64,000 bases of DNA from Haloarcula mannanilytica. Its GTDB lineage: Archaea; Halobacteriota; Halobacteria; Halobacteriales; Haloarculaceae. Positions 1 through 64,000 of this stretch are shown here, piece by piece. How positions within the stretch are numbered: position 1 is the first letter of the stretch; each line of letters opens with the position of its first letter. The position numbers and the translations under genes are program-made. The notes below the pieces were generated by a model. The model saw only the letters and a list, made by a program, of their open reading frames with translations, was not told where the DNA came from and ran no database searches. The stretch covers positions 558,001 to 622,000 of the forward strand of contig NZ_BIXZ01000002.1 in the NCBI RefSeq assembly GCF_005406125.1, read 5' to 3'.

Positions 1-1417
1 CGATGTTGGTCTCGGGGGTGAAGAAGAACCCGGCGGTAAACAGCAGGGCGATGGAACCGCCGGCGTAGAGGATCATGTGCGCGAGACCGAACACCGGCTC
101 GCGGTCAAGCAGTGGCTTCAGGCCCCGGATGGAGAGGACGGCCCACAGGCCAAAGCCAACGAGTAGTCCGAACTGCCAGACCTTCCCGACTTCGAGGTAC
201 TCCAGCCCTTCGTTGCCGAACAGCCACCAGAGGTCGCCGAAGTAGCCGTGTGAACCGAGCCAGATGCCGCCGAGGCCGCCGACGGTGACGACGACGATGG
301 CCCCCAGCAACACGTCGATGTACGTCGACTGCCGCTTTGGCTCGTGGCCGGTCAGCAGCGGCGGGAGGAACAGTCCGGCTCCGAGCCAGGTCGCGGCGAT
401 CCAGAGGATGCCAAGGTCGATGTGCCAGGTCTTCGCCATGGCAAAGGGCAGTAGCTGGAGGATGTGGACGCCGAAGATTTCCTCGATGCCGAAGAAGCCG
501 GCCCGCTCGATGTAGAAGTGGGCGAGCAATCCACCGAGTAACACTTGCGCGAGGAACAGCCCGGCGGCGACCGGGATGAACCGCAGGGCGGCCCGCTGGC
601 TGGGGAAGATGCTCACGTCGCCGGGTTCGGGAACTGAGAGGTCGTCGGCGGAGGGTTCCGGGAGCCTGACGGACTGGTACAGCCAGATGCCGCCACCGGC
701 GGCGGCGACGAGCAGCACCATCGCGATGACGCTCCAGGTCATCGCCGCGCCGGTCGCGTCGTTCCCGGCGGCTGGCTCGTATGGCCAGTCGTTCGTGTAA
801 GAGTGCTCGCCGCCCGGACGGTCGGTGTGGGAGAACCACGCCGTCCACATGGCGAAGTCAGCGAACTGCCGGGCGTCGGCCTCGGAGTCGATCATCCCCT
901 CGGGGACGCCCCGTTCGTGGCTCCCCTCGTGGTACCGCTCGACGTACTCCTGGCGGACCTGCTCGTGGGCGTACAGCTCCGCGGCGGAGTACTCGATGTT
1001 CCCGCCGGTGTACTCCCCACTGAGGTCCTGTTTCACGTCGTCATTGACGGCGGCCTGTTCGGCCGTCGACAGCGACTCGTACTCGGTCCCGTAGCGCTCC
1101 TCGGCGTAGTACGTCCGCATGTGCTGGGTTTTCAACTCCAGCGAATCGGCGGTGTAGTCCGCGCCGTAGTACGCGCCGTTACCGAGAATCGAGCCGTGGT
1201 TCATCAGCCCGTTCCTCTGGAACGCCTTCTTGCCGTCGCGGATGTCCTCACCCGCGACGACCGTCTCGCCGTCGGGTCCGACGACCTGCTCCGGGATGGG
1301 CGGCGCTTCCTGATACGCGATCCACGCGCCGGCCCCCATGACAACGAGGTTGAAGACGAATGCGGCGGCGATCACCTTCGCGATCGTTTTGCGTTTGAGC
1401 TCCATGTAGTTCGACAT
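1..1417 (-). CDS. norB: Quinol-dependent nitric oxide reductase (qNOR), C-terminus beyond window
   Basis: Read leftward from the ATG at 1417, the frame stays open to base 1, giving about 472 codons; the C-terminal part is outside the window. A transmembrane helix (residues about 10-30) is followed by a long extracytoplasmic domain carrying NHGSILGNGAYYGADYT, then a second helix near 235 and the start of the multi-helix haem-copper-type core with KTWHIDLGILWIA, which holds a conserved histidine. The long N-terminal extension without a separate cytochrome c subunit is typical of the single-subunit quinol-oxidising form, which reduces two NO to N2O at the membrane. A G-run lies a few bases upstream of the start. 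The role in denitrification or NO detoxification is inferred from the family. Confidence 0.85.
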   Translation of the reverse strand, partial: MSNYMELKRKTIAKVIAAAFVFNLVVMGAGAWIAYQEAPPIPEQVVGPDGETVVAGEDIRDGKKAFQRNGLMNHGSILGNGAYYGADYTADSLELKTQHMRTYYAEERYGTEYESLSTAEQAAVNDDVKQDLSGEYTGGNIEYSAAELYAHEQVRQEYVERYHEGSHERGVPEGMIDSEADARQFADFAMWTAWFSHTDRPGGEHSYTNDWPYEPAAGNDATGAAMTWSVIAMVLLVAAAGGGIWLYQSVRLPEPSADDLSVPEPGDVSIFPSQRAALRFIPVAAGLFLAQVLLGGLLAHFYIERAGFFGIEEIFGVHILQLLPFAMAKTWHIDLGILWIAATWLGAGLFLPPLLTGHEPKRQSTYIDVLLGAIVVVTVGGLGGIWLGSHGYFGDLWWLFGNEGLEYLEVGKVWQFGLLVGFGLWAVLSIRGLKPLLDREPVFGLAHMILYAGGSIALLFTAGFFFTPETNI

Positions 1418-1576
1418 TTAATTCCCCCCGGTAAGAAGGGGCGACGCCGTTCCCAGTCGCTGGCGACGGGGGGAACATGTTCGCCCTGATTGCGAAGCGA
1501 TTGTTGCCGATCCGATTTGGGACGACTGTAGTAGGAGTATCACAAGGCAGATACCGGCCGCTCTCCCAAATTCGGT

Positions 1577-2149
1577 ATGCGCCGTCGCCGCTTCGTCCAG
1601 TTGCTTGGGACGGCTGTTCTGGCGGGTAGCGGGGGTTGTCTCGGACAGTCGAGTCGAACAGCACCGACGCTCGCCGCATCGAGTCCCGCGTTCGAATCCG
1701 GCGACGAGCTTCCGGCGCGGTTCACCTGCGACGGCGACGGCGTTTCGCCACCGTTCGTCATCGAGAGTGTCCCCGAGCCGACGGCAGCGCTCGCCGTCAC
1801 CGCCGAGTACGACGGCGGCGTGTTCAGCCAGCCGGTGTTCTGGACGCTGTGGAACGTCCCGCCGGAGACGGACCGGATTCCGGCCGGACTTCCGCGCGAA
1901 CCGACCCTTGATACGCTGGGCGGCGCACGGCAGGGCAAACAGGCCGGCAGCGAACCGGGGTACGAACCGCCGTGTCCGCCGGCCGGACAGCCGTACGAAC
2001 ACCGGTTTCAGGTGTTCGCACTCGGCGAGGAACTGTCCCTCAACGGTGGCACGGGCCAGGAGTCGGCGTCGGAAGCCATCGCGAACGCGCTCATCGCAAG
2101 CACCCGGGTCACCGTCGACTACACCCATCCGGCAACGACAGATGGCTGA
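1577..2149 (+). CDS. YbhB/YbcL-type PEBP (Raf kinase inhibitor-like) Tat lipoprotein
   Basis: The 190-residue product starts with an arginine run (RRRRF, residues 2-6), a short hydrophobic stretch and a lipobox ending in GGC (Cys21), so it is probably exported by Tat and lipid-anchored. The mature part has the phosphatidylethanolamine-binding-protein fold pattern: FTCDGDGVSPP near residue 50, then a central FWTLWNVPP and a C-terminal EHRFQVFAL. Bacterial YbhB/YbcL proteins share this architecture, but their physiological ligand is unclear. It is divergent from the nitric oxide reductase gene. Family assignment is firm; function is unknown. Confidence 0.8.
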   Translation: MRRRRFVQLLGTAVLAGSGGCLGQSSRTAPTLAASSPAFESGDELPARFTCDGDGVSPPFVIESVPEPTAALAVTAEYDGGVFSQPVFWTLWNVPPETDRIPAGLPREPTLDTLGGARQGKQAGSEPGYEPPCPPAGQPYEHRFQVFALGEELSLNGGTGQESASEAIANALIASTRVTVDYTHPATTDG

Positions 2150-2326
2150 CCCCGGGAGACTCAGCGTTCGAGTGCGGACAGCACGACGGCCCCATTTCCG
2201 TCCGAAACTGCGTGTCTTATACACATAAACCCTCGAAGAACACGGTGTACTGCCGTGAATGCGTGATTTCGTCAAAATAGTCGTCTGGGGCGTTACTTAT
2301 GGCAATGTTTCACAATACCATTAAAC

Positions 2327-2334
2327 CTATATAC
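2327..2334 (+). promoter_or_regulatory. TATA box for the zinc-ribbon microprotein gene
   Basis: The AT-rich octamer ctatatac is centred about 28 bases before the ATG at 2358. This is the spacing expected for a leaderless haloarchaeal transcript. Assigned by position and composition only. Confidence 0.45.
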
Positions 2335-2357
2335 TGGTGTGATATACCATAGCATGT

Positions 2358-2537
2358 ATGGCGTCCGCACCGAGTAGTGACGATATGTTCGACGAGTTCC
2401 TCTCCCAGCGTGGTCACGACGTGGACCAGAGTGGTTGGGAAGAGAGCTATAACAAGAAGCAGTGCCCTGATTGTGGCGGCCTTCACGAGTCGACAGCGGC
2501 ACAGTGCTCGGTGTGTGGCTGGACACCGGTACGGTAA
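2358..2537 (+). CDS. Zinc-ribbon microprotein, HVO_0416-like
   Basis: A 59-residue acidic protein begins MASAPSSDDMFDEFLSQRGH and carries two CxxC knuckles (CPDCGG near residue 36 and CSVCGW near residue 50), giving a single zinc ribbon in its C-terminal half. The two upstream ATG triplets are not in this frame or close immediately, so 2358 is the only sensible start. It resembles the HVO_0416-type family of haloarchaeal small zinc-finger proteins. Its partner is unknown. A TATA element at the right distance and a T-rich stretch after the stop support an independent short transcript. Confidence 0.75.
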   Translation: MASAPSSDDMFDEFLSQRGHDVDQSGWEESYNKKQCPDCGGLHESTAAQCSVCGWTPVR

Positions 2538-2555
2538 CCCCTTTTCGCTTTTCAC
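2538..2555 (+). terminator. T-rich terminator after the zinc-ribbon gene
   Basis: Immediately after the TAA there are two T-tracts (cttttcgcttttc) without a stable hairpin, the usual form of archaeal intrinsic terminators. Confidence 0.4.
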
Positions 2556-2752
2556 CCGGTAGCGGCAGCATCGACCCGAAGGACCGACAGTCCGCTCTCT
2601 ACCGAGGCGTGCCGCACTACGTCTCGTGTCGAGACAGCAACGGTACAGCCAGTTGCGACTCCATCACGTGTGTCGAAAGGAAGTGGGGAGTCCTTGCGTG
2701 GCCAGCCGACGGTTGGGGGGAGTGTGCCGGCGGGCCGAACGGTTCGTGGTGG

Positions 2753-3250
2753 TTACAGCGCATCGAGCGACGCTTGGAGAAACAGCCCGAGCGCGAGATG
2801 TTGGGACGCCGACTCCGCGATCTGCTCCTTTGCAGCCGCCGAGTCCGCAATCCCGTACTGCTTCGTCTGGACGAGTTCGTGCATCTGGAGCGTGCCATCC
2901 GCTTCTAAATCGTGCAGCCGGGGATACACTGTCCCCGGACTCAACTCGGCTCCGAACTGTTCTTCCAGTGCCTCCATCAGTCCGGTGCCGTGGGTACCAC
3001 CATCGGCGACTGCGATCATCGCCAAGAGGATCTCTTCCAGACTCTGTGTGACAAGACCGTCGTCAACCGCCATCTCGCCGTTGACGACATCGTCAATGAC
3101 CGGTTCCAACAGCGACTCCGTGATGGCGTCACGACTGGGTGGGTCATGCGATTCCGGGCGCTCTGTACCGCCGAGGTTAGTCACTCGCTCGTCGGCTGTC
3201 TTGCCCTGCATCTTGCCCGTCGTCACGCGACGGAGGTTGTCTCCGGACAT
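2753..3250 (-). CDS. PadR-like winged-helix transcriptional regulator
   Basis: The 165-residue protein has an acidic, probably disordered N-terminal third, then a winged-helix domain from about residue 70. The section EILLAMIAVADGGTHGTGLM followed by LSPGTVYPRLHDLEADGTL and a wing ending in TKQYGIAD is the PadR-type pattern. A C-terminal helix (about 145-165) could support dimerisation. The gene is alone, tail-to-tail with the zinc-ribbon gene and divergent from the winged-helix/membrane pair at 3383. The target is unknown; the 132-base divergent region is the obvious place to look for its operator. Confidence 0.7.
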   Translation of the reverse strand: MSGDNLRRVTTGKMQGKTADERVTNLGGTERPESHDPPSRDAITESLLEPVIDDVVNGEMAVDDGLVTQSLEEILLAMIAVADGGTHGTGLMEALEEQFGAELSPGTVYPRLHDLEADGTLQMHELVQTKQYGIADSAAAKEQIAESASQHLALGLFLQASLDAL

Positions 3251-3297
3251 CGTCTCACCTGAACGCGATCCGCAGTGGATACTACAGGGGCTATCAT

Positions 3298-3306
3298 CAT
3301 ATAAAC
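3298..3306 (-). promoter_or_regulatory. TATA-like element for the PadR-like gene
   Basis: catataaac on the plus strand reads gtttatatg on the minus strand, about 50 bases before the ATG at 3250. This predicts a short leader of about 20-25 bases, unlike the leaderless arrangement of the divergent gene. Confidence 0.4.
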
Positions 3307-3353
3307 GGGGCAGTGTTTTCTGAACGTGAAATCACTACAATACTCAAAAACAC

Positions 3354-3360
3354 TTATATA
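3354..3360 (+). promoter_or_regulatory. TATA box for the winged-helix gene at 3383
   Basis: ttatata lies 23-29 bases before the GTG start at 3383, which supports a leaderless mRNA and helps decide the non-ATG start. Confidence 0.5.
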
Positions 3361-3382
3361 AGATGACGAAAATCATGGTGTA

Positions 3383-3733
3383 GTGGCTGAGGAACAGAGC
3401 ATCGAGGAGATTCTCGATACTATCGGTGATAAGCACGCGCGTCGCGTACTCGCTGCGATCAGTCGGGAACCGCAGTCGGCGAAGGAACTCGCCGAAGAAT
3501 GTGACCTCTCGCTGCCGACCGTGTATCGCCGTGTCGAACTGCTCGACGAGTACGACCTCGTCACCGACCGGACGCTCGTCGCCGAGGACGGGAACCACTA
3601 CAAGGTGTACGAGTCCAACTTCGAGTCGACGGTCATCTCGCTCGAAGACGAGGAGTACAAGGTACGCATCTACCGGGAGGAGAACCTCCCGGACCGGTTC
3701 AGCCAGCTCTGGGACGAGCTGAACCCCGAATGA
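3383..3733 (+). CDS. Winged-helix regulator paired with a small membrane protein
   Basis: A 116-residue protein starting at GTG. Residues about 7-70 form an ArsR-like winged helix: IEEILDTIGDKHARRVL, then SAKELAEECDLSLPTVYRR as the helix-turn-helix and a wing near 60-75. The C-terminal part ends in an acidic helix. No ligand-binding domain is present. The gene is followed 28 bases later by a three-helix membrane protein, and the two resemble the pair at 58770-59464 in order, size and sequence. This layout suggests a DNA-binding protein whose activity is tied to its membrane partner, which is an inference. The start is supported by the TATA box upstream. Confidence 0.75.
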   Translation: MAEEQSIEEILDTIGDKHARRVLAAISREPQSAKELAEECDLSLPTVYRRVELLDEYDLVTDRTLVAEDGNHYKVYESNFESTVISLEDEEYKVRIYREENLPDRFSQLWDELNPE

Positions 3734-3761
3734 GTCCGCTGTCTCCCGGTGAGGCGATAGT

Positions 3762-4061
3762 ATGACGACCGGTGTAGCCATCGCACGTGGCGCGCTCATC
3801 CTGATGCGGATGGTCGTGTTCGGATTGACGCTCGGGATTACGCTCATTAGCTTCCAGGCCTATCGCAAACGGCCTTCTGAACGGTTACAGTCCGCGTTTG
3901 TCGGCTTTGCCTTTATCAGCATGGGCGTCGCTATCTCCAGTGTCATTACGCAATTGAGCGCCGGCGAGACCGGTGCCATCGTTCGCATCTTCTTCCAGAT
4001 GGCCGAGACGATCCCGTTCATCATCGGGTTCGCGATGCTGTACGTATCGCTGTACCGGTGA
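3762..4061 (+). CDS. Small three-helix membrane protein (DUF7521-like)
   Basis: The 99-residue product is almost entirely membrane-embedded, with helices at about 8-32, 43-64 and 72-96 and short charged loops (YRKRPSERLQ between the first two). No catalytic motif is visible. It lies directly behind the winged-helix gene and is probably co-transcribed with it. Its counterpart at 59189 has the same three-helix plan. It resembles what I recall as the DUF7521 group of haloarchaeal proteins; that label is tentative and the function is unknown. Confidence 0.7.
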   Translation: MTTGVAIARGALILMRMVVFGLTLGITLISFQAYRKRPSERLQSAFVGFAFISMGVAISSVITQLSAGETGAIVRIFFQMAETIPFIIGFAMLYVSLYR

Positions 4062-4142
4062 GAAACTCGATCCGGTTCGCCTGTCAGTTGTCGTCCCTGT
4101 AAAGCACGTTGTTTATTTGGCCGCGGCCCCACTACATGTTCA

Positions 4143-5984
4143 ATGACTGATTCGACCACCGAGGTTGTCCGCCTGTTCGGTGGGCCCGGTAGCGGGAAGA
4201 CGACGGCGCTGCTCGACCGCGTTGACGAACTGCTGGAAGACGACGATGTCGACTTCCGTGACGTACTGGTTGTCTCGTACACGCGCGCGGCGGCCGCCGA
4301 GATCCGCGAACGACTCGCGGACCGACTCGATCTGTCCCCCCGTGCACTCCGCGGGAACGTCTGTACGATGCACGCGAAGGCGTACGAACTGCTGAACCTC
4401 TCTCGGGGCGATGTCGTCGGCGAGGACGACAAGGAGGCCTTCTGCGAGGAGTTCGGCATCGAATACGAGGACGAGTACGAGGGCTCGCGCCGCCGGTCGG
4501 CCCGCTCGACCACCCTCGGGAACAAGATCATCGCGACCAGTCAGTGGCTTCAGCGGACCCGCCGCGACGTGGCCGACTGGTACGACGTGCCGTTCAAATG
4601 GGACGAGGAGGAGGTCCGACTGCCGCCGGAGATCGACGACAACGCCCAGACCGGCAACAAGTACACGCCGACCTGGCCGACCGACGACGACCGCGTCGAC
4701 GTGCCAAGCGTCATCCGCGGCTGGCGCACCTACAAGGGCGAGCACGACCTGACCGGCTTCGCCGACATGCTTGAACGGGTCGCCCAGCGCTCGCTGTTGC
4801 CGAACGTTGACTACCTCATCATCGACGAGTTTCAGGACATCACAACGCTGCAGTACGACGTGTACGACGAGTGGAAACCCCACATGGACAGAGTTCTCAT
4901 CGCCGGCGACGACGACCAGGTCGTCTACGCCTGGCAGGGCGCGGACCCCGACCTCTTGCTTGAGGAAGTCGTCACGCAGGACGAGGTGTTGCCCAACTCC
5001 TACCGGCTTCCCTCGCGCATCCTCAACGTCGTCAACCGCGAGGTGCGCCACATCGAGAAGCGCCAGGAGAAAGACCTGAATCCGCGTAAGGAGGGCGGCC
5101 GCGTCGAGGCGGTCCAGAACCCATCGATGTTCGACCTCTCACGGAACGTCACACGGACCATCGAACAGTCCGACGAGACGGTGATGGTACTGTTCCGGGC
5201 CCGCTACCAGATGTTCCAGTTCATCGATGAGTTCATCGATAACGGGATTCCCTTCTCCTGTCTCACCGACCAACGGATGTGGACCGACCGGCTCACCCAG
5301 TACGTCAACGGGCTCGAAGCCGTCGAGGCCGACGAACCGCTCACGGTACTCGAAGCGCGCCGCCTCGCCGATATGCTCGTCGACTCCGCCTTCGGCACGG
5401 GCGAGCGCGACGACCTCTTCGACGCGCTCGAAGAGATCGACGAATCCCACGAGGACAAAGACATCGCCGACATCGAGATCGACCCCGATGTCGTCCGCGA
5501 CCACGTCCCCTTCCTCCCGGACGCGGCCTCGGCGGGCGACATGCTCCGGAAGGTGACCAACTTCCAGGAGCGGACCGTCGACGCGTACTTCAATGGCGAG
5601 TACACCGGAATGGACGCCGACCGCGTCCGCGTGGGCACTATCCACTCCGCCAAGGGCCGTGAGGCCGACCACGTGTTCGTCGCGACCGACCTCACGGAGA
5701 AGGTCGTCGAGCAGATGGCCGCGACTGTCGACCAGAAAGGCATCGAGGTGCCCGGCGTCGAGGAGTTCACTAAACACACCAGTCCCGTACCGACGCTGAC
5801 CGACAACGAACGGCGCGTGTTCTACGTCGGGATGTCCCGTGCCCGCGAACGGCTTGTCCTGCTGGAGAACCTCGTCGACGGCGCGCCGACGCTACCAATC
5901 GACGTGTTGCTGGAAAACGCCCCGAGCGACCGGTCCATCGAACAACTGCTCGACGAAGCCAGCGAGACTATCGCCGCGGACTGA
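4143..5984 (+). CDS. UvrD/Rep-like superfamily 1A DNA helicase
   Basis: The 613-residue ATP-dependent helicase has Walker A GGPGSGKTTALL at about residues 13-24, motif Ia VVSYTRAAAAEI, Walker B/motif II LIIDEFQDIT at about 224-233, motif III GDDDQVVYAWQGAD, motif IV region VLPNSYRLP, motif V VGTIHSAKGREADHVF near 497 and motif VI FYVGMSRARERL near 561. All catalytic motifs look intact. Such enzymes unwind DNA 3' to 5' in repair and replication-fork processing. It stands alone, preceded by a TATA-like gtttattt about 27 bases upstream. Its repair pathway in archaea is not evident from the neighbours. Confidence 0.88.
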   Translation: MTDSTTEVVRLFGGPGSGKTTALLDRVDELLEDDDVDFRDVLVVSYTRAAAAEIRERLADRLDLSPRALRGNVCTMHAKAYELLNLSRGDVVGEDDKEAFCEEFGIEYEDEYEGSRRRSARSTTLGNKIIATSQWLQRTRRDVADWYDVPFKWDEEEVRLPPEIDDNAQTGNKYTPTWPTDDDRVDVPSVIRGWRTYKGEHDLTGFADMLERVAQRSLLPNVDYLIIDEFQDITTLQYDVYDEWKPHMDRVLIAGDDDQVVYAWQGADPDLLLEEVVTQDEVLPNSYRLPSRILNVVNREVRHIEKRQEKDLNPRKEGGRVEAVQNPSMFDLSRNVTRTIEQSDETVMVLFRARYQMFQFIDEFIDNGIPFSCLTDQRMWTDRLTQYVNGLEAVEADEPLTVLEARRLADMLVDSAFGTGERDDLFDALEEIDESHEDKDIADIEIDPDVVRDHVPFLPDAASAGDMLRKVTNFQERTVDAYFNGEYTGMDADRVRVGTIHSAKGREADHVFVATDLTEKVVEQMAATVDQKGIEVPGVEEFTKHTSPVPTLTDNERRVFYVGMSRARERLVLLENLVDGAPTLPIDVLLENAPSDRSIEQLLDEASETIAAD

Positions 5985-6003
5985 CAACAGGCACCAGTTC
6001 TCT

Positions 6004-7116
6004 TTATTCGTCGAGTGTCCCGCCCTCTAGGTAGTACCGGGTCTTGTCACGTGTCGATTGTGCGACCTTCGTGAACGTGACGACCCGCTGGTCACCGTCG
6101 GTCTCGTCGCGCTCGATGTGGAGTTTCAGGCCCTGCTCCCGGAAATACGACAGCAAATCGTCGATAATCTTCGGGTCGCCGCGAACCGTGTGCGTTTCGC
6201 CGACCGGCTCGCCCGCATCCACTGCCCGTATCGTTTCGACTGCAGGTTCGAGGATGGCCTCGCCCAACGCCTGTGCTCGCTCGCGGACGGCTGCCGGCGG
6301 TTCGTCGCGTTCGACGGCCTGAAACGCCTCCCGGATGACCCGCGTGAAAACGAAGTCACGGCCGTAGTCGAAGGGCAGCTCGAACGCGTGTTCGAGGTCC
6401 GCCCGGTGGATGGCGCTCGTCGTGTATTTCAGCGCTGTCTCACCGTCCGTCGATTTCAGGACGATACCCTCTCGGCCACGGGCGTTCAGATCGTCAATCC
6501 GCTCACGGGCGGCGTCGATGGCCGCGGCCGGGGTGTACGTCCCGTAGTGGTCGACGCTGTCGAGGCCGTAGGTCGCACACTGGTCGAGTCGGCGCTCGAC
6601 GCCCATCGGTGTCCCGCTCTCGCGGTGGCGGATGCCGAACACGTAGAACCCGACCTCCTCGACCTCGCTGTAATCGTGGTCGGTATAAGGGTTCTCCGGC
6701 CCGACGAGTTCGCCACACAGCATGTGCTCGGGGTGGTCGTCGAAGAACGCGTCCGCCTCCAGCAACGCCTCGACCTTCCGCGTGGTGTAGGGACAGACGA
6801 ACCCGCTTCGGGTAAACGCCAGGAGGTCGCCGTCGATCCGCGTGACCCTGACGTTGTAGCCGTTGAGTTTCTCCTCGATGGCGACGGGGCCGTCGAAGGT
6901 TTCCAGAATCGCCGGTTCGAGGACGAGCGCGCGTGGCATCGACGGATAGCCACGGACGACCACGTCGCTGACGACTGCCGTTCCCCGCTCGATACCGTGG
7001 CGTTCGTCGTTGAGGTGTCGGTACCGCTGGCCGCGGAACCACTCGGTATCGAAGTGTTCGAGCAAGTCCTCGGGGTCGGTGTCGATGTCGAACAGCGACC
7101 CCCAGTCTCTCGACAT
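6004..7116 (-). CDS. ATP-dependent RNA ligase, Rnl3 / Pab1020 family
   Basis: I chose the start at the ATG at 7116 (MSRDWGSLFDIDTDPEDLL), giving 370 residues; an upstream in-frame ATG at 7170 adds 18 unlikely residues. The nucleotidyltransferase motif I EEKLNGYNVR places the adenylated lysine near residue 83. Later motifs include ELVGPENPY, GFYVFGIR, the EGIVLKS motif IV region and ALKYTT, followed by a helical C-terminal dimerisation domain. Archaeal Rnl3 enzymes are homodimers that seal or circularise single-stranded RNA and can adenylate 5'-phosphates. The divergent gene at 7213 encodes the usual genomic partner of this family, which strengthens the call. Confidence 0.85.
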   Translation of the reverse strand: MSRDWGSLFDIDTDPEDLLEHFDTEWFRGQRYRHLNDERHGIERGTAVVSDVVVRGYPSMPRALVLEPAILETFDGPVAIEEKLNGYNVRVTRIDGDLLAFTRSGFVCPYTTRKVEALLEADAFFDDHPEHMLCGELVGPENPYTDHDYSEVEEVGFYVFGIRHRESGTPMGVERRLDQCATYGLDSVDHYGTYTPAAAIDAARERIDDLNARGREGIVLKSTDGETALKYTTSAIHRADLEHAFELPFDYGRDFVFTRVIREAFQAVERDEPPAAVRERAQALGEAILEPAVETIRAVDAGEPVGETHTVRGDPKIIDDLLSYFREQGLKLHIERDETDGDQRVVTFTKVAQSTRDKTRYYLEGGTLDE

Positions 7117-7212
7117 GTATGACTCTTGTTGACATGCGACTAAAATTCTACTGGCGTGTGACAATCCCACAACTGTCAGAGAGCATTAGTGGCAGGCTAC
7201 CGTAGTGCCAGT
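7117..7212. promoter_or_regulatory. Divergent promoter region of RNA ligase and its partner
   Basis: Only 96 bases separate the two start codons. ctaaaattcta at 7139-7149 is the most AT-rich stretch and is correctly placed to be the ligase TATA element on the minus strand. No clear TATA box stands out for the partner gene. Confidence 0.35.
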
Positions 7213-7887
7213 ATGGTCGACCGCCCGCTCAAGCAACGGTTCGTCCTCGACACGTCGCTGTTTCTCACCCCGGAAATCAGAGGCAGCGACGAGGACCTGG
7301 AGGCGGCCTGTCTGGACCTGCTCGACCTCATCTCGGAGGCGAAACTGGTCCACAACATCTCCTGTTACATGCCACCGTCGATCCAGGCGGAACTGACGAC
7401 GATGCTGGAGGACCGGGCTATCAGCGACGACGTACTGACGAAACTGGATACGTGGGTCATTACGAAGTCACCGGCTCACCACGAGGTGCGGATTCCGGCA
7501 GACCTCGTCTACGAGTTCATCGACGAGATGTCCGAGCGGGTCGACCGCGGTCTGCGCGTTTCGGAGAAGGCCGTCCGGAAGGCCGAGGAGTCGCGGGCCG
7601 AGACGGTCGAGGAACACGACCACATGACTGAAGTGGATAAGGTCATCTCGGACCTGCGCGACGAGTACCGGGACACGCTCCGACAGGGCGTCCTCGACTC
7701 CCGCGAGGACTTCGATCTCCTGATACTCGCACAGGAGCTAGACGCCGGCGTGGTCACGGAGGACCAGGGCATCATCAACTGGGCGGAGGACTTCGGACTG
7801 CGGTATCTCAAGGGCCGGAACTTCCCGCCGCTGCTCAGGGAGTATCTCGCCGCCGACGACCCGGACCGCTGGCGCGACGAGAGTTAA
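7213..7887 (+). CDS. RNA ligase partner protein, PIN-domain (MJ_0950 family)
   Basis: The start at 7213 ([18 protein letters not shown]) gives 224 residues; an in-frame extension to 7189 is not needed. The N-terminal FVLDTSLFL, a central acidic region and the C-terminal [19 protein letters not shown] with a further aspartate in NWAEDFGL match the acidic residues of a PIN-type nuclease fold. The family is known mainly as the conserved neighbour of Rnl3-type RNA ligases. The divergent ligase gene here fits that. An RNA cleavage or end-processing role before ligation is an inference. Confidence 0.82.
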
Positions 7888-8135
7888 TCGTCGTCGTTGT
7901 CCGGCGGTTTCCCGCCGGGGAGCGCACTGCGTGCTCGCCCAGCGATTGCGCCCGGAATGTCTGTCGGGGAGGGAGCGACCCATTCGATGATGAGTAATGC
8001 AGCGGCTAACCCGAGAAAAACCGCGCCGATGGCCGTCTGACCGCGAGCGAGGTTGTCGACGCCAAGGAGGGTGACCCGCGCGGCGAGTACAACCGCGACC
8101 ATCAGTTCAATCGTCCCGATGAGTCCCCGTGCCAT
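7884..8135 (-). CDS. Small haloarchaeal membrane protein
   Basis: The 83-residue protein has two predicted transmembrane helices (about 5-25 and 33-54), a short [10 protein letters not shown] linker and an acidic tail ending DNDDD. It overlaps the 3' end of the RNA ligase partner gene by four bases in tail-to-tail orientation. It resembles a haloarchaeal DUF group (possibly DUF7533). No function can be read from it. Confidence 0.6.
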
Positions 8136-8246
8136 CGGTCGTCGTAGGCGGTGACTAATGAAAAACGTCGCGCCTGCATGACGACGGCGTTCCCACCAGC
8201 GTCAAGGTGCACACGTTCAAGTCGCTGCCGGATGAACGCCGTCAGT

Positions 8247-8738
8247 ATGCACGTCGGCATCGTCTCGGACACGCACGATAACGGGTCGCTTGTCGAGGCA
8301 GCAGTCGAGACGTTCGAAGACGCGGGCTGTGAGACGGTCTTCCACTGCGGCGACTTCGTGGCCCCGTTCTCCGTGACGCCGTTCGACGGCGACTGGTCGT
8401 TTTACGCAGTTCGGGGCAACAACGACGGCGAGTGGGCGGTCCAGTCCACCGTCGCGGAGTTCGGTACGTACTTCGGCGAGATGGGCGAGTTGACCATCGA
8501 CGGCCACACCATCGCGGTGTATCACGGGACCAGCGAGGAGATCGTCGACGCGCTTGTCGACTGTGGGACCTACGATTACGTCCTCCACGGGCACACGCAC
8601 GAACGCGGCCACGAGGAACGTGGGGACACGGAACGAATCAATCCCGGCGGCATCTCGATTCCGCCGGCCCCTGAGCCGTTCTCGGTCGCGACGCTGTCGA
8701 CGGACTCCGGCGAAGTCGAATTCCACGAACTGGAGTGA
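8247..8738 (+). CDS. YfcE/MJ0936-type metallophosphoesterase
   Basis: Starting at the ATG at 8247 (MHVGIVSDTHDN) the protein has 163 residues. It contains the calcineurin-like metal-binding motifs in order: DTHDN, HCGDF, RGNNDGE, YHGT and HGHTHERG, with NPGGISIPP near the end. MJ0936 and YfcE relatives are metal-dependent phosphodiesterases active on cyclic or artificial phosphodiesters; the natural substrate is not known. An open extension to 8151 has no archaeal start signal and disrupts the beta-strand start, so I left it out. Confidence 0.85.
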   Translation: MHVGIVSDTHDNGSLVEAAVETFEDAGCETVFHCGDFVAPFSVTPFDGDWSFYAVRGNNDGEWAVQSTVAEFGTYFGEMGELTIDGHTIAVYHGTSEEIVDALVDCGTYDYVLHGHTHERGHEERGDTERINPGGISIPPAPEPFSVATLSTDSGEVEFHELE

Positions 8739-8741
8739 AAA

Positions 8742-9806
8742 TCAGTCGTCGGCGTGACTATCGACGCGCTGTGGGCTGCCGTCGTGTTCGACGAGTCCGC
8801 GACCGACGCCGAGCGCTTCGTCGGTGCGTCGGATGCTCTTTTCGGCGCTTGCGGTCCGCTCCGAGAGCGCGCGAACGGCGTCGATGTTCTCCGGCACGAC
8901 ATCGGCTTCCTGGTGGATGGCCTGGAACAGGTAGAGGTCCCGGCCTTCGACCGTGATTGATTCGGCCCAGATGCAGTTCTCCCACACGTCGCCGCGGGGA
9001 CGGCCGGCGTCGCGGGTGTACTCTTTGAGCTTTCCAGCACCGTCGATACCGAGCGTCTCCGGGATGAGGAACAGGCGCGACTCGTCGGCGAGCAGGGATG
9101 TGACTTCCTCCGTCGTTGGCTCGCTCTCCAGCGTGACATTGACGCTGTGGGTGTGCATCTGCGTCGTTGGGACCTTCATTCCCATCGTGTCGATGTCGAG
9201 GTCGGGGAAAATCGTCTGCACGTCGGGACCGTGATGAGAGGGGATTTCGACGGGGTCAGGGAGCGTGTCGTTGATGGGGCCACGGCCGGTCTGGCCGGGG
9301 TCGGCACCGCGCCGGACCAGCGTGACGCGGGATTTCTCGACGCCGTAGGATTCCTTGAGCGGGGCGAGCAGGCGTGACAGACCGGTCGTGTTACAGGAGA
9401 CGACACGGGCCGTGTCAGCGCCGACCGCCTTCTCGTAGTTCGCGCGAGCGTTGAAACTCACATCAGCTAAGTCCGCGTCCTCCCCACCCTGGAAGATGGC
9501 CGGCGTGTCGTGGTCGGCGTACAGCGATGCGTTGGCTGCACCGACGCCGCTGGGCGTCGTGTCAATGACAACATCACTCGTTTCAATGAGGTCATGGACT
9601 GTGCCGGCTGTCGCGAGATCGGCTTCATCGAACGGTTCGCGGCCGTCCGCGGCATAGAGGTCGTAGCCGCGGTCGTCTGCGATAGTTGCCTCGAAATTCG
9701 GCGAGCGCTTTGCGACGCCCGCAACTGTCATATCTGGCTGGACACGCACCGCGTCAGCGACGCGTTTCCCGATGGTGCCGAAGCCGTTGATGCCCACGTG
9801 GAGCAT
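8742..9806 (-). CDS. gap: Type II glyceraldehyde-3-phosphate dehydrogenase
   Basis: The 354-residue archaeal (type II) phosphorylating GAPDH has an N-terminal Rossmann motif [13 protein letters not shown], the catalytic cysteine in [11 protein letters not shown] (Cys138), the [13 protein letters not shown] stretch typical of the archaeal class and QMHTHSVNV. It oxidises glyceraldehyde 3-phosphate with NAD(P)+ and phosphate, or runs in reverse in gluconeogenesis, in the cytoplasm. It is a single gene, tail-to-tail with the phosphoesterase. The TATA box at 9830-9837 predicts an almost leaderless transcript. Confidence 0.92.
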
Positions 9807-9829
9807 GCACGACTGTACCTTCGGGGAGA

Positions 9830-9837
9830 GTATATTC
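9830..9837 (-). promoter_or_regulatory. TATA box for gap
   Basis: gtatattc on the plus strand (gaatatac on the minus strand) lies 24-31 bases before the gap ATG at 9806, within an AT-rich divergent region. Confidence 0.5.
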
Positions 9838-9998
9838 TTTGTGATTAAAATTTGGAGAAATTAACTCAGATAGTTGTACCTCAAGAGAATGTGAACTTTT
9901 AGCACGAATTTGCTGAAAACACTGAGATATGCCGTGTTTCGACGGCGTACGCCGACGTTCCATCAAGAGTTATTCAGCCAGAGGACGGAGCCGTCCGT

Positions 9999-10958
9999 AT
10001 GGATAACTCGTCGCTTCGCGCGCCTGCAGAGACCGCCGTCAAACAGTGCCTGAATCTCCAGTCCGACGAGTCGTGTGCGATAATCACTGACGACCAGCGG
10101 AAAGCCATCGGCGAGGCGCTGTACCGCGTCGCCGCTGAGATAACCGACGACTCGGTGTTCGTTCGCTACCCTCCAGGTGAACAACACGGCGCGGAGCCGC
10201 CTGCACCGGTCGCCGGCGCGATGGAAACCGCCGATGTCGTACTTGCACCGACGACCAAGAGCCTGAGTCACACAGAAGCCCGGACCGACGCTAACGACGC
10301 TGGCGCTCGCGTCGCGACGCTGCCCGGCATCAGCGAGGGCGTGTTCCTGATGGGGTTAGACGCCGACTACCAACTCATCAAACAGCACTGCGAGGACGTG
10401 CTGGCCCAGGTCGAGGATGCTGAGGAAATCCGGGTCACCTCACCCCAGGGGACCGATATCACGTTCGGCATCGGCGCGCGCGAGTGGCATATGGATACCG
10501 GCATCGTCCACGAAGCCGGCGAGATGTCGAACCTCCCCGCCGGCGAGGTGTTCCTCGCCCCCGAGACGGCCGACGGCACGTTCGTCGTCGACGGGACGAT
10601 GCGCCCCCACGGCAAACTCGACGGCAAACATCTCACATTCGAGGTTGAGGATGGCTACGTCACGGACATCGACGATCCGGACATTCGCGTGGAGGTCGAG
10701 GAGGCCGCCGAGGAAGTCGGACGGGACGCCTACAACCTCGCCGAACTCGGCATCGGCACGAACGTCGCCGTGACAGAACTCGTCGGCTCCGTCCTACTGG
10801 ACGAGAAAGCCGGCGGCACGGTCCATATCGCTATCGGCGACGATCATGCGATGGGTGGGGATGTCCACGCGCCGATTCATCTGGACGGGATTTTGACGGA
10901 ACCGACCGTGTATGCGGACGGGGAGGTCGTAGACCTCCCGAAGCCGAGCGGTGAATGA
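9999..10958 (+). CDS. M29 family (thermophilic-type) metallo-aminopeptidase
   Basis: The 319-residue protein aligns with aminopeptidase T/AmpS-type M29 peptidases. Metal and substrate regions visible are the LAPTTKSLSHTEAR segment, HMDTGIVHEAGEMSNLPAGEV in the centre, GTMRPHGKLDG, NLAELGIGTN and IAIGDDHAMGGDVHAPIHLDG near the end. These supply the glutamate, histidine and aspartate ligands of the dinuclear site. It releases N-terminal amino acids from peptides in the cytoplasm. It has its own AT-rich upstream region shared with gap; no operon partner follows. Confidence 0.85.
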   Translation: MDNSSLRAPAETAVKQCLNLQSDESCAIITDDQRKAIGEALYRVAAEITDDSVFVRYPPGEQHGAEPPAPVAGAMETADVVLAPTTKSLSHTEARTDANDAGARVATLPGISEGVFLMGLDADYQLIKQHCEDVLAQVEDAEEIRVTSPQGTDITFGIGAREWHMDTGIVHEAGEMSNLPAGEVFLAPETADGTFVVDGTMRPHGKLDGKHLTFEVEDGYVTDIDDPDIRVEVEEAAEEVGRDAYNLAELGIGTNVAVTELVGSVLLDEKAGGTVHIAIGDDHAMGGDVHAPIHLDGILTEPTVYADGEVVDLPKPSGE

Positions 10959-10977
10959 AATGAACCGCGAGGCAGGC

Positions 10978-10996
10978 GAGGAAGTGAAACTTCCTC
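10978..10996 (+). terminator. Hairpin behind the aminopeptidase gene
   Basis: GAGGAAG-TGAAA-CTTCCTC forms a perfect 7-bp stem with a five-base loop, 20 bases after the stop codon. There is no T-run, so termination is uncertain. A second 8-bp palindrome (GGGAGGTC-GTA-GACCTCCC) occurs at 10921-10939 inside the last codons. Confidence 0.4.
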
Positions 10997-11087
10997 GTGT
11001 TGAGTGACCGAATCGAAGCCAGAACGGAGTCGAGAAAAACAGGACTGGAGGTGTGAGTAGCGCACCCCGACCGCTGGACAGTCACTG

Positions 11088-11504
11088 CTATCCGTGCACG
11101 TACTCTGCCCGCACAGCGTATCCGATGACGAACACCGCCCAGACGAGCGACCCGACGAGGGCGAGGTCGAACGGAACGGGATAGCCGAGATTCCACGCGA
11201 GCACGAGTCCGTGTATCGCACCCATGAACGCTATCGTCGCGACGGTGATGGTGGCCGCAACCCGGGGCGTGTCCGGGGGGTCGTAGCGGAACGCACCTTT
11301 AAGAATGAGGAGTGTCCCGACCATTAGCGCCGGCAGTAGAGCGACACCGACCGGCTTCGAGACGTGGTTATCGGGCGTCCCCGACGCGGAAAAGTGAATC
11401 GCGATTTCGGCGGGAAGGTGTGACCAGACCGCCGCGCCGGCCAGCGCCGTCAGGACGATGATGAGCGCGCTCACCATATCAGCATGGCTCCGGTGGAGGG
11501 GCAT
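11088..11504 (-). CDS. DUF1648/SdpI-like membrane protein
   Basis: From the ATG at 11504 the protein has 138 residues and four predicted helices. The first helix runs into LPAEIAIHFSASGTPDNHVSK, the DUF1648 hallmark in SdpI-family immunity and signalling proteins. An in-frame extension to 11588 would add an extra 28 residues with a weak hydrophobic stretch; the family usually starts just before the first helix, so I prefer the shorter form. The gene is isolated. SdpI relatives protect against a toxin in bacilli, but there is no toxin gene here. Confidence 0.68.
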   Translation of the reverse strand: MPLHRSHADMVSALIIVLTALAGAAVWSHLPAEIAIHFSASGTPDNHVSKPVGVALLPALMVGTLLILKGAFRYDPPDTPRVAATITVATIAFMGAIHGLVLAWNLGYPVPFDLALVGSLVWAVFVIGYAVRAEYVHG

Positions 11505-11615
11505 TGTCGGCGTTTCGTTTCGGCGAGTGAATAAGTTCTCGGCCGCCGTGCGAGACAGAACCACGAGCAGCGCCGTGGCGACGACCATTTAGGGGAGCAC
11601 GGTCAAATCGGGTAT

Positions 11616-12269
11616 ATGACAGACGCTACACCGGGCGACCGCATCGCCCTCCCGTGTCCGGCCTGTTCGCCGGACCTGGAAACGGTTCACGAGGTGCTGA
11701 AGCCGGGCGGCCACGTGACGGTTCGCTGTACGGACTGTGACCACGTCCACAAGGAGCAATTGCCCGAGGACGAGACGCTGGAGCGCAATGTCGTCGTCTC
11801 ACAGGACGGGGACTCATTTACCGCACAGGTCGACGTGCCCGCCGAGGAAGAACTGTCCGTCGGCGAGGAGTTCCTGCTGGAGACCGAGGAGGCCGTCGTG
11901 ACTGCGCGAATCACCAGTCTGGAGACCGCGGACGGCCGCGAGGACGACGCGGCCGCCGAGGATGTCGAGACCATCTGGTCGCGTGCGGTTGGGAACGTCG
12001 CGGTCAACGTCACGATGCATCCCAAAGACGGGACCCACGACGAGACCGAGAGCTTCAAGCTCCACGTCCCCGGCGACTACGAGTTCGTCGTCGGCGAGAC
12101 CGAGGAGTTCGGCGAGGAGGAGTTCACCGTCGAGGGGATTCACGTCCGCGACGACGCCCACGGCTACGACCACCAGAACATGGACCACGACGGCGACATG
12201 GGCATCGCGAAGGACATCAACCGACTGTACGTCAGAGACGAGTCGACCACGGCGTGGTCGGCGTGGTAG
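11616..12269 (+). CDS. HVO_0476-family zinc-finger protein
   Basis: The 217-residue, strongly acidic protein begins with an N-terminal zinc ribbon made of CPAC (residues 14-17) and CTDC (about 38-41), followed by a beta-rich region (about 55-110) and a second domain (about 120-217). It resembles the HVO_0476 family, which is conserved in haloarchaea without known function. It is separated from pcm by a single base, so it is almost certainly translated from the same mRNA; a role near protein repair or methylation is only inferred from this. Confidence 0.72.
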   Translation: MTDATPGDRIALPCPACSPDLETVHEVLKPGGHVTVRCTDCDHVHKEQLPEDETLERNVVVSQDGDSFTAQVDVPAEEELSVGEEFLLETEEAVVTARITSLETADGREDDAAAEDVETIWSRAVGNVAVNVTMHPKDGTHDETESFKLHVPGDYEFVVGETEEFGEEEFTVEGIHVRDDAHGYDHQNMDHDGDMGIAKDINRLYVRDESTTAWSAW

Positions 12270-12270
12270 G

Positions 12271-12894
12271 ATGGTCGACTGGGACCGACAGCGGTCGCGA
12301 CTGACCGACCACCTGCGCAAACGCGTCTCCGACGAGGCCGTTCTGGCGGCGATAGCGTCGGTTCCCCGACATCGGTTCGTCCCGGACGACAAGCGACGCG
12401 ACGCCTACGCCGACCGCCCCCTTCCTATCGGTGCGGGCCAGACGATTTCTGCGCCGCACATGGTCGCAATCATGGCCGAGCTGCTGGACCTCTCGGCGGG
12501 CGACCGGGTGCTGGAAATCGGCACTGGCTGTGGCTATCACGCGGCGGTGACCGCCGAACTGGTCGGCCCCGAGAACGTCTACAGCGTGGAGTATCACGCA
12601 TCGTTGGCCGACGAAGCGCGGAAGACGCTGGACGCGACCGGCTACGGCGACGTTTCTGTCCGGACCGGCGACGGGAAGGAAGGGTGGCCCGAACACGCGC
12701 CATACGACCGAACGTATCTGACCTGTGCCGCGCCGGATTTCCCCGCCCCGCTCGTCGACCAGACCCGCGACGGCGGCATTCTTCTGGCTCCAATTGGAGA
12801 CGGACAGCAGCGACTCATCCGGGCGGAGAAACGGACCGACGGGACCCTCGACAGAACCGACCACGGCGGCGTCCGGTTCGTCCCGCTGCAGTAG
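12271..12894 (+). CDS. pcm: Protein-L-isoaspartate O-methyltransferase
   Basis: The 207-residue enzyme has the PCMT signature GAGQTISAPHMVAIM (about 50-64) for isoaspartyl substrate binding and SAM motif I VLEIGTGCGYHAAV (about 75-88), with the later RTYLTCAAPDFP and GILLAPIG segments. It methylates isoaspartyl residues so that damaged proteins can be repaired. The start ATG directly follows the stop of the zinc-finger gene. A shorter divergent relative follows at 12957. Confidence 0.9.
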   Translation: MVDWDRQRSRLTDHLRKRVSDEAVLAAIASVPRHRFVPDDKRRDAYADRPLPIGAGQTISAPHMVAIMAELLDLSAGDRVLEIGTGCGYHAAVTAELVGPENVYSVEYHASLADEARKTLDATGYGDVSVRTGDGKEGWPEHAPYDRTYLTCAAPDFPAPLVDQTRDGGILLAPIGDGQQRLIRAEKRTDGTLDRTDHGGVRFVPLQ

Positions 12895-12956
12895 CGGCTT
12901 TCGACAGACGTGGCCGTTGTCGCGCCATTGATATAGCTCCGGCCGAATAATTCGAT

Positions 12957-13685
12957 ATGGACCCGGCGGTACTGCGGGACGACATGGTCGACAGCCTGCA
13001 ACACGAGAGCAAGGGTGTCGTCCGGAGTGCGTGGCTGTCGACAGCGATGCGTGCCGTCCCCCGGGAGGCCTTCGTCGGCGAGCAACAGGCCTACTCCGAC
13101 CGCCCGTTCGAACGTCTCGGTACGCGTGTTCTCTCTCCCAGCACCGCCGGCCGTGTGCTCGAAGCACTGGCTCCTGACGAGGACGACGACGTGCTCGTGG
13201 TCGGTGCCGGCGTCGGATACACGGCCGCGGTGCTGGCGGAACACGTCGGCGCGGCCAACGTGCAGGCGATCGACATCACGCGACGGCTGGTCATCGAAGC
13301 CCGCCAGAACCTTGCGAAAGCGGGCTACGACGCTGTGCTCGTGGATCGCCGCGACGGCGCTGACGGACTCCCCGAGTACGCGCCCTACGACCGAATCCTC
13401 TTGGAAGCCGCCGCAATCGATCCGCCCCGGGCGCTCCTCCAGCAACTGACCGAGGAGGGGCGGCTGGTGATGCCGCTCGGCACCGGCGAGCAGTCGCTGG
13501 CCGTCGTCGAGCCCGACGGCTCGGTCCAGCGACACGGCACTGTCGCGTTCCAGCCGATGCTCGTTGAAGGCGAGCAGGCCGACACCGTCGAACGCAACCG
13601 GACCCACCGCGAGGACCGCGAGCGCGCCCGGCGGGCAGCCCAGTCCCGCGCTGGCTGGGAGCAGGACTGGATCGACTGGGACTAG
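12957..13685 (+). CDS. Second PCMT-family methyltransferase, divergent
   Basis: The 242-residue protein shares the fold and SAM motif (VLVVGAGVGYTAAVLAE) with the preceding pcm, but where pcm has GAGQTISAPHMV this protein has LGTRVLSPSTAGRV, so the isoaspartyl-binding signature is largely lost. It carries an extra C-terminal tail (about 215-242) rich in Arg, Glu and Trp ending WEQDWIDWD. It probably methylates something else or has changed substrate preference; that is an inference. It is 62 bases behind pcm on the same strand, likely a tandem duplicate. Confidence 0.8.
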   Translation: MDPAVLRDDMVDSLQHESKGVVRSAWLSTAMRAVPREAFVGEQQAYSDRPFERLGTRVLSPSTAGRVLEALAPDEDDDVLVVGAGVGYTAAVLAEHVGAANVQAIDITRRLVIEARQNLAKAGYDAVLVDRRDGADGLPEYAPYDRILLEAAAIDPPRALLQQLTEEGRLVMPLGTGEQSLAVVEPDGSVQRHGTVAFQPMLVEGEQADTVERNRTHREDRERARRAAQSRAGWEQDWIDWD

Positions 13686-14128
13686 GGCGACTCAACGACG
13701 AGCAGGTCGGTGTTCGAGCGGGCGTCCTCGTAGTTACTACCCGCTGGTGGCTTCACCTCGAACGTGACGGTGCCGTCCTGTTGATTCGGTCCGAGCGACG
13801 GCGATAGCGAGAGGGTTACGTTCCCTGCGCCGTCTGTCTCGCCCGTCGTGACTGACGAGAGCGTTGCCGTGCCGCTTTTCGCGACGACTGTCGCTCCGGA
13901 GACGGGCGACCCCTTCGAATCGACGACGGTGACGACCACGTCCTGTGTCCCCGGGTCGGTCACTTCGGGATGTGGCTCGATATCGACTTCCGTCACTTGT
14001 AGCGTCTCGATTCCGGAGATTGTGCTCATCATCACGGAGAGGCAGGCGACACCGACCACCAGCGCGATGACCAGTCGAATCGGGAGTCCCTCGATAGCAC
14101 GTTCGTCACGCCACAGCGAATCTGACAT
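13682..14128 (-). CDS. Membrane-anchored protein with Ig-like domain
   Basis: The start at 14128 (MSDSLWRDERAIEGLPIRLV) gives 148 residues. One hydrophobic helix (about 17-40) follows a charged N-terminus, resembling the class III-like N-termini of haloarchaeal pilin-type proteins. The remainder (about 45-148) is a beta-sandwich-like domain with VVTVVDSKGSPVSGATVVAKSG, characteristic of bacterial Ig-like or carboxypeptidase-regulatory-like domains, facing outside. It overlaps the second PCMT by four bases tail-to-tail. Adhesive or structural surface role is an inference. Confidence 0.65.
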   Translation of the reverse strand: MSDSLWRDERAIEGLPIRLVIALVVGVACLSVMMSTISGIETLQVTEVDIEPHPEVTDPGTQDVVVTVVDSKGSPVSGATVVAKSGTATLSSVTTGETDGAGNVTLSLSPSLGPNQQDGTVTFEVKPPAGSNYEDARSNTDLLVVESP

Positions 14129-14203
14129 AGACAGGGGTGGTCCCGGGTTCGTATTTGAATCCTCGGGCGAGCGTTCAAGTACTGGAACGGGCCAACCGCC
14201 GGC

Positions 14204-15289
14204 ATGGTCGTTATCGGACGCGAGGAACCGACGGGGGAGACAGCCCGACTGGGTCACTACCGGGCCCGTGACGGGAGCCGCGGCGCTGTGATCGACCTCG
14301 ATGTCGACCGGCCACACGTGGGCCTAATCGTTGGTAAACGCGGCTCGGGGAAGACGTACACGCTCGGCGTCCTCGTCGAGGGACTACTGTCCGCCGAAGG
14401 GGTCGCACCGGTCGTCGTCGACCCGATGGGGGCGTTCACACCGCTGGATACTGCGGACGTGTCGGCGACGGTGGTCGACCCCAGCGTTCGCGCAGACGCG
14501 CTCGACCCGCGCCAGTGGTGTACAGTCCTCGGACTCGACCCGGAACAGGGCGCTGGCGCGCTTGTGTGGCGAGCGGCAAGCGAGTGTCCGACCCTCGATG
14601 GGATGCGCTCGTGGATGGCTGATTCGGATGCGGCAGCGAGTTCCGTCCGAGCGGCGGCGAACCATCTCTCGCTCGCCGCGTCTTGGGACATCTTCGATCC
14701 TGCGGGTATCGAGGCGGGAACGCTGTGCAACGGTGGCCTGACCGTCCTCGATATGTCGGAACTCGCTTCGCGGCCGGCCGGGGCGGTTCTCGCCGCTGTC
14801 GCAACCGCGCTGTACGACGCTCGGGTCGCCGAACAGACGACTCGGCTGCCGTGGCTGCTGGTCGACGAAGCCCACGCGTTCACTGACGGGGTCGCCCAGC
14901 GTCCGCTCCGCCGGCTCGTCACTCGGGGCCGCCAGCCTGGCGTGAGTTGCGTGCTGGCGACACAGCGACCCAGCGCCGTTCCGGCAACGACCGTCTCCCA
15001 GACGGACCTGCTCGTCGCCCACCGACTGACGAGCACCGCTGATATCGACGCGCTGCAGGCGGCCCAGCCGACGTATCTCGACGGCGATTTCGCGGCCCGG
15101 CTGCCCGAGGCGACCGGTGACGCACTCGTCGTCGACGACGGGACCGAATCCGTCCATCACGTGACGGTCCGCGAGCGGCAGACGCCCCATGGCGGCGAGA
15201 CGCCGCGAGCCAGCGACCTCGTGGCAGACAGCAACCACGAAGCACGTTCGGGAGCGCTGCAATCTGGTGACGCGACAGGAACTAAATGA
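14204..15289 (+). CDS. HerA/VirB4-like P-loop ATPase (DUF87 type)
   Basis: The 361-residue protein has an N-terminal beta strand region, Walker A VGKRGSGKTYTLGVLVEG at about 43-60, Walker B WLLVDEAHAF near 224, and an ATQRPSAVP sensor-like segment followed by arginine and threonine positions of the FtsK/HerA superfamily. HerA-type enzymes form hexameric DNA translocases that act with NurA nuclease in end resection. No nurA gene is next to it, and the protein is shorter than standard HerA (about 500), so it may be one of the haloarchaeal accessory relatives. Confidence 0.78.
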   Translation: MVVIGREEPTGETARLGHYRARDGSRGAVIDLDVDRPHVGLIVGKRGSGKTYTLGVLVEGLLSAEGVAPVVVDPMGAFTPLDTADVSATVVDPSVRADALDPRQWCTVLGLDPEQGAGALVWRAASECPTLDGMRSWMADSDAAASSVRAAANHLSLAASWDIFDPAGIEAGTLCNGGLTVLDMSELASRPAGAVLAAVATALYDARVAEQTTRLPWLLVDEAHAFTDGVAQRPLRRLVTRGRQPGVSCVLATQRPSAVPATTVSQTDLLVAHRLTSTADIDALQAAQPTYLDGDFAARLPEATGDALVVDDGTESVHHVTVRERQTPHGGETPRASDLVADSNHEARSGALQSGDATGTK

Positions 15290-15641
15290 CCTGTACGACG
15301 CCCCAGGCCAGCCCGATTGCAGCTAGCGCACAGACGAGGTTGGCGACGGCGTTGAGAGTGGCCAGTGCCACGTAGCCGTCTTCCCACAGCCGAACCGTTT
15401 CGACGGAAAACGAGGAAAACGTCGTGAACGACCCGCATGCACCCACGCCGACCAGCAGCGCCGCGTTCCCGGCGACGCCAGCGAACGTCACCAGTCCGAG
15501 GACGAAACTCCCGACCGCGTTCACCGTGAGTGTCCCGAACGGGAACGTCTCCCGCTGAACTGCCTGTGCCAGATAGTGCCGACAGAGTGCGCCGATAGCG
15601 CCGCCGGTTCCGACCAGATGCGCCGGCTCGATGGCGACCAT
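15282..15641 (-). CDS. crcB1: Fluoride channel FluC/CrcB, subunit 1
   Basis: The 119-residue, four-helix protein has GTGGAIGALCRHYLAQ at the start, LTVNAVGSFVLG with the pore asparagine, and GSFTTFSSFSVET with the phenylalanine-box motif. FluC proteins form dual-topology dimers that export fluoride. Its ATG overlaps the stop of the upstream crcB by one base (TAATG), implying translational coupling, and the second gene probably supplies the other half of an obligate heterodimer. Confidence 0.88.
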   Translation of the reverse strand: MVAIEPAHLVGTGGAIGALCRHYLAQAVQRETFPFGTLTVNAVGSFVLGLVTFAGVAGNAALLVGVGACGSFTTFSSFSVETVRLWEDGYVALATLNAVANLVCALAAIGLAWGVVQVI

Positions 15642-16024
15642 TAGCCCTCACCCCCCGTCAACAGACGAACGACCGTCCGTCCCGCAAGGACGCCGGCAAA
15701 GCCCAAGGCGTAACTGCCGACGATATTTGCGACGGCCCACTTGGGTGTCAGCACCGTCTCCACCGCGAACGTGCTGTAGGTGGTAAACGATGAGATAAAG
15801 CCGGTCGAGGCGGCCAGTTTCGTCTCGCTCGCCAACGTGCCGACCTGCAGCCCCTCGTACACCAACACGCCGAGCGCGAAACTGCCGAGGACGTTGACCA
15901 GCAGCGTCCCCTGTAGCCCTGGGAAAAAGAGACCGACAAAGTACCGGAGGTTCGAGCCGGCGAAGCCCCCGAGACCCACGAGGACAATAGTTTCGACCGA
16001 TGCGAGCGGGTGCGTCTCTTTCAT
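15641..16024 (-). CDS. crcB2: Fluoride channel FluC/CrcB, subunit 2
   Basis: The 127-residue protein has GLGGFAGSNLRYFVG, LLVNVLGSFALGVLV and SSFTTYSTFAVETVL at the same places as its partner, with four helices. Pairs of crcB genes are frequent where each encodes a subunit inserted with opposite topology. It follows the unknown gene at 16375 by three bases and so is probably part of a three-gene transcript. I see no recognisable fluoride riboswitch in the leader. Confidence 0.88.
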   Translation of the reverse strand: MKETHPLASVETIVLVGLGGFAGSNLRYFVGLFFPGLQGTLLVNVLGSFALGVLVYEGLQVGTLASETKLAASTGFISSFTTYSTFAVETVLTPKWAVANIVGSYALGFAGVLAGRTVVRLLTGGEG

Positions 16025-16027
16025 CGG

Positions 16028-16375
16028 TCACTCTCCGAGTATCTCCGCAAGCCGCGCCTCGCCGAGCGTGTCGACGAGTTGTGCGAGTTCGATGACCCGC
16101 TCTTCGCCAAGCGTCTCGACCAGTTCACGGATTTCTGCCGGGTCGAACGTCCGGGCCACGTAGCCGAGGTTCTCGACCATCCGCGTCGTGCGGTCCAGCG
16201 TCTCCTCGTCGGGGCGCAGCGTCAGCGGCCGGTTCGTGAATTTCCCGTTCTCATTGAAGTAACAGAACCGTAGCTCGGCAGTGTCGCTGTCGTCCGGATC
16301 GACGATCTGCAAGACGCCGTACCCACTGTCCCACTCGTCCAGTTCGACCTCCAGCAGCGTTTCGTACCTGGTCAT
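16028..16375 (-). CDS. Conserved haloarchaeal protein of unknown function upstream of crcB pair
   Basis: The 115-residue acidic protein starts MTRYETLLEVELDEWDSGYG; an N-terminal beta-rich part (about 1-60) is followed by a helical part (about 63-115) that repeats a motif of the form EIRELVETLGEERV and LVDTLGEARLAEIL. No metal-binding or catalytic motif is visible. It is separated from crcB2 by three bases and therefore likely shares its mRNA. A role in fluoride response is only inferred from position. Confidence 0.55.
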   Translation of the reverse strand: MTRYETLLEVELDEWDSGYGVLQIVDPDDSDTAELRFCYFNENGKFTNRPLTLRPDEETLDRTTRMVENLGYVARTFDPAEIRELVETLGEERVIELAQLVDTLGEARLAEILGE

Positions 16376-16445
16376 ATCGTGTGGTTCCGAGCACTGTGAC
16401 TTATAGATTGGTATTTTGAAATAGCTAACAAGCGATAGATATTAC

Positions 16446-16461
16446 GAAACACAACAAAATA
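16446..16461 (+). repeat. 16-base motif, copy A
   Basis: gaaacacaacaaaata matches copy B at 19460-19475 in 15 of 16 positions. The two copies lie on either side of the SMC-related/rdfA gene pair, in the same orientation. Confidence 0.5.
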
Positions 16462-16645
16462 ACAATATCAGCACGAAGTACAGCTGATCCGATTGTCGGC
16501 GTCCCTGTGGCGGAATAATATTGGTACAGGTGTTATTTCTTTGCCGACTGACGGTTTATCCGCTGGCCGTCGGCCGATACTGCTGGTGAGTCCGGTTTCG
16601 ACCGCCGTTCGATGCGATGAGTGGTTCTTTCGGCAATGAAATTAT

Positions 16646-16653
16646 TTTTATAT
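16646..16653 (+). promoter_or_regulatory. TATA box for the SMC-related gene
   Basis: ttttatat is 23-30 bases before the ATG at 16676, consistent with a leaderless transcript. Confidence 0.5.
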
Positions 16654-16675
16654 CGTCTCCAACAACAACAGCGCA

Positions 16676-18637
16676 ATGGCAGAATCAAAGCAAGAATCTA
16701 GTGTCGCCCACTTCGAAGTGACCAATATCGGTGGGATCGACGAGACATCCGTCGATATTCCGCCGGGCGTGACGGTCCTGACAGGCAAGAACGCGACGAA
16801 CCGGACATCGTTTCTGCAGTCTATTATGGCGGCGATGGGGAGCACGCAGGCGACGCTGAAAGGTGATGCCGACGAGGGGAGCGTTACCCTCACGTACGGG
16901 GATGAAATATACGAACGGACGCTCACGCGAGCGGGGGATGCCGTCCAGTTCAACGGTGAGGGCTATCTCGACGACCCTGAAGTCGCCGACCTGTTCGCGT
17001 TCCTGCTCGAAACCAACGAGGCGCGCCGCTCCGTGGCACGGGGCGACGACCTCCGTGAGATCATCATGCGCCCGGTCGACATCGACGCCATCCGCTCGGA
17101 GGTAGAACAGCTAGAAGCCGAGAAAGGCGACATCAACGATGAACTCGCCACTATCGAGTCCCGCCAGCGCGACCTCCCCGACCTCGAACAGCGCCGGACC
17201 GAACTCCGCGAGCAAATCGAGGAGAAACGCGATGAACTGGCCGAGCGCGAAGAGGAGATCGACAACAGCAGCCGGGATATCGAGGAAAGCCGCCAGGAAC
17301 AGGACGTTCTCGAAGAGAAACTCGACGAACTCCGCTCGACGCGGTCGGACCTCGAATCCGTCCGTCGGGACATCGAGGCCCAGGAGGAGAGCATCTCCTC
17401 GCTGAAACGCGAGCGATCCGATCTCAAGGACGAACTGGACGAACTGCCGGAGACGCCGATGGGCGACCAGCAGCACCTCGAAGACGAGATCGCCACCCTG
17501 CGCGACCAGCGTCAGCAACTGAACAGCGAGATATCCGACCTGCAGAGCCTCATCCAGTACAACGAGGAGCGCCTCGAAGAGGAGGACTACGATGTCATCC
17601 AGTCGCTCGAAGACGCGCCGGAGGGCTCCGATGGCGATGTCACGGAGCAACTCCTCGAAGGCGAGGACGGCGAATCCGTCGTCTGCTGGACGTGTGGCTC
17701 GACAGTCAACCGCGAGCAGATCGAAGACACCGTCGACCGCTTGCAGGACCTCCGCCGGCAGAAGGTCGAGGACCTCAACGACATCAAATCGGAACTCGAC
17801 GATCTCAAAGCCGACCAGCGCGAGGCCGAGAAAAAGCAGCGCCGCCGCGAAAACGTCGAACGGAAGATCCAGGAGACCGAAACGGAGATCGATCGCCGCG
17901 AGGAGCAGATCACCTCCCTGAAGGAGCGACGTGAGGAGCTGACCGAGGATGTCGAGTCACTGGAAGACGAGGTCGACAACCTCGAATCCGAGGACTTCGA
18001 CGAGATCCTCTCGCTGCACCGGGAGGCCAACCAGCTGGAGTTCGAGATCGACAGCCTGGAGTCGGACCTCGACGATGTGAGCGAGGAAATCGAGGAGATC
18101 GAGGAGCTGGTCGAGCAGGCCGACGACCTCCGCGAGGAGCGCGACGCACTGGTCGATGAACTCACCGACAAGCGGACGAAGATCGACCAGATCGAGGCCA
18201 ATGCCGTCGACCAGTTCAACGAACACATGGACGCCATCCTCGGTATCTTGGAGTACGAGAACCTCGAACGCATCTGGATCGAGCGCGTCGAACAGACCGT
18301 CCGGGAGGGCCGCCAGAAGGTTGACCGAACGGTGTTCGAACTCCACATCGTCCGGACCACCGAGAACGGCGCGGCCTACGAGGACACCATCGAGCACTTG
18401 AGCGAAAGCGAACGCGAAGTGACGGGGCTCATCTTCGCGCTTGCGGGCTATCTGGTGCATGACCTCCACGAGAGCGTTCCGTTCATGCTGCTTGACTCCC
18501 TGGAGGCCATCGACTCGGCGCGGATCGCCGAACTCGTCGAGTACTTCGCCGACTACGCCGAGCATCTGGTCGTCGCCCTTCTGCCGGAGGACGCCCAGGC
18601 CCTCGACGAGGACTTCAACCGCATCACCTCGATCTAA
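16676..18637 (+). CDS. Archaea-specific SMC-related protein (Sph3-like) with degenerate ATPase motifs
   Basis: The 653-residue protein has an N-terminal nucleotide-binding lobe, a long acidic coiled coil (about 135-520) interrupted by a zinc-hook-like CWTC at residues 337-340, and a C-terminal lobe. Walker A is altered: GKNATNRTS stands where GxNGSGKS/T is expected, so the lysine is an arginine. The signature is LSESEREVTG, and Walker B ends LLDSLEAID where LLDEP is usual, so the catalytic glutamate is absent. Haloferax Sph3 is a relative required with RdfA for rod shape, and the next gene here is rdfA. The role in shape is inferred from that pairing. Confidence 0.8.
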   Translation: MAESKQESSVAHFEVTNIGGIDETSVDIPPGVTVLTGKNATNRTSFLQSIMAAMGSTQATLKGDADEGSVTLTYGDEIYERTLTRAGDAVQFNGEGYLDDPEVADLFAFLLETNEARRSVARGDDLREIIMRPVDIDAIRSEVEQLEAEKGDINDELATIESRQRDLPDLEQRRTELREQIEEKRDELAEREEEIDNSSRDIEESRQEQDVLEEKLDELRSTRSDLESVRRDIEAQEESISSLKRERSDLKDELDELPETPMGDQQHLEDEIATLRDQRQQLNSEISDLQSLIQYNEERLEEEDYDVIQSLEDAPEGSDGDVTEQLLEGEDGESVVCWTCGSTVNREQIEDTVDRLQDLRRQKVEDLNDIKSELDDLKADQREAEKKQRRRENVERKIQETETEIDRREEQITSLKERREELTEDVESLEDEVDNLESEDFDEILSLHREANQLEFEIDSLESDLDDVSEEIEEIEELVEQADDLREERDALVDELTDKRTKIDQIEANAVDQFNEHMDAILGILEYENLERIWIERVEQTVREGRQKVDRTVFELHIVRTTENGAAYEDTIEHLSESEREVTGLIFALAGYLVHDLHESVPFMLLDSLEAIDSARIAELVEYFADYAEHLVVALLPEDAQALDEDFNRITSI

Positions 18638-18682
18638 CCCCAGTAGTCTTTTACTCCCGGTTACCGTACGTGGGGACAACAG

Positions 18683-19300
18683 ATGGCGAATACGACAGAC
18701 GGTCGGCCGTCGAGCAAGGTCGCTCGACTCATCGACGAGTACGAACTCGATGGACTCGGTGCGGAGATGGAGGCTCGCTGGACCGGTGACGGCGAAGAGC
18801 GCATGAGCCTCCGGGACCTCGCGGAGTTTTTCAACAAACGCTTGCTGGAACGCGCGCTGGTCGATGCCGGCCTGAGCGCGCTCGAAAGCGACGTGGAATC
18901 GACCTACGAGAACCTCACCGGCGACGACATCAGTACCGGTGTTCGGACGGACACCGTCAACCGACTCGAACGCAACGGTATCGACGTGGATAGCCTCGAA
19001 ACCGATTTCGTCACGTACCAGGCGATCCGGTCGTATCTGAAGGAGTGGCGCGGCGCGGAATACCAGGGGTTATCCGACGACGAGAAAATCGAGAAGGACC
19101 TCGAAAGCATTCAGCGCCTACTGACGCGGACGCTGTCAGTCACCGACCAGCGCATCGAGAAACTGCGTGACACGGGCCGTATCGACATCGAGGACTTCGA
19201 AGTCTTCCTTGACGCGCAGGTGCTGTGCCAGTCCTGTGGCAGCCAGTACGCCGTCGCGGAGTTCTTCGAACAGGGCGGTTGTGAGTGCCAGCAGGACTGA
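18683..19300 (+). CDS. rdfA: Rod-determining factor RdfA
   Basis: The 205-residue protein begins MANTTDGRPSSKVARLIDEYEL and has a helical body (about 10-165) with a likely helix-turn-helix-like stretch in MSLRDLAEFFNKRLLERALV. A C-terminal zinc ribbon is formed by CQSCG and the GGCECQ tail. It matches the RdfA family, required for rod-shaped Haloferax cells and encoded beside an SMC-related gene there as here. The start lies 45 bases after the Sph3-like stop, so one transcript is likely. Haloarchaea often carry several such pairs; this may be one paralogue. Confidence 0.78.
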   Translation: MANTTDGRPSSKVARLIDEYELDGLGAEMEARWTGDGEERMSLRDLAEFFNKRLLERALVDAGLSALESDVESTYENLTGDDISTGVRTDTVNRLERNGIDVDSLETDFVTYQAIRSYLKEWRGAEYQGLSDDEKIEKDLESIQRLLTRTLSVTDQRIEKLRDTGRIDIEDFEVFLDAQVLCQSCGSQYAVAEFFEQGGCECQQD

Positions 19301-19381
19301 TAGTGATTATTGGAGCGATTTACTGGGACGCGCCGACCCCAGAGACGGCGCTATCCGAAAATAATCGACAATAATCACTAT
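19300..19381. repeat. 12-base perfect inverted repeat behind rdfA
   Basis: The left arm atagtgattatt (19300-19311) and right arm aataatcactat (19370-19381) are exact complements with a 58-base spacer. The left arm starts on the last base of the rdfA stop codon. It could be a bidirectional terminator, a protein-binding site or a remnant of a small mobile element; no target duplication is clear. The remaining 19382-19595 is an AT-rich leader with the 16-base motif copy B. Confidence 0.5.
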
Positions 19382-19459
19382 GAGCTGGTTGCTTTGGCTT
19401 CGACTGTAACGAAAGCGCCTGCAACAATATCGTGAGTTGAAACAATCGAATACGGTTGT

Positions 19460-19475
19460 GAAACGCAACAAAATA
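19460..19475 (+). repeat. 16-base motif, copy B
   Basis: gaaacgcaacaaaata differs from copy A at 16446-16461 by one base. It lies about 120 bases before the aminotransferase start. Confidence 0.5.
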
Positions 19476-19595
19476 TAGCTTAAACGATTCGAGACCGGTA
19501 CGATGGCAGGAATACGCAGCCGCCCCCGAAACCGCCACCCTCCCCGTTCGAAGCGTCACACAGGGCTGAAGCGTCCAGCGCTCGTGGACAGGGAT

Positions 19596-20699
19596 ATGAA
19601 CCCAGCCGAACTGCGGGCGTCGATTCCGGCGCTCGAACGGTGTACGTATTTCAACACGGGTGCGAGCGGGCCGACACCTCGCCCTGTTGTCGACGCTGCA
19701 ACGTCGTTTCTCGAACGCCACGCCTTCGACGCACCGGCCGGCGACGGTCCTTACGCGGTCGCGTGGGATGCCATCACGGCAGCCCGAGAAGTCGTCGCCG
19801 GCCACCTCGGGACCGATGCTGGCAACGTCGCGTTCACCCGTAGCACCGCCGACGGGGTCAACATGGTCGCCGGAGCCATCGACTGGCAGCCCGGCGACGT
19901 GGTCGTCCGGACCGATCTCGAACACCCCGCCGGGACGCTCCCGTGGGACCGGTTGGCCGACACCCACGATATCGAGGTCCGCGTGCTGGAGACCGACGGC
20001 GGTCGGCTCGACATGGCGGACGTGAAAGATGCCGTGGCCGACGCCAGACTGGTGGCGCTGAGTTCACTCACCTGGACCCACGGGACCAGACTCCCGGTCG
20101 CTGATGTCGTCGACATAGCGCACGACGCCGGCGCGCAGGTGCTTGTCGATGCCGTTCAGTCTGTCGGGCAACACCCCGTCGACGTGACCGAGTGGGACGC
20201 GGATTTCGTGGCCGCGGCGGGCCACAAGTGGCTGCTGGGTATCTGGGGCGGCGGGTTCCTCTACGTCGACCCGGACGCCTACGACCGACTGCGCCAGACC
20301 CGGATTGGCTACCGGAGCGTCGAGGACCCCAGTGCAGACGGGTACGAGTACTACGCTGGCGCACGCCGCTTCGAGGTCGGCACCACCTCGCCGGTTCCCT
20401 ACGTCGCGCTTGCGGAGGCCATCGAGACGGTCGAAGCTGTCGGGCTCGATACGATTCAGGCCCGCGTCGAACGGCTCACCGACCGGCTCAAGGACGGCCT
20501 CGGCGACCGATTGTTGAGTCCCCGTGAATACGAGTCGGGACTGGTGACGTTTACCGCGGATGACCCCGAGGCGACCGTCGAGCGACTCGCGGCGGAGGGA
20601 ATCGTCATCAGGTCCCTCCCCCACCCCGAGGCGGTCCGAGCATCGGTCCACGCGTTCAACACCGCCGACGACATCGACCGCCTGCTCGACGCGCTCTAG
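19596..20699 (+). CDS. Class V aminotransferase (cysteine desulfurase-like fold)
   Basis: The start at 19596 (MNPAELRASIPALERCTYFN) gives 367 residues; an open extension to 19503 is Arg/Pro-rich and unlikely. The PLP lysine lies in AAAGHKWLLGIWGGGF, with the aspartate and cofactor region VDAVQSVGQHPVD before it and TRSTADGVNMV near 80-95. The fold covers cysteine desulfurases, isopenicillin N epimerase-like and kynureninase-like enzymes, so the reaction cannot be named. No IscU/SufU gene is adjacent, and the cysteine loop of desulfurases is not evident. Confidence 0.78.
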   Translation: MNPAELRASIPALERCTYFNTGASGPTPRPVVDAATSFLERHAFDAPAGDGPYAVAWDAITAAREVVAGHLGTDAGNVAFTRSTADGVNMVAGAIDWQPGDVVVRTDLEHPAGTLPWDRLADTHDIEVRVLETDGGRLDMADVKDAVADARLVALSSLTWTHGTRLPVADVVDIAHDAGAQVLVDAVQSVGQHPVDVTEWDADFVAAAGHKWLLGIWGGGFLYVDPDAYDRLRQTRIGYRSVEDPSADGYEYYAGARRFEVGTTSPVPYVALAEAIETVEAVGLDTIQARVERLTDRLKDGLGDRLLSPREYESGLVTFTADDPEATVERLAAEGIVIRSLPHPEAVRASVHAFNTADDIDRLLDAL

Positions 20700-20778
20700 G
20701 CCCTGGCGGCGCTACTGCATCTCGGCTTCCACCCTTCGCGCCCGGACTTTCTTGCCCCGCCCGGTCGTCTCTCCTCGC

Positions 20779-22074
20779 ATGGAGACACGCCCCATCGTGA
20801 CGTGCTTCCTGCGCAGTGAGGGCGAAGTGTTGCTGTTGCGCCGGAGCAACGCGGTCGGGTCGTATCAGGGTCAGTGGGGCGGGGTCGCGGGACACGTCGC
20901 CGACGACGCCGGACGGGACCGGGACCCGGAGACGGCCGCGCGGGCCGAAATCGACGAGGAGACCGGGCTGGCCGACGCGGTCACGCTGGTCCGGCAGGGT
21001 GACCCGTTCCAGGTCGACGACGCCGATCAGGGCGTCAGGTGGGTCGTCCATCCGTTCCTGTTCGACAGTGAGGCGCGCACAGTCGAGACCAACGAGGAGG
21101 CGACCGAGGCTGTGTGGGTCCACCCGCCCGAGATACTGACTCGTGAGACAGTCCCGCGGCTGTGGACCGCCTGGGACCGCGTCCGGCCGCGGGTAGCGAC
21201 CGTCCGCGAGGACCGGACCCACGGCTCGGCGTGGCTATCGCTGCGGGCACTTGAGGTGTTGCGCGACGAGGCCGCCCTCGCGGAGGCTGGACGGACCGAC
21301 GAACTGGAGCCGGCCGAGCGGGACGGCGACGACTGGGACGCGCTCGCAGCCCTCGCCGCCACACTCCGCGAGGCACGTCCCTCGATGGTCGTCGTCGCCA
21401 ACCGCATCAACCGAGCGATGGCCGCCGTCACTGACGAATCGCCGGCGGCCGTCGAGCGGGCCGCGACTGAGGCGCTGAACCACGCGGTGACCGCCGACCG
21501 GGTCGCTGCCGCCGTCGCCGCCGAACATGTCGGCGACCGACTCGCAACGCTATCGCGCTCTGGGACGGTCCGTGTGGTGGTTGAGGCCGCCGCGCCCGAG
21601 GCCGTCCTCGTCGCCGAGTCGAGACCCGGCGGTGAAGGGGTCAGCGTCGCCGAGACCGTTGCCGACAGCGCGGCGGTGACGCTGACGACCGACACAGCCT
21701 TCGGCCACGAACTGGACGCATGGAGCGCCGACACGCTGGTCGTCGGGGCCGACCGCGTTCTGCCGGACGGTCGCGTAGTCAACAAAGTCGGTACCCGCTC
21801 GGCAGCGCTATCGGCGGCCGCCGCGGACGTGGACTCCTACGCGGTGTGTGCCACAGACAAAATCGCGCCACATGCCGAGTGGGACCGAGAGGAACGGAAC
21901 TCTCGGGAGGTGTACGACGGTGACGCCGACCTGGCCGTCGAGAATCCCACCTTCGACCTGACGCCCGCGTCGGCGGTGACGGTCGTCACCGAACGCGGTG
22001 TGCTAGGGACCGACGAAATCAGGGAGATAGCTGACGCACACCGGGAGCGGGCCGGGTGGGCTGACGGTGGCTAA
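20779..22074 (+). CDS. NUDIX hydrolase fused to an eIF2B-like domain
   Basis: From the ATG at 20779 the protein has 431 residues. The first about 145 form a NUDIX domain with the box GHVADDAGRDRDPETAARA followed by EIDEETGL. The rest is an eIF2B/ribose-1,5-bisphosphate isomerase-like domain: LAATLREARPSMVVVANRIN, DTLVVGADRVLPDGRVVNKVGT and the signature NPTFDLTPA near residue 392. Such domains bind phosphosugars or nucleotides in archaeal AMP recycling and methionine salvage. The fusion suggests hydrolysis of a nucleotide-linked sugar followed by isomerisation of the product; that reaction is an inference. Confidence 0.8.
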   Translation: METRPIVTCFLRSEGEVLLLRRSNAVGSYQGQWGGVAGHVADDAGRDRDPETAARAEIDEETGLADAVTLVRQGDPFQVDDADQGVRWVVHPFLFDSEARTVETNEEATEAVWVHPPEILTRETVPRLWTAWDRVRPRVATVREDRTHGSAWLSLRALEVLRDEAALAEAGRTDELEPAERDGDDWDALAALAATLREARPSMVVVANRINRAMAAVTDESPAAVERAATEALNHAVTADRVAAAVAAEHVGDRLATLSRSGTVRVVVEAAAPEAVLVAESRPGGEGVSVAETVADSAAVTLTTDTAFGHELDAWSADTLVVGADRVLPDGRVVNKVGTRSAALSAAAADVDSYAVCATDKIAPHAEWDREERNSREVYDGDADLAVENPTFDLTPASAVTVVTERGVLGTDEIREIADAHRERAGWADGG

Positions 22075-22092
22075 TGGACGATATTCAGGCGC

Positions 22093-22839
22093 TCACTGCT
22101 CGTCTAACACGACCGGCACGCCGGCTTCGGCCACGTCGGCGGCGAACTCGCGGGAGTCGGCTTCGAGATTCGAGAAGGTGTTGTAGTGGACCGGCAACAC
22201 GAGGTCCGGGTCGATAGTCGCGGCGAGACTGGCGGCCTCGTGGCGGTCCATCGTCGCCCGCGGGCCGATGGGCGGACACAGTAGCGACACCTCAAGCGTC
22301 CGATGGCCCGGTAGCACATCTGAATCGCCCGGATAGAACGCCCGGGTTCCCTCGACAGCGACCATGAAGCCACAGCCAAAGCCCTCCGGGTGATAGGGCG
22401 TGCCGTCGTCGAGCGTGTGCGGGCCGTCCGGCTCGTTGTATGCCGGCGTCGACCAGATCGGAACGTCCTTGATCGTCGTTTGCGATTTCATACCGACCTC
22501 AACCACGTCGTAGGGCAGCGAGGACAGCGGCGGGAGGTCCCGGTCGCCGACGCGCTCGTCGATGCCTTCGTAGGCGACGATTGTCGCGTCCTCGCTCGCG
22601 ACGCGTTCGATACCGTCCGGGTCGTAGTGGTGGACGTGGGTCACACAGACGATGTCCCCGTCTTCTTCGCGGTAGTCGCTACTTGGTGGATGGCCGATAC
22701 CATCTGTGTGGGGCTCCCACTCGCCGGTGAGCACGCCGTACCGGCCCGGATCGACGTACACCACCGTGTCGTCGCCGGCGAATCGGAGCGTGGCGTACCC
22801 CAGCCAGTCGACGGTCAGCCCGTCGTGTCGAATGGTCAT
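22093..22839 (-). CDS. UlaG-like metallo-beta-lactamase fold hydrolase
   Basis: The 248-residue protein opens with DGLTVDWLGYATLRFAGD and has the metal motif THVHHYDPDG (about 67-76), with further histidines and aspartates in FYPGDSDVLPG and LPVHYNTF, as in UlaG and related MBL-fold L-ascorbate-6-phosphate lactonase-like proteins. The HxHxDH motif is altered to HVHHYD. Substrate is unknown. It lies tail-to-tail with the NUDIX fusion gene. Confidence 0.8.
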   Translation of the reverse strand: MTIRHDGLTVDWLGYATLRFAGDDTVVYVDPGRYGVLTGEWEPHTDGIGHPPSSDYREEDGDIVCVTHVHHYDPDGIERVASEDATIVAYEGIDERVGDRDLPPLSSLPYDVVEVGMKSQTTIKDVPIWSTPAYNEPDGPHTLDDGTPYHPEGFGCGFMVAVEGTRAFYPGDSDVLPGHRTLEVSLLCPPIGPRATMDRHEAASLAATIDPDLVLPVHYNTFSNLEADSREFAADVAEAGVPVVLDEQ

Positions 22840-22936
22840 TACGCACCCATACGCGCTACCCCCTGAATAAGGCCGCTACTCGCCGGCGTCGTCCCCAGTC
22901 AGAAGATATACACGACCCCTGTCCGTTTGCCTGCCC

Positions 22937-24073
22937 GTGCGAAACTTCCACATCACGACGGTCTGGGGGATTCCGATACGGGTCAACATCTCGTTGCTCG
23001 TTTTCCTGCCGGTACTGGCCTGGATTATCGGCAGCGGGACCCAGATTGAGCTGTACGCGGGCATCGTGAGCGCGCTCTCCGGTACGTCGCTCAATCTCAC
23101 GATACTGACTGCGGGCCAGACGCCGTGGGTCATCGGTACCGCCGCGGCCGTCGGTCTGTTCGTCAGCGTCGCCCTCCACGAGCTCGGCCACGCTGGGGCG
23201 GCGATGCGCTACGGGCTCGGCGTCGAGTCGATCACGCTCTGGATTCTCGGCGGCCTCGCCAGCCTCGAATCCATGCCGAAGGAGTGGAACCGAGAGCTCG
23301 TCATCGCGCTGGCCGGCCCCGCTGTGAGCGTACTGACCGGGGTCGTCTGCTACGCCGCGCTGTTTGCCTTGCCCGCGAGCGCGCAGGTGACGCTGTTCGT
23401 CGTCGGCTGGCTGGCCGTCACGAACCTCTTTCTCGCCGTGTTCAACATGCTGCCGGCGTTCCCGATGGACGGCGGCCGCGTCCTCCGGGCGTTGCTGGCG
23501 CGAAAGCGGCCCTACGCCCAGGCGACACGTATCGCTGCCAGAATCGGCACCGGCTTCGCCGTGGTGTTCGCCGTCGTCGGCGTCCTCTCGTTCAGTCCGA
23601 TGCTGCTGTTGCTGGCGCTGTTCGTCTACGGGGCCGCGTCGGGCGAGTCCCGCTCGGTCGCGCTGGCCGCCCTGCTTGAGGGGCTGACCGTCGACGATGT
23701 TGCCAGCCCCCTCGAAGCCACTATCGAGGCCGACGCCAGCGTCGAAGACCTGGTTGACCGGATGTTCGCCGACCGCCGGACGGAGTTCGCCGTCACGCGC
23801 CACGGTGACGTTGTCGGCGTCGTCACGGTCGGCGATTTCAGGGAACTCTCGAAAGCCGAACGCGAGGCCGACACCGTCGCCGACCTGATGGAGACCGATC
23901 TCCCGCGGTTCGTCTCAGACATGGCCGCCTTCGATGCGCTCGTCGAACTGGACACCGCCAGAGCCACCGCCGCGTTCGTCGACGGTCCCGAGGGGACCCG
24001 CATGGTCTCCCGGGAAGACTTCGCCAGCGCGATGGAGATGCGTCGGCTGGTCGGGTCGCCGGAACCGTTCTGA
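22937..24073 (+). CDS. Site-2 protease family intramembrane metalloprotease with CBS domains
   Basis: Starting with GTG, the 378-residue protein has about six membrane helices. The zinc motif HELGH lies at 81-85, and the second conserved segment [13 protein letters not shown] (about 171-183) supplies the third ligand. The C-terminal third (about 255-378) contains two CBS-like repeats ([14 protein letters not shown] and the degenerate second). CBS pairs bind adenosyl ligands and may gate the protease. It would cut membrane-bound regulators such as anti-sigma-like or transcription factors; no substrate is apparent. Confidence 0.86.
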
Positions 24074-24169
24074 AACAGCGGGTACCCGCTCGGAGACGTT
24101 CACCAGTCCAGACACGGCATCGCCTGACTGTCGGTACATCCAAGAGGGGGCGACGTACAGTACAGGACA

Positions 24170-25024
24170 ATGCAATCCGGGCTCGTCGAACTGTTCGTCG
24201 ACCTGGTCGGCACTGATCCGCTCATCAACGGCCTCGTCGGCGGGGTTATCATCGCGACGATGAACCTCTTTGGCGCGTCGCTCGTGCTGGTCTGGCGCGA
24301 CCCCTCCGAGCGGGCGCTCGACACGGCGCTTGGGTTCGCCGCGGGCGTGATGCTGGCCGCCGCGTTCACGAGCCTCATCATCCCCGGCATCGAGGAGTAC
24401 TCCGGCGGCAACCCGATACCGACGCTCGTCGGCGTTGCCCTCGGTGCGCTCTTTCTCGACCGGGCGGACGGCCTCGTTCCCCACGCCCACTACCTGCTGA
24501 CCGGGAGTCGGCGGACGGACGCGGCCAACCCCGGCCAGGACCTCTCGGTGGACGAATCGAAACTGGCGGGCGTCATCCTGTTCATCCTCGCGATTACGCT
24601 ACACAACGTCCCAGAGGGGCTTGCCGTCGGCGTCGGCTTCGGCGCGGCCGCCGGCGACCCGGCCCAAATAGGTGGCGCGCTCTCGCTGATGCTCGCTATC
24701 GGCATCCAGAACATCCCCGAAGGGCTGGCCGTCTCCGTCGCGGCGATAAACGCCGGTCTGGACCGGCGACTCTATGCTGTCTTCTCCGGGATTCGCTCCG
24801 GTGTCGTGGAAATCCCCCTTGCGGTGCTTGGCGCTGTCGCCGTCGTGACCGTCGAACCACTCTTGCCCTACGCGATGGGCTTTGCGGCGGGCGCGATGCT
24901 GTTCGTGATCTCTGACGAGATAATCCCCGAGACGCACCAGCGCGGCTACGAGCGCATCGCGACGCTCGGGCTGATGGCCGGCGTCATCGTCATGCTGTAT
25001 CTGGATATCGCACTCGCGGCGTGA
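24170..25024 (+). CDS. ZIP family divalent metal transporter
   Basis: The 284-residue protein has eight predicted helices and the metal-site motifs TLHNVPEGLAVGVGF (helix IV) and GIQNIPEGLAVS (helix V), with a histidine-poor loop between. ZIP proteins bring Zn2+ or other divalent ions into the cytoplasm. It resembles the archaeal GufA-like branch. It is close behind the protease gene but with a 96-base gap, so a separate promoter is possible. Confidence 0.88.
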   Translation: MQSGLVELFVDLVGTDPLINGLVGGVIIATMNLFGASLVLVWRDPSERALDTALGFAAGVMLAAAFTSLIIPGIEEYSGGNPIPTLVGVALGALFLDRADGLVPHAHYLLTGSRRTDAANPGQDLSVDESKLAGVILFILAITLHNVPEGLAVGVGFGAAAGDPAQIGGALSLMLAIGIQNIPEGLAVSVAAINAGLDRRLYAVFSGIRSGVVEIPLAVLGAVAVVTVEPLLPYAMGFAAGAMLFVISDEIIPETHQRGYERIATLGLMAGVIVMLYLDIALAA

Positions 25025-25042
25025 GTCCCCTCGCCGTGGCTG

Positions 25043-25342
25043 TCACTCCTCGTAGGGCCAGTTCGGGTCACGGTTGATGTCCGTTGGCTCCTCGCAGTCG
25101 TCGACTTCGTCGGGGGCACAGGCCCCGTACTCGCGGAAGTTCTCTCTTGCCTCCGTCAGCGACACGTGGTTGGTATCGCTGACGAACTCCGCGTCGCCGA
25201 ACTGGACGGGGTCGTCGAGCCAGTGACACACCGGACACATCTCGTATGACCCCGGCCGGCCCTCCGGGAGCGTCTGGTAACCACAGCACGGGCAATAACC
25301 CAGTTCCCGTGCGGCTGGATTACCGGGCGTCTCGGTCGACAT
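25043..25342 (-). CDS. CPCC-type cysteine-rich protein
   Basis: From the ATG at 25342 the protein has 99 residues with CPCCGYQTL (about 17-25) and a second CPVC pair (about 37-40), then the conserved DPVQFGD, NHVSLTEARENF and a C-terminal WPYEE. It belongs to the CPCC family, whose members bind zinc through these cysteines and have no known function. A 5' extension to 25369 is possible but lacks conserved residues. Confidence 0.75.
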   Translation of the reverse strand: MSTETPGNPAARELGYCPCCGYQTLPEGRPGSYEMCPVCHWLDDPVQFGDAEFVSDTNHVSLTEARENFREYGACAPDEVDDCEEPTDINRDPNWPYEE

Positions 25343-25417
25343 ACTTCGTGGTATGCATCTGCACACCATAGAATTATCGAATGTTAGCGACGAATTAATG
25401 TCAACAAAAGTTACGGA

Positions 25418-25702
25418 CTACTCCGACTGGGCGTCCTCGACTTTTCCGGCGTACTCCTCCAGTTCGGCGGCTAATTCGCGGGCCTGGGCCGCCGACAGGG
25501 TGACTGAGTCCGCGTGTGGCTTTACCGCGTCGAGGTCAGTGTTGTCCATCTCCAGTTGGAGTTCGACGTGATCCGGGTTCTTGCGCGGCGCGGTCACGTT
25601 CAGCACGGCCAGGGCCTCCTCCTCGAAGCCGTGGCCCTCTACCTCACCGTCGAGCAGGTCGAAGGTCGTGTACGCGTTGACCTTCATGATGCGGTCGACC
25701 AT
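25418..25702 (-). CDS. Conserved small haloarchaeal protein (DUF6360-like)
   Basis: The 94-residue acidic protein (MVDRIMKVNAYTTFDLLDGE) consists of a beta-rich first half and a C-terminal helix (ARELAAELEEYAGKVEDAQ). It recalls the DUF6360 group found in haloarchaea; the label is tentative. No catalytic residues are apparent. It is convergent with none and sits 34 bases downstream of the nicotinate phosphoribosyltransferase on the same strand. Confidence 0.6.
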   Translation of the reverse strand: MVDRIMKVNAYTTFDLLDGEVEGHGFEEEALAVLNVTAPRKNPDHVELQLEMDNTDLDAVKPHADSVTLSAAQARELAAELEEYAGKVEDAQSE

Positions 25703-25736
25703 ACCGCAGTTTTGTGGGCCGGCGACTTAACGCCGG

Positions 25737-26900
25737 TTACTCGTCAGCGGTGACTCCCTCGTAGCCGACTCGCTCGGCGTCCGCCGCCGCGCGGTCGATG
25801 GCGGCGTCGAGGTCGAACGCCCTGACGATTTCCCCGTCACGAATCAGTGGCTCCAGCAGCGACTCGGCGTTCTCTGGCCCGTCGCGGTCGGCCAGGCCGA
25901 TGTGGTGGCCGCCGTCGGCGGTGCGGTACACCGACTTCGTGCCGGTGAGCTTCCCCCGCTTGGCCGCCGGTTCGCCGTCCAGTTCGACGATATCCAGCGC
26001 GAAATCCAGCGGGTCGGCGTTGGCGACGTAGCTCCCGACGCCGAAGCCGTCGGCCACGTCCCGCAGTTCCCGGAGCGTCGTCGGGGTCAGACCGCCCGAG
26101 AGGAACAGGTCCACGTCCTCGTGGCCGTAGGCGTCTAGCGTCCAGCGCACCTCTCGGACGATGTGGCGAAAGTCCCCACGGCGGGACCCAGTGGTGTCCA
26201 GTCGGACCCCCGTGAGGTCGTCGATGGCCTCGGCTGCACGGAGCGCTTCGTCGGTCTCGTCGCTGTAGGTATCCGTCAGGGCGATGCGGGGCGTGTCCTC
26301 GGGGACGGCGGCGTCGAAGGCCTGCCACGCTGCCTCCTGGTTGCCGCGGCCGAAGCAGATCATCAGCGCGTGGGGCATCGTTCCCCCGGCCTCGTGGCCG
26401 ATGAGTTCACCGGCGGCGACGTTCGAGATGCCGTCGAGGCCGCCCAGCAGCGCCGACCGCTCGACCATCGCGCCGATTGAGGGGTGGACGTGGCGCGAAC
26501 CAAACGAGAGCACCGTCGACTCCGGCGCGGCGTAGCGGGCTTCCAGCGCCCGCGTCGCAATCCCGGTCGGATGCGAGAGAAAGCCAAGCAGCGCCGTTTC
26601 GAGCCGGCAGAACTCCCGGTAGGGGCCTTCGATTCGCATCACTGGACCGCCGTCGAACAGTTGACCCTCCGGAAGCGCGTCGGCGTCGACGCTTCGGCCC
26701 TCCAGTAGCCGGGCGGCGTCTTTCAGCCCCGCCAGCAGTTTCCAGCGCCCCGTCGCGAACTGGTTCGCTGTCACCTCGGCGACCACGTCCGGGTTCTTTC
26801 CTGCGTGTTCCAGCGCCTCCATCGTCCGGTCGAAGTAGGCGTCGGTCGCCCGGCCGTCCCGAATCGCTTCGGGTGAAACGACATCGAACTCCTCAGTCAT
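25737..26900 (-). CDS. Nicotinate phosphoribosyltransferase
   Basis: The 387-residue protein has the archaeal NAPRTase pattern: VVAEVTANQFATGRWKLLAGL, SFGSRHVHPSIG, GTMPHALMI, ALTDTYSDETDEALRAA, the phosphate loop DTTGSRRGDFRHIVREV and LFLSGGLTPTTLREL. It forms nicotinate mononucleotide from nicotinate and PRPP for NAD salvage. The histidine in the central part is the likely phosphorylated residue of the family. It is divergent from the DUF3592-like gene and followed by the 25418-25702 gene. Confidence 0.86.
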   Translation of the reverse strand: MTEEFDVVSPEAIRDGRATDAYFDRTMEALEHAGKNPDVVAEVTANQFATGRWKLLAGLKDAARLLEGRSVDADALPEGQLFDGGPVMRIEGPYREFCRLETALLGFLSHPTGIATRALEARYAAPESTVLSFGSRHVHPSIGAMVERSALLGGLDGISNVAAGELIGHEAGGTMPHALMICFGRGNQEAAWQAFDAAVPEDTPRIALTDTYSDETDEALRAAEAIDDLTGVRLDTTGSRRGDFRHIVREVRWTLDAYGHEDVDLFLSGGLTPTTLRELRDVADGFGVGSYVANADPLDFALDIVELDGEPAAKRGKLTGTKSVYRTADGGHHIGLADRDGPENAESLLEPLIRDGEIVRAFDLDAAIDRAAADAERVGYEGVTADE

Positions 26901-27021
26901 GCCCCGTAGTTCGTCCGGGAGGGGGAAAAAGCGGTCCGGTCGGCGGTCACGAGGTGGAGACGCTCACTGCCGTTTCGCCGGAGTGGTAACGCTTTCTACG
27001 CGCCCGTCGATACGGCCGAGT

Positions 27022-27807
27022 GTGCTCAGTCCCCGCCGTTCCGTCGCCCTCCTGTTAGCGCTCGCATTACTCACCACCGGGACCGGTCTCGCCGTTTCAC
27101 AGTACCTGGCCGCGACCGGCTACGAGACGACGACGGGCACGGTCGAGACCGTCGAGATGGATAGTTACGCCGAGATCGGACGGCCGACCCTCGGCGGGAA
27201 CCGGTACTACCAGCCGAACGTCACCTACACCTACCGCGTCGACGGTAGGACCTACACGGGGAGCGACATCGCGTTCGGGTCAGACGTGGACACGAACCAG
27301 CGGGACCGCGCCGCGCGGGTGCTGCAGCACTACGCTGAAGCGGAGCCGGTCACGGTCTACTACGACCCGGACAGCCCCGGTGACGCCTACCTCGTCAAGC
27401 GCTTCGACTTCTTCCCTGCCGGCGTTCTGGTCGCGTTCGGTCTTCTGCTGCTCGGCGACGCGCTCACGCCGCGGACGCGGTGGCTCCGCTTTGTCCTGTC
27501 GAAAATTCCGCTGAATCGGAGCGAGCGGAGTCCGCTCGAACAATCCGACGCCGACGACGGCGTCCCGGACGATCCGACGCGGATTCTCGACCAGGAGTCA
27601 CCCGAGAACGACGGTCCTGAAGACGGTGCTGCGCCGGTCAGTGGCCGCTGGGCCGTCGTCCTGTGGTCGCTCTGCGGTCTCGCCGCGCTCGGGACGGTCG
27701 CCGCCTACCTCGCCGTCTCACGGCCGCCTCACGACCTGATCGCGTATGTGACGGCAATCGTCATTGTCCTCGGGGCCGGCCGCTTCACCTACCGCCGCGT
27801 CATCTGA
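27022..27807 (+). CDS. DUF3592 membrane protein
   Basis: I place the start at the GTG at 27022, giving 261 residues; the extension to 26899 is basic and out of family. A first helix (about 7-30), a DUF3592 extracytoplasmic beta domain (about 32-125, with TVETVEM, NVTYTYRVDGRTYTGSDIAFG and VYYDPDSPGDAYL), a second helix (about 137-152), an acidic linker and two C-terminal helices are visible. Domain is widespread with no known function. Confidence 0.72.
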   Translation: MLSPRRSVALLLALALLTTGTGLAVSQYLAATGYETTTGTVETVEMDSYAEIGRPTLGGNRYYQPNVTYTYRVDGRTYTGSDIAFGSDVDTNQRDRAARVLQHYAEAEPVTVYYDPDSPGDAYLVKRFDFFPAGVLVAFGLLLLGDALTPRTRWLRFVLSKIPLNRSERSPLEQSDADDGVPDDPTRILDQESPENDGPEDGAAPVSGRWAVVLWSLCGLAALGTVAAYLAVSRPPHDLIAYVTAIVIVLGAGRFTYRRVI

Positions 27808-27814
27808 GAGCCGC

Positions 27815-29167
27815 TCACTCCTCGACTCGGTGAATATCGTCCAGGTCGCCGCTTTTCGGCCCGTTGACAATGCGGACGGTCTTGCCCGACCGGACCACCC
27901 GGAAGGCGTCGTTGAACTGCGATTCGTCGGGGACGACGTAGATGTTGTTGCGCGGCTGGACGGCGTCGTGTTCCTCTGTCAGTGCCGCCCGATACGCCCG
28001 TTCGAACTCTCTGGCGTCTTCTTCGGTGTCCCAGCGGGTCTCCCAGACGTAGCCGTAGCCGCCGGAGCCGTTGCGGTAGGGCACGACGAGGTCACCGCCC
28101 CAGCCCGCCGAGACCTCACTCTCGTAGCTGTAGCGGTCGCCCTCGGTCTGGCCGTTGTGGTACATCATCGCGTAAATCGAGGTCTCACCGACCGTGTCGC
28201 CGACCGGGTCGTGGTCGAAGCGACTCCAGTCACTACTGGAGCGGTCCGCGACGCTGACGTTCACGGGCTTCTCGTCGGGATATTTCTCGGGGTGGAGCAC
28301 CTGCTCGGTGCTGTCGGGGAAGTCGTCGTGCAGTGCGTCGACGGCGTCCCAGCCGCCATCCGAGCGGATCTGGTCGACGAACCGCGGGCCGGTGACGTAG
28401 GGCTGATAGAGGACGGTGAACAGCCCCTCGTTGTAGCTCGACTCCTGGCTGGTGTCCCCGCCGTCGCTACTTTCGCCGTCGCTGGTCCGGTCCGGGAGCG
28501 CGATACAGCCCCAGCCGTCACCACAGCGTCGCTCGTAGAGGACGCGGACGTAGTTGGCCTCCCCCTCGGTGACGCCCTGCCGGGAGAGCTGGGTATCCTG
28601 GGTCTTCGCGGAGCCGTTCAGCCCGAAGTGCTGGTCCTGCAGGGCGTGGACCAGTTCGTGGGACAGCGTCCGCCGGTCGATCTGTGGCGTCTCGGTCGGG
28701 CTGACGATGACGATCTCGTCGTTGCTCGGCGAGTAGTAGCCCTGGACCGTCGTCGAGAGCGTGTCGTCAATCGACTCGCTGCTGCCCGAATCTTCGCCAA
28801 TGATGAGGAGCGCTTCCCACACCTGGTCGTTCCAGGGGTTTTCCGGCCCGGCGCTGCCGCCGCTGCTGCCCCCCGAGCGGTTCTGGTACTCGGCCCGAGA
28901 GATGACTGACACCGGCACTGTCTCTTTGAACTCCAGGCCGCGGACCTGCTCGACGCGGGCCATCGTCCGGGCAACGACAGCCTCTCGCTCAGTCTCGTTC
29001 AGTCCGTCGTCGGTCGTCACAGACACCGAGTCGTCGTACCAGTAGCCGTTCTCGTAGCCGATGGCGTCCTCGCCGGCCGGCGTCTCGGGGTGGTCGCTGC
29101 CGCCGAAAGACGGGACCGTACAGCCCGCGAAGACGACCGCCAGCGCGACGAGCAGTTCCTTACGCAT
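27815..29167 (-). CDS. Surface lipoprotein with HExxH motif (Hvo_1808 family), copy 1
   Basis: The 450-residue protein has a short signal ending in FAGC (Cys16), followed by ENGYWYDDSVSVTTDDGLNE and a zinc-binding helix HELVHALQDQHFG (HELVH 170-174), the form of zincin metallopeptidases. Downstream glutamates could be the third ligand (the GVTEGEANYV segment). It is exported and lipid-anchored, and likely an extracellular peptidase; cleavage has not been shown for this family as far as I know. It overlaps the neighbour's 3' end by eight bases, a tandem duplicate. Confidence 0.78.
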   Translation of the reverse strand: MRKELLVALAVVFAGCTVPSFGGSDHPETPAGEDAIGYENGYWYDDSVSVTTDDGLNETEREAVVARTMARVEQVRGLEFKETVPVSVISRAEYQNRSGGSSGGSAGPENPWNDQVWEALLIIGEDSGSSESIDDTLSTTVQGYYSPSNDEIVIVSPTETPQIDRRTLSHELVHALQDQHFGLNGSAKTQDTQLSRQGVTEGEANYVRVLYERRCGDGWGCIALPDRTSDGESSDGGDTSQESSYNEGLFTVLYQPYVTGPRFVDQIRSDGGWDAVDALHDDFPDSTEQVLHPEKYPDEKPVNVSVADRSSSDWSRFDHDPVGDTVGETSIYAMMYHNGQTEGDRYSYESEVSAGWGGDLVVPYRNGSGGYGYVWETRWDTEEDAREFERAYRAALTEEHDAVQPRNNIYVVPDESQFNDAFRVVRSGKTVRIVNGPKSGDLDDIHRVEE

Positions 29168-30620
29168 CGTGGACCTCGTCGAGTTCGTCGGTCGTCGGCG
29201 CGTTCACGATGGTGACCGTGTCCCCGTCAATCCTGACGGCGATGGCGTCGGTGTAGGGACTGCCTTCCTCGATGACCCACTGGCCCGCTGCGGTTCTGGT
29301 GCCGCCCCAGTGAGCGATCACCGCCGCCCAGGCGTCGGCGAACTCGCGGGCGTCGGCCTCGCTGGTCCAGGTCGTCTTCCAGACGTAGGCCGTCTCCGAA
29401 CCGTTGTCGTAGACGTGCATCCGGCCGCCTTCCCAGCCGTCGGTCGCCGGCAGATCGTAGTTGTACGGGTCGTCGCTGTCCAGCGAGCCGTCCTCGTAGT
29501 TGATGACATCGCGGGTCCCAACGACGGCGGACTCGTTGTAGTCGTCGGCGATGGTGTATGCCATCGAACTGGCGATAGCCGACGGACCGACGACGGCGTA
29601 GTCGGGTCGGTTCCGGTCGGTCGAGGGTCTGACCCGCTCCCAGTCGTCGCTGGACCGGTCCGCAAGCGAAACCGATTCGGGTTCCCACCCGGGGTAGCGC
29701 TCGGGGTAGGTCACCTCGACGGCCCCGTCGGGGTAGTCGTCGTAGGCACCGTTGACGGCGCTCCAGTCCTCACGCTCCCGGAGATCCGAAATCAGCCCGG
29801 GACCGTCGCTGTAGGGGAAATACTGCATGAAGTTGATGCCGAAGTGGCGGTCGCCGCCGCCACCGCTCGACGTGTCGGGCCTGTCGATGCAGTCCCACTC
29901 CTCGCCGCAGCGGCCGGTGTACGCCTGCGTGACCGCGACGGCATCGCCCTCGACGAGCCCGTTCCGGCCCTGCACTTCGTCTCGCGTTCGCGCGTCGCTC
30001 GCCAATCCGAACTGCTGGTCCTGTAGCGCGTGGACGAGTTCGTGGGCCAGTGTTCCCCGGCTTATCGTCGGCGTCTCGGAGTCGCTGACGATAACGATTT
30101 CACCGCGTCGGCTGCTGTAATAGCCCAAGACGCTCTCGCCGCGATTGCTGTTCTGGACGGCGATGGAGTCGCGGTCCTCGCCAATAAAAAACAGCGCCTC
30201 GAATTTCGCGTTGTCGAACCGGCGTAGCGACTCGCCGGCTTCGCCGCCGGCCGTGTTGTTGCGGTACTCCGCCCGGGAGATGACGGAGACGGGGACCGTC
30301 TCTTGGAACTCCAGGCCGCGGATCCGCTCGACGCGGGCCATCGTCCGGGCGACAACGGCGTCCCGCTCCGTCTCGTTCAGTCCGTCATCGGTCGTTACGG
30401 ACAGCGACTCGTTGTACCAGTAGCCGTTCTCGTAGCCCAGTCGATCTTCGTCGGGTGCCGCCGGAGCGGAGCCGTCGTTCCCGTAGTCAACCGCGGAACT
30501 GTCGGGCGTCAGATCGTCGCCGCTGGGATCCGTCTGATCGGTCGGCGAACCGGGCGCTTGACAGCCTGCCAGCAACAGCACGGCGACACAGAGAACGGTG
30601 AGAGCAAACGGGCGGCGCAT
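29160..30620 (-). CDS. Surface lipoprotein with HExxH motif (Hvo_1808 family), copy 2
   Basis: The 486-residue paralogue has signal residues 1-20 ending LLAGC (Cys20), an acidic low-complexity section to about 60, ENGYWYNESLSVTTDDGLNE and HELVHALQDQQFG (HELVH 193-197) followed by a GLVEGDAVAVTQAYTG segment with a plausible third ligand. It precedes copy 1 on the same strand and overlaps it, so both are co-expressed. Both look catalytically complete. Confidence 0.78.
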   Translation of the reverse strand: MRRPFALTVLCVAVLLLAGCQAPGSPTDQTDPSGDDLTPDSSAVDYGNDGSAPAAPDEDRLGYENGYWYNESLSVTTDDGLNETERDAVVARTMARVERIRGLEFQETVPVSVISRAEYRNNTAGGEAGESLRRFDNAKFEALFFIGEDRDSIAVQNSNRGESVLGYYSSRRGEIVIVSDSETPTISRGTLAHELVHALQDQQFGLASDARTRDEVQGRNGLVEGDAVAVTQAYTGRCGEEWDCIDRPDTSSGGGGDRHFGINFMQYFPYSDGPGLISDLREREDWSAVNGAYDDYPDGAVEVTYPERYPGWEPESVSLADRSSDDWERVRPSTDRNRPDYAVVGPSAIASSMAYTIADDYNESAVVGTRDVINYEDGSLDSDDPYNYDLPATDGWEGGRMHVYDNGSETAYVWKTTWTSEADAREFADAWAAVIAHWGGTRTAAGQWVIEEGSPYTDAIAVRIDGDTVTIVNAPTTDELDEVHDA

Positions 30621-30696
30621 CTACCAGAAGGAAGGGCACCACAGTGAAAAGTCACACGGGGTAACTTTCGTAGTCGACCCGACCCAACGCCCGCGC

Positions 30697-31269
30697 ATGG
30701 AACTCGACCCGTCACAGACCGCCCTGGTCGTCATCGACATGCAGAACGGCTTCTGTCACCCCGACGGGAGCCTCTACGCACCGGACAGTGAAGCGGCCGT
30801 CGAGCCCTGTGCCCAGCTGGTCGACCGTGCCCGCGAGGCCGGTGCCAGCGTGGTGTTCACCCGCGATGTGCACCCGCCCGAGCAGTTCGACGGGAACCAC
30901 TACTACGACGAGTTCGACCGCTGGGGCGAACACGTCCTTGAGGGGTCCTGGGAGGCCGAACTCGTCGATGGGCTGGAACCCCAAGAGACAGACTTGGTCG
31001 TCGTCAAGCACACCTACGACGCCTTCTACCAGACTGAACTGGCGGGGTGGCTCGACGCCCACGGAATCAAAGACCTCGCCATCTGTGGCACGCTTGCGAA
31101 CGTCTGTGTGCTCCACACCGCCTCTAGCGCCGGTCTTCGGGACTACCGACCGGTTCTCATCGAAGATGCTGTCGGCTATATCGAGGACGACCACCGCGAG
31201 TACGCACTGGAGCACGCGGACTGGCTGTTCGGCGAGGTGACTGAGCGCGAGGAACTCGCGTTCGCCTGA
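30697..31269 (+). CDS. Isochorismatase-family cysteine hydrolase
   Basis: The start at 30697 (MELDPSQTALVVIDMQNGFC) gives 190 residues. The catalytic triad is visible as Asp14 (VVIDMQ), Lys104 (VVVKHTYDAF) and Cys137 (LANVCVLHTA), with the cis-peptide region ICGTLANVC. The family includes nicotinamidases, isochorismatases and N-carbamoylases; metal-binding residues of true nicotinamidase are not clear here, so substrate is open. It is divergent from the lipoprotein pair. Confidence 0.84.
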   Translation: MELDPSQTALVVIDMQNGFCHPDGSLYAPDSEAAVEPCAQLVDRAREAGASVVFTRDVHPPEQFDGNHYYDEFDRWGEHVLEGSWEAELVDGLEPQETDLVVVKHTYDAFYQTELAGWLDAHGIKDLAICGTLANVCVLHTASSAGLRDYRPVLIEDAVGYIEDDHREYALEHADWLFGEVTEREELAFA

Positions 31270-31368
31270 TAGGTGCCGCCCCCGTTCGCAGCGACGTAAC
31301 TGTGGTTGAAGACGGCCCCGAATACGATCTGAATTTCCGCAAGCACCCCGAGCCCTGTGAGAACCGTA

Positions 31369-32223
31369 CTATCCCGATGGTTCGTCGCCGGCCACACCCC
31401 GTTCGATGGTCACGCGCACCTCGTCGCCGACGGCAAAGTCAATACTCTCACCAACGAGCTTTGCGCCGAAACGCTCGCGGCCACAGAACAGCGCGATACC
31501 GGTTATCGGCTCGTCGTTTGCCAATACGGTCAGGTCGTTCCATGCGACCGTGCGGTCGGTCGTCCCGACCCGCTGTCCGGCAATAGCCGCTTCTTCGACC
31601 CCGTCACCGCCCAGTAACCCACCGCCGGAGTAGTGGGGCAGGCCGCCGTCGAGAACGCCCGAACCGTCGCCGTCGACATCGTTGGCGATACCGACAAAGG
31701 ATTCCCCCGGCGCTGGATGTGCAGGCTCGTCAAGTCGAACCCAAGTCTCGCCGGCTTCGGCGACCGTTCCGGTTCCGTCCCAGGTCACCGGGGTCACATC
31801 CACTGCCGCGTCGACCGGCAGTGACCCCGACGCACGGTAGTGGTTCGCGCCGGGAGCGCGGAATCCGAGATGGATGTGGTTCGGGACCCACGGCGCGAAA
31901 AAGCCCGCCCGAACCAGTTTCCCGAGGTCATCGCCGACAGCGACCGTATCGCCCGGTTCGACGGCCGGGTCGACGTGCAGCAGTCGTGCCACGACATCGC
32001 CGGTGTCGACAAGGATGAGATGGTCGTGCTCGGCGGCGTAGGGCTTCGGCGGCGCTTGGACCGTCTTCGTGTCTAGCACCTCGCCAGCAACCGGCGACGG
32101 CGCGCGCTCGCCGTCGGGGTAGAGGTCGATGGCACACCCCTCGTCGTGGGCGTCGAACGGCGAGTTGTACAGGGAGAACCGGTAGTACTGGAACAGCACG
32201 TCGCGCGGTATCGTGACGGCCAT
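31369..32223 (-). CDS. M23/LytM-like protein without signal peptide
   Basis: The 284-residue protein has AHDEGCAIDLYPDGERAPS (residues about 25-43, His26 and Asp33), PVAGEVL, LLHVDPAVEPGDTVAVGDDL and the NHIHLGFRAPG motif. These resemble the hybrid-motif fold of M23 endopeptidases, including their two histidine pairs and the GDTV loop. No signal peptide or membrane helix is present, so it is probably cytoplasmic. Haloarchaea have no murein, so the activity is unclear; the second half (about 150-284) is beta-rich. Function unknown. Confidence 0.62.
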   Translation of the reverse strand: MAVTIPRDVLFQYYRFSLYNSPFDAHDEGCAIDLYPDGERAPSPVAGEVLDTKTVQAPPKPYAAEHDHLILVDTGDVVARLLHVDPAVEPGDTVAVGDDLGKLVRAGFFAPWVPNHIHLGFRAPGANHYRASGSLPVDAAVDVTPVTWDGTGTVAEAGETWVRLDEPAHPAPGESFVGIANDVDGDGSGVLDGGLPHYSGGGLLGGDGVEEAAIAGQRVGTTDRTVAWNDLTVLANDEPITGIALFCGRERFGAKLVGESIDFAVGDEVRVTIERGVAGDEPSG

Positions 32224-32451
32224 CGGCGGCGATTAGGCGTGTGTCGATATGGCTCTGTCGACAGTAGGTTCAAGACCTATGCCGGGACCACCGCTTCGTG
32301 TGCGCTGACGACGACCGCGGCGGGGGCAGCGGGAGCGCGACACGTCCCGTCGCGACAGCCGTGTGTCGCCTGTTCGCTATCCGCCGCTGAGGGACGGCCG
32401 GACGCGTGACCGGCGGACCGTTTTAGCCCTGCGAGTCCCTACTGTTCGGCT

Positions 32452-33135
32452 ATGCGTCTGCTACGGGGCCGCGCCGCCGACCCCGAAACCGACTTCGATC
32501 GGACACGCCGGATGGCGGACCGCGTCGCCGAGGACCGCGAGCCGGCCCTGCGTGTCTGGCGACCGCACAGACAGGTGGCGTTCGGCCGCCGTGACGCGAA
32601 CAGCGACGGCTACGACCGAGCGCGCCGGACCGCCCGCAACCGGGGGTACACCGTCATCGAGCGCGCCGTGGGGGGTCGCGCCGTTGCCTACACCGGGTCG
32701 ACCGTCTCGTTTGCCCTAGCTGAGCCCACCGAGGACCCGCGGGAGACCATCGACGACCGCTACGAATGGGCGAAAGCCGCCCTGAAGCGCGCACTCGACG
32801 ACTGCGGCGTCACCGTTCGAACCGGCGAACCGGACGCCTCCTTCTGTCCGGGGAGCCACTCGCTTCAGGCCGGCGGAAAAATCGCGGGGCTTGCCCAGCG
32901 CGTCCGCCAGTCTGTAGCCGTGGTCGGTGGTATCGTCGTCGTTCGGGACCACGAGGCCATCGCCGAGGTGCTGGCTCCCATCTACGAGGCGCTCGATGTC
33001 CCGTTCGACCCACAGAGCGTCGGCAGCGTCGCCAACGCCGGGGGGACTGACGATGCCGACCAGGTCATCGCGGCGCTGGAACGGGCGCTGGCCGACGACC
33101 GCGACGTGTCGGTGACGGCCATCCGAGGGACTTAG
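32452..33135 (+). CDS. LplA-like lipoate/octanoate transfer family protein
   Basis: The 227-residue protein has the lipoate-protein ligase A fold: VWRPHRQVAFGRRDAN near the start, the substrate loop RAVGGRAVAYTGSTVSF and the catalytic region SLQAGGKIAGLAQRVRQ with the conserved lysine. The family activates lipoate or octanoate and transfers it to dehydrogenase and glycine-cleavage subunits. Archaeal LplA proteins often need a separate C-terminal domain protein (LplB); none is here, and this short one may act with an unlinked partner or be a transferase. Confidence 0.75.
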   Translation: MRLLRGRAADPETDFDRTRRMADRVAEDREPALRVWRPHRQVAFGRRDANSDGYDRARRTARNRGYTVIERAVGGRAVAYTGSTVSFALAEPTEDPRETIDDRYEWAKAALKRALDDCGVTVRTGEPDASFCPGSHSLQAGGKIAGLAQRVRQSVAVVGGIVVVRDHEAIAEVLAPIYEALDVPFDPQSVGSVANAGGTDDADQVIAALERALADDRDVSVTAIRGT

Positions 33136-33159
33136 GGGCGCGCCCGGTCGACTGGGCGT

Positions 33160-34491
33160 ATGCTCATCCGTAACGCGACGCTCCCGGACGGCCGCCAGCG
33201 CGATGTCCGGGTGCGTGGTGAGTCCATCGCCGAGGTCGGCCGCGACCTCGACGCGACCGACCAGCACGTCATCGAAGCGACCGGCAAACGACTCTTTCCG
33301 GGGATGGTTGACGCGCACGTCCACTTCCGCCAGCCCGGCTACCCCCACAAGGAGACGTGGGAGACCGGCTCCCGGGCCGCGGCGGCCGGCGGCGTCACCA
33401 CTGTCGTCGACCAGCCCAACACCGACCCGCCGACCATCGACGGCGAGGCGTTCGACCAGAAGGCCGACTTCGCCGCCGACTCTGTCGTCGACTGGGGCAT
33501 CAACGGCGGCGTCACGGCTGACTGGATTCCGAACGTCCTTCTGCGCCGTCGCCTGTTCGCGCTCGGCGAGGTGTTCCTCGCTGACTCGACGGGCGATATG
33601 GGCATCGAGGCCGACCTGTTCGCCGACGCGCTGGAGGCGGCCGACGACAATGACGTGCCAGTCACCGTCCACGCTGAGGACGCGGACTACTTCAACGACG
33701 ACGCCAAGGCCCGCGACGACGCCGACGCCTGGAGCGCCTTCCGGACCGCCAAGGCGGAAGCGAAGGCCGTCGAGCGGGCCTGTGCCGTCGCTCAGGAGCA
33801 CGACACCACGATACACATCGCCCACACCTCGACGCCGGAGGGCGTCGACATCGCGAGCGAGGCCGGAATGACGACCGAGGTGACGCCACATCATCTGCTG
33901 CTCTCTCGACGCGACCTCTCCGAACTGGGCACCTACGGCCGGATGAACCCGCCGCTGCGCCGCGAGAAGCGCCGCCAGAAGCTCTACGAGCGTGTGGTGG
34001 ACGGCACCGTCGACATGATCGCAACCGACCACGCGCCACACACCCGCGAGGAAAAAGACGCCAGTATCTGGGATGCGCCGTCGGGCGTTCCCGGCGTCGA
34101 AACCGTCCTGCCGCTCCTGCTTGCGGAGGCTCGGGATTCGGACAGCGGACTCACGTACGAGCGTGTTCGGGACCTCACCGCACGCAACCCCGCCGACGTG
34201 TTCGGCCTGCCACAGAAAGGTGGAATTGAGTCCGGCAACGACGCTGATCTCGTGCTCGTCGACACGACTGAGACGAGCGAGATCAACGGTGAGCGGCTGC
34301 ACTCCAAGTGCGATTGGACCCCGTTCGAGGGCCGCGAAGCGGTGTTCCCCGAATGGACGATGGTCCGGGGGACTGTCGTCTACGAGCGCGGCGACGCGCT
34401 GGAGAGCGACGACACGACGCCCCAGGAGGACGTGTTCTACGACCACCAGGGCGAGAACGTCCGTGGCACGGACAGCGAACGGTTAGAGTAG
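33160..34491 (+). CDS. pyrC: Dihydroorotase
   Basis: The 443-residue cyclic amidohydrolase has the metal motif DAHVHFRQPG (about 51-60), HAED and HIAHTSTPEG histidines, the ATDHAPHTREEKD aspartate region and GVPGVET. It interconverts carbamoyl aspartate and dihydroorotate in pyrimidine synthesis. The proton/metal pattern matches type I archaeal and bacterial dihydroorotases. Its 3' end overlaps the convergent small membrane protein by nine bases. Confidence 0.88.
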   Translation: MLIRNATLPDGRQRDVRVRGESIAEVGRDLDATDQHVIEATGKRLFPGMVDAHVHFRQPGYPHKETWETGSRAAAAGGVTTVVDQPNTDPPTIDGEAFDQKADFAADSVVDWGINGGVTADWIPNVLLRRRLFALGEVFLADSTGDMGIEADLFADALEAADDNDVPVTVHAEDADYFNDDAKARDDADAWSAFRTAKAEAKAVERACAVAQEHDTTIHIAHTSTPEGVDIASEAGMTTEVTPHHLLLSRRDLSELGTYGRMNPPLRREKRRQKLYERVVDGTVDMIATDHAPHTREEKDASIWDAPSGVPGVETVLPLLLAEARDSDSGLTYERVRDLTARNPADVFGLPQKGGIESGNDADLVLVDTTETSEINGERLHSKCDWTPFEGREAVFPEWTMVRGTVVYERGDALESDDTTPQEDVFYDHQGENVRGTDSERLE

Positions 34492-34848
34492 CGCCGCGAC
34501 GACGGACGTGCCGACCATTATTCCGCCGCCGCCGCCACAGAGCCGGGCCATCGCCCGACGGGAGTCTTTCTCTGTCCAGTCGCTTCGTGTGCCCATGTGC
34601 TCTTGCATGGCCTCGATGCCGTTGCCGGCGAGTATCGATCCGGACCAGCCCAGCAGGCCGAAGCCGAACACCAGCGCACCCAGCGCGAACACTGTCGCCT
34701 CACTGGCTCGGGCATCCCCGGTGTAGAGTGTCCAGCCCGCCATGCCGAGGCCGCCAAGCAACAGGCCGACGAGCAGCCCGCTCCCGAACAACCGGACCCT
34801 AGACGCCACGTAGCTTCGAAGCCGGGGTGGGTCGCCGGGAGCGGCCAT
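34483..34848 (-). CDS. Small membrane protein at the end of the dpp operon
   Basis: From the ATG at 34848 the protein has 121 residues with two helices (about 20-42 and 53-75) and a glycine-rich C-terminal stretch ending in a third hydrophobic segment. The start overlaps the last base of the permease stop. No known domain is visible; it may be a small accessory factor of the transporter or only co-transcribed. The frame can be extended upstream but its coding signal starts here. Confidence 0.62.
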   Translation of the reverse strand: MAAPGDPPRLRSYVASRVRLFGSGLLVGLLLGGLGMAGWTLYTGDARASEATVFALGALVFGFGLLGWSGSILAGNGIEAMQEHMGTRSDWTEKDSRRAMARLCGGGGGIMVGTSVVAALL

Positions 34849-35777
34849 CAGTCGACTGCTTCCCGCATCCGCGGGTCCAGCGCGTCGCGCATCCCGTCGC
34901 CGAGCAGATTGAACCCCAACACGGTGATGGCGAGGAACAGCCCCGGGAAGAAGGAGAGCCACCACTGACCGGTGAGGAGGCCGTTCTCGACGCCGCGAGA
35001 GAGCATCAGCCCCCACGACGGCGTCCCGGCCTGCGCGCCGAACCCGAGGAACGACAGCGCCGCGAGGTCGATGATGGCCAGCCCGAAGTTCAGCGTCGAC
35101 TGGACGGTGATCGGCGCGAGCGTATTCGGCAGGATGTGCCGGACCAGAATCCGAGGGTCGGTCGCGCCCAGTGCGACCGTGGCGTCGACGTACTCGTCTT
35201 CGAGCACTTTGAGTGCGGCCCCGCGGACGACCCGAGCGAACCGCGGCGTGTACACGAGCACGAGCGCCACCACGGCCCGCCAGAGGCCAAGGTCCCGCGG
35301 GAAGATGGCGACCAGCGCGAGCGCGAGCAACAGTGGTGGGAACGCCAGCAACACGTCCATCGTCCGCATAATGACATTGTCGGTCACGTCGCCGTAGTAC
35401 GCCGCAATAATCCCCATCCCGACGCCCACGGTGGTGGAAGTCCCGACCGTAATCGTCCCGAACTTCAGGGCCAACCACGCGCCGTACAGACACCGCTTGT
35501 AGATGTCCCGGGCCGCTGCATCCGTGCCGAACAGCTGTTGGGTCGCGGGCGCGGGGCCGAGCCAGCCGGGCGGCGCACGGTCGGTGACCTCGGTCCCGAG
35601 CTGTGAGCTGGCGAGCGCGCCGAGGTCGTAGGTCACGCGGGCGTAGACGGCGATAGCAGCCATGCCGAGGATTATCGTCAGCCCGACGACGGCCAGTCGG
35701 TTCGTCAGCAGGTCGGCGAGGAACGGGGACGCCCGCAGGCGTCCCAGCGCGCCCCGCGTTTCGGTGTCCGTACTCAT
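34848..35777 (-). CDS. dppC: Peptide ABC transporter permease, DppC-type
   Basis: The 309-residue protein has an N-terminal helix (about 28-48), a periplasmic segment and the core of five helices with the EAA-loop sequence YVDATVALGATDPRILVRHILP near residue 195. It ends with GDGMRDALDPRMRE, the typical DppC/OppC tail. It forms the second half of the membrane channel together with the DppB-type permease. Its start overlaps the DppB stop by four bases. Confidence 0.9.
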   Translation of the reverse strand: MSTDTETRGALGRLRASPFLADLLTNRLAVVGLTIILGMAAIAVYARVTYDLGALASSQLGTEVTDRAPPGWLGPAPATQQLFGTDAAARDIYKRCLYGAWLALKFGTITVGTSTTVGVGMGIIAAYYGDVTDNVIMRTMDVLLAFPPLLLALALVAIFPRDLGLWRAVVALVLVYTPRFARVVRGAALKVLEDEYVDATVALGATDPRILVRHILPNTLAPITVQSTLNFGLAIIDLAALSFLGFGAQAGTPSWGLMLSRGVENGLLTGQWWLSFFPGLFLAITVLGFNLLGDGMRDALDPRMREAVD

Positions 35778-36856
35778 TGTTGAATCCGTGGGTCGAGGTA
35801 GCTGTAGGTGACATCGACGACGAGGTTGACGAGGGTAAACAGCAGCGCGAAGGTGAGTACCGTCCCCTGGACGACCGGGTAGTCGGAGACGCCGATGGCG
35901 GTGACGATGGTCAGCCCCATCCCGTTGATGCCGAACACGGTCTCGGTCAGGACCGCCCCGCCGAGCAGCGTACCGAACTGGATGCCGATGACGGTGACGA
36001 CGGGAATCAACGCGTTCCTGAACCCGTGTTTCATCAGCGTTATCTTCGCGCCCTGGCCCTTCGCCCGCGCGGTCCGGATGTAGTCCTGCCGGATGACCTC
36101 AAGCATCGAGGAGCGCATCATCCGCGAGATGAGCGCCGTCGAGTAGACGCCGATGACCAGCGCCGGCAGAAACAGGTGATGGGCCGCCGAGAGGAACGCT
36201 TCGGTGTTTCCGAGCAGGACGGTATCGACGGTTATCATCCCGGTCAGTGGAAGCTCCCGACCGAACAGCGTCCAGGTGTCGGGCAGGAACAGCGTCGAGT
36301 CGATGCGGCCGCTGGTCGGGAACACGTCGAGATACGTCGAGAAAAGCAGGATGAGCAACGGCCCGGACCAGAATATCGGGACCGAGATACCCGTCAGCGC
36401 CCCGATTCTGGTGACGTGGTCGGTCAGCGAGTCCTGTTTGACCGCGGAGATGATACCCAGCGGAATGCCGAGCAGGATGCCCGCCGCCTGGCCGTAGATA
36501 GCGAGTTCGAGCGTGATAGGGAGCCGGTCGGCGATGACCGACCGGACGCTGTTCCCGCGGCTGATGCTGTAGGACTGGCCGAAGTCGAACCGTGCCGCGT
36601 CCCACAGGAAGCTCAGGTACTGCTCCCACAGCGGCCGTCGCAGGCCGAGTTCCTGGCGTATCTGTTCGAGCTGTTCGGTCGAGGCCCGCTGGCCGGCGAT
36701 GACGATGGCGGGGTCCCCCGGAGCCAGGTGGAGAATCGCGAACACGACCGACGCCACGCCGAACAGCACCGGCACAAGCAACAGCAGCCGCTTGACGACG
36801 AACCGGGGCGGAACCACCGGTTCGACCAGCCGGAAGAGAGACTGTGTCCAGTTCAT
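35774..36856 (-). CDS. dppB: Peptide ABC transporter permease, DppB-type
   Basis: The 360-residue protein has the DppB layout: a helix at about 22-45, the long hydrophilic region AGQRASTEQLEQIRQELG, five further helices and the EAA-loop YIRTARAKGQGAKITLMKHG near residue 268. The C-terminal YLDPRIQQ is standard. It pairs with DppC. The 18-base gap to the substrate-binding gene suggests one mRNA. Confidence 0.9.
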   Translation of the reverse strand: MNWTQSLFRLVEPVVPPRFVVKRLLLLVPVLFGVASVVFAILHLAPGDPAIVIAGQRASTEQLEQIRQELGLRRPLWEQYLSFLWDAARFDFGQSYSISRGNSVRSVIADRLPITLELAIYGQAAGILLGIPLGIISAVKQDSLTDHVTRIGALTGISVPIFWSGPLLILLFSTYLDVFPTSGRIDSTLFLPDTWTLFGRELPLTGMITVDTVLLGNTEAFLSAAHHLFLPALVIGVYSTALISRMMRSSMLEVIRQDYIRTARAKGQGAKITLMKHGFRNALIPVVTVIGIQFGTLLGGAVLTETVFGINGMGLTIVTAIGVSDYPVVQGTVLTFALLFTLVNLVVDVTYSYLDPRIQQ

Positions 36857-36874
36857 GCGGGGACGGGTGGGAAG

Positions 36875-38623
36875 CTACTGTAGTTCGACCGTGTTGAGGT
36901 AGGGGCCGCCGACGGAGCTCACCGTGTAGGAGTCCGCGACGACGGCCTCGTTGACCGCCCGGAGTGTCTCGGCGTAGTCGATGAACACCCAGGGTGACTC
37001 GTCGTAGGCCAGCTGTGCGGCTTCCTGGTACATCGTCTCGCGGTCCCCCTCGGTGTAGGTCCGCTGGGCTTCCCGGACGAGTTCCATGTACTCGGTGTTG
37101 GCCCACCCGGAGACGTTCAGCGTGGAATACCCCTCCGTGTCGAAACTCACCCAGTCCTGGCCGTCGGGGACGGCGTCCATCGACACTTTCGGGTCCAGCA
37201 GGACGTACATGAAGTTGTCCGGGTCGGCGTTGTCGGTGTACCAGCCGAGGAAACAGGCGTCGTGTCGCCCGGCGGACGTGTAGTCCAGATACGGGCCGAA
37301 GTTGGAGAACTGGTTGATGTTGACCGTCAGCCCGATGTCCTCCAGGTCAGATTTGACCTGATTTGCGGTCTGAACCGGGCTGGGGTTGTATCCGCGGGGG
37401 TTCGAGAACGTCGCGAGTTCGAACTCGAAGCCGTCGCCGTAGCCCGCCTCTTCGAGCATCGACTGGGCCTGCTCCTTGTCCGTCGGATACGGGTCGAGGT
37501 CGTCGTTGTGTCCGAGCACGTCCGGTGGGAGCGGCTGTGAGGCCTGCGTGGCAAAACCTTGGTAGATCTGGTTGACGATGGCCTCGGTGTTGACGGCGTG
37601 GGCGATGGCCCGCCGGACCGTCCGGTTCCGGAACGGCTCGAACCGGGCCATGTTCATCGCCATGTAGCCGTGGTTGATGCCGTTCTTCCGCAGCAGCGTC
37701 GCTGTCCCGCTCTCCTCGGCGCGCTGGAACCCGGAGGAGTCGAGGTTGTCCGTGATGTGTGAGGCCCCGTTGATAACGTCCTGTACTCGGGTGCTGTTCT
37801 CGGTGATTGTCTTGAAGATGACCGTCCCGACCTGTGGACCGTCGCCCCAGAACTCGGTGTTGGCCGTCAGCCGGATGCGCTCGTTCGGGTTGTCGAGCGT
37901 GTCGAACTGGAAGGGACCGGTCCCCACGGGTTCGGTCCCCAGGTCCGCCTGGTTGTCGCCCATCGCCTCGATCTGGGCCTCCGAGAGGACGGCCGCGGCG
38001 AACATCGCGAGGTTCCGCAGGAACGGGGCGTACCGCTGTGTGAGTTCGATGGTCAGTTCGTAGTCCTGGCTCGCGTCGACGCTCTCTATCCAGTCGCCCA
38101 GCGTGAACGGGCCGTACCCCGACCGCGTCTCGTCGCCGAGGTAGTACTGATAGTCGCTCTGGGTGAACCGCCGCCAGGTCGCCTCGAAGTCCGAGGACGT
38201 GAACTCCTCCCCGTTGTGGAAGGTCACGTTCTCTCGGAGCGTCAGCGTCGCCGTCGTCCCGTCGAGCGAGTAGTCGGTCGCCAGCGCGTCCTCCAGTTGG
38301 CCGCCGCTTCCCGGGGCGAACTGGATGAGCGTGTCGAATATCTGGTTCGTGACTTTGGCGACCTCGCCGCTTGTCGTCTGTTGCGGGTCGTAGTTCTCGG
38401 GGTGGTCCCCGCGGGCGTACACGAGCGTCTGGTCACTTGCCCCGTCACCGCCGCCGCTGTCGCCGTCGCTAGCAGTGCCGTCCCCGTCGCCGCTCTCGCC
38501 GTCACCTGCAGTCCCATCGCCATCGCCACCGTCACCGGAACAACCCGCGAGTGTTGCGGCCGCCGCGGCACCGCCCGCCGCCGTGAGGAAGCTCCGCCTG
38601 TCGATCTGACCGTCGGATGACAT
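36875..38623 (-). CDS. dppA: Peptide/oligopeptide-binding lipoprotein, SBP family 5
   Basis: The 582-residue protein starts with a twin-arginine signal (RRSFLTAAGG) and lipobox LAGC (Cys28), then an acidic GDGxxGD repeat linker (about 29-65) that tethers the lobe to the membrane. The mature part has the family-5 layout: QTLVYARGDHPENYDPQQ, FTSSDFEATWRR, EPVGTGPFQFD and RRAIAHAVN. It delivers peptides or related solutes to the permeases. A strong AT-rich promoter lies before it, so it may be made in excess over the ATPase. Confidence 0.88.
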   Translation of the reverse strand: MSSDGQIDRRSFLTAAGGAAAAATLAGCSGDGGDGDGTAGDGESGDGDGTASDGDSGGGDGASDQTLVYARGDHPENYDPQQTTSGEVAKVTNQIFDTLIQFAPGSGGQLEDALATDYSLDGTTATLTLRENVTFHNGEEFTSSDFEATWRRFTQSDYQYYLGDETRSGYGPFTLGDWIESVDASQDYELTIELTQRYAPFLRNLAMFAAAVLSEAQIEAMGDNQADLGTEPVGTGPFQFDTLDNPNERIRLTANTEFWGDGPQVGTVIFKTITENSTRVQDVINGASHITDNLDSSGFQRAEESGTATLLRKNGINHGYMAMNMARFEPFRNRTVRRAIAHAVNTEAIVNQIYQGFATQASQPLPPDVLGHNDDLDPYPTDKEQAQSMLEEAGYGDGFEFELATFSNPRGYNPSPVQTANQVKSDLEDIGLTVNINQFSNFGPYLDYTSAGRHDACFLGWYTDNADPDNFMYVLLDPKVSMDAVPDGQDWVSFDTEGYSTLNVSGWANTEYMELVREAQRTYTEGDRETMYQEAAQLAYDESPWVFIDYAETLRAVNEAVVADSYTVSSVGGPYLNTVELQ

Positions 38624-38670
38624 ACGGTACCATTCAACCAGGTCGAATATAACAGTACTGGACAGGTAGA

Positions 38671-38690
38671 TAAATATACATTATAATAAA
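38671..38690 (-). promoter_or_regulatory. Promoter region for the binding-protein gene
   Basis: ataaatatac and attataataa on the plus strand form a strong AT-rich block; read on the minus strand, it gives a TATA-like gtatatttat about 48-57 bases before the ATG at 38623. It lies between the fused ATPase and dppA. Confidence 0.5.
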
Positions 38691-38720
38691 TAAGGGCGGT
38701 GTGCGGCCGAGTAATACTCC

Positions 38721-41384
38721 CTACTCGCGGTCGCTGCGTGGCTGCTCGTACAGGTGACACGCCGCCGGATGCGGACTCGACTGCAGTTCGGGATGGCGTC
38801 GCTCACAGACGCTTTCGAACCGGTCACGGAGGAGTTCGGCTGCACCCTCCCAATCGGCTGCTGCGAGGCGTTCGAACGACTCCTCGATGACACGTCTGTT
38901 CTCGCCGGTCGGTTCGGTCTCGAAGAACCGGTCGAACATCGCCTCGACGAAGGCCGAAACCGCCACCGACTCCCCGTTCGGTTCGGTGAGGTCCGCCCCG
39001 CCGTCGGTCGCTGCTGTAGCGTCGTCCGACTGGAGTTGCGCCTGAATCGCATCGAGAGAAATCGCCTCGTCTTCCACCCGCTGTCGGTAGTCCATCACCT
39101 CTCTGTAGGTCTCCTGTTCGATGTCGATGTCCGGCGGGATTATCTCGGGACAGCGGGTCCGGAACCGACAGCCCGACGGCGGATCAATTGGTGACGGCAC
39201 GTCGCCCTTCAGCAGGATTCGGTCGGCTTCGACGGTGGGGTCCGGTTCGGGAATCGCCGACAGCAGCGCTCGCGTGTAGGGGTGTTTCGGGTCGGCGAAC
39301 AGGTCCGGGGTGTCGGCGACTTCGACGACTTCACCGAGATACATCACAGCGACGCGGTCACAGATGTGCCGCACCACGGAGAGGTCATGCGCGATGAACA
39401 GGTAGGTGAGGCCGAATTCCCCCTGGAGGTCCTCAAGGAGGTTGATTATCTGGGCCTGGACGCTCACGTCAAGTGCCGAGACGGGCTCGTCGCAGACGAT
39501 GAAGTCGGGGTCGACGGCTAGCGCCCGGGCGATGCCGACACGCTGGCGCTGCCCGCCGGACAGCTCATGTGGATACCGGTCGTACTGGTCGGGGTCCAGC
39601 CCTACCGCCTCCATCAGCTCCGCGACCCGGTCGACCCGCTGCTCGCGGCGGGAACCGTCGCCGGTGTCCTCGGGCAGGTCGTGAATCTTCAGCGGCTCCA
39701 TGATGGTCTGGCCGACGGTCATCCGTGGGTCGAGGCTTGACATCGGGTCCTGGAATATCATCTGCAGGTCCCGGCGGACCGCCCGGAGGTCGTCCTTGTC
39801 CAGGTCCGCGAGGTCCTGGCCGGCGAAGACCACAGTCCCGTCGGTCGGCTCCAGCAGGCGGAGAATGGTCCGGCCGGTCGTCGACTTCCCACAGCCCGAC
39901 TCCCCGACGAGGCCGAGCGTCTCGCCCTCGTAGATGTCCATCGAGACGCCGTCGACGGCTTTGACCGACTCGGGCTCGCGTCCGATGTACTTATCGAGTA
40001 GGTCGTCGGCCCGCGAGAAGTGCTTTTTCAGCCCGTCGACTTGCATGAGCTGTCTGTCCGTTCGCGTCGTCTCGTGGGCGGCCACGCCGGCGTCGCCGGT
40101 GCCGTACTCGCTCGTATCGAAGGAATCGAGGATACATTTCGAGCGGTGGGACACGTCGTCCGGACCGTGCTGGAGAAACGGTATCTCCCCCTCGCGGCAC
40201 TCCGGCTGTGCCCACGGACAGCGGTCGGCGAAGTGGCATCCCTCGGGCATGTCGATGAGGCTCGGCACGTTGCCCTCGATGGGGGTCAGCCGCTCGGTCT
40301 CCTCGCTGGGTATCGATTCCAGCAGCGTGTACGTGTACGGATGCGAGGGGTTCCCGAAGATTTCCTCGACCGGCCCCTCCTCGACGATTTCGCCGGCATA
40401 CATCACGGCCACGCGGTCACAGGTCTCCGCGACGACGCCGAGGTCGTGCGTGATGAACAGGACCGCCATCCCCAGTTCGTCTTGGAGGCCGTCGATGAGG
40501 TCCAGAATCTGGGCCTGGATGGTCACGTCGAGCGCCGTCGTCGGCTCGTCGGCGACCAGCAGCTTCGGCCGGCAGGCCAGAGCGATGGCGATGAGTACGC
40601 GCTGGCGCATCCCGCCGGAGAACTCGTGGGGGTACTCGTCGACGCGGTCGGTCGGCTCCGGAATCCCGACTTCCTCAAGCAGGGCTATCACGTCGGATCG
40701 GACTTCCTCGCTCATCTTGCCGCCCCGGCCAAGCGACGGGGTTATCTCCCGGAGGGCGTTGAACCACGAGTCGTTGCGCTTGCGGCCGTACCGGTGGAGG
40801 CGCAGGCTTTCGGCGACCTGCTCGCCGACGGTGATGGCGGGGTTCAGCGAGGTCATCGGGTCCTGGAATATCATCCCCATGTCGCCGCCGCGGATGTCAC
40901 GCATCGCCCGCTCCGGCGCGGCCGTCAGGTCGACGTAGCCGTCTGCGATGGTTACGGGACCGTCCCCCTCTTTCGGCAGTGCGTCCCTCGGATTGCTTCG
41001 AATGAACTGCCGGGCCAGCGCGGTGTCGTCGGCAGTCCCGTCCAGCGACTCCGGGAGTTCGCCCCGGTCGACGGTCGCCGCGTCCAGGTGGATGAACCCG
41101 GAGCCGTCGGCATCGGTCGCAACCGCCTTCGGATACTGCCGTGCCAGCCGCGTGACCGTCTCCAGCGAGCCAAAGCGGACCTTTCCGCCGGCAATGTGTC
41201 CGGGATCGTCGACAATTCCCATCGCCGACAGCGCGGTCACCGACTTCCCTGACCCCGACTCGCCGACCAGCCCGACGGTCTCGCCCTCTCGAACGGTGAG
41301 GTCGATGCCGTCGACGGCTTTGACCGTTCCCCGGTCCGTCTCGAACTGGGTCCGGAGACTGGATAGTGTCAACAAGTCACGCAT
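38721..41384 (-). CDS. Fused dipeptide ABC transporter ATPase (DppD-DppF)
   Basis: The 887-residue protein holds two nucleotide-binding domains. NBD1 (about 1-350) has [13 protein letters not shown], a signature [11 protein letters not shown] and Walker [14 protein letters not shown], with about 70 extra residues between Walker A and the Q-loop IFQDPMTS. It ends with the oligopeptide C-domain including [17 protein letters not shown]2 (about 435-740) has [39 protein letters not shown] and [10 protein letters not shown]. The two are encoded separately in most bacteria. The tail (about 775-887) is a haloarchaeal extension of unknown role. Confidence 0.9.
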
Positions 41385-41469
41385 CTATCTGTTGTTCTCG
41401 AAATACTTCCAAAAGTGTTGTGCTGAAACCTCGCCAACAGTTTATGCCTGGGGCCGCCTCACTCGACGT

Positions 41470-41988
41470 ATGGACGAGCCCGCCGACCCGGAATCGAACC
41501 CCTTCGACCGCGTCGTCGGTCACTGGGAGCAGGTCATCGACGACATGACGGCGACGGCAGCGCAGTACCGCGACGCCGGCCGCGAAACCATCGAACTCCA
41601 CCCCGGCGACGTGACGGTCCTGACCGGCGAGCCGAAAACGCTGGCCGAACAGACCGGCGAGTACGAACCCGACACTCGACGACTCGGGTTCGACGTGGTG
41701 GTCCCCGGCGACGAGTTCCGGCGGCTCGCCGACGCGCTGGAAGAACGCGCCGTTGACCGGTACGAGGTCTTCCGGGCGACCGGCGACGGGATGGTGTTCC
41801 TGCTCGTTGCGCTGGAATGTGGCGACGACCTCGCCGCGTTCGTCCCGCTGTACTACGACCGCAGCGACCGGGAGGCCCTGGAACGGGTCGCTGCGGACCA
41901 CGGCCTCTACTCACATATTCGCCCCCTCTCTGACGACGAGGTGGTCACCGTCGCCCACGACGACCCCGAGCCGTTCTTCCCCGACTGA
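41470..41988 (+). CDS. Conserved haloarchaeal protein of unknown function
   Basis: From the ATG at 41470 the protein has 172 residues, acidic and soluble. It starts with a helix (about 10-35) then alternating beta segments (TIELHPGDVTVLTG, RLGFDVVVPGDEFRRLADAL, MVFLLVALECGDD) and ends FFPD. I recall similar haloarchaeal proteins annotated only as DUF (possibly DUF7529). It is divergent from the fused ATPase; an agtttatg sequence at 41440-41447 can serve as TATA box. Confidence 0.58.
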   Translation: MDEPADPESNPFDRVVGHWEQVIDDMTATAAQYRDAGRETIELHPGDVTVLTGEPKTLAEQTGEYEPDTRRLGFDVVVPGDEFRRLADALEERAVDRYEVFRATGDGMVFLLVALECGDDLAAFVPLYYDRSDREALERVAADHGLYSHIRPLSDDEVVTVAHDDPEPFFPD

Positions 41989-42021
41989 CACCTGATCCGT
42001 GAGCGATCACCAACCGCCCGA

Positions 42022-42447
42022 CTACGACCGCCCGCGAACTCGCGTCAGCCGATACGACGGCACTTCGAAGACGACGCCGTAGAGAATCCGATTGCCGAGC
42101 ACACCGACCCCGAACCCCGAGAGTGCGCCCGCGAGATTGACCGTCATCGGAGCCGCCGAAAGCGTCACGAGACCGGCGACAGCGCCCGCCAGCACGAGAA
42201 ACGACGCCAGCGCCGCGACTTCCGGGTACACGCCCGGCACCGCATCGTGTTCGATGACGGCGACCGCGACGGCGGTTAGCAGCGTGACCCCAACGACCAC
42301 CGGCAACACGTCGAACAGGGCGCTTCCGGCCTCTGCGTACCCCAACACCGCCCCGCCGATGCCGACGGCGAGATCGGTTCGCAGAACCTTCTGTGTCGCC
42401 TCACGAGTCGACATCGATGGCTCGGCGTCCGGGTCGATGTCGCTCAT
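42022..42447 (-). CDS. Predicted membrane protein with four helices
   Basis: The 141-residue protein has a short acidic N-terminus followed by four hydrophobic stretches (about 25-45, 48-67, 78-98, 100-122) and the basic tail LTRVRGRS. No domain is recognised. The gene runs 12 bases behind the DUF5806-like gene on the same strand, suggesting a common transcript. Confidence 0.6.
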   Translation of the reverse strand: MSDIDPDAEPSMSTREATQKVLRTDLAVGIGGAVLGYAEAGSALFDVLPVVVGVTLLTAVAVAVIEHDAVPGVYPEVAALASFLVLAGAVAGLVTLSAAPMTVNLAGALSGFGVGVLGNRILYGVVFEVPSYRLTRVRGRS

Positions 42448-42459
42448 CTCCCGCCCGGC

Positions 42460-43215
42460 TTACTCGTCGACCTGGAACTCATTGCCACACTCCGGACAGC
42501 ACACCTCGTCGTGTCGCAGCGCCGCCGACTGCTCGCGGACTTCTCGCATCACCGAGGAAATCCGGTCTTCGGCCTCCATCTCGTCCTCGACGGCGAGGTC
42601 GACGCCCTCGACTTCGAGGAGGAACTTCGCGACCTCCGTGGCCTCGTACATCACGTCGTCGAGGTCCTCGGCGGTGAAGAAGTCACACATCGCGCCATAG
42701 AGGAAGGTCGCGCCGGCCTTCCGGACCTTGTCTTCGAAGGCCGAGCGGGCCTGATTGACGGCCTGTGGCGTGTACGTGTCCGTCATGAACGGGACGAGTT
42801 CGGGGAGGTTCTCCCCGATTTTCGTCATCTCGACGCCCGTTTCGGTCCGGAAGTCGGCACAAAGGCGGGCGATGGCCCACTCGCGGGCGGTGATGTACGT
42901 CCGGTCCCGCAGGAAGTCGTTCGCGCGGTCGTAGGTCCCACCCTCGATTTTCTTGAAGCGGTCGTACTTCTGTACGTCGGCCGGTACGTCGCTGACTGGA
43001 CTGGTTGCCTCGTCGCTGGCGGTGGCGGCCGCCTCGCTGCTACCTGACTCGGGTTGTGCTGTTTCGGTGGCCGAGTCGCCGGGGTCGCTCCCCGCAGCGC
43101 TGTCATTGTCGTCGGTCCCGTTTTCCGCGGCCGCCGGTTCGTCCGGCTGGTGTCCGGTCGACTCCTCGTCTGTCGCCTCGACATCTGTCTCGTCCGGCGG
43201 TGCGCCCTCTGTCAT
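42460..43215 (-). CDS. DUF5806-like protein with C-terminal zinc knuckle
   Basis: The start at 43215 (MTEGAPPDETDVEATDEEST) gives 251 residues. Residues 1-80 are a low-complexity acidic region, the rest (about 83-251) is a helical domain with TYITAREWAIARLCADFRTE and a final CCPECGNEF, part of a zinc ribbon. The core belongs to the DUF5806 family; the function is unknown. An extension to 43317 is basic and unlikely. Confidence 0.65.
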   Translation of the reverse strand: MTEGAPPDETDVEATDEESTGHQPDEPAAAENGTDDNDSAAGSDPGDSATETAQPESGSSEAAATASDEATSPVSDVPADVQKYDRFKKIEGGTYDRANDFLRDRTYITAREWAIARLCADFRTETGVEMTKIGENLPELVPFMTDTYTPQAVNQARSAFEDKVRKAGATFLYGAMCDFFTAEDLDDVMYEATEVAKFLLEVEGVDLAVEDEMEAEDRISSVMREVREQSAALRHDEVCCPECGNEFQVDE

Positions 43216-43330
43216 AGAGGAGCATGCGCGCTCGCGGTGAAAAAGGGTATCGCCGCTGTCCTGCCGTCCTTGTGCACTGTTGACACGTCCGCCAGGTGGC
43301 TTTTTCACTGCTGCCATGCATGGCCCGACT

Positions 43331-43702
43331 ATGAAACTACTGCTCGGTGTCGGGGGCAGCGAACTGTCCTATCTGGCACTGACCGAAACACTCGAACGAG
43401 TGTCGGAAACGGGCGACGAGCTAACCGTCGTTATCTTCGAAAACGAGGACATCGACGCCGACTTCGGCACGGTCCAACAGCGGGTGCAGGACCACATTGA
43501 CGAAAGTGGGCTTGCGCCGCCGACCAGGCTCATCGAGGATGCGTCGCCGGGGAGCGAACTGGTGAACATCGCCGAGAGCGAGGGGTTCGATAGGATCGTC
43601 CTCGGCGGTGGCGGCCGCTCCCCGCTCGGGAAGATACAGCTCGGCCCCATTGTCGAGTTCGTCCTGCTGAACGCACAGACCCCGGTGACCCTCATCCGAT
43701 GA
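43331..43702 (+). CDS. Universal stress protein-like, short form
   Basis: The 123-residue protein MKLLLGVGGSELSYLALTET has the Rossmann-like USP fold with a GGGGRSPLGKIQLGPIVEFVL segment in place of the ATP-binding GSRGxxG(9-11)GS motif. USPs bind ATP or act as stress-linked dimers. It overlaps the GNAT gene by four bases (ATGA), a coupled pair. Confidence 0.72.
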   Translation: MKLLLGVGGSELSYLALTETLERVSETGDELTVVIFENEDIDADFGTVQQRVQDHIDESGLAPPTRLIEDASPGSELVNIAESEGFDRIVLGGGGRSPLGKIQLGPIVEFVLLNAQTPVTLIR

Positions 43703-44220
43703 CGCGCACCTATCCAGACGAACCGGCAGGAGAGTTCCCGCGGCCGCCACGGACGATCACTGACCGCGAGGACCGTCCTATCGACGTGATCTCCGCCGAC
43801 GACGCTGACACGGAGAGCCTCGTCGAGATGTACCTCGACTTCGACCCCGCGGACCGAGCGCAGGGTATCCCCCCGGTCAAAGAGGAGCCGATCCGCGAGT
43901 GGCTCGACACGATACTCGACGACGATTGTGTCAACGTCGTCGCCAAGCACGACGACACCGTCGCCGGCCACGCGACGCTGGTCCCGGACAACGAGGGCGA
44001 GCACGAACTCGCTATCTTCGTGTTACAGGCCTACCAGGGCGCCGGTATCGGGACGGCGCTGGTCGAGACGCTGCTGGGCTACGGCCAGGCTGAGGGCATC
44101 GACCACGTCTGGCTCACGGTCGAGCGCTGGAACGAGCCGGCGATAGCGCTGTACGAGAAAGTCGGGTTCGAGACGAGCAGCGCCGAGAGCTTCGAGGTCG
44201 AGATGGCGATTCGACTCTAA
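43699..44220 (+). CDS. GNAT family N-acetyltransferase
   Basis: The 173-residue protein has the acetyl-CoA motif LQAYQGAGIGTALVETLLG (Q-G-A-G-I-G at about 113-118), followed by IDHVWLTVERWNEPAIALYEKVGF. The N-terminal 25 residues (PDEPAGEFPRPP) are extra to the fold. The substrate amine is unknown. It is translationally coupled with the USP-like gene; such pairing is known for stress-linked acetyltransferases. Confidence 0.82.
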   Translation: MTRTYPDEPAGEFPRPPRTITDREDRPIDVISADDADTESLVEMYLDFDPADRAQGIPPVKEEPIREWLDTILDDDCVNVVAKHDDTVAGHATLVPDNEGEHELAIFVLQAYQGAGIGTALVETLLGYGQAEGIDHVWLTVERWNEPAIALYEKVGFETSSAESFEVEMAIRL

Positions 44221-44648
44221 ACGGTGAGTACCGGCTGGCTGGCGTATTCGATGACGTAAATCGCCGCACGCCCGACGGCCTCCTCGCCTTCCTCGCGCGG
44301 GACGACGATGAAATCCGTATCGATATCTTCCGCCACGTCGAGGACCACGCTGCCCGGCGTCTGCATCAACCGCGTTTCGGAGAAGGCGGTCGCGGACGAC
44401 GTTTCGAACGTCCCGTCGTGGACGGCCACGAACTGCTCTCGGATACTCTCGGTGAAGGCCTGGTGTTCGTCAGCGATAGCGTCTGCGCTCACCTCGCCGC
44501 TGTCGATGTCACGGTGGAGCCGTTCGTCGATAACGAACAGCAGGTGGAGATCGGCGTCGTACCGCTCTGCAACGGCGATTGCGTACTCGGCCGCTCGTTC
44601 CGACTGGTCGCTACCGTCGACCGGCACGAGTACGAGATCGATATCCAT
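44217..44648 (-). CDS. Universal stress protein
   Basis: I use the ATG at 44648 (MDIDLVLVPVDGSDQSERAA), giving 143 residues; an ATG three codons upstream (44657) is also possible. The USP core shows LVPVDGS, AEYAIAVAERYDADLHLLFV and VPREEGEEAVGRAAIYV, in which the ATP-binding glycine motif is weakened. It overlaps the GNAT gene end by four bases tail-to-tail. Confidence 0.78.
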   Translation of the reverse strand: MDIDLVLVPVDGSDQSERAAEYAIAVAERYDADLHLLFVIDERLHRDIDSGEVSADAIADEHQAFTESIREQFVAVHDGTFETSSATAFSETRLMQTPGSVVLDVAEDIDTDFIVVPREEGEEAVGRAAIYVIEYASQPVLTV

Positions 44649-44767
44649 CACTCGCATCTGTGATCCCGTCCGGCAAAAATCCACCGAGGTCCGAGTCGGC
44701 GGTGCCATGCACCGAGCCCTCGCCCATGACCAACAGTGTATTTAGTCGCGGCTTCGATGCGTGATGT

Positions 44768-45232
44768 ATGTTCGATACGGTGGTCATCGCCACGGACGGC
44801 TCCGGGAGCGCGGAGCGGGCCGTCGAAGCAGCGCTGGACCTGGCCGCGCGCTTCGACGCCACTGTCCACGGGCTGTACGTCGTCGACACCGGTGAGGTCG
44901 AGGCGACCCCCGAAGAGGTCCGCGAAGCGCTGGAGCGCGCGCTGGCAACCACTGGCGGCCGGGCCCTCTCGTTCATCCGGGAGGCCGCCGACGCCGAGGC
45001 CGACGAGGAACTCGTTACCGCCGTCCGGGAGGGCGATCCAGCCGACGAGATCTGCAAGTACGCCGAGGAACACGACGCCGATGTCATCGCCAGCGGGACC
45101 CGCGGCCGCCACGGCGAACACGGCTTCCTGCTGGGCAGCGTCGCCGAGGACCTCATCCGGCAGGCCTCGATGCCGGTGCTGACAGTCCGCCAGCTCGAAG
45201 GCGACCCCAACCCCGAGCGCGAGGACGTGTAA
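44768..45232 (+). CDS. Universal stress protein, UspA type
   Basis: The 154-residue protein has the full USP pattern: VVIATDGSGSAERAVEAAL, DVIASGTRGRHGEHGFLLGS with the ATP-binding glycine motif and VLTVRQLEGD. Its ATP site looks intact, unlike the two nearby USPs. It is followed 43 bases later by the DHH gene. Confidence 0.85.
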   Translation: MFDTVVIATDGSGSAERAVEAALDLAARFDATVHGLYVVDTGEVEATPEEVREALERALATTGGRALSFIREAADAEADEELVTAVREGDPADEICKYAEEHDADVIASGTRGRHGEHGFLLGSVAEDLIRQASMPVLTVRQLEGDPNPEREDV

Positions 45233-45275
45233 CGGAACCCGACGGCTTCTTGTCCGCGGCCCTGCTTGCTGGCGC

Positions 45276-46367
45276 ATGGACGATTGGCTCATCGACGATG
45301 ACCGCCTCTCTATCGGCCGCAAATCCGTACTCCCCGGTGAGGGGTTCTTTATTCCGGATTCTTACGAGGAAGAGCAAGCCGAAGCCGAAGCCGCCGAAAC
45401 GCTTGCAGACGCCGGTGTCGTGGTTATCGCCGACCCCGACGCCGACGGCCTGGCCTGTACTGCACTGATTCGGGAGGCCCGCGGCGAGGGCGCACTGTTG
45501 CCCGCCGGCCCGCACGAACTCACGGAGGCGCTCGAATGGACCGCCGAGTACGCCGACCCCGACGCGACCGTCTTCATCTGTGACCTCTGTCCCGACCGTG
45601 AGTCGGACATCGCCCCCCTCGACGCGCTGATCGAAGCCGTCGAACGCGTCGTCTGGTTCGACCACCACCAGTGGCCCGAGGACCTCGCCGCCGACGTGGA
45701 CGCGGCCGGCGTCGAGCGCACCGTTGGGGACAGTGAGGAAGTGTGTACCGCCGACGTGGCGCTGTCGGAACTCGACTACGACTTCGACGAGCAGTGGGCC
45801 GACCTCGCCGCCGTTACCCGCGACCACGACCTCTGGATCCGCGACGACCCCCGCAGCGACGACCTCGCGGACCTGTCCTACTGGAGCGAACCCGAGGAGT
45901 ACATCGAAGCGGTCCGCGACCACGGCCCCGACCTCTCGCCAGAGTTCCACGAGTTCCTCGACGAGAAGCGCGTCGAGAAGGAGGCGCTCATCGAGAAGGC
46001 CGTCGAGCGGGCCGAACTCCGCGAGGTCGGCGAGTGGACTGTCGGCGTCACCTACGGCCGCTGTTCGCAGAACGAGGTCGCCGAGGCGCTGCGCGAGCAG
46101 GGCGCAGACGCCGCCGTCATCGTCAAACCCGCCGGCTCGGCCTCCATTCGCGGGACGGACAGCTTCGAGCGCGCCCACGAGGTCGCCCAGCAGGTCAACG
46201 GCGGCGGCCACCCGAAAGCCGCGGGCTGTAAGCCCGATATCTACGACGACATGATGGACTACGCCCACCACTGGACCACGCAAGGGGCTGTTGCGAAGCA
46301 GGCCATCGTGGACGCGTTCCGACGGCTCCCCGAGGACGAGGAGGAAGGCGTCGACACCGAGCGGTAA
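45276..46367 (+). CDS. DHH family phosphoesterase (RecJ-like)
   Basis: The 363-residue protein has the DHH metal motifs: VVIADPDADGLA (about 49-60), ICDLCPD, WFDHHQ (DHH at 129-131), TRDHDLWI and the C-terminal DHHA1 motif VNGGGHPKAAG. Archaeal RecJ-like DHH proteins are 5' exonucleases or act in GINS/CMG-linked roles; others cut oligonucleotides or cyclic dinucleotides. The sequence alone does not tell which. It follows a USP gene on the same strand. Confidence 0.84.
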   Translation: MDDWLIDDDRLSIGRKSVLPGEGFFIPDSYEEEQAEAEAAETLADAGVVVIADPDADGLACTALIREARGEGALLPAGPHELTEALEWTAEYADPDATVFICDLCPDRESDIAPLDALIEAVERVVWFDHHQWPEDLAADVDAAGVERTVGDSEEVCTADVALSELDYDFDEQWADLAAVTRDHDLWIRDDPRSDDLADLSYWSEPEEYIEAVRDHGPDLSPEFHEFLDEKRVEKEALIEKAVERAELREVGEWTVGVTYGRCSQNEVAEALREQGADAAVIVKPAGSASIRGTDSFERAHEVAQQVNGGGHPKAAGCKPDIYDDMMDYAHHWTTQGAVAKQAIVDAFRRLPEDEEEGVDTER

Positions 46368-46473
46368 CACAGTCGAGAGTCGCTGACAGCGTCTGCGCTC
46401 GACCATCGAGAGAGCGCGGCGTTTTGCCGCCCGACGCAATGCTAATTTATTCTCCTGTCGTCAGGTCCGAGTG

Positions 46474-46911
46474 ATGGCTGAGTCCCTCCATACCCGGATA
46501 CGGCACGAGACGGCCCTCCGAGAGCGATTCACGAGTGCTGTTGCCGTCGGCGCGACGCTGTACGTCCTCGATGGCTCGGTACGGTACGCCGCGGTCGCGG
46601 CGACGCTCGCCTTCTGTGTCTGGCTCGTCGCCGACGCCGCCCAGGCCGCTGTCGGCGACTACGCCGACCACGTGGTGTTCGGACTCCTCGTGTTCGGCTT
46701 CGTGGTGTACATGGTTGCGGCCGCCGGCCCGACGTGGGCTGTCGTCCCGGGGGCGCTCGTCGGCGGCTGGTTCCTCCTCGACGGCGTCCAGCACCTCCGC
46801 CACGGTGTCACTCGTGACGAAGTCGGTATCACGTATTCCCACGACGGCAGCCCCATCACAGGCCTGCCAAAGGCGCTGCTTGTCCGGCTGGCCGAACCGT
46901 TCCTGCTGTAG
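46474..46911 (+). CDS. Predicted membrane protein of unknown function
   Basis: From ATG at 46474 (an in-frame GTG precedes it) the 145-residue protein has two or three helix pairs between about 22 and 105, then LRHGVTRDEVGITYSHDG and a C-terminal amphipathic helix. No family is recognised. It ends two bases before the DUF5807-like gene end, in tail-to-tail orientation. Confidence 0.62.
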   Translation: MAESLHTRIRHETALRERFTSAVAVGATLYVLDGSVRYAAVAATLAFCVWLVADAAQAAVGDYADHVVFGLLVFGFVVYMVAAAGPTWAVVPGALVGGWFLLDGVQHLRHGVTRDEVGITYSHDGSPITGLPKALLVRLAEPFLL

Positions 46912-46912
46912 A

Positions 46913-47344
46913 CTACTCGCCGACGACCCACTTGTCGCTGTACCGCTCGCCACAGGCACACACCGCGTAGGCGTGGACAACGTCGCCCTCGGCGTAGAGG
47001 CCGCCAACGTCTTCGTTTTGCTCCTCGGCGAAGGCGAAGACGAATCGGGTGGTGTGGTTGCTCTCCGGTTCCTCCTCGGCAACCGGACAGACCGCGCCGG
47101 TCAGGTCGTCGTCGATGTCGCCCTCGGTGCCCATCGCCTCCTGTGCCAGTCCCATCGGGTCGATGCCCGTCGCTGACTGGAACGCGCTCCGACCGTCGTC
47201 GCCCGGCAGGACGAGAATGTGCCCGTCATCGACTTTGTCGGCGTACTCCGCCAGTGCGCCGGGGTTCGAGACGGCGTCCTCGTGGAGGAAGAAGAGTACG
47301 TCCCCGGGTCGCTCGCCGGCCAGGAACTCCGCGTGTTTGGTCAT
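46913..47344 (-). CDS. DUF5807-like haloarchaeal protein
   Basis: The 143-residue protein (MTKHAEFLAGERPGDVLFFL) is acidic and soluble, with a CACGERY segment near the C-terminus and an isolated cysteine at about 86. It looks like the DUF5807 family of haloarchaea, unknown function. Divergent from the dCTP deaminase/dUTPase-like gene. Confidence 0.66.
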   Translation of the reverse strand: MTKHAEFLAGERPGDVLFFLHEDAVSNPGALAEYADKVDDGHILVLPGDDGRSAFQSATGIDPMGLAQEAMGTEGDIDDDLTGAVCPVAEEEPESNHTTRFVFAFAEEQNEDVGGLYAEGDVVHAYAVCACGERYSDKWVVGE

Positions 47345-47459
47345 GCAAGGAGGGAGTCACTCGCCGGGCAAAAGTGACGCGTTCCGACCGGGGCCGAGAC
47401 GGAGTGTGACCGCCTCTGACAGCCACATCTTTAGGCCCACCCGCCCGGTATGGTCGCCT

Positions 47460-47882
47460 ATGACCGACTTCGGCGAGTACGTCACGGATGTCGTCCACGA
47501 ACCGACCCAGACCGACAGCCCGGGGTTCGACCTGACCGTTGATTCGGTGTCCGAGGTTGTCGAACCGGGGCGGATCGATTTCGGCGGCGGGGAACTGGAG
47601 ACCGCCGGTGTTTCGCCCCATGCAAGCGAGAAGCGGAATCCGGACGATGATTACGAGTGGTGGACGCTACGGAGTGGCCAGTACCTCATCGAGTACAACG
47701 AGTCACTGACCGGCGAGGCGACGGTGACGCTCCAGCCGCGGACGGAACTGCTAGAACGCGGGGCGACCCATCCGACGCTGCACGTCGACGCGCTTCCGCG
47801 CGTGCCGCTATCGGTCGGCGGCGCAGGGCTGCGGCTCAAGGAAAACGCCAGGATCAGCACGATTGTCGAGGCCGAGGAGTAA
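47460..47882 (+). CDS. dCTP deaminase/dUTPase-fold protein
   Basis: The 140-residue protein has the trimeric dUTPase-like jelly-roll: TDSPGFDLTVDSVSEV near 19-34, the LQPRTELLERGAT segment near 90-102, and GGAGLRLKENARISTI. These match the short archaeal dUTPase/dCTP deaminase family; the usual catalytic pieces of dCTP deaminase (the R-x-S-E run) are changed to RTEL. It probably hydrolyses dUTP or deaminates dCTP, but substrate is not certain. Confidence 0.68.
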   Translation: MTDFGEYVTDVVHEPTQTDSPGFDLTVDSVSEVVEPGRIDFGGGELETAGVSPHASEKRNPDDDYEWWTLRSGQYLIEYNESLTGEATVTLQPRTELLERGATHPTLHVDALPRVPLSVGGAGLRLKENARISTIVEAEE

Positions 47883-47902
47883 ATCGACGAGCAGCGTCCC
47901 CC

Positions 47903-48781
47903 TCACGCATTCACGTCTTCGAGGTGGCGACTGGCGACGACTTTGCCGGTCGGCGTGAGCGTCGGCCCGTCGGAGGCATCCTGAACGAGGCCGTCCTCGG
48001 CGAGGTCCTGGAGGATCATCGACACCTGCGAGGAGTCCTTCCCGAGGATGCTCGCCAGCGGCATCCCGTCCATGTCGCCGGTCGAATACATGGCGACCAG
48101 CACCTCCTTCTTGTCTTTCGTGAGGTCGACATCCTTGAGTTCCTCCATAAGTTCGGCGTACTCGCGGCGGAGATAGCGCCCGAGGATGGACATCTTGCGG
48201 TTCGAAGCCATCGCGGCCAGCGTCGTCATGGCCGTCCCGTCTTTCATGTGTCGGACTGTCAGCACCGGCCGGCTCTTGCCGTTGATCTCCCGCGTGTTCC
48301 GGTCGAAGTCAGAGACCGTCTTCAGGTCGATTGTGAACGACCCGTCGCTGCGCCGGAACTCGACACTGCCTGGTGCGAGAAACAGCTTCGCGGTCTTGAA
48401 CGACTCGTCGGTGACGCGGCCACCGACGCGGGCGCGATCCTTGACCGTCGTCTCGGTGCCGTTGATGACCGCCTTGAAAAGCACCGTGCCGAACTTCTCT
48501 ATTTTCTCGTCGCCGGCCTCGATGGCTGCGACGAGGCGCTTTCCGTTGTGCTCGAAGGCAATCGTTACCGTCGAGTCGAAGAAATCGCCCAGGTCGGGCG
48601 GGACCTGCCCGATGGCGATGTCGAAGATGGAATCAAGCGGAATCGTCAGCTTGTCGTCCTCGCTCGCGGCCAGGACCAGCCGCTTTTGGGAGAGGACGAT
48701 CCGACCCTTGATGGGGTCGCCCCGACCGGCCACCTCGGAGTTGAATTTGCCGACGAAATCCGCGATCACTGATTCCGACAT
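47903..48781 (-). CDS. CheF-family taxis protein, copy 2
   Basis: The start at 48781 (MSESVIADFVGKFNSEVAGR) gives 292 residues. It aligns along its length with the CheF at 51129-51992: KGRIVLSQKRLVLAASEDDK, RSDGSFTIDLKTVSDFDR, and a C-terminal winged-helix-like part LTKDKKEVLVAMYSTGD, ending with a MILQDLAEDGLV helix. Haloarchaeal CheF proteins link CheY and CheC/CheD to the archaellum motor and are needed for reversal control. This copy is separated from the main cluster by rpS6e and an unknown gene. Confidence 0.8.
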   Translation of the reverse strand: MSESVIADFVGKFNSEVAGRGDPIKGRIVLSQKRLVLAASEDDKLTIPLDSIFDIAIGQVPPDLGDFFDSTVTIAFEHNGKRLVAAIEAGDEKIEKFGTVLFKAVINGTETTVKDRARVGGRVTDESFKTAKLFLAPGSVEFRRSDGSFTIDLKTVSDFDRNTREINGKSRPVLTVRHMKDGTAMTTLAAMASNRKMSILGRYLRREYAELMEELKDVDLTKDKKEVLVAMYSTGDMDGMPLASILGKDSSQVSMILQDLAEDGLVQDASDGPTLTPTGKVVASRHLEDVNA

Positions 48782-48882
48782 TCGTCCGTTACCCGATGTA
48801 CACCAGCACTGATATTGAGCGTTTCGCGCGAGTATCAACAGCAAAAATCGGACCCCAGTCGTGAGAACGCGGGCAAACGTCG

Positions 48883-49311
48883 TCAGTTATCGAGGTTTCG
48901 GGCGATATCGGAGAGCGACGAGTCCGGCCCGTCGGTTGCAGCGTAAACGACTCGCTTGCCCGGCGTCCGGAGGCCGTACTCGGTTCCGTCGGTGACCACG
49001 TCGAGGTGTGCCGAGCCACCGAGCGAGACATCGCTGTCGGCGATCCACTCCGCCAGGCGGTTCGTCCCGTCCCGCTCGCGGGCCAATCGGCGGTTGTCGG
49101 CGACGTGCGAGATCACCGGTTCGCTGTCGAGGTTCGTCTCCACGACGGCGTGGTACTGGTCGCCGTCAAGTGCGAGGCGGACGGTGTCGCCGTCTGTGAG
49201 GTCCAGGGCAGTCGGCAGGACGACCCGCGGTCGGTCGGTCCGGCCGACCGACTCGACGGGAACGCGATGCGTCTCGATGGTTTCGTGGTCACTGGGAACG
49301 CGGTCTGGCAC
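48883..49311 (-). CDS. Conserved haloarchaeal protein (DUF7112-like) next to rpS6e
   Basis: The 142-residue protein has a beta-rich pattern with VVLPTALDLTDGDTVRLALDG, HAVVETNL and GLRTPGKRVVYAATDG. It resembles a haloarchaeal DUF (possibly DUF7112). It begins seven bases after the rpS6e stop and is probably in the same transcript. A role linked to translation cannot be shown. Confidence 0.6.
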   Translation of the reverse strand: MPDRVPSDHETIETHRVPVESVGRTDRPRVVLPTALDLTDGDTVRLALDGDQYHAVVETNLDSEPVISHVADNRRLARERDGTNRLAEWIADSDVSLGGSAHLDVVTDGTEYGLRTPGKRVVYAATDGPDSSLSDIARNLDN

Positions 49312-49317
49312 GGTGCC

Positions 49318-49707
49318 TTACTCGTCGTCGTCGCCGAGCAGGTCGTCGACGGATTCGCTGCCGCGGGCCGTGATCTTCGCGTTGATCTGGCGCGTGTCGT
49401 CGCTGACCTCGCGGCCGCGGACGGTGATGCGCTTGCGCTCGCCGTCGGTGGTCGGCTTGAAGCCGACGCCGCCGTCGGACATGATCTCCTTCGTTGCGAC
49501 GCCGCGCACGTCGGGCCGCATCGGTCGGCCCGAGGTGTCCGAGCCGCCGGTCAGTTCCAGCGTGTAGCCGTCGAGGCCGACAGCGCCGCCGTCGACCTCG
49601 TCACCGAGTTCGCGGCCGATGAAGCGGTTTGCGTCCTGTCCGTCAACGTCGATCTGGTAGGTGTGGCCGTCCTCCGGATCGGAGACGGCGACCGTGAATT
49701 CTGCCAT
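49318..49707 (-). CDS. rps6e: 30S ribosomal protein S6e
   Basis: From ATG at 49707 the 129-residue protein shows the S6e core: [20 protein letters not shown], the conserved [33 protein letters not shown] and the [20 protein letters not shown] region that contacts rRNA. It is archaeal-length, without the eukaryotic phosphorylated tail, and has an acidic end. Placement inside a chemotaxis region is odd; the four neighbours share the strand. Confidence 0.92.
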
Positions 49708-49774
49708 ACCTGTTCTCAATCAACCGCGCTTCAAAAGCGCGTCGAACCGTCTTTCTCGTGGGTCGTCGGTCGGA

Positions 49775-51046
49775 TCACTCGCTCCGCGCGCCGGTAATCT
49801 CCTGGGAGACGACCATGCCGAGCCGTTCGCCGTCGCCGCTGGCCGTGACCGGCAGCGCGTACACTTGGTACTGCCGACCATGGTACTCCTGGGTCCAGAC
49901 CTGTTCCTCCCCGTCCAGCGCGGCGCGGTACTTGGGCTCCTGTCTCTCGACGACGTTCGGGGGAAACACCTCCTCAAGCGTCTTTCCCTCCATGTCGTCC
50001 GGTGCGAGCCCGAGAACGTCCAGTCCCTCGCCGCGTGCGACGAGATACCGCAGGTCGTCGTCGAACAGGAACATACCACCATCCGGGAAGTTCTCCAGCA
50101 GCGTCTGATACCGCTGCTCCGCCTGTCGGAGGTCGCGTTCGAGTTCCTCCCGCTCGATGGCGTCCGTGAGGATATTTGCGACGCTTCTGACGAACGTAAT
50201 GTCGTCTTCGGTGAAGGCCCGCCGCTCGGTCGTATGCGTGCCGAGCACGCCCCAGGGGTCTTCGGGCGTCCCGATGATGACGCTGATGCCGCTCACGACA
50301 CCGTGCTCAAGCAGTAGCGGCGGCCCGCTGAACCGCGTCTCCGTCCGCAGGTCCGCGACGACGACCGGCTCCTCTGTCTGGAGCGTGTAGCCGGCCTGTG
50401 ATTCCTCGCCGGCCCCGACTGCAGCCTCACCGACTAGCCCCGGCTGCCAGCCGACGCCGGCCCGCAACAGCAGATCGTCGGTCGCCGGTCGGTACTCAAG
50501 TACCTTACTGTACTCCGTCCCGAGGCCCCTCGACACCGCCTCGACTGCCCGCTCGAACAGCGCGTCGAGTCCACACCCTGTCAGCGCGTACTGGCCGAGG
50601 TCCGCCACGGCCGCTTGCTGTCGTACCCGCCTCTGGAGGCCGGCCTCCGCGCGGTGCTTGGCGACGAGGTTCGTGATTCGGTTCGCAAGCAGCGCATAGC
50701 GCTCGGTGCCGCCCCGTTTCTGGAGGTAATCGCTCACGCCGGCCGAAATCGCCTCACTGGCGATTTCCTCGCTCCCCTTCCCGGTAAACAGCACGAACGG
50801 GAGGTCCGGATACGACGCCCGGACGGCCTTGAGGAACTCGATGCCGTTCATCTCCGGCATGTCGTAGTCGGAGACGACACAGTCGAACCCGTCGTCGAGC
50901 CGCTCCAGCCCCTCGCTGGCGCTGGTCACCGTTTCGACGCTGAACCCGCCGTTCTCGTGTCGGAGAAATCCGGCTGCCGTCTCCGCGAGTCCCGGTTCGT
51001 CGTCGACGTGCAACACCGAGATCCGGGGACGTTCGGGCTCTCCCAT
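49775..51046 (-). CDS. REC-GAF-PAS signal protein without kinase domain
   Basis: I use the ATG at 51046 (MGEPERPRISVLHVDDEPG), giving 423 residues. A receiver domain (about 8-125) has the phospho-acceptor Asp60 in CVVSDYDMPEMNG and the threonine/lysine signals LFTGKGS and DYLQKRGG. A GAF domain (about 145-300) and a PAS domain (about 305-420) follow; the protein ends without a histidine kinase. It lies between cheF and rpS6e, so it probably receives a phosphoryl group from a nearby kinase and affects taxis; the partner is unknown. Confidence 0.8.
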   Translation of the reverse strand: MGEPERPRISVLHVDDEPGLAETAAGFLRHENGGFSVETVTSASEGLERLDDGFDCVVSDYDMPEMNGIEFLKAVRASYPDLPFVLFTGKGSEEIASEAISAGVSDYLQKRGGTERYALLANRITNLVAKHRAEAGLQRRVRQQAAVADLGQYALTGCGLDALFERAVEAVSRGLGTEYSKVLEYRPATDDLLLRAGVGWQPGLVGEAAVGAGEESQAGYTLQTEEPVVVADLRTETRFSGPPLLLEHGVVSGISVIIGTPEDPWGVLGTHTTERRAFTEDDITFVRSVANILTDAIEREELERDLRQAEQRYQTLLENFPDGGMFLFDDDLRYLVARGEGLDVLGLAPDDMEGKTLEEVFPPNVVERQEPKYRAALDGEEQVWTQEYHGRQYQVYALPVTASGDGERLGMVVSQEITGARSE

Positions 51047-51128
51047 GCTACTCTCTAACAATATGAGCGTATGTCCCTCTTGTGGTACGCTATTCCGCTA
51101 CCCACGATAGATCAGGGTCAGAACGCTG

Positions 51129-51992
51129 CTACTGGTCTGCCATCGCATCGCTCGCGATAGATCGCCCGCGAGCTTCGAGCTGGACCTCTCGGCGCGTCCG
51201 GACCGGTTCGAGGATGTCGGCCTCCATCAACCGGTCGTACACCTCTTCGACTTCTTCGATCTCCATGTCGACGAACTCCGGAATCTTGAACGGAGAGATG
51301 CCGGAGTACAGTGCCATCAGAACCTGGGTTTCCTTGTCGGAGAGATCCACGTCGTCGGCGATGTTGCGCTGCTCGCCCTGCCGGACGAGTCCCTCGATGA
51401 GCGAGACGTGGCGGGGCGTGCCCGAGATGTGCGTCTCGACGCTGGTGCCCTCGATGGTGTGTTCGACCTCCAACAGGGGCCGCTCGTCCCCACGGATGGT
51501 CTTTTCCTTGGACTCGACGGTCCCTACGTCGTCGATGTCCAGTTCGACGAACATGCCGCTGGTGATGGCCAGATTGATGCAGTCGCCGTCGAGTTTGAGC
51601 CGGGCCTTCTCCCAGCCACCGTCCTGAACGACGCCGCCTTTGACCGCGGGATGGTTGACGAGGACGACGGTCTGGTCAAGCAGCGTGCTGTAGAGTTTCT
51701 CCTGGAACTCCTCGGCCTGCTTCGCCGAGATGAGCGTCACGTCTCGGCCCGCCTGTATCTTCATGTAGCTGTCGACCTGTGCGAGGGGCTGGTTCATCTG
51801 GCTGGCCGTGACGCTGCTGACCTTCGACAGCGGGATGGTCCGCTTGCCGTCGTTGGTCGCGAGGACGAGGCGCTTGTTCGAGAGGAGCACCCGACCGGGT
51901 AGCCACTCGATGTCGTTTCGCTTGCGCCCGTCCGAGACGACCTGGACGAACTTCCCCTTCGTATCGACCAGTGCGTGTTCTCCGTCGCTCAT
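51129..51992 (-). CDS. cheF: CheF-family taxis protein, copy 1
   Basis: The 287-residue protein MSDGEHALVDTKGKFVQVVS has the CheF pattern with WLPGRVLLSNKRLVLATNDG, a central CheF domain to about 190 and a winged-helix-like C-terminus (LSDKETQVLMALYSGISP). In Halobacterium, CheF proteins bind CheY, CheD and CheC2 and act at the motor switch. It is close to the HEAT-repeat gene (59 bases) and follows cheB-cheA-cheR in the operon order. Confidence 0.85.
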   Translation of the reverse strand: MSDGEHALVDTKGKFVQVVSDGRKRNDIEWLPGRVLLSNKRLVLATNDGKRTIPLSKVSSVTASQMNQPLAQVDSYMKIQAGRDVTLISAKQAEEFQEKLYSTLLDQTVVLVNHPAVKGGVVQDGGWEKARLKLDGDCINLAITSGMFVELDIDDVGTVESKEKTIRGDERPLLEVEHTIEGTSVETHISGTPRHVSLIEGLVRQGEQRNIADDVDLSDKETQVLMALYSGISPFKIPEFVDMEIEEVEEVYDRLMEADILEPVRTRREVQLEARGRSIASDAMADQ

Positions 51993-52051
51993 CGGTTAGC
52001 TAGCTATCGCTCTCGTGTACGCCCCGCGGCGTCTTAATCCACTCGGACGAT

Positions 52052-53284
52052 TCATCCGCGGCCACCGAGCTTCGAGATGGCCGAGAACGCCTTCTTCCGG
52101 ATCACGTCGTGTTCGGTCTCGTCGATGAGTTTATCAAGCGTCTTCCGGGAGCGCTCGCCGCCGACTTTCCCGAGGGTGAAGATGGCCTGCCCTCGGATTT
52201 CGGGGTCGACGCCGTCATCTTGGACGATTTTGAGCAGCCGCCGCTCCACCATGTTGTCGTCGTCGCCGAGTTCGGCGAGGCTGGTGGCGGCGAACTGCCG
52301 GAGCATCTGGTCGTCCTCGCCGAGCGCGTCGACGAGTGATTCGATGACCCGGTCCCGCTCTTCCTGACTGGTGACCCGGCCCAGCATCCAGGCGGTGTTG
52401 CGCCGCTGGGCGGCCTGCGTGCTTTCTTCGAGAATCTCGACCAGCGGCACGACGACGCTCCGGTCGTCCGTGTTCGAGAGCTTCTCGACGACGGTGTCCC
52501 GTATCTCGTGACTTTGATCGGTCGGGACGTTCGACAGGAGTTCGATGAGCGAGTAGACGGCCGTCCGGCGGACGGCAGCCGACTCGTCCGAGAGCGCTTC
52601 GATGAGGTAGTCGACGGGGCGGTCGTTGCCGAAGTTTCCGAACGCGCCGACGGCGATGCGCCGGACCCGTTCGTCGTCGTCCTCGTACAGCGGCAACAGC
52701 GCCTGGAGCGCCTGCCGGTTCCCGATGTTCCCCAGTGCGTCCGCCGCCTCGCGCCTGACGGCGGCTTTGGGGTCCGTCAGCACGTTTTCCAGCGGCGTCG
52801 TCGCCCGCGAGTCGCCGATTTTCCCGGCCGACCGGGCCGCTCGCGCCCGCACACGCGGGTCGGAGTCCCGAAAGCGCTCGGTGAGTTTTGGGACCGCGTC
52901 GGCCTGATCGAGATTGCCGAGACCGTTCGCGGCCGCCATCCGGAGTTCCGGCACGTCCGAATCAAGCACCTGCATGTACGCTTTCGCCTTCACCCAGTCG
53001 GCGGCGTCGTCTTCGAGGTCGACGCCGGCCATGCTCCCGATGAGTTGCGTGATCGCGTCGTCGCCGAGTTCGTCCAGCGAGTCGATTGCCGCGCCGGTGA
53101 CCGCGTCGCTGTCGCTTTGGGCTGCGTCCACGAGCGCGTTGACCACGTCGCGGCGGTCGTCGTGGTCGTCGAAGTTCCCCAGTAACTCCGCGGCGCGGGT
53201 CTTGACCCGCTCGTTGTCGGTCTCCCTGAGGAGGCGGATGAGTTCCTGTGCCTTGCCGTCCCGTTCCAGTTCGTAGAGGCTCAT
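52052..53284 (-). CDS. HEAT-repeat protein of the che cluster
   Basis: The 410-residue protein consists of about ten HEAT-like helical repeats, for example ITQLIGSMAG, PRVRARAARSAGKIGDSRAT, AVRREAADALGNIGNRQALQ and ERVRRIAVGAFGNFGN, from end to end. Such alpha-solenoids act as protein-binding scaffolds. Halobacterium has a comparable HEAT protein in its che locus next to the cheF genes. It lies between cheR (6 bases) and cheF. Its binding partner is likely a Che protein; the interaction is inferred. Confidence 0.82.
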   Translation of the reverse strand: MSLYELERDGKAQELIRLLRETDNERVKTRAAELLGNFDDHDDRRDVVNALVDAAQSDSDAVTGAAIDSLDELGDDAITQLIGSMAGVDLEDDAADWVKAKAYMQVLDSDVPELRMAAANGLGNLDQADAVPKLTERFRDSDPRVRARAARSAGKIGDSRATTPLENVLTDPKAAVRREAADALGNIGNRQALQALLPLYEDDDERVRRIAVGAFGNFGNDRPVDYLIEALSDESAAVRRTAVYSLIELLSNVPTDQSHEIRDTVVEKLSNTDDRSVVVPLVEILEESTQAAQRRNTAWMLGRVTSQEERDRVIESLVDALGEDDQMLRQFAATSLAELGDDDNMVERRLLKIVQDDGVDPEIRGQAIFTLGKVGGERSRKTLDKLIDETEHDVIRKKAFSAISKLGGRG

Positions 53285-53290
53285 CGGTCG

Positions 53291-54100
53291 CTACACTCGC
53301 CGGTAGATCCGGTGTCGTTTGTCGACCGCTTCGAAGGAGTCCCGACACTCCGTCGGCAGCGTCTCGGTCATGCCGATCATGAGATAGCCGCCCTCCCGGA
53401 GGGACCCGCGGATCGTCTCGAAGATGGGGACCTTGAACTCCGAATCGATGTAGATGAGGAGGTTCCGGCAGAACACCAGGTCGAAGTCGCGTTTGGGGTC
53501 GCCCCGGATGAGGTCGTGTTGCTCGAAGGTGACCATCTCCTTGACCCGGTCCCGAACTTCGAATGTGTTACCGTCCTGCTGGATGTATTTCGTGTAATCG
53601 TTCAGCGGTTCCAGCTCCTCGGCGATATCTGTCGTCTGGGAGGTCGCGTAGGTTCCCTTGCGGGCCTCTTCGAGGATGTCGGCGTTGATGTCCGTCGCCG
53701 TAATCTCGATCTTACGGGCGTCGATTTCCGGGTCGTCGAGCGCCAGCATCGCCGCCGAGTACGGCTCCCGGCCGTCGGCACTCGGGGCCGACCAGAGCCT
53801 GACGGTACGGTTGTTTTCCGTCAGCTCCCGCAACACTGGCCGTAATTGCTCCCACGCTTCCGGGTTCCGGAAGAAGCCGGTGACGTTGATCGACAGCGAG
53901 TCGAGCAGCGCCTCGCGCTCGCCGTCGTCCCGTTCCAGCAACCGCTGGTAGGACTGGTAGCCCTCGGTGTCGGTCCGACGCATCCGCGCGGTGATGCGGC
54001 GGTCGAGATACGAGTCGTTGTAAAAGCCCGATTCGAAGTCCATCTCGTCGCCGATGAACTCAACGAGGTCCTCGAAGGTGCGTTCGCTGCCTTTGTTCAT
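53291..54100 (-). CDS. cheR: Chemotaxis protein methyltransferase CheR
   Basis: The 269-residue enzyme has the CheR N-terminal helical domain (about 1-70, MNKGSERTFEDLVEFIGDEM) and the SAM-binding methyltransferase domain with RLWSAPSADGREPYSAAML, IEITATDINADILEEARKG and FDLVFCRNLLIYID. It methylates glutamates of chemoreceptors in adaptation. Its first codon overlaps the cheA stop by four bases (ATGA). Confidence 0.9.
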   Translation of the reverse strand: MNKGSERTFEDLVEFIGDEMDFESGFYNDSYLDRRITARMRRTDTEGYQSYQRLLERDDGEREALLDSLSINVTGFFRNPEAWEQLRPVLRELTENNRTVRLWSAPSADGREPYSAAMLALDDPEIDARKIEITATDINADILEEARKGTYATSQTTDIAEELEPLNDYTKYIQQDGNTFEVRDRVKEMVTFEQHDLIRGDPKRDFDLVFCRNLLIYIDSEFKVPIFETIRGSLREGGYLMIGMTETLPTECRDSFEAVDKRHRIYRRV

Positions 54101-56088
54101 AGGGTCACCACGTCGAGGATGTGGACGATGTTCCCGTCACCCAGCACGGCCGTCCCCGAGAGCCCGGGCGTGCCCGAGAGGATGCCCTCCAGTGGCTTGA
54201 CGACGACTTCCTCCTGGCTGTTGACCGAGTCACAGTGGAGCGCGACCTGGCGCTCGGACTCGCGGATGCGGACGAGCATCCCGTCGCCGTTGGCCGTCTC
54301 GCCCTCGATGTCGAAGGTGTCGTCGAGGTGGATGACCGGGTAGATCTCGTCGTTGTGCTTGATGACCTCCTGACCGTTGACCTGCTTTGCGGCCTCGGTC
54401 CCCGTGATCTCGTCGACGTTCTTGATCGGGACGCCGTACTCCTCGCCGCCGACCTTGACGAACAACACCTTGACGATGGCCATCGTCACCGGCAGGCGCA
54501 GGGAGACGGTGGTCCCCTCGCCCGGCTCCGAGTCGACGTTGACCGAGCCGTCGAGCTGGGACACCGTGTCGTGGACGACATCCATGCCGACGCCGCGCCC
54601 GCTCGTGTCGGTCACCTCGTCGGCCGTCGAGAAGCCGGGGTGGAACACGAGGTCGTAGATGGCCGAGTCGTCCATCGCGTCCAGTTCCTCGGGCGAGCGG
54701 ACACCCTTCTCGATGGCCTTGTCTCTGATCCCTTCCACGTCGAGTCCGGCCCCGTCGTCCTCGACTTCGATGATAACGTGGTCGCGCTCGCGGGAGGCCC
54801 GGAGCGTGATGTGGCCGGTGCGTGGTTTGCCCGCCTGCTCGCGCTCCTCGGGCGGCTCGATGCCGTGGTCGACGGCGTTCCGGAGGATGTGCATCAGCGG
54901 GTCCGAAATCTCGGTGAGGATGGTCCGGTCGAGTTCGATGTCCTCGCCCTCGATTTCGAACTCGATGTCCTTGTCGAGTTCGCGTGCGAGGTCACGCACG
55001 AGCCGCGGGAACTTCCCGACGACCTTCTTCAGCGGGATGAGCCGCATGTCCATCACCGTGTTCTGGAGGTTCGCCGTGATCTTGTCCAGTTCGTTCAGCG
55101 TCTCGCTGGTCGAATCGAGGTTATTCTGTTCGACGCCCCGCCGCAGTTTGATGCGGCTGGTGACCAGCTGCTCGACGAGCCCGTGGAGGTCGTCGAGCTG
55201 GTCCACGTCCACGCGGACGGACTTGATCTCGTCGACGCTGTGTTCCTCTTCGGTGTCCGGGTCTGGGCCGGAGTCTGAATCCGAGCCCGCGTCGCTATCG
55301 TCGACAGCACCGGAGCCGGTGTCTGTGTCGCTTCCCAGTTCGTCGGTCACGTCGGTCACGTCGAAGCTGTCGACCTTTCCGGTCGTCCCCAGTTCGGCGT
55401 CGACGGTGGCTGCATCGGGACCGTCGAGGTACAGGACGAACGTGTCTTCGAACTCGCCGTCCTCGATATCGGCCCGGCTCGGACTCGAATCGAGAATGTC
55501 GAACCGCCCCTCGATGGACTCGACGGCCAGCATCGAGTCGACGCCGAGCATATCCGACTCCCCAACGTCGATCTCGGCCTGTAGGACCCGCCCGTCGACG
55601 GCGGCTCCGCCGATGTCGGCATCGGCCACACTGGCCTCCGTGGTGAGCGAGTCGTCGTTGTCCGCGGGCGCTGTTTCCGCAGCGGGTTCGGCGTCGTCCG
55701 CGGCGACGGCCCCCTCTTCGAGAACCGCGCGGAGCTCACTGACCATCTCGTCGGTTTCCGTTCCCGATTCGCCGTGTTCCTCGATCTCTCCGACGATAAC
55801 TTCTATCTGGTCGACGCCGGCAAAGATGAGGTCCATCAAGTCCGGCGTGACCTCCATCTCCCCCTGGCGCATCTCGTCGAGCAGGTCCTCCATCGCGTGC
55901 GCGAGATCCGCCGCGTTGTCAAAGCCCATCGCGCCGAAGTTGCCCTTCAGTGTGTGGGCTGTCCGGAATATCGAGTCCATCGCCTCCGTGTCGGAGGGGT
56001 CGGATTCGAGTTCGAGCAGTGAGTTGTTGAGTTCGGTAATCGCTTCCTCGCTTTCACGGATGAATGCGTCTAGATACTGGTCGTCCAT
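54097..56088 (-). CDS. cheA: Chemotaxis histidine kinase CheA
   Basis: The 663-residue kinase has an N-terminal HPt domain with phosphorylated His45 (FRTAHTLKGNFGAMGF), a long acidic linker (about 120-285) that holds the P2-like region VDGRVLQAEIDVGE, a dimerisation domain (about 287-360), an ATP-binding domain with LRNAVDHGIEPPEER, EVEDDGAGLD and GRGVGMDVV, and a CheW-like C-terminus (about 535-663). It passes phosphate to CheY and CheB. It starts two bases behind cheB. Confidence 0.93.
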   Translation of the reverse strand: MDDQYLDAFIRESEEAITELNNSLLELESDPSDTEAMDSIFRTAHTLKGNFGAMGFDNAADLAHAMEDLLDEMRQGEMEVTPDLMDLIFAGVDQIEVIVGEIEEHGESGTETDEMVSELRAVLEEGAVAADDAEPAAETAPADNDDSLTTEASVADADIGGAAVDGRVLQAEIDVGESDMLGVDSMLAVESIEGRFDILDSSPSRADIEDGEFEDTFVLYLDGPDAATVDAELGTTGKVDSFDVTDVTDELGSDTDTGSGAVDDSDAGSDSDSGPDPDTEEEHSVDEIKSVRVDVDQLDDLHGLVEQLVTSRIKLRRGVEQNNLDSTSETLNELDKITANLQNTVMDMRLIPLKKVVGKFPRLVRDLARELDKDIEFEIEGEDIELDRTILTEISDPLMHILRNAVDHGIEPPEEREQAGKPRTGHITLRASRERDHVIIEVEDDGAGLDVEGIRDKAIEKGVRSPEELDAMDDSAIYDLVFHPGFSTADEVTDTSGRGVGMDVVHDTVSQLDGSVNVDSEPGEGTTVSLRLPVTMAIVKVLFVKVGGEEYGVPIKNVDEITGTEAAKQVNGQEVIKHNDEIYPVIHLDDTFDIEGETANGDGMLVRIRESERQVALHCDSVNSQEEVVVKPLEGILSGTPGLSGTAVLGDGNIVHILDVVTL

Positions 56089-56090
56089 TG

Positions 56091-57194
56091 TCAGGTCACC
56101 TCAGTAGTAATCGTGTCGATAATGCCGTCCGCAATGTCGCCGATAGGCAAGACAGTGTCCACACAGCCCGTCTCGACGGCACGCTTTGGCATGCCGTACA
56201 CCGCGGACGTGGCCTCGTCCTGTGCGATGGTCTCGCCGCCGGCCTGCTTGATCCGTCGAATCCCGTCCGCACCGTCCTCGCCCATCCCGGTGAGGATGAG
56301 GCCGACGAGCGGGTCGTCGATGGTTTCCGCGGCCGTCCGCATCGTCACGTCGACGGCCGGACGGACGCTGTTGACCGGCGCGTCCTGTGTCAGCTTCGTC
56401 CGCAGTCGGCCGTTCCGGTAGTTCTTCACGACCATGTGCTGGTCGCCGGCCGCGACGAGTCCCTCGCCGCCGCCGATGCGTGCCCCGTCCGTGGCCTCCC
56501 GGACCTCGTACTCGCTTCGGGTGTTGATCCGCTCGGCGAACCGGCCGGTGAACCCCTCCGGCATGTGCTGGATGATAAGCACCCGAAGGTCGGCCTCGAT
56601 GGGGAGCCCCTCCATCACCTGTTCGACCATCTTCGGGCCGCCGGTCGAGGAGCCGATGACGAGCGTCGGGTTCGCGACGTATGTCGTCTGGCTTGCCGCG
56701 GTTCCGGCCCCCGTCCGGTCAGTAGTCGAACCGCCGGCCGCCGTCGACGCTGTTCCGCCGCTGCTGGTTGTGCTGCCTTTCGTCGTGCCTACGTCAACGG
56801 CTGCGACAGACACGACTATCTCCACGAGCTGGTCTTTCAGACGCGACATCTCCATTGATACCTCACCGCCGGGCTTGGTGAAGAAATCGACCGCGCCCTT
56901 ATCGAGCGCCTCGAACGTCACATCGGCGTTTTCGTCGGTGTGAGCCGACAGCATCAACACCGGTGTCGGACACTCCGCCATGATGCGCTCCGTCGCCTCG
57001 ATGCCGTTCATTACCGGCATCTCGACATCCATCGTCACGACATCCGGTTCGTGCTCGATGACGGCCGACACTGCCTCCTCGCCGTCACGCGCCTGCGCGA
57101 CAACGTCGATACCGCCATCGCTGAGGATATCAGAGATGACACTCCGCATGAAGTGAGAGTCGTCTGCGACTACGGCGCGGACACCGTCTGCCAT
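56091..57194 (-). CDS. cheB: Chemotaxis glutamate methylesterase CheB
   Basis: The 367-residue protein has a receiver domain (about 1-120) with Asp56 (VVTMDVEMP), an STTG-rich linker (about 135-175) and a methylesterase domain with the catalytic triad positions Ser in IGSSTGG, His in IIQHMPEGFTGRF and Asp in LTGMGEDGADG. It demethylates and deamidates chemoreceptors. It is divergent from cheW over 170 bases; the che operon probably starts here. Confidence 0.93.
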   Translation of the reverse strand: MADGVRAVVADDSHFMRSVISDILSDGGIDVVAQARDGEEAVSAVIEHEPDVVTMDVEMPVMNGIEATERIMAECPTPVLMLSAHTDENADVTFEALDKGAVDFFTKPGGEVSMEMSRLKDQLVEIVVSVAAVDVGTTKGSTTSSGGTASTAAGGSTTDRTGAGTAASQTTYVANPTLVIGSSTGGPKMVEQVMEGLPIEADLRVLIIQHMPEGFTGRFAERINTRSEYEVREATDGARIGGGEGLVAAGDQHMVVKNYRNGRLRTKLTQDAPVNSVRPAVDVTMRTAAETIDDPLVGLILTGMGEDGADGIRRIKQAGGETIAQDEATSAVYGMPKRAVETGCVDTVLPIGDIADGIIDTITTEVT

Positions 57195-57364
57195 GTCACC
57201 AACGCTCCCGTCCGACAGGAAACATCGGCGAACGCGACATCCTCATACCTACTTCCAATTCGCGGTCGGCCCCGAAATAAATACTCCGCCCACGTAATCA
57301 AAGTTGATAGCCCAGCAGGCACCTTTATGCGCCCCTGTCCGCGACAGTGTGGATAAGAACCGCT

Positions 57365-57799
57365 ATGGCAGCCCAGTCAGCCACCACCGGCCAGGTACTC
57401 GAGTTCCAGCTCGGCTCGGAGACGTACTGCGTGAGTATCGACTACGTGACTGAGATCGTCGACATCGGCGAGCTCACGTCCGTTCCGAACGCCCCACCGC
57501 ACGTCCGGGGCGTCATGGACCTGCGCGGGCGCACGACATCGATTGTTGACCCCAAAGTCGTCTTCGGCATCGAGGACGAAGGCTCCGAAAAGCGCATCAT
57601 CGTCTTCGACCCCGAAATCGTCGAGGAACAGGGGGCGGCCGGCTGGCTCGTCGACGAAGTGTACCAAGTGGTCCAGGTCACGCCGGAACAGGTCGACCAG
57701 TCCCCCGCCAACGACGCCGGCTCTATTCGGGGCGTCATCAAGCGAGATGACAGTTTCGTTATCTGGGTGGACCCTGCCGTCGTCCACGCTGGTGACTGA
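57365..57799 (+). CDS. cheW: Chemotaxis adaptor CheW
   Basis: The 144-residue protein MAAQSATTGQVLEFQLGSET has the CheW/SH3-like fold with VEIVDIGELTSVPNAPPHVRG-type strands and DLRGRTTSIVDPKVVFG. It couples receptors to CheA. The gene is divergent from cheB and followed 88 bases later by the KaiC-like ATPase. Confidence 0.92.
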   Translation: MAAQSATTGQVLEFQLGSETYCVSIDYVTEIVDIGELTSVPNAPPHVRGVMDLRGRTTSIVDPKVVFGIEDEGSEKRIIVFDPEIVEEQGAAGWLVDEVYQVVQVTPEQVDQSPANDAGSIRGVIKRDDSFVIWVDPAVVHAGD

Positions 57800-57887
57800 T
57801 TCCGGTTCTCTGAGCGACATACCAGCAAGACTTTTTAACATTCCCGACAGACAAGTATCTAATCAACTTCCAGTTCCTACCGAAACT

Positions 57888-58613
57888 ATGATTGAGCAAA
57901 CTAAAACGGGGATCGAGGGCCTCGACGGCATCTTGAACGGCGGCATTGTAAAGAACTCGACGACACTGGTAAGTGGCAACCCCGGAGCCGGGAAATCGAT
58001 TCTCTGTCTCCAGTATATCTACAACGGCGTCGAAAAGTACGACGAGAAAGGGATCTATCTCTCCTTTGAGGAAGACGAATCGGACCTCCGGGAAGCCGCC
58101 GAATCTATCGGCTTTGAGAACTGGCAAGAACACGTCGATAACGGCGATATCAAGGTGTACGACAAGCAGGTCCTCCTGCGCGAGAACGACTTTACTTCCT
58201 CGCTTGATATCCTGCTTGAAGAACTCGAAGACGGCGATTACGACCGGCTGGTGCTTGACTCGCTTGCCATGTTCGAACTGTTCTTCGAAAACGAGAAGGA
58301 GAAACGGACGTACCTCCTGAAGTTCACCGACATTCTCAGTGACAGTGGCCTCACGACGCTGATGACCAACGAGCAAGGGGCCGTCTTCCCGGACACCGAG
58401 ATCGGACTGGAGAACTACCTGACCGACGGCAACATCTACCTCATCCAGACGCCGACCGACACTGGCGTCAACCGGTACGTCTGGGTTGCAAAGATGCGAA
58501 AACAGAACATCGAGACGGACATCTATCCGATGGAGATCAGCCACGGCGGTATCGATGTCCACGAGAACGCCAGTGCCTTTTCGATGATGAGCGAGGAAGA
58601 ATCACCAATTTGA
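57888..58613 (+). CDS. Single-domain KaiC/RAD55-like ATPase in the motility locus
   Basis: The 241-residue protein has TGIEGLDGILNGGI, Walker A SGNPGAGKSILCLQY (GNPGAGKS at 30-37), the acidic FEEDESDLREAAES and Walker B DRLVLDSLAMFEL. It is a one-domain RecA/KaiC-like ATPase; it is separate from the archaellum ArlH in this window, which is not seen. KaiC-like proteins (Cir) in haloarchaea are diurnally expressed. Placement between cheW and the regulator pair suggests a role in taxis or motility control; this is an inference. A ctttttaac sequence near 57831 may be the TATA element. Confidence 0.75.
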   Translation: MIEQTKTGIEGLDGILNGGIVKNSTTLVSGNPGAGKSILCLQYIYNGVEKYDEKGIYLSFEEDESDLREAAESIGFENWQEHVDNGDIKVYDKQVLLRENDFTSSLDILLEELEDGDYDRLVLDSLAMFELFFENEKEKRTYLLKFTDILSDSGLTTLMTNEQGAVFPDTEIGLENYLTDGNIYLIQTPTDTGVNRYVWVAKMRKQNIETDIYPMEISHGGIDVHENASAFSMMSEEESPI

Positions 58614-58735
58614 GGACAGGAACTGGCCATTATTACTCCGTAGAACGGCGGGTACAGACGCATAGAACGCCGTTCCTACACGACTCCCCCGGAACGCGTG
58701 TTTGTCTCTCATGCACTCGATATCACAGGCGATAG

Positions 58736-58743
58736 CTTTATTA
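58736..58743 (+). promoter_or_regulatory. TATA box for the second winged-helix gene
   Basis: ctttatta lies 27-34 bases before the ATG at 58770, the same spacing as for the paralogue at 3383, and supports a leaderless mRNA. Confidence 0.5.
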
Positions 58744-58769
58744 TCGACTGAATTTATGATTTGATAACG

Positions 58770-59105
58770 ATGGATTCAGGGGAGATTCTTCAGACGCTTG
58801 GCAATAAATACAGTGCCGAGATTCTCGATGCGACGGACGAACCGGTCTCCGCACAGGAACTCAGCGACGAACTCGGGATCCCCATTGCGACGTGTTATCG
58901 ACGGATCGACGAACTGACAGAACATAACCTCCTGGAACTCCACGACAACATCCTCTCCGACGACCGCCGCCGTATCAAAGTGTACCGGCGAAACGTCGAC
59001 GAAGTCCGGGTCGATTTCGAGGACGAACTGACGGTCCACATCGAGGAACGGTCGGAAGTGACCAACAAGCTCGACGAGGCGTGGCGGACCCTTTCCGAGC
59101 GGTAG
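58770..59105 (+). CDS. Winged-helix regulator paired with a small membrane protein, copy 2
   Basis: I use the ATG at 58770 (MDSGEILQTLGNKYSAEILD); an upstream TTG would add three residues. The 111-residue protein lines up with the 3383 gene: GEILQTLGNKY against EEILDTIGDKH, SAQELSDELGIPIATCYRRI against SAKELAEECDLSLPTVYRRV, and a matching C-terminal acidic strand. The recognition helix differs at several positions, so targets may differ. The next gene, 83 bases on, is the three-helix partner. It lies just before the archaellin gene and may regulate it. Confidence 0.77.
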   Translation: MDSGEILQTLGNKYSAEILDATDEPVSAQELSDELGIPIATCYRRIDELTEHNLLELHDNILSDDRRRIKVYRRNVDEVRVDFEDELTVHIEERSEVTNKLDEAWRTLSER

Positions 59106-59188
59106 AGCGGCTCAAACCAGCGTTATCACGAGAGATATTTTCGAGCGTGGATTTAATACCGGGTTCGCTGTAGCCATGCATAGTACTG

Positions 59189-59464
59189 ATGATAGAACTT
59201 CTCTACGCCATTTCGACGCTGGTGTTCGTCGTGGCGGGGCTGACAATGGTCGGGATGGCCATGCGGGCGTATGTCCAAACGTCCCGGCAGGCGATGCTCC
59301 ACCTCTCGGTCGGGTTCTCGCTGGCGATTGCGGGGGCGGCCGCCACGATGATTAGTGCGTTTATCAACGACTTCGAGGGCGTGCGGTCGCTTCTGTTGGT
59401 CAACAGCGGCCTCACGACGTTCGGCTATCTGTTCGTGATGTACAGTCTTGTCACGTACGAGTGA
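59189..59464 (+). CDS. Small three-helix membrane protein (DUF7521-like), copy 2
   Basis: The 91-residue protein has helices at about 5-25, 36-58 and 67-88. It has the same topology and gene order as the 3762-4061 protein; the sequences share only limited identity. No charged residues of a transporter type are seen. Together with the winged-helix gene it forms the second copy of the pair. Function unknown. Confidence 0.7.
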   Translation: MIELLYAISTLVFVVAGLTMVGMAMRAYVQTSRQAMLHLSVGFSLAIAGAAATMISAFINDFEGVRSLLLVNSGLTTFGYLFVMYSLVTYE

Positions 59465-59708
59465 CCACCTGCCCTTCGAACACTACTGTGATCGTTCCAG
59501 TCGTATCTTCGTACGCGAACGCCCGTGGCCCGGCAGCCCGTAGGTAAGCTACTGTATAGCTCTCATTTCTACCATTGATAGCGCTGTTTTGACTGTCTCA
59601 AATATGATTTCCAGCGACCAGGAGCGCCCCTACAGTTACAGACCTCGTCTTACACTCTCTACAGCAAGAAATAGTCTCTATAACCGCTCAAACACTTGTT
59701 ATCAAGAG

Positions 59709-59716
59709 CTATAATT
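59709..59716 (+). promoter_or_regulatory. Probable TATA box of the archaellin gene
   Basis: The AT-rich ctataatt block sits about 68 bases before the archaellin ATG, predicting a leader of about 40-45 bases. A second candidate, ctataacc, lies near 59676. Confidence 0.4.
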
Positions 59717-59757
59717 TGGGGGGAGGTATTATTACGAACGAAAAGAACGGTAGGGTA

Positions 59758-59772
59758 GGGTCAGACAGACCC
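59758..59772 (+). promoter_or_regulatory. Leader hairpin upstream of archaellin
   Basis: GGGTC-AGACA-GACCC is a perfect 5-bp stem ending 9 bases before the ATG at 59782. It would be in the 5' untranslated region if the TATA box at 59709 is used, and may influence translation. Confidence 0.35.
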
Positions 59773-59781
59773 GGATCAATA

Positions 59782-60387
59782 ATGCTAACGGAACTTACGA
59801 ACGACGACGACCGCGGGCAGGTCGGTATCGGCACCCTCATCGTGTTCATCGCGATGGTGCTGGTGGCGGCAATCGCTGCGGGCGTCCTGATCAACACGGC
59901 TGGCTTCCTCCAGAGCAGTGCGGAGGAAACCGGACAACAGAGCAGTGACCAAGTGACGAATCGGCTTGAAGTGGTTAACCAGGTTGGTACCGTAACGGGC
60001 GGTAATGTCGATACGGTCGATATAACTGTCAAAAAGGCACCCGGTGCTGGAAATATCGACCTGAGTACGACGATCCTCCAGTTTGTCCACTCAAGCGGCT
60101 CCAGCGACTTGACGTACGCAGAGACGGACAGTGGCAACGGTGAAGACTTCACTGTTACCAGCGTCCAGGATCAGGGTGGAAATTCCATCCAGGACCCGAA
60201 CCCGGTTCTGAACGACCCTGCTGACCGAGCCAAGATCATCCTCGATACGGACGCCATCGTCGGTAACGGTGGATTAGCCGAAGGTGACACGGCTACCATC
60301 CAGATGAACACCCAGTCCGGCGGTACGACCCAGGTTCGACTGGTCGTTCCGGAGACCCTGTCTGGTAACTCCGCAGTCAGCCTCTAA
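59782..60387 (+). CDS. arlB: Archaellin (archaellum filament protein)
   Basis: The start at 59782 gives 201 residues. The N-terminus [12 protein letters not shown] is followed by the hydrophobic helix [20 protein letters not shown], the class III signal pattern cut after Gly12 by the prepilin-type peptidase. The mature protein has a serine/threonine-, asparagine- and glycine-rich outer domain with acidic residues, several N-x-S/T sites and the C-terminal [15 protein letters not shown]. It assembles into the archaellum. Only one archaellin gene lies in this window. The gene has a leader region (see hairpin) and a T-rich terminator. Confidence 0.9.
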
Positions 60388-60428
60388 GCTTTCGGATCTT
60401 TTCGTTTCGACGCGTTTCTTTTCTTGCT
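60388..60428 (+). terminator. T-rich terminator after archaellin
   Basis: Several T-tracts (atcttttcgtttc, gtttcttttcttg) follow the stop codon, suitable for factor-independent archaeal termination of an abundant transcript. Confidence 0.5.
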
Positions 60429-60448
60429 CACGGTGACCAGCGACGGAG

Positions 60449-60456
60449 TTATACGA
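60449..60456 (+). promoter_or_regulatory. TATA box for the gene at 60478
   Basis: ttatacga lies 22-29 bases before the ATG at 60478, consistent with a leaderless transcript separate from archaellin. Confidence 0.4.
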
Positions 60457-60477
60457 TAGCCTCTCACACTAGTACCT

Positions 60478-61047
60478 ATGGCTCGGCGGTCAGACGAACC
60501 GAATCCGGAAGAGGGCAAGGTACTCTCGCCCGAAGAGCTCGATATCGCCGACGACGAGCACGTCACCGAGATCGACGAGGGTCGCTACGTCGTCTCGTCA
60601 GATGTCCGCACCGACGACTCCTACGGGAACCAGATCCAGTCGGATTCGGCGTCTGAACCGGCCCCCGAACCCGAACCGGAGCCGTCGACTCCCGAGTTCT
60701 CCGATGCGAACGTCCACGAGTGGCTCGCAGAACAGATGGCCGACTCGAACGCCAGATACGGCTTCGACGTGACCGCGAAGTTCGACGGCGATGTCGACCA
60801 GCAACAGCTCACCTCGAACGACATCGTCACCGTCTTCGAGAGCTTCATGCTCTGGTACGGTCGCCAGATGGACGGTTCCACACCGGTCGAAGAAGTGCTT
60901 GGGATCCTCCTCTCGGAATCGAACGTCCCGGTTCGCTATCCGCCAGCAGTTATCAAACAGCTCGTTCGGTCGACACAGCTGACGCCCGACGATTCTATCG
61001 CTGACCTCTTACAGGCCGTCGAGGACGCTGACGGGGCCGAGTTCTGA
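60478..61047 (+). CDS. Acidic protein of unknown function downstream of archaellin
   Basis: The 189-residue protein starts MARRSDEPNPEEGKVLSPEE. Residues 1-75 are acidic and disordered, with a proline-glutamate repeat (APEPEPEPEP). The rest (about 80-189) is a helical domain with HEWLAEQMADSNARYGFDVT, a FESFMLWYGRQMDGS motif and VEEVLGILLSESN. It resembles a haloarchaeal DUF (possibly DUF7500) associated with motility clusters; the label is tentative. No enzyme motif is seen. It is cytoplasmic and may be a regulator or chaperone for archaellum genes; inferred only by place. Confidence 0.62.
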   Translation: MARRSDEPNPEEGKVLSPEELDIADDEHVTEIDEGRYVVSSDVRTDDSYGNQIQSDSASEPAPEPEPEPSTPEFSDANVHEWLAEQMADSNARYGFDVTAKFDGDVDQQQLTSNDIVTVFESFMLWYGRQMDGSTPVEEVLGILLSESNVPVRYPPAVIKQLVRSTQLTPDDSIADLLQAVEDADGAEF

Positions 61048-61057
61048 ACGACGAGGG

Positions 61058-61066
61058 ATTTAAATT
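61058..61066 (+). promoter_or_regulatory. TATA-like element for the secreted-protein gene
   Basis: atttaaatt lies 28-36 bases before the ATG at 61094. Confidence 0.35.
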
Positions 61067-61093
61067 CGGGCACAGCAGTGTGTAGGGTAGATC

Positions 61094-61576
61094 ATGGTCC
61101 CGCGCCATCCGCCGACAGTTGTTGCCGTGGTTATCGTGGTAACACTGCTCGTGACGGGACCACTCCTCGGCGTCGACGCCGTCGAGACACAGCCGACGAT
61201 TATCGGCGACGGGACGGCGTCGGTCAGCTCTGTAGACGTAGCCTCCTCGGAGATCCGGATCACGGACGGTCGGTTCGGTGCGGACGCGGCGTACCTCCGG
61301 GTCCCCGATGCCAGTGTGACCGTCGATGCCGTCTCAGGACGGCCGCGGCTACTGTATCAAGTCGATGTTCCTGCGCTCGATGTCTCCCTCGAAGACGAAC
61401 AGGTATTGTCTGCAGGACAGACAGGGACGTACCGCCTTGCGCCCGGCGATAAGGGGCTTGCGCTGTCATTACCGGAGCAGGACACGTACCACGGGAGCGT
61501 TCGGATTCGGGTCCAGAGCTTCGAAACTGACGAGACGATAGTCACGGAAAACGTGACGGTTCAGGTGGAACGATGA
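61094..61576 (+). CDS. Secreted or membrane-anchored protein of unknown function
   Basis: The 160-residue protein has one N-terminal hydrophobic helix (about 8-27) that could be a signal peptide or anchor. The remainder is rich in beta strands and Ser/Thr/Val, with SVSSVDVASSEIRITDG, FETDETIVTENVTVQVER at the end and one N-x-T site. It overlaps the next gene by four bases (ATGA), so the two are translationally coupled. No family is recognised; the coupling suggests that it works with the membrane protein. Confidence 0.6.
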   Translation: MVPRHPPTVVAVVIVVTLLVTGPLLGVDAVETQPTIIGDGTASVSSVDVASSEIRITDGRFGADAAYLRVPDASVTVDAVSGRPRLLYQVDVPALDVSLEDEQVLSAGQTGTYRLAPGDKGLALSLPEQDTYHGSVRIRVQSFETDETIVTENVTVQVER

Positions 61577-63588
61577 GCCGAACCGTGAGACGCTTTGGAG
61601 ACCGCTGCCGACGGTTCGGGAAGTCCGTCTTCGGCGACCGCTACGGCTACGTTCTCTGGCTCGGCCTGCTCGTGACGTTCGGACTCTACTGGCGCGTTGG
61701 CATCTTCATCACCGACACGTACACCACGGCCAACACGCTCGTCGCGGTCTCGAACGGACAGCTCCACATCACGGAGACGCCCTACACGCTGACACTTGGC
61801 TCGCAACCGGGCCTGCATGAGTCAGGCAACAGACTCTACGGGCGCAACTACGGGCAGGTCCTTTTCGCCGCTCCGCTCGTCTGGGCGTTGCAAGCCCTGT
61901 CGGTGTTCGTTACGCCGCGGTTACTGGTCCTCGGACTCTGGTCGGGCACCGCTCTCGCTTTGGTGTCCCAACTCGGCGTACTCGGACAGCGACACACCGA
62001 CATTGCTGAGCGGACGATCCTGTGGGTCGGCAGCGCTCTCGTTGGGACCCTGTTTCTGATCGGCGTCGCTACGGCGACAGCGCTCCCGGACACGCCGCTC
62101 CCGATAGCCGCGTTCCAGATATCGACGATGCTTGCGGCGGCGACGACCGGTCTCGTCCTCTATCGCCTCGTCGGACTCTGGCACGACCGCTCGGTCGCAC
62201 TGGCGGCCGGTGTCGCGGTCGGTATCGGCTCGTCTATCGGGTTCTGGGCCTCGCTCCCCAAACGGCACGTCTTGGTGGGACTGCTAATACTGACAACGGT
62301 GTACCTGTTCGCTCGAAGCCGCGTTGCGTATGCTAACTCCGGATTCCGACTCGGACTCGGCTTTCGCGCCGGTGCGTATCTGACAGCCGGACTGGTCACC
62401 TGGACACACGCCTTCGAGGGGTTCTTTCTGGTGACGACGCTGGCTCTGGTTGACCTCATCACCGCGAGACGGAACTCCCTCCTGCATCTCGCTGTCGTCG
62501 GCCTCGCACTCTTCATCGGCTCGCTCCCGATGCTCGTGACGAACTACCTGATATCCGGCAACCCCGTTAAAACGCCGCGGTTGCTTCCCTCTGTCGGCGG
62601 TGCGAACGTCGAGTTCACACCAGACCTTGGCGGTGATGGGGGAACAACCGACGGTAGTGGTTCGGGCGGAACCGACGGCTCCGGGTCTACTGCTGGGGGT
62701 GAAGGATCTGGCGGAAGTGATAGCGGAACCAGCGGATCTGGTGGTGAAGCCAGTGACACTGGAACGCCAATTGTGACGCCCCTTCTCGGCCTGCTTGACC
62801 AAATGAAGGGTACTGTAGCACCTGCGATGGAATTTGTCACCAGGGCAGTTAGTCGTGGCATCAATGTATTGGCGACTCCGGACAGGATGTCTCAGATCTT
62901 CCTCAGGAGCGGCACCGCTTCGGGTATCAACTATGCCCCGAATAGCTACGAGGCAATCGAACTGACGATGCTCGAGTCCGTCCCGCTGTTCGGCGCGGTA
63001 GCGGCGCTCCCCGTCGTTCTGGTCCGAGTAGTCCACCAGCGGATACGGCAGTGGAGCGTCCTCCCCTCGCGGTACTCGCCTCGAACGCAGACCGATATGC
63101 TTGTTACAGCCCTCGCAGCCGTCTTCACGCTCATCTATCTGAGCCGCCTGCCATTGCACACACAGCTCACTGTCCGGTATATACTGCCGACGGTTCCGCT
63201 CATTATGTACGGCGTCGTTCGGATCCCGGCAGTACACGAGGCTGCCCGGGATGCAAAGCGATGGTTAGCCGGTGGGTACGTTACAAGTACCGTCGGCGGT
63301 CTCATCCTCGGGTTGGGTGTCGTCGCCGGACTCGACCTGGCGCTCGGGGAGGCAGTGCAGTTCCACGCGCTCGTCAATCTGGCCGGTGCAGCGATCTGTG
63401 GTGGTGCCGTACTGGGTCGCACCCTGGCTCCCGATCACGTTCCGTCCAGCGCCGTCGCGGTCGGCCTGGCGCTTCCCGCGGGGCTGACGACAGCGTACCT
63501 CCTGCTCTCGGGGCTCGTGTACTTCCAGTACGGCCCTTTCGCGCTCGATTTCGTCCGTGTTCTCGCCACGCATCTCCCGGCGGTGTAA
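61573..63588 (+). CDS. Polytopic membrane protein, glycosyltransferase-like (GT-C type?)
   Basis: The 671-residue protein has about a dozen hydrophobic helices. The first long loop (about 45-95, HITETPYTLTLGSQPGLHES) and the layout with two more large loops recall the GT-C/PMT type of lipid-dependent glycosyltransferases, but I do not see a clear DD/ED catalytic motif, so this is tentative. A glycine/serine-rich insert occupies residues 353-396. It is coupled to the secreted-protein gene and located between archaellin and cheY; modification of archaellin or its export environment is only a guess. Confidence 0.55.
   Translation: MSRTVRRFGDRCRRFGKSVFGDRYGYVLWLGLLVTFGLYWRVGIFITDTYTTANTLVAVSNGQLHITETPYTLTLGSQPGLHESGNRLYGRNYGQVLFAAPLVWALQALSVFVTPRLLVLGLWSGTALALVSQLGVLGQRHTDIAERTILWVGSALVGTLFLIGVATATALPDTPLPIAAFQISTMLAAATTGLVLYRLVGLWHDRSVALAAGVAVGIGSSIGFWASLPKRHVLVGLLILTTVYLFARSRVAYANSGFRLGLGFRAGAYLTAGLVTWTHAFEGFFLVTTLALVDLITARRNSLLHLAVVGLALFIGSLPMLVTNYLISGNPVKTPRLLPSVGGANVEFTPDLGGDGGTTDGSGSGGTDGSGSTAGGEGSGGSDSGTSGSGGEASDTGTPIVTPLLGLLDQMKGTVAPAMEFVTRAVSRGINVLATPDRMSQIFLRSGTASGINYAPNSYEAIELTMLESVPLFGAVAALPVVLVRVVHQRIRQWSVLPSRYSPRTQTDMLVTALAAVFTLIYLSRLPLHTQLTVRYILPTVPLIMYGVVRIPAVHEAARDAKRWLAGGYVTSTVGGLILGLGVVAGLDLALGEAVQFHALVNLAGAAICGGAVLGRTLAPDHVPSSAVAVGLALPAGLTTAYLLLSGLVYFQYGPFALDFVRVLATHLPAV
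62629..62760 (+). repeat. Gly/Ser/Thr low-complexity insert within the membrane protein gene
   Basis: Residues 353-396 are almost only Gly, Ser, Thr, Asp and Glu, with repeats of the type GSGGTDGSGS. The codons are less GC-rich at third positions than those around (ggt, tct, gga), indicating recent expansion or import. Confidence 0.6.
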
Positions 63589-63626
63589 CCCTCTCTGATA
63601 TCACACGCGATAATTTACGGGACACC

Positions 63627-63632
63627 TTTATC
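63627..63632 (+). promoter_or_regulatory. TATA-like element for cheY
   Basis: tttatc lies 32-37 bases before the cheY ATG at 63664, after a run of AT-rich sequence. Confidence 0.35.
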
Positions 63633-63663
63633 TAACTCATCACGATATGTAGCCTTGATAAGC

Positions 63664-64000
63664 ATGCCAGACGTACTGATCGCCGACGATTCAGAGTTTA
63701 TGCGTAACCTCCTCCGTGAGATTCTCGAAGAAGACCACGAGATCGTCGGGGAGGTCGAAAACGGCGTCGAAGCAGTCGAAGTGTTCAAAGAGGAAGGGCC
63801 GGACCTGGTTATGATGGACATCGTGATGCCCATCCGCGACGGGATCGAGGCCACAGACGAGATCAAATCGTCCAACCCCGACGCCAACGTTATCATGTGT
63901 ACGAGCGTCGGCCAGGAAGAGAAGATGAAAGAGGCGGTGAAGGCGGGGGCTGACGGGTACATCACCAAGCCGTTCCAGAAACCCAGCGTGATGGAGGCTA
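63664..64000 (+). CDS. cheY: Chemotaxis response regulator CheY, C-terminus beyond window
   Basis: At least 112 residues of a single receiver domain are present, with Asp8-Asp9 (IADDSEFM), the phosphorylated Asp52 (LVMMDIVMP), Thr80 (IMCTSVGQ) and Lys102 (YITKPF). It lacks any output domain so far. Phospho-CheY binds CheF to switch the archaellum motor. The gene runs past the right edge; the rest of the archaellum/che genes may follow there. Confidence 0.9.
   Translation, partial: MPDVLIADDSEFMRNLLREILEEDHEIVGEVENGVEAVEVFKEEGPDLVMMDIVMPIRDGIEATDEIKSSNPDANVIMCTSVGQEEKMKEAVKAGADGYITKPFQKPSVMEA

Follow-up and report, generated by a model that had tools for sequence, protein, structure and literature searches.

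A gene pair encoding a predicted GT-C-fold membrane protein and its coupled partner adjoins archaellin and pilin genes in haloarchaea

TfpW of Pseudomonas aeruginosa has been described as a GT-C enzyme (PMC11841053, PMC5836110), and the former account also presents TfpY, which aids pilus assembly in that organism without glycosylation. In systems of the CsbB/YfhO type, as outlined in PMC5836110, a GT2 donor synthase and a GT-C transferase are encoded near each other. For archaea, the O-glycosylation pathway is called unknown or elusive in a review and in glycoproteomic work from 2021 (PMC4245038, PMC8241124). Archaella are described as requiring N-glycans in Haloferax, and in Halobacterium the filaments need them to be well separated (PMC4187195, PMC11239922). 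The archaellins of Haloarcula marismortui are without N-glycosylation sites, a state noted as rare (PMC4187195). Haloarcula archaellins, by contrast with those two genera, are almost devoid of sites for N-glycans. Our literature search found no paper joining most of the terms haloarchaea, archaellum, pilin, glycosyltransferase, GT-C and O-glycosylation.

The locus considered here lies in the window, by which we mean the whole 64,000-nucleotide stretch of Haloarcula mannanilytica DNA that was analyzed, and has the following layout.

59782..60387, + strand: archaellin gene (ATG at 59782, stop at 60387; PF01917, E 4e-35), encoding the presumed substrate
60478-61047, + strand: gene A, a DUF7500 protein of 189 aa (PF24332, 222.7 bits)
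61059..61064, + strand: TTTAAA, a TATA-like box in the sequence, some 30 nt ahead of the B start codon
61094-61576, + strand: gene B, 160 aa, a hydrophobic N-terminus followed by a beta-rich part (ORF, AlphaFold model)
61573-63588, + strand: gene C, 671 aa, a polytopic protein of predicted GT-C fold (ORF, AlphaFold model, alignments)
61573-61576, + strand: ATGA overlap of the B stop and the C start (sequence)
ATG at 63664, downstream of C: cheY (NF041367 CheY_Halo, 208 bits)

The initial annotation had reported three ORFs between archaellin and cheY, encoding an acidic protein with a helical domain, a secreted or anchored beta-rich protein and a polytopic membrane protein coupled to the latter by an ATGA overlap, and ORF and profile evidence bears this description out. 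The acidic, cytosolic-looking A protein belongs to Pfam DUF7500, its residues 11-181 scoring far above the cut-off of 27 bits, and our literature search for DUF7500 found no paper. The TTTAAA element may be the own promoter of B-C, judging from its sequence; a sigma-70 scan was set aside as not meaningful for archaea. The order archaellin-DUF7500-B-C-cheY is found again in relatives and is therefore not due to chance, and DUF7500-B-C-cheY is conserved in Haloarcula and its relatives. Gene calls and pilin and archaellin patterns were made for this analysis, and some genes were missed.

The same annotation had treated A, B and C as one block, whose conservation in motile haloarchaea would point to an archaellum-associated system, and had proposed checking for its restriction to motile genomes. 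Among 194 haloarchaeal genomes (140 ArlH+ and 54 ArlH−), DUF7500 tracks ArlH, being present in 140/140 ArlH+ and 9/54 ArlH− genomes, whereas C occurs in 28/140 and 11/54, respectively (Fisher p = 1.0). Because the C family is independent of motility and is found more often beside type IV pilins, the idea of a block conserved in motile haloarchaea is wrong for B-C. The label “archaellum-associated” suits A and, within the C family, a single clade (SH-aLRT 98) that holds the archaellum-linked C genes; it does not suit the family overall. We concluded that A and the B-C pair are units independent of each other and that DUF7500 is a separate archaellum-linked protein outside the B-C module.

The neighbors of C point the same way. 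We examined 66 loci and counted 64, two (L092 and L100) having no called C; among the 77 named loci, L132 and L160 likewise had no C, L173 lay at an edge and at L175 another gene had been picked as C, and four partial matches (G134, G030, G181:142761 and G071:306011) were left out. B homologs stood directly upstream of C at 55 of the 64 loci, with the 4-base ATGA overlap at 50. C is encoded next to a filament subunit gene, as pilin accessory cassettes are: at 40/64 loci a codirectional archaellin or type IV pilin gene preceded C by no more than four genes, compared with 8/559 control genes. B-C pairs without A adjoin pilins, also elsewhere in the window's own genome. B-C is thus a filament-subunit module, found with archaellins or with pilins. 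GtrA and GT2 genes were seen near the pilin-type modules at C loci, which could be plain synteny; a neighboring protein at C loci labeled GT2_TM772 had been given the wrong label and is DUF2298.

The predicted structure of C suggests what such a module might do. Its AlphaFold model (pLDDT 88.3, pTM 0.89) has no soluble domain; the protein has 15 hydrophobic segments and a Gly/Ser-rich disordered linker at about residues 345-398. Foldseek placed ArnT on top (E 6.5e-4 and 3.1e-3), and in VIA-align rows 1-42 were all GT-C enzymes or OST complexes (Z 8.2-19.6), the first unrelated row following at Z 7.9. The best match was ArnT 5ezm (Z 19.6, 380 aligned positions, rmsd 5.3, 12% identity), and AglB 3waj and Pmt4 gave Z 17.7 and 16.8. 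In its model, C thus has the transmembrane fold that marks the GT-C superfamily. The earlier suggestion of a resemblance to lipid-dependent glycosyltransferases was therefore sound, although its restriction to “overall layout only” was too cautious, the predicted fold itself being GT-C; the guess of a surface or glycosylation system holds.

D48, invariant in alignments of 37 and 69 sequences, lies just after TM1 in the first outer loop, where an acidic residue is looked for in GT-C enzymes; it is presumably equivalent to the catalytic Asp of ArnT and OST. PKRH 229-232 and R535 are further invariant columns, and no further acidic residue that would complete a DXD-like motif was recognized in C. 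PMT_2 matches were obtained for 12/37 C members (best 3.2e-5, or 24.6 bits, under the PF13231 cut-off of 26.1 bits), and 22/37 matched the putative glycosyltransferase family NF047440 LA_3751/LA_3752 (best 7.9e-10), the best of the members scored singly reaching 28.2 bits against a curated cut-off of 200. When the C profile was compared with the Agl23-like, PMT_2 and AglB sequences encoded in the same genome, the last by hhalign, no match was significant, and querying PDB sequences with the C alignment yielded weak matches only, most of them over the Gly/Ser linker region. C was rejected as an AglB/STT3 protein, since WWD is present in 0/69 members and the soluble C-terminal domain is absent from the model.

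For B, the AlphaFold model (pLDDT 83.2, pTM 0.70) shows an N-terminal hydrophobic helix at residues 8-20 and an Ig-like beta-sandwich, which presumably faces outside. B fell in no known Pfam or NCBIfam family (best Pfam DUF7513, E 0.056; NCBIfam none), and CS1 fimbrial subunit A, found in a PDB search at E 0.052, was too weak a match to be accepted as a relative. Because the fold matches a wide range of beta-sandwich domains, those of GH2 scoring highest (Z 9.1), we drew no function from it.

We then compared filament subunits for N-X-S/T sequons. The window archaellin has 12 Asn in a mature part of 189 aa and zero sequons. Archaellins beside B-C carry 0.22 sequons each (27 archaellins, 17 genomes; 2.14 when shuffled), compared with 4.15 in arl clusters without B-C (52 archaellins, 27 genomes), and archaellin Ser content is 11.7% versus 8.8%. 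There are exceptions: archaellins are not sequon-poor in 2/24 genomes with C; in Salinibaculum and in one MAG, archaellins linked to arl genes carry 3 sequons; and the C-linked pilins of one genome (G079) have 3, 3, 3 and 1. Pilins average 0.44 sequons when linked to C (45 pilins), 0.44 when unlinked in C+ genomes (16 pilins) and 3.13 in genomes without C (31 pilins). Since unlinked pilins in C+ genomes are equally low, the effect is independent of linkage. The window's genome encodes an AglB with WWDYG.

The predicted GT-C fold, the coupling of B and C, the subunit linkage and the sequon poverty lead us to favor, at a probability of roughly 60%, a reading in which C, helped by B, takes over from AglB the glycosylation of type IV filament subunits, the sugar probably going to Ser/Thr. 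B-C would be dedicated to archaellins and PilA-type pilins. C would take a sugar from a putative polyprenyl(dolichol)-phosphate-type donor at the outer membrane face and transfer it to the subunit, either ahead of assembly or in the course of it. B, whose translation would be coupled to that of C, would be the outside-facing partner of C and would contribute, in trans, an acceptor-binding domain missing from C; other GT-C transferases have a soluble domain. In lineages with C, this route would replace AglB N-glycosylation of filaments, and the sequons would decay as a result.

The sequon difference could instead be a lineage effect unrelated to C, which would then add to AglB or have a minor role. 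Only about 4 phylogenetically independent pairs are available (on average 2.8 in the same direction and 0.1 in the opposite one; median p of the sign test 0.25), so that the link between sequons and C falls short of significance once descent is corrected for; moreover, archaellins are sequon-poor in 4/21 genomes without C, and the sequons of cytosolic CheC differ too (0.45 vs 1.48, p 0.001), a sign of background drift. Against this, sequons are lost site by site inside two genera (0.5 vs 5.25 and 0 vs 5.67 per archaellin), where alignment shows the same Asn residues gone from the archaellins (VNMT to VEIT/VDIT and VNLND to VDLDG, for instance), pilins differ in the same direction in three genera, and S-layer-type proteins retain their sequons in C+ genomes (1.81 vs 2.02 per 100 aa; 3/23 loci in this control were dropped for want of a signal motif). 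We therefore regard a pure lineage effect as unlikely.

Somewhat less probable still is that C is a working GT-C enzyme acting on another surface glycoconjugate (S-layer, exopolysaccharide or lipid), its proximity to filament genes reflecting co-regulation of surface genes. This would suit the 22/64 C loci with no recognized subunit or arl context, the low sequon counts of unlinked pilins and the relocated C genes of Halorientalis, which lie amid glycan genes, a PF02397 sugar transferase among them. These C genes also speak for the favored reading: they fall in the archaellum clade, the archaellins of the same genomes still have 0 sequons (3/3), and in 2/3 the arl cluster still has a called B. 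Another acceptor fits poorly with the linkage of C to two distinct families of subunits, in gene orders that differ, and with the loss of sequons from filament subunits but not from S-layer-type proteins.

We consider it quite improbable that C, while retaining the GT-C fold, serves subunits as a chaperone in the membrane or as a platform for their assembly, with B as adaptor. The pilin-adjacent accessory genes described for P. aeruginosa do include the non-glycosylating TfpY (PMC11841053), and the B beta-sandwich weakly matches fimbrial chaperones, among many others; however, the conserved loop Asp, PKRH and Arg of C resemble an active site, 112/140 ArlH+ genomes do without C, and sequon loss would be left unexplained. 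A single three-gene archaellum-specific surface system, as first annotated, is scarcely credible despite the conserved gene order and the archaellum-linked clade, being disfavored by the distributions of A and C over ArlH+ and ArlH− genomes and by the pairing of B-C with pilins without DUF7500.

If glycosylation of filament subunits by C is correct, two protein-glycosylation systems split their clients inside one cell, and B-C may be a second archaeal protein-glycosylation route. The stronger statement, that B-C is the first enzyme system identified in archaea for O-glycosylating type IV filaments, having displaced AglB N-glycosylation of archaellins and pilins in several lineages while S-layer N-glycosylation continues in the same cell, we put forward tentatively and at less than even odds. 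B-C is a concrete, deletable gene pair in a tractable genus, and close relatives with and without it exist.

Among known enzymes, ArnT (PDB 5ezm/5f15) is the best fold match of C; ArnT acts on lipid A and carries a soluble domain at its C-terminus, whereas C shares 12% identity with it and has no such domain in its model. AglB/STT3/PglB and PMT share the GT-C fold, with weak PMT_2 matches, but C differs from the former in having no WWD in 69 members and from the latter in scoring under the PMT_2 cut-off. Pilin-type B-C loci recall CsbB/YfhO systems in having GT2 and GtrA nearby, although those systems modify teichoic acids. The likeness to TfpW/TfpO is one of description and gene position: in the accounts cited, the pilin gene is followed by the gene of the glycosyltransferase that modifies the pilin, an order shared by subunit-linked C genes, whereas B-C is archaeal, stands by archaellins as well as pilins, mostly includes the second gene B and accompanies loss of N-sequons. 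The sequon gap of H. marismortui archaellins, for which the passage reporting it offers no explanation (PMC4187195), is here tied to B-C.

The initial annotation had treated three genes lying between the archaellin gene and cheY as one unit, whose conservation in motile haloarchaea was to be checked:

60478-61047, gene A, DUF7500 protein
61094-61576, gene B, beta-sandwich protein
61573-63588, gene C, polytopic protein of predicted GT-C fold

We found that A behaves separately and that B and C form a module of their own. The product of A belongs to Pfam DUF7500, for which a search of open-access text found no paper. Taking ArlH above its cut-off (140 of 194 genomes of the order) as a proxy for motility, DUF7500 was matched in 140/140 ArlH-positive genomes and in 9 of the remaining 54; it tracks the archaellum and had no functional tie to B-C in this analysis. 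C was present in 28/140 ArlH-positive versus 11/54 ArlH-negative genomes and is no motility marker; the proposed archaellum association stood for A and, within C, for one clade only. Downstream of cheY are, in order, a cheC-like gene, a gene encoding a 173-aa protein, arlCDE, two short arl genes, arlH, and arlI, the arl and che names being in part provisional. Positions 57912-59464, directly preceding the archaellin gene, encode a KaiC-family ATPase, a small HTH protein at 58761-59105, and a DUF7521 membrane protein at 59189-59464. The last two occupy the same spot in many other arl clusters, whether or not B-C is present.

A second B-C pair in the window's own genome follows a PilA-type pilin gene. 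Homologs of C occur in 41/194 genomes at E <= 0.001 (39 once weak partial matches are removed). We fetched 66 loci and called C in 64, with a B-like ORF immediately 5' of C in 55/64 and an exact 4-base overlap in 50/64. In 40/64, an archaellin (16 loci) or pilin (24 loci) gene preceded C on its strand by at most four genes. Among 559 genes in 40 regions drawn at random from these genomes, 8 passed the same test. A set of named loci taken from a different collection, which shares species with the first set, gave 40/74 (15 archaellin, 25 pilin). In Natrinema and Natronomonas, the order is archaellin-B-C with DUF7500 after C, the archaellin linkage being kept despite the change. The linkage of B-C to filament subunits is firm. 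At many Haloarcula-family loci, a DUF7344 protein, possibly a regulator, is encoded between the two pilin genes that precede the pilin-type module (e.g., L037, 5486-6091).

C was modeled with AlphaFold (69 rows; pLDDT, 88.3; pTM, 0.89), and a GT-C fold is near certain. Foldseek ranked ArnT first, and VIA-align gave Z scores of 19.6 for ArnT, 18.7 for yeast OST, 18.6 for ALG12, 17.7 for AglB, 16.8 for Pmt4, and 15.8 for PglB; GT-C enzymes or OST complexes filled rows 1 to 42, and row 43 was an unrelated protein (Z, 7.9). Sequence families agree weakly: PMT_2 matched 12/37 C members and NF047440 matched 22/37, below curated cut-offs where scored singly. Residues invariant in 37 and in 69 sequences include K230-R231-H232, N324, R535, and D48, which, from its location after the first transmembrane helix, may correspond to the catalytic loop Asp of ArnT or OST. 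The model of B (pLDDT, 83.2) shows a hydrophobic helix followed by a beta-sandwich, with generic structure matches only.

Mature archaellins were searched for N-glycosylation sequons (N-X-S/T, where X is any residue but P). Archaellins of arl clusters with B-C averaged 0.22 (n = 27, 17 genomes; 22/27 with zero; 2.14 on shuffling), versus 4.15 in genomes without arl-linked C (n = 52, 27 genomes; 7/52 with zero; 2.56 on shuffling; Mann-Whitney P = 9e-11, uncorrected for descent). Within genera, means with and without B-C were 0.5 versus 5.25 (g5) and 0 versus 5.67 (g7). When orthologous archaellins (one copy each from G184 and G193, 60% identical) were aligned, the same Asn residues were replaced, mostly by Asp or Glu. 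C-linked archaellins of the named loci averaged 0.65 sequons (n = 20; 12/20 with zero), and all three Halorientalis archaellins, with C elsewhere in the genome, had none. In G119, which has C, the archaellin retains 2 sequons, perhaps a transitional state. Two Haloarcula genomes without archaellum-linked B-C (G138 and G173; loci L219 and L220) encode a much longer archaellin (mature length, 442 to 462 aa) that is also sequon-free. Archaellins with 0 or 1 sequon also occur in G129, G013, G116, and G101 (L235, L245, L253, and L254), in which no C homolog was found and which may use yet another system.

Pilins behaved similarly. C-linked pilins averaged 0.44 sequons (n = 45; shuffling, 1.16), unlinked pilins of genomes with C also 0.44 (n = 16; shuffling, 1.00), and pilins of genomes without C 3.13 (n = 31; shuffling, 1.69). 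Since linked and unlinked pilins were equally poor, the switch is genome-wide for filaments and extends beyond the neighboring gene. Linked pilins of the named set averaged 0.87 (n = 47). The pattern is broken in G079, Halosimplex, Haloglomus, and Salinibaculum. S-layer-type proteins kept their sequons (1.81 per 100 aa with C, n = 12, versus 2.02, n = 8), and the window's genome encodes an STT3-family protein with WWDYG. Other arl-cluster proteins differed less (ArlF-like, 2.05 versus 3.39; ArlG-like, 0.90 versus 1.71; CheC-like, 0.45 versus 1.48), and the gap seen for CheC cautions that some of the contrast is background. A tree was built from CheC, DUF7500, and ArlH; on it, 22/24 genomes with C were sequon-poor and 17/21 without it sequon-rich. 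The sign is consistent, but there are only four independent pairs, too few, of which on average 2.8 went in the same direction and 0.1 in the opposite one (median P = 0.25). Replacement of N-glycosylation by B-C is likely, if thinly replicated. An ancestor with both systems, one or the other lost later, is a plausible history.

A tree built by a quick method from 122 C proteins, in which some branches are long, places archaellum-linked C in one clade (support, 98), joined by seven Halorientalis-type copies located elsewhere in their genomes. Among three such genomes, B is still called within the arl cluster in G114 and G079, and G187 has an unassigned gene call there. Around the relocated C are genes for a PF02397 sugar transferase, a GT4 glycosyltransferase, a UDP-sugar dehydrogenase, a nucleotidyl transferase, and a sulfatase, varying by locus, with the full set not everywhere. 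A further C type in some Haloarcula (L045, L049, L151, and L178) lies away from pilins and archaellins in its own clade, with B called only in L178.

If C, helped by B, glycosylates filament subunits in place of AglB, a lipid-phosphate sugar would be produced in the cytosol and flipped; C would transfer the sugar to the subunit on the outer side of the membrane, the globular domain of the pilin or archaellin being exposed there before assembly, and B, co-translated with C, would bind the acceptor. Among the 24 pilin-class loci, genes for a GtrA-type protein (15/24), a GT2 enzyme (16/24), and DUF2298 (19/24) lie nearby, versus 0/40 control regions; supplying and flipping the donor are roles that would suit them, but their proximity may be old synteny. 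An O-linkage made by C is a guess; archaellins of genomes with C contain 11.7% Ser versus 8.8%.

Searches of open-access text found no paper on the B-C pair. A review describes archaellins without N-sites as rare, the exception being the two archaellins of H. marismortui (PMC4187195); a later paper describes a possibly different glycosylation pattern of H. marismortui FlaB (PMC6528647); and, according to publications of 2014 (PMC4245038) and 2021 (PMC8241124), archaeal O-glycosylation had no known pathway. In bacteria, the proposed mechanism has parallels in the pilin-accessory glycosyltransferases of P. aeruginosa and in the CsbB/YfhO systems.
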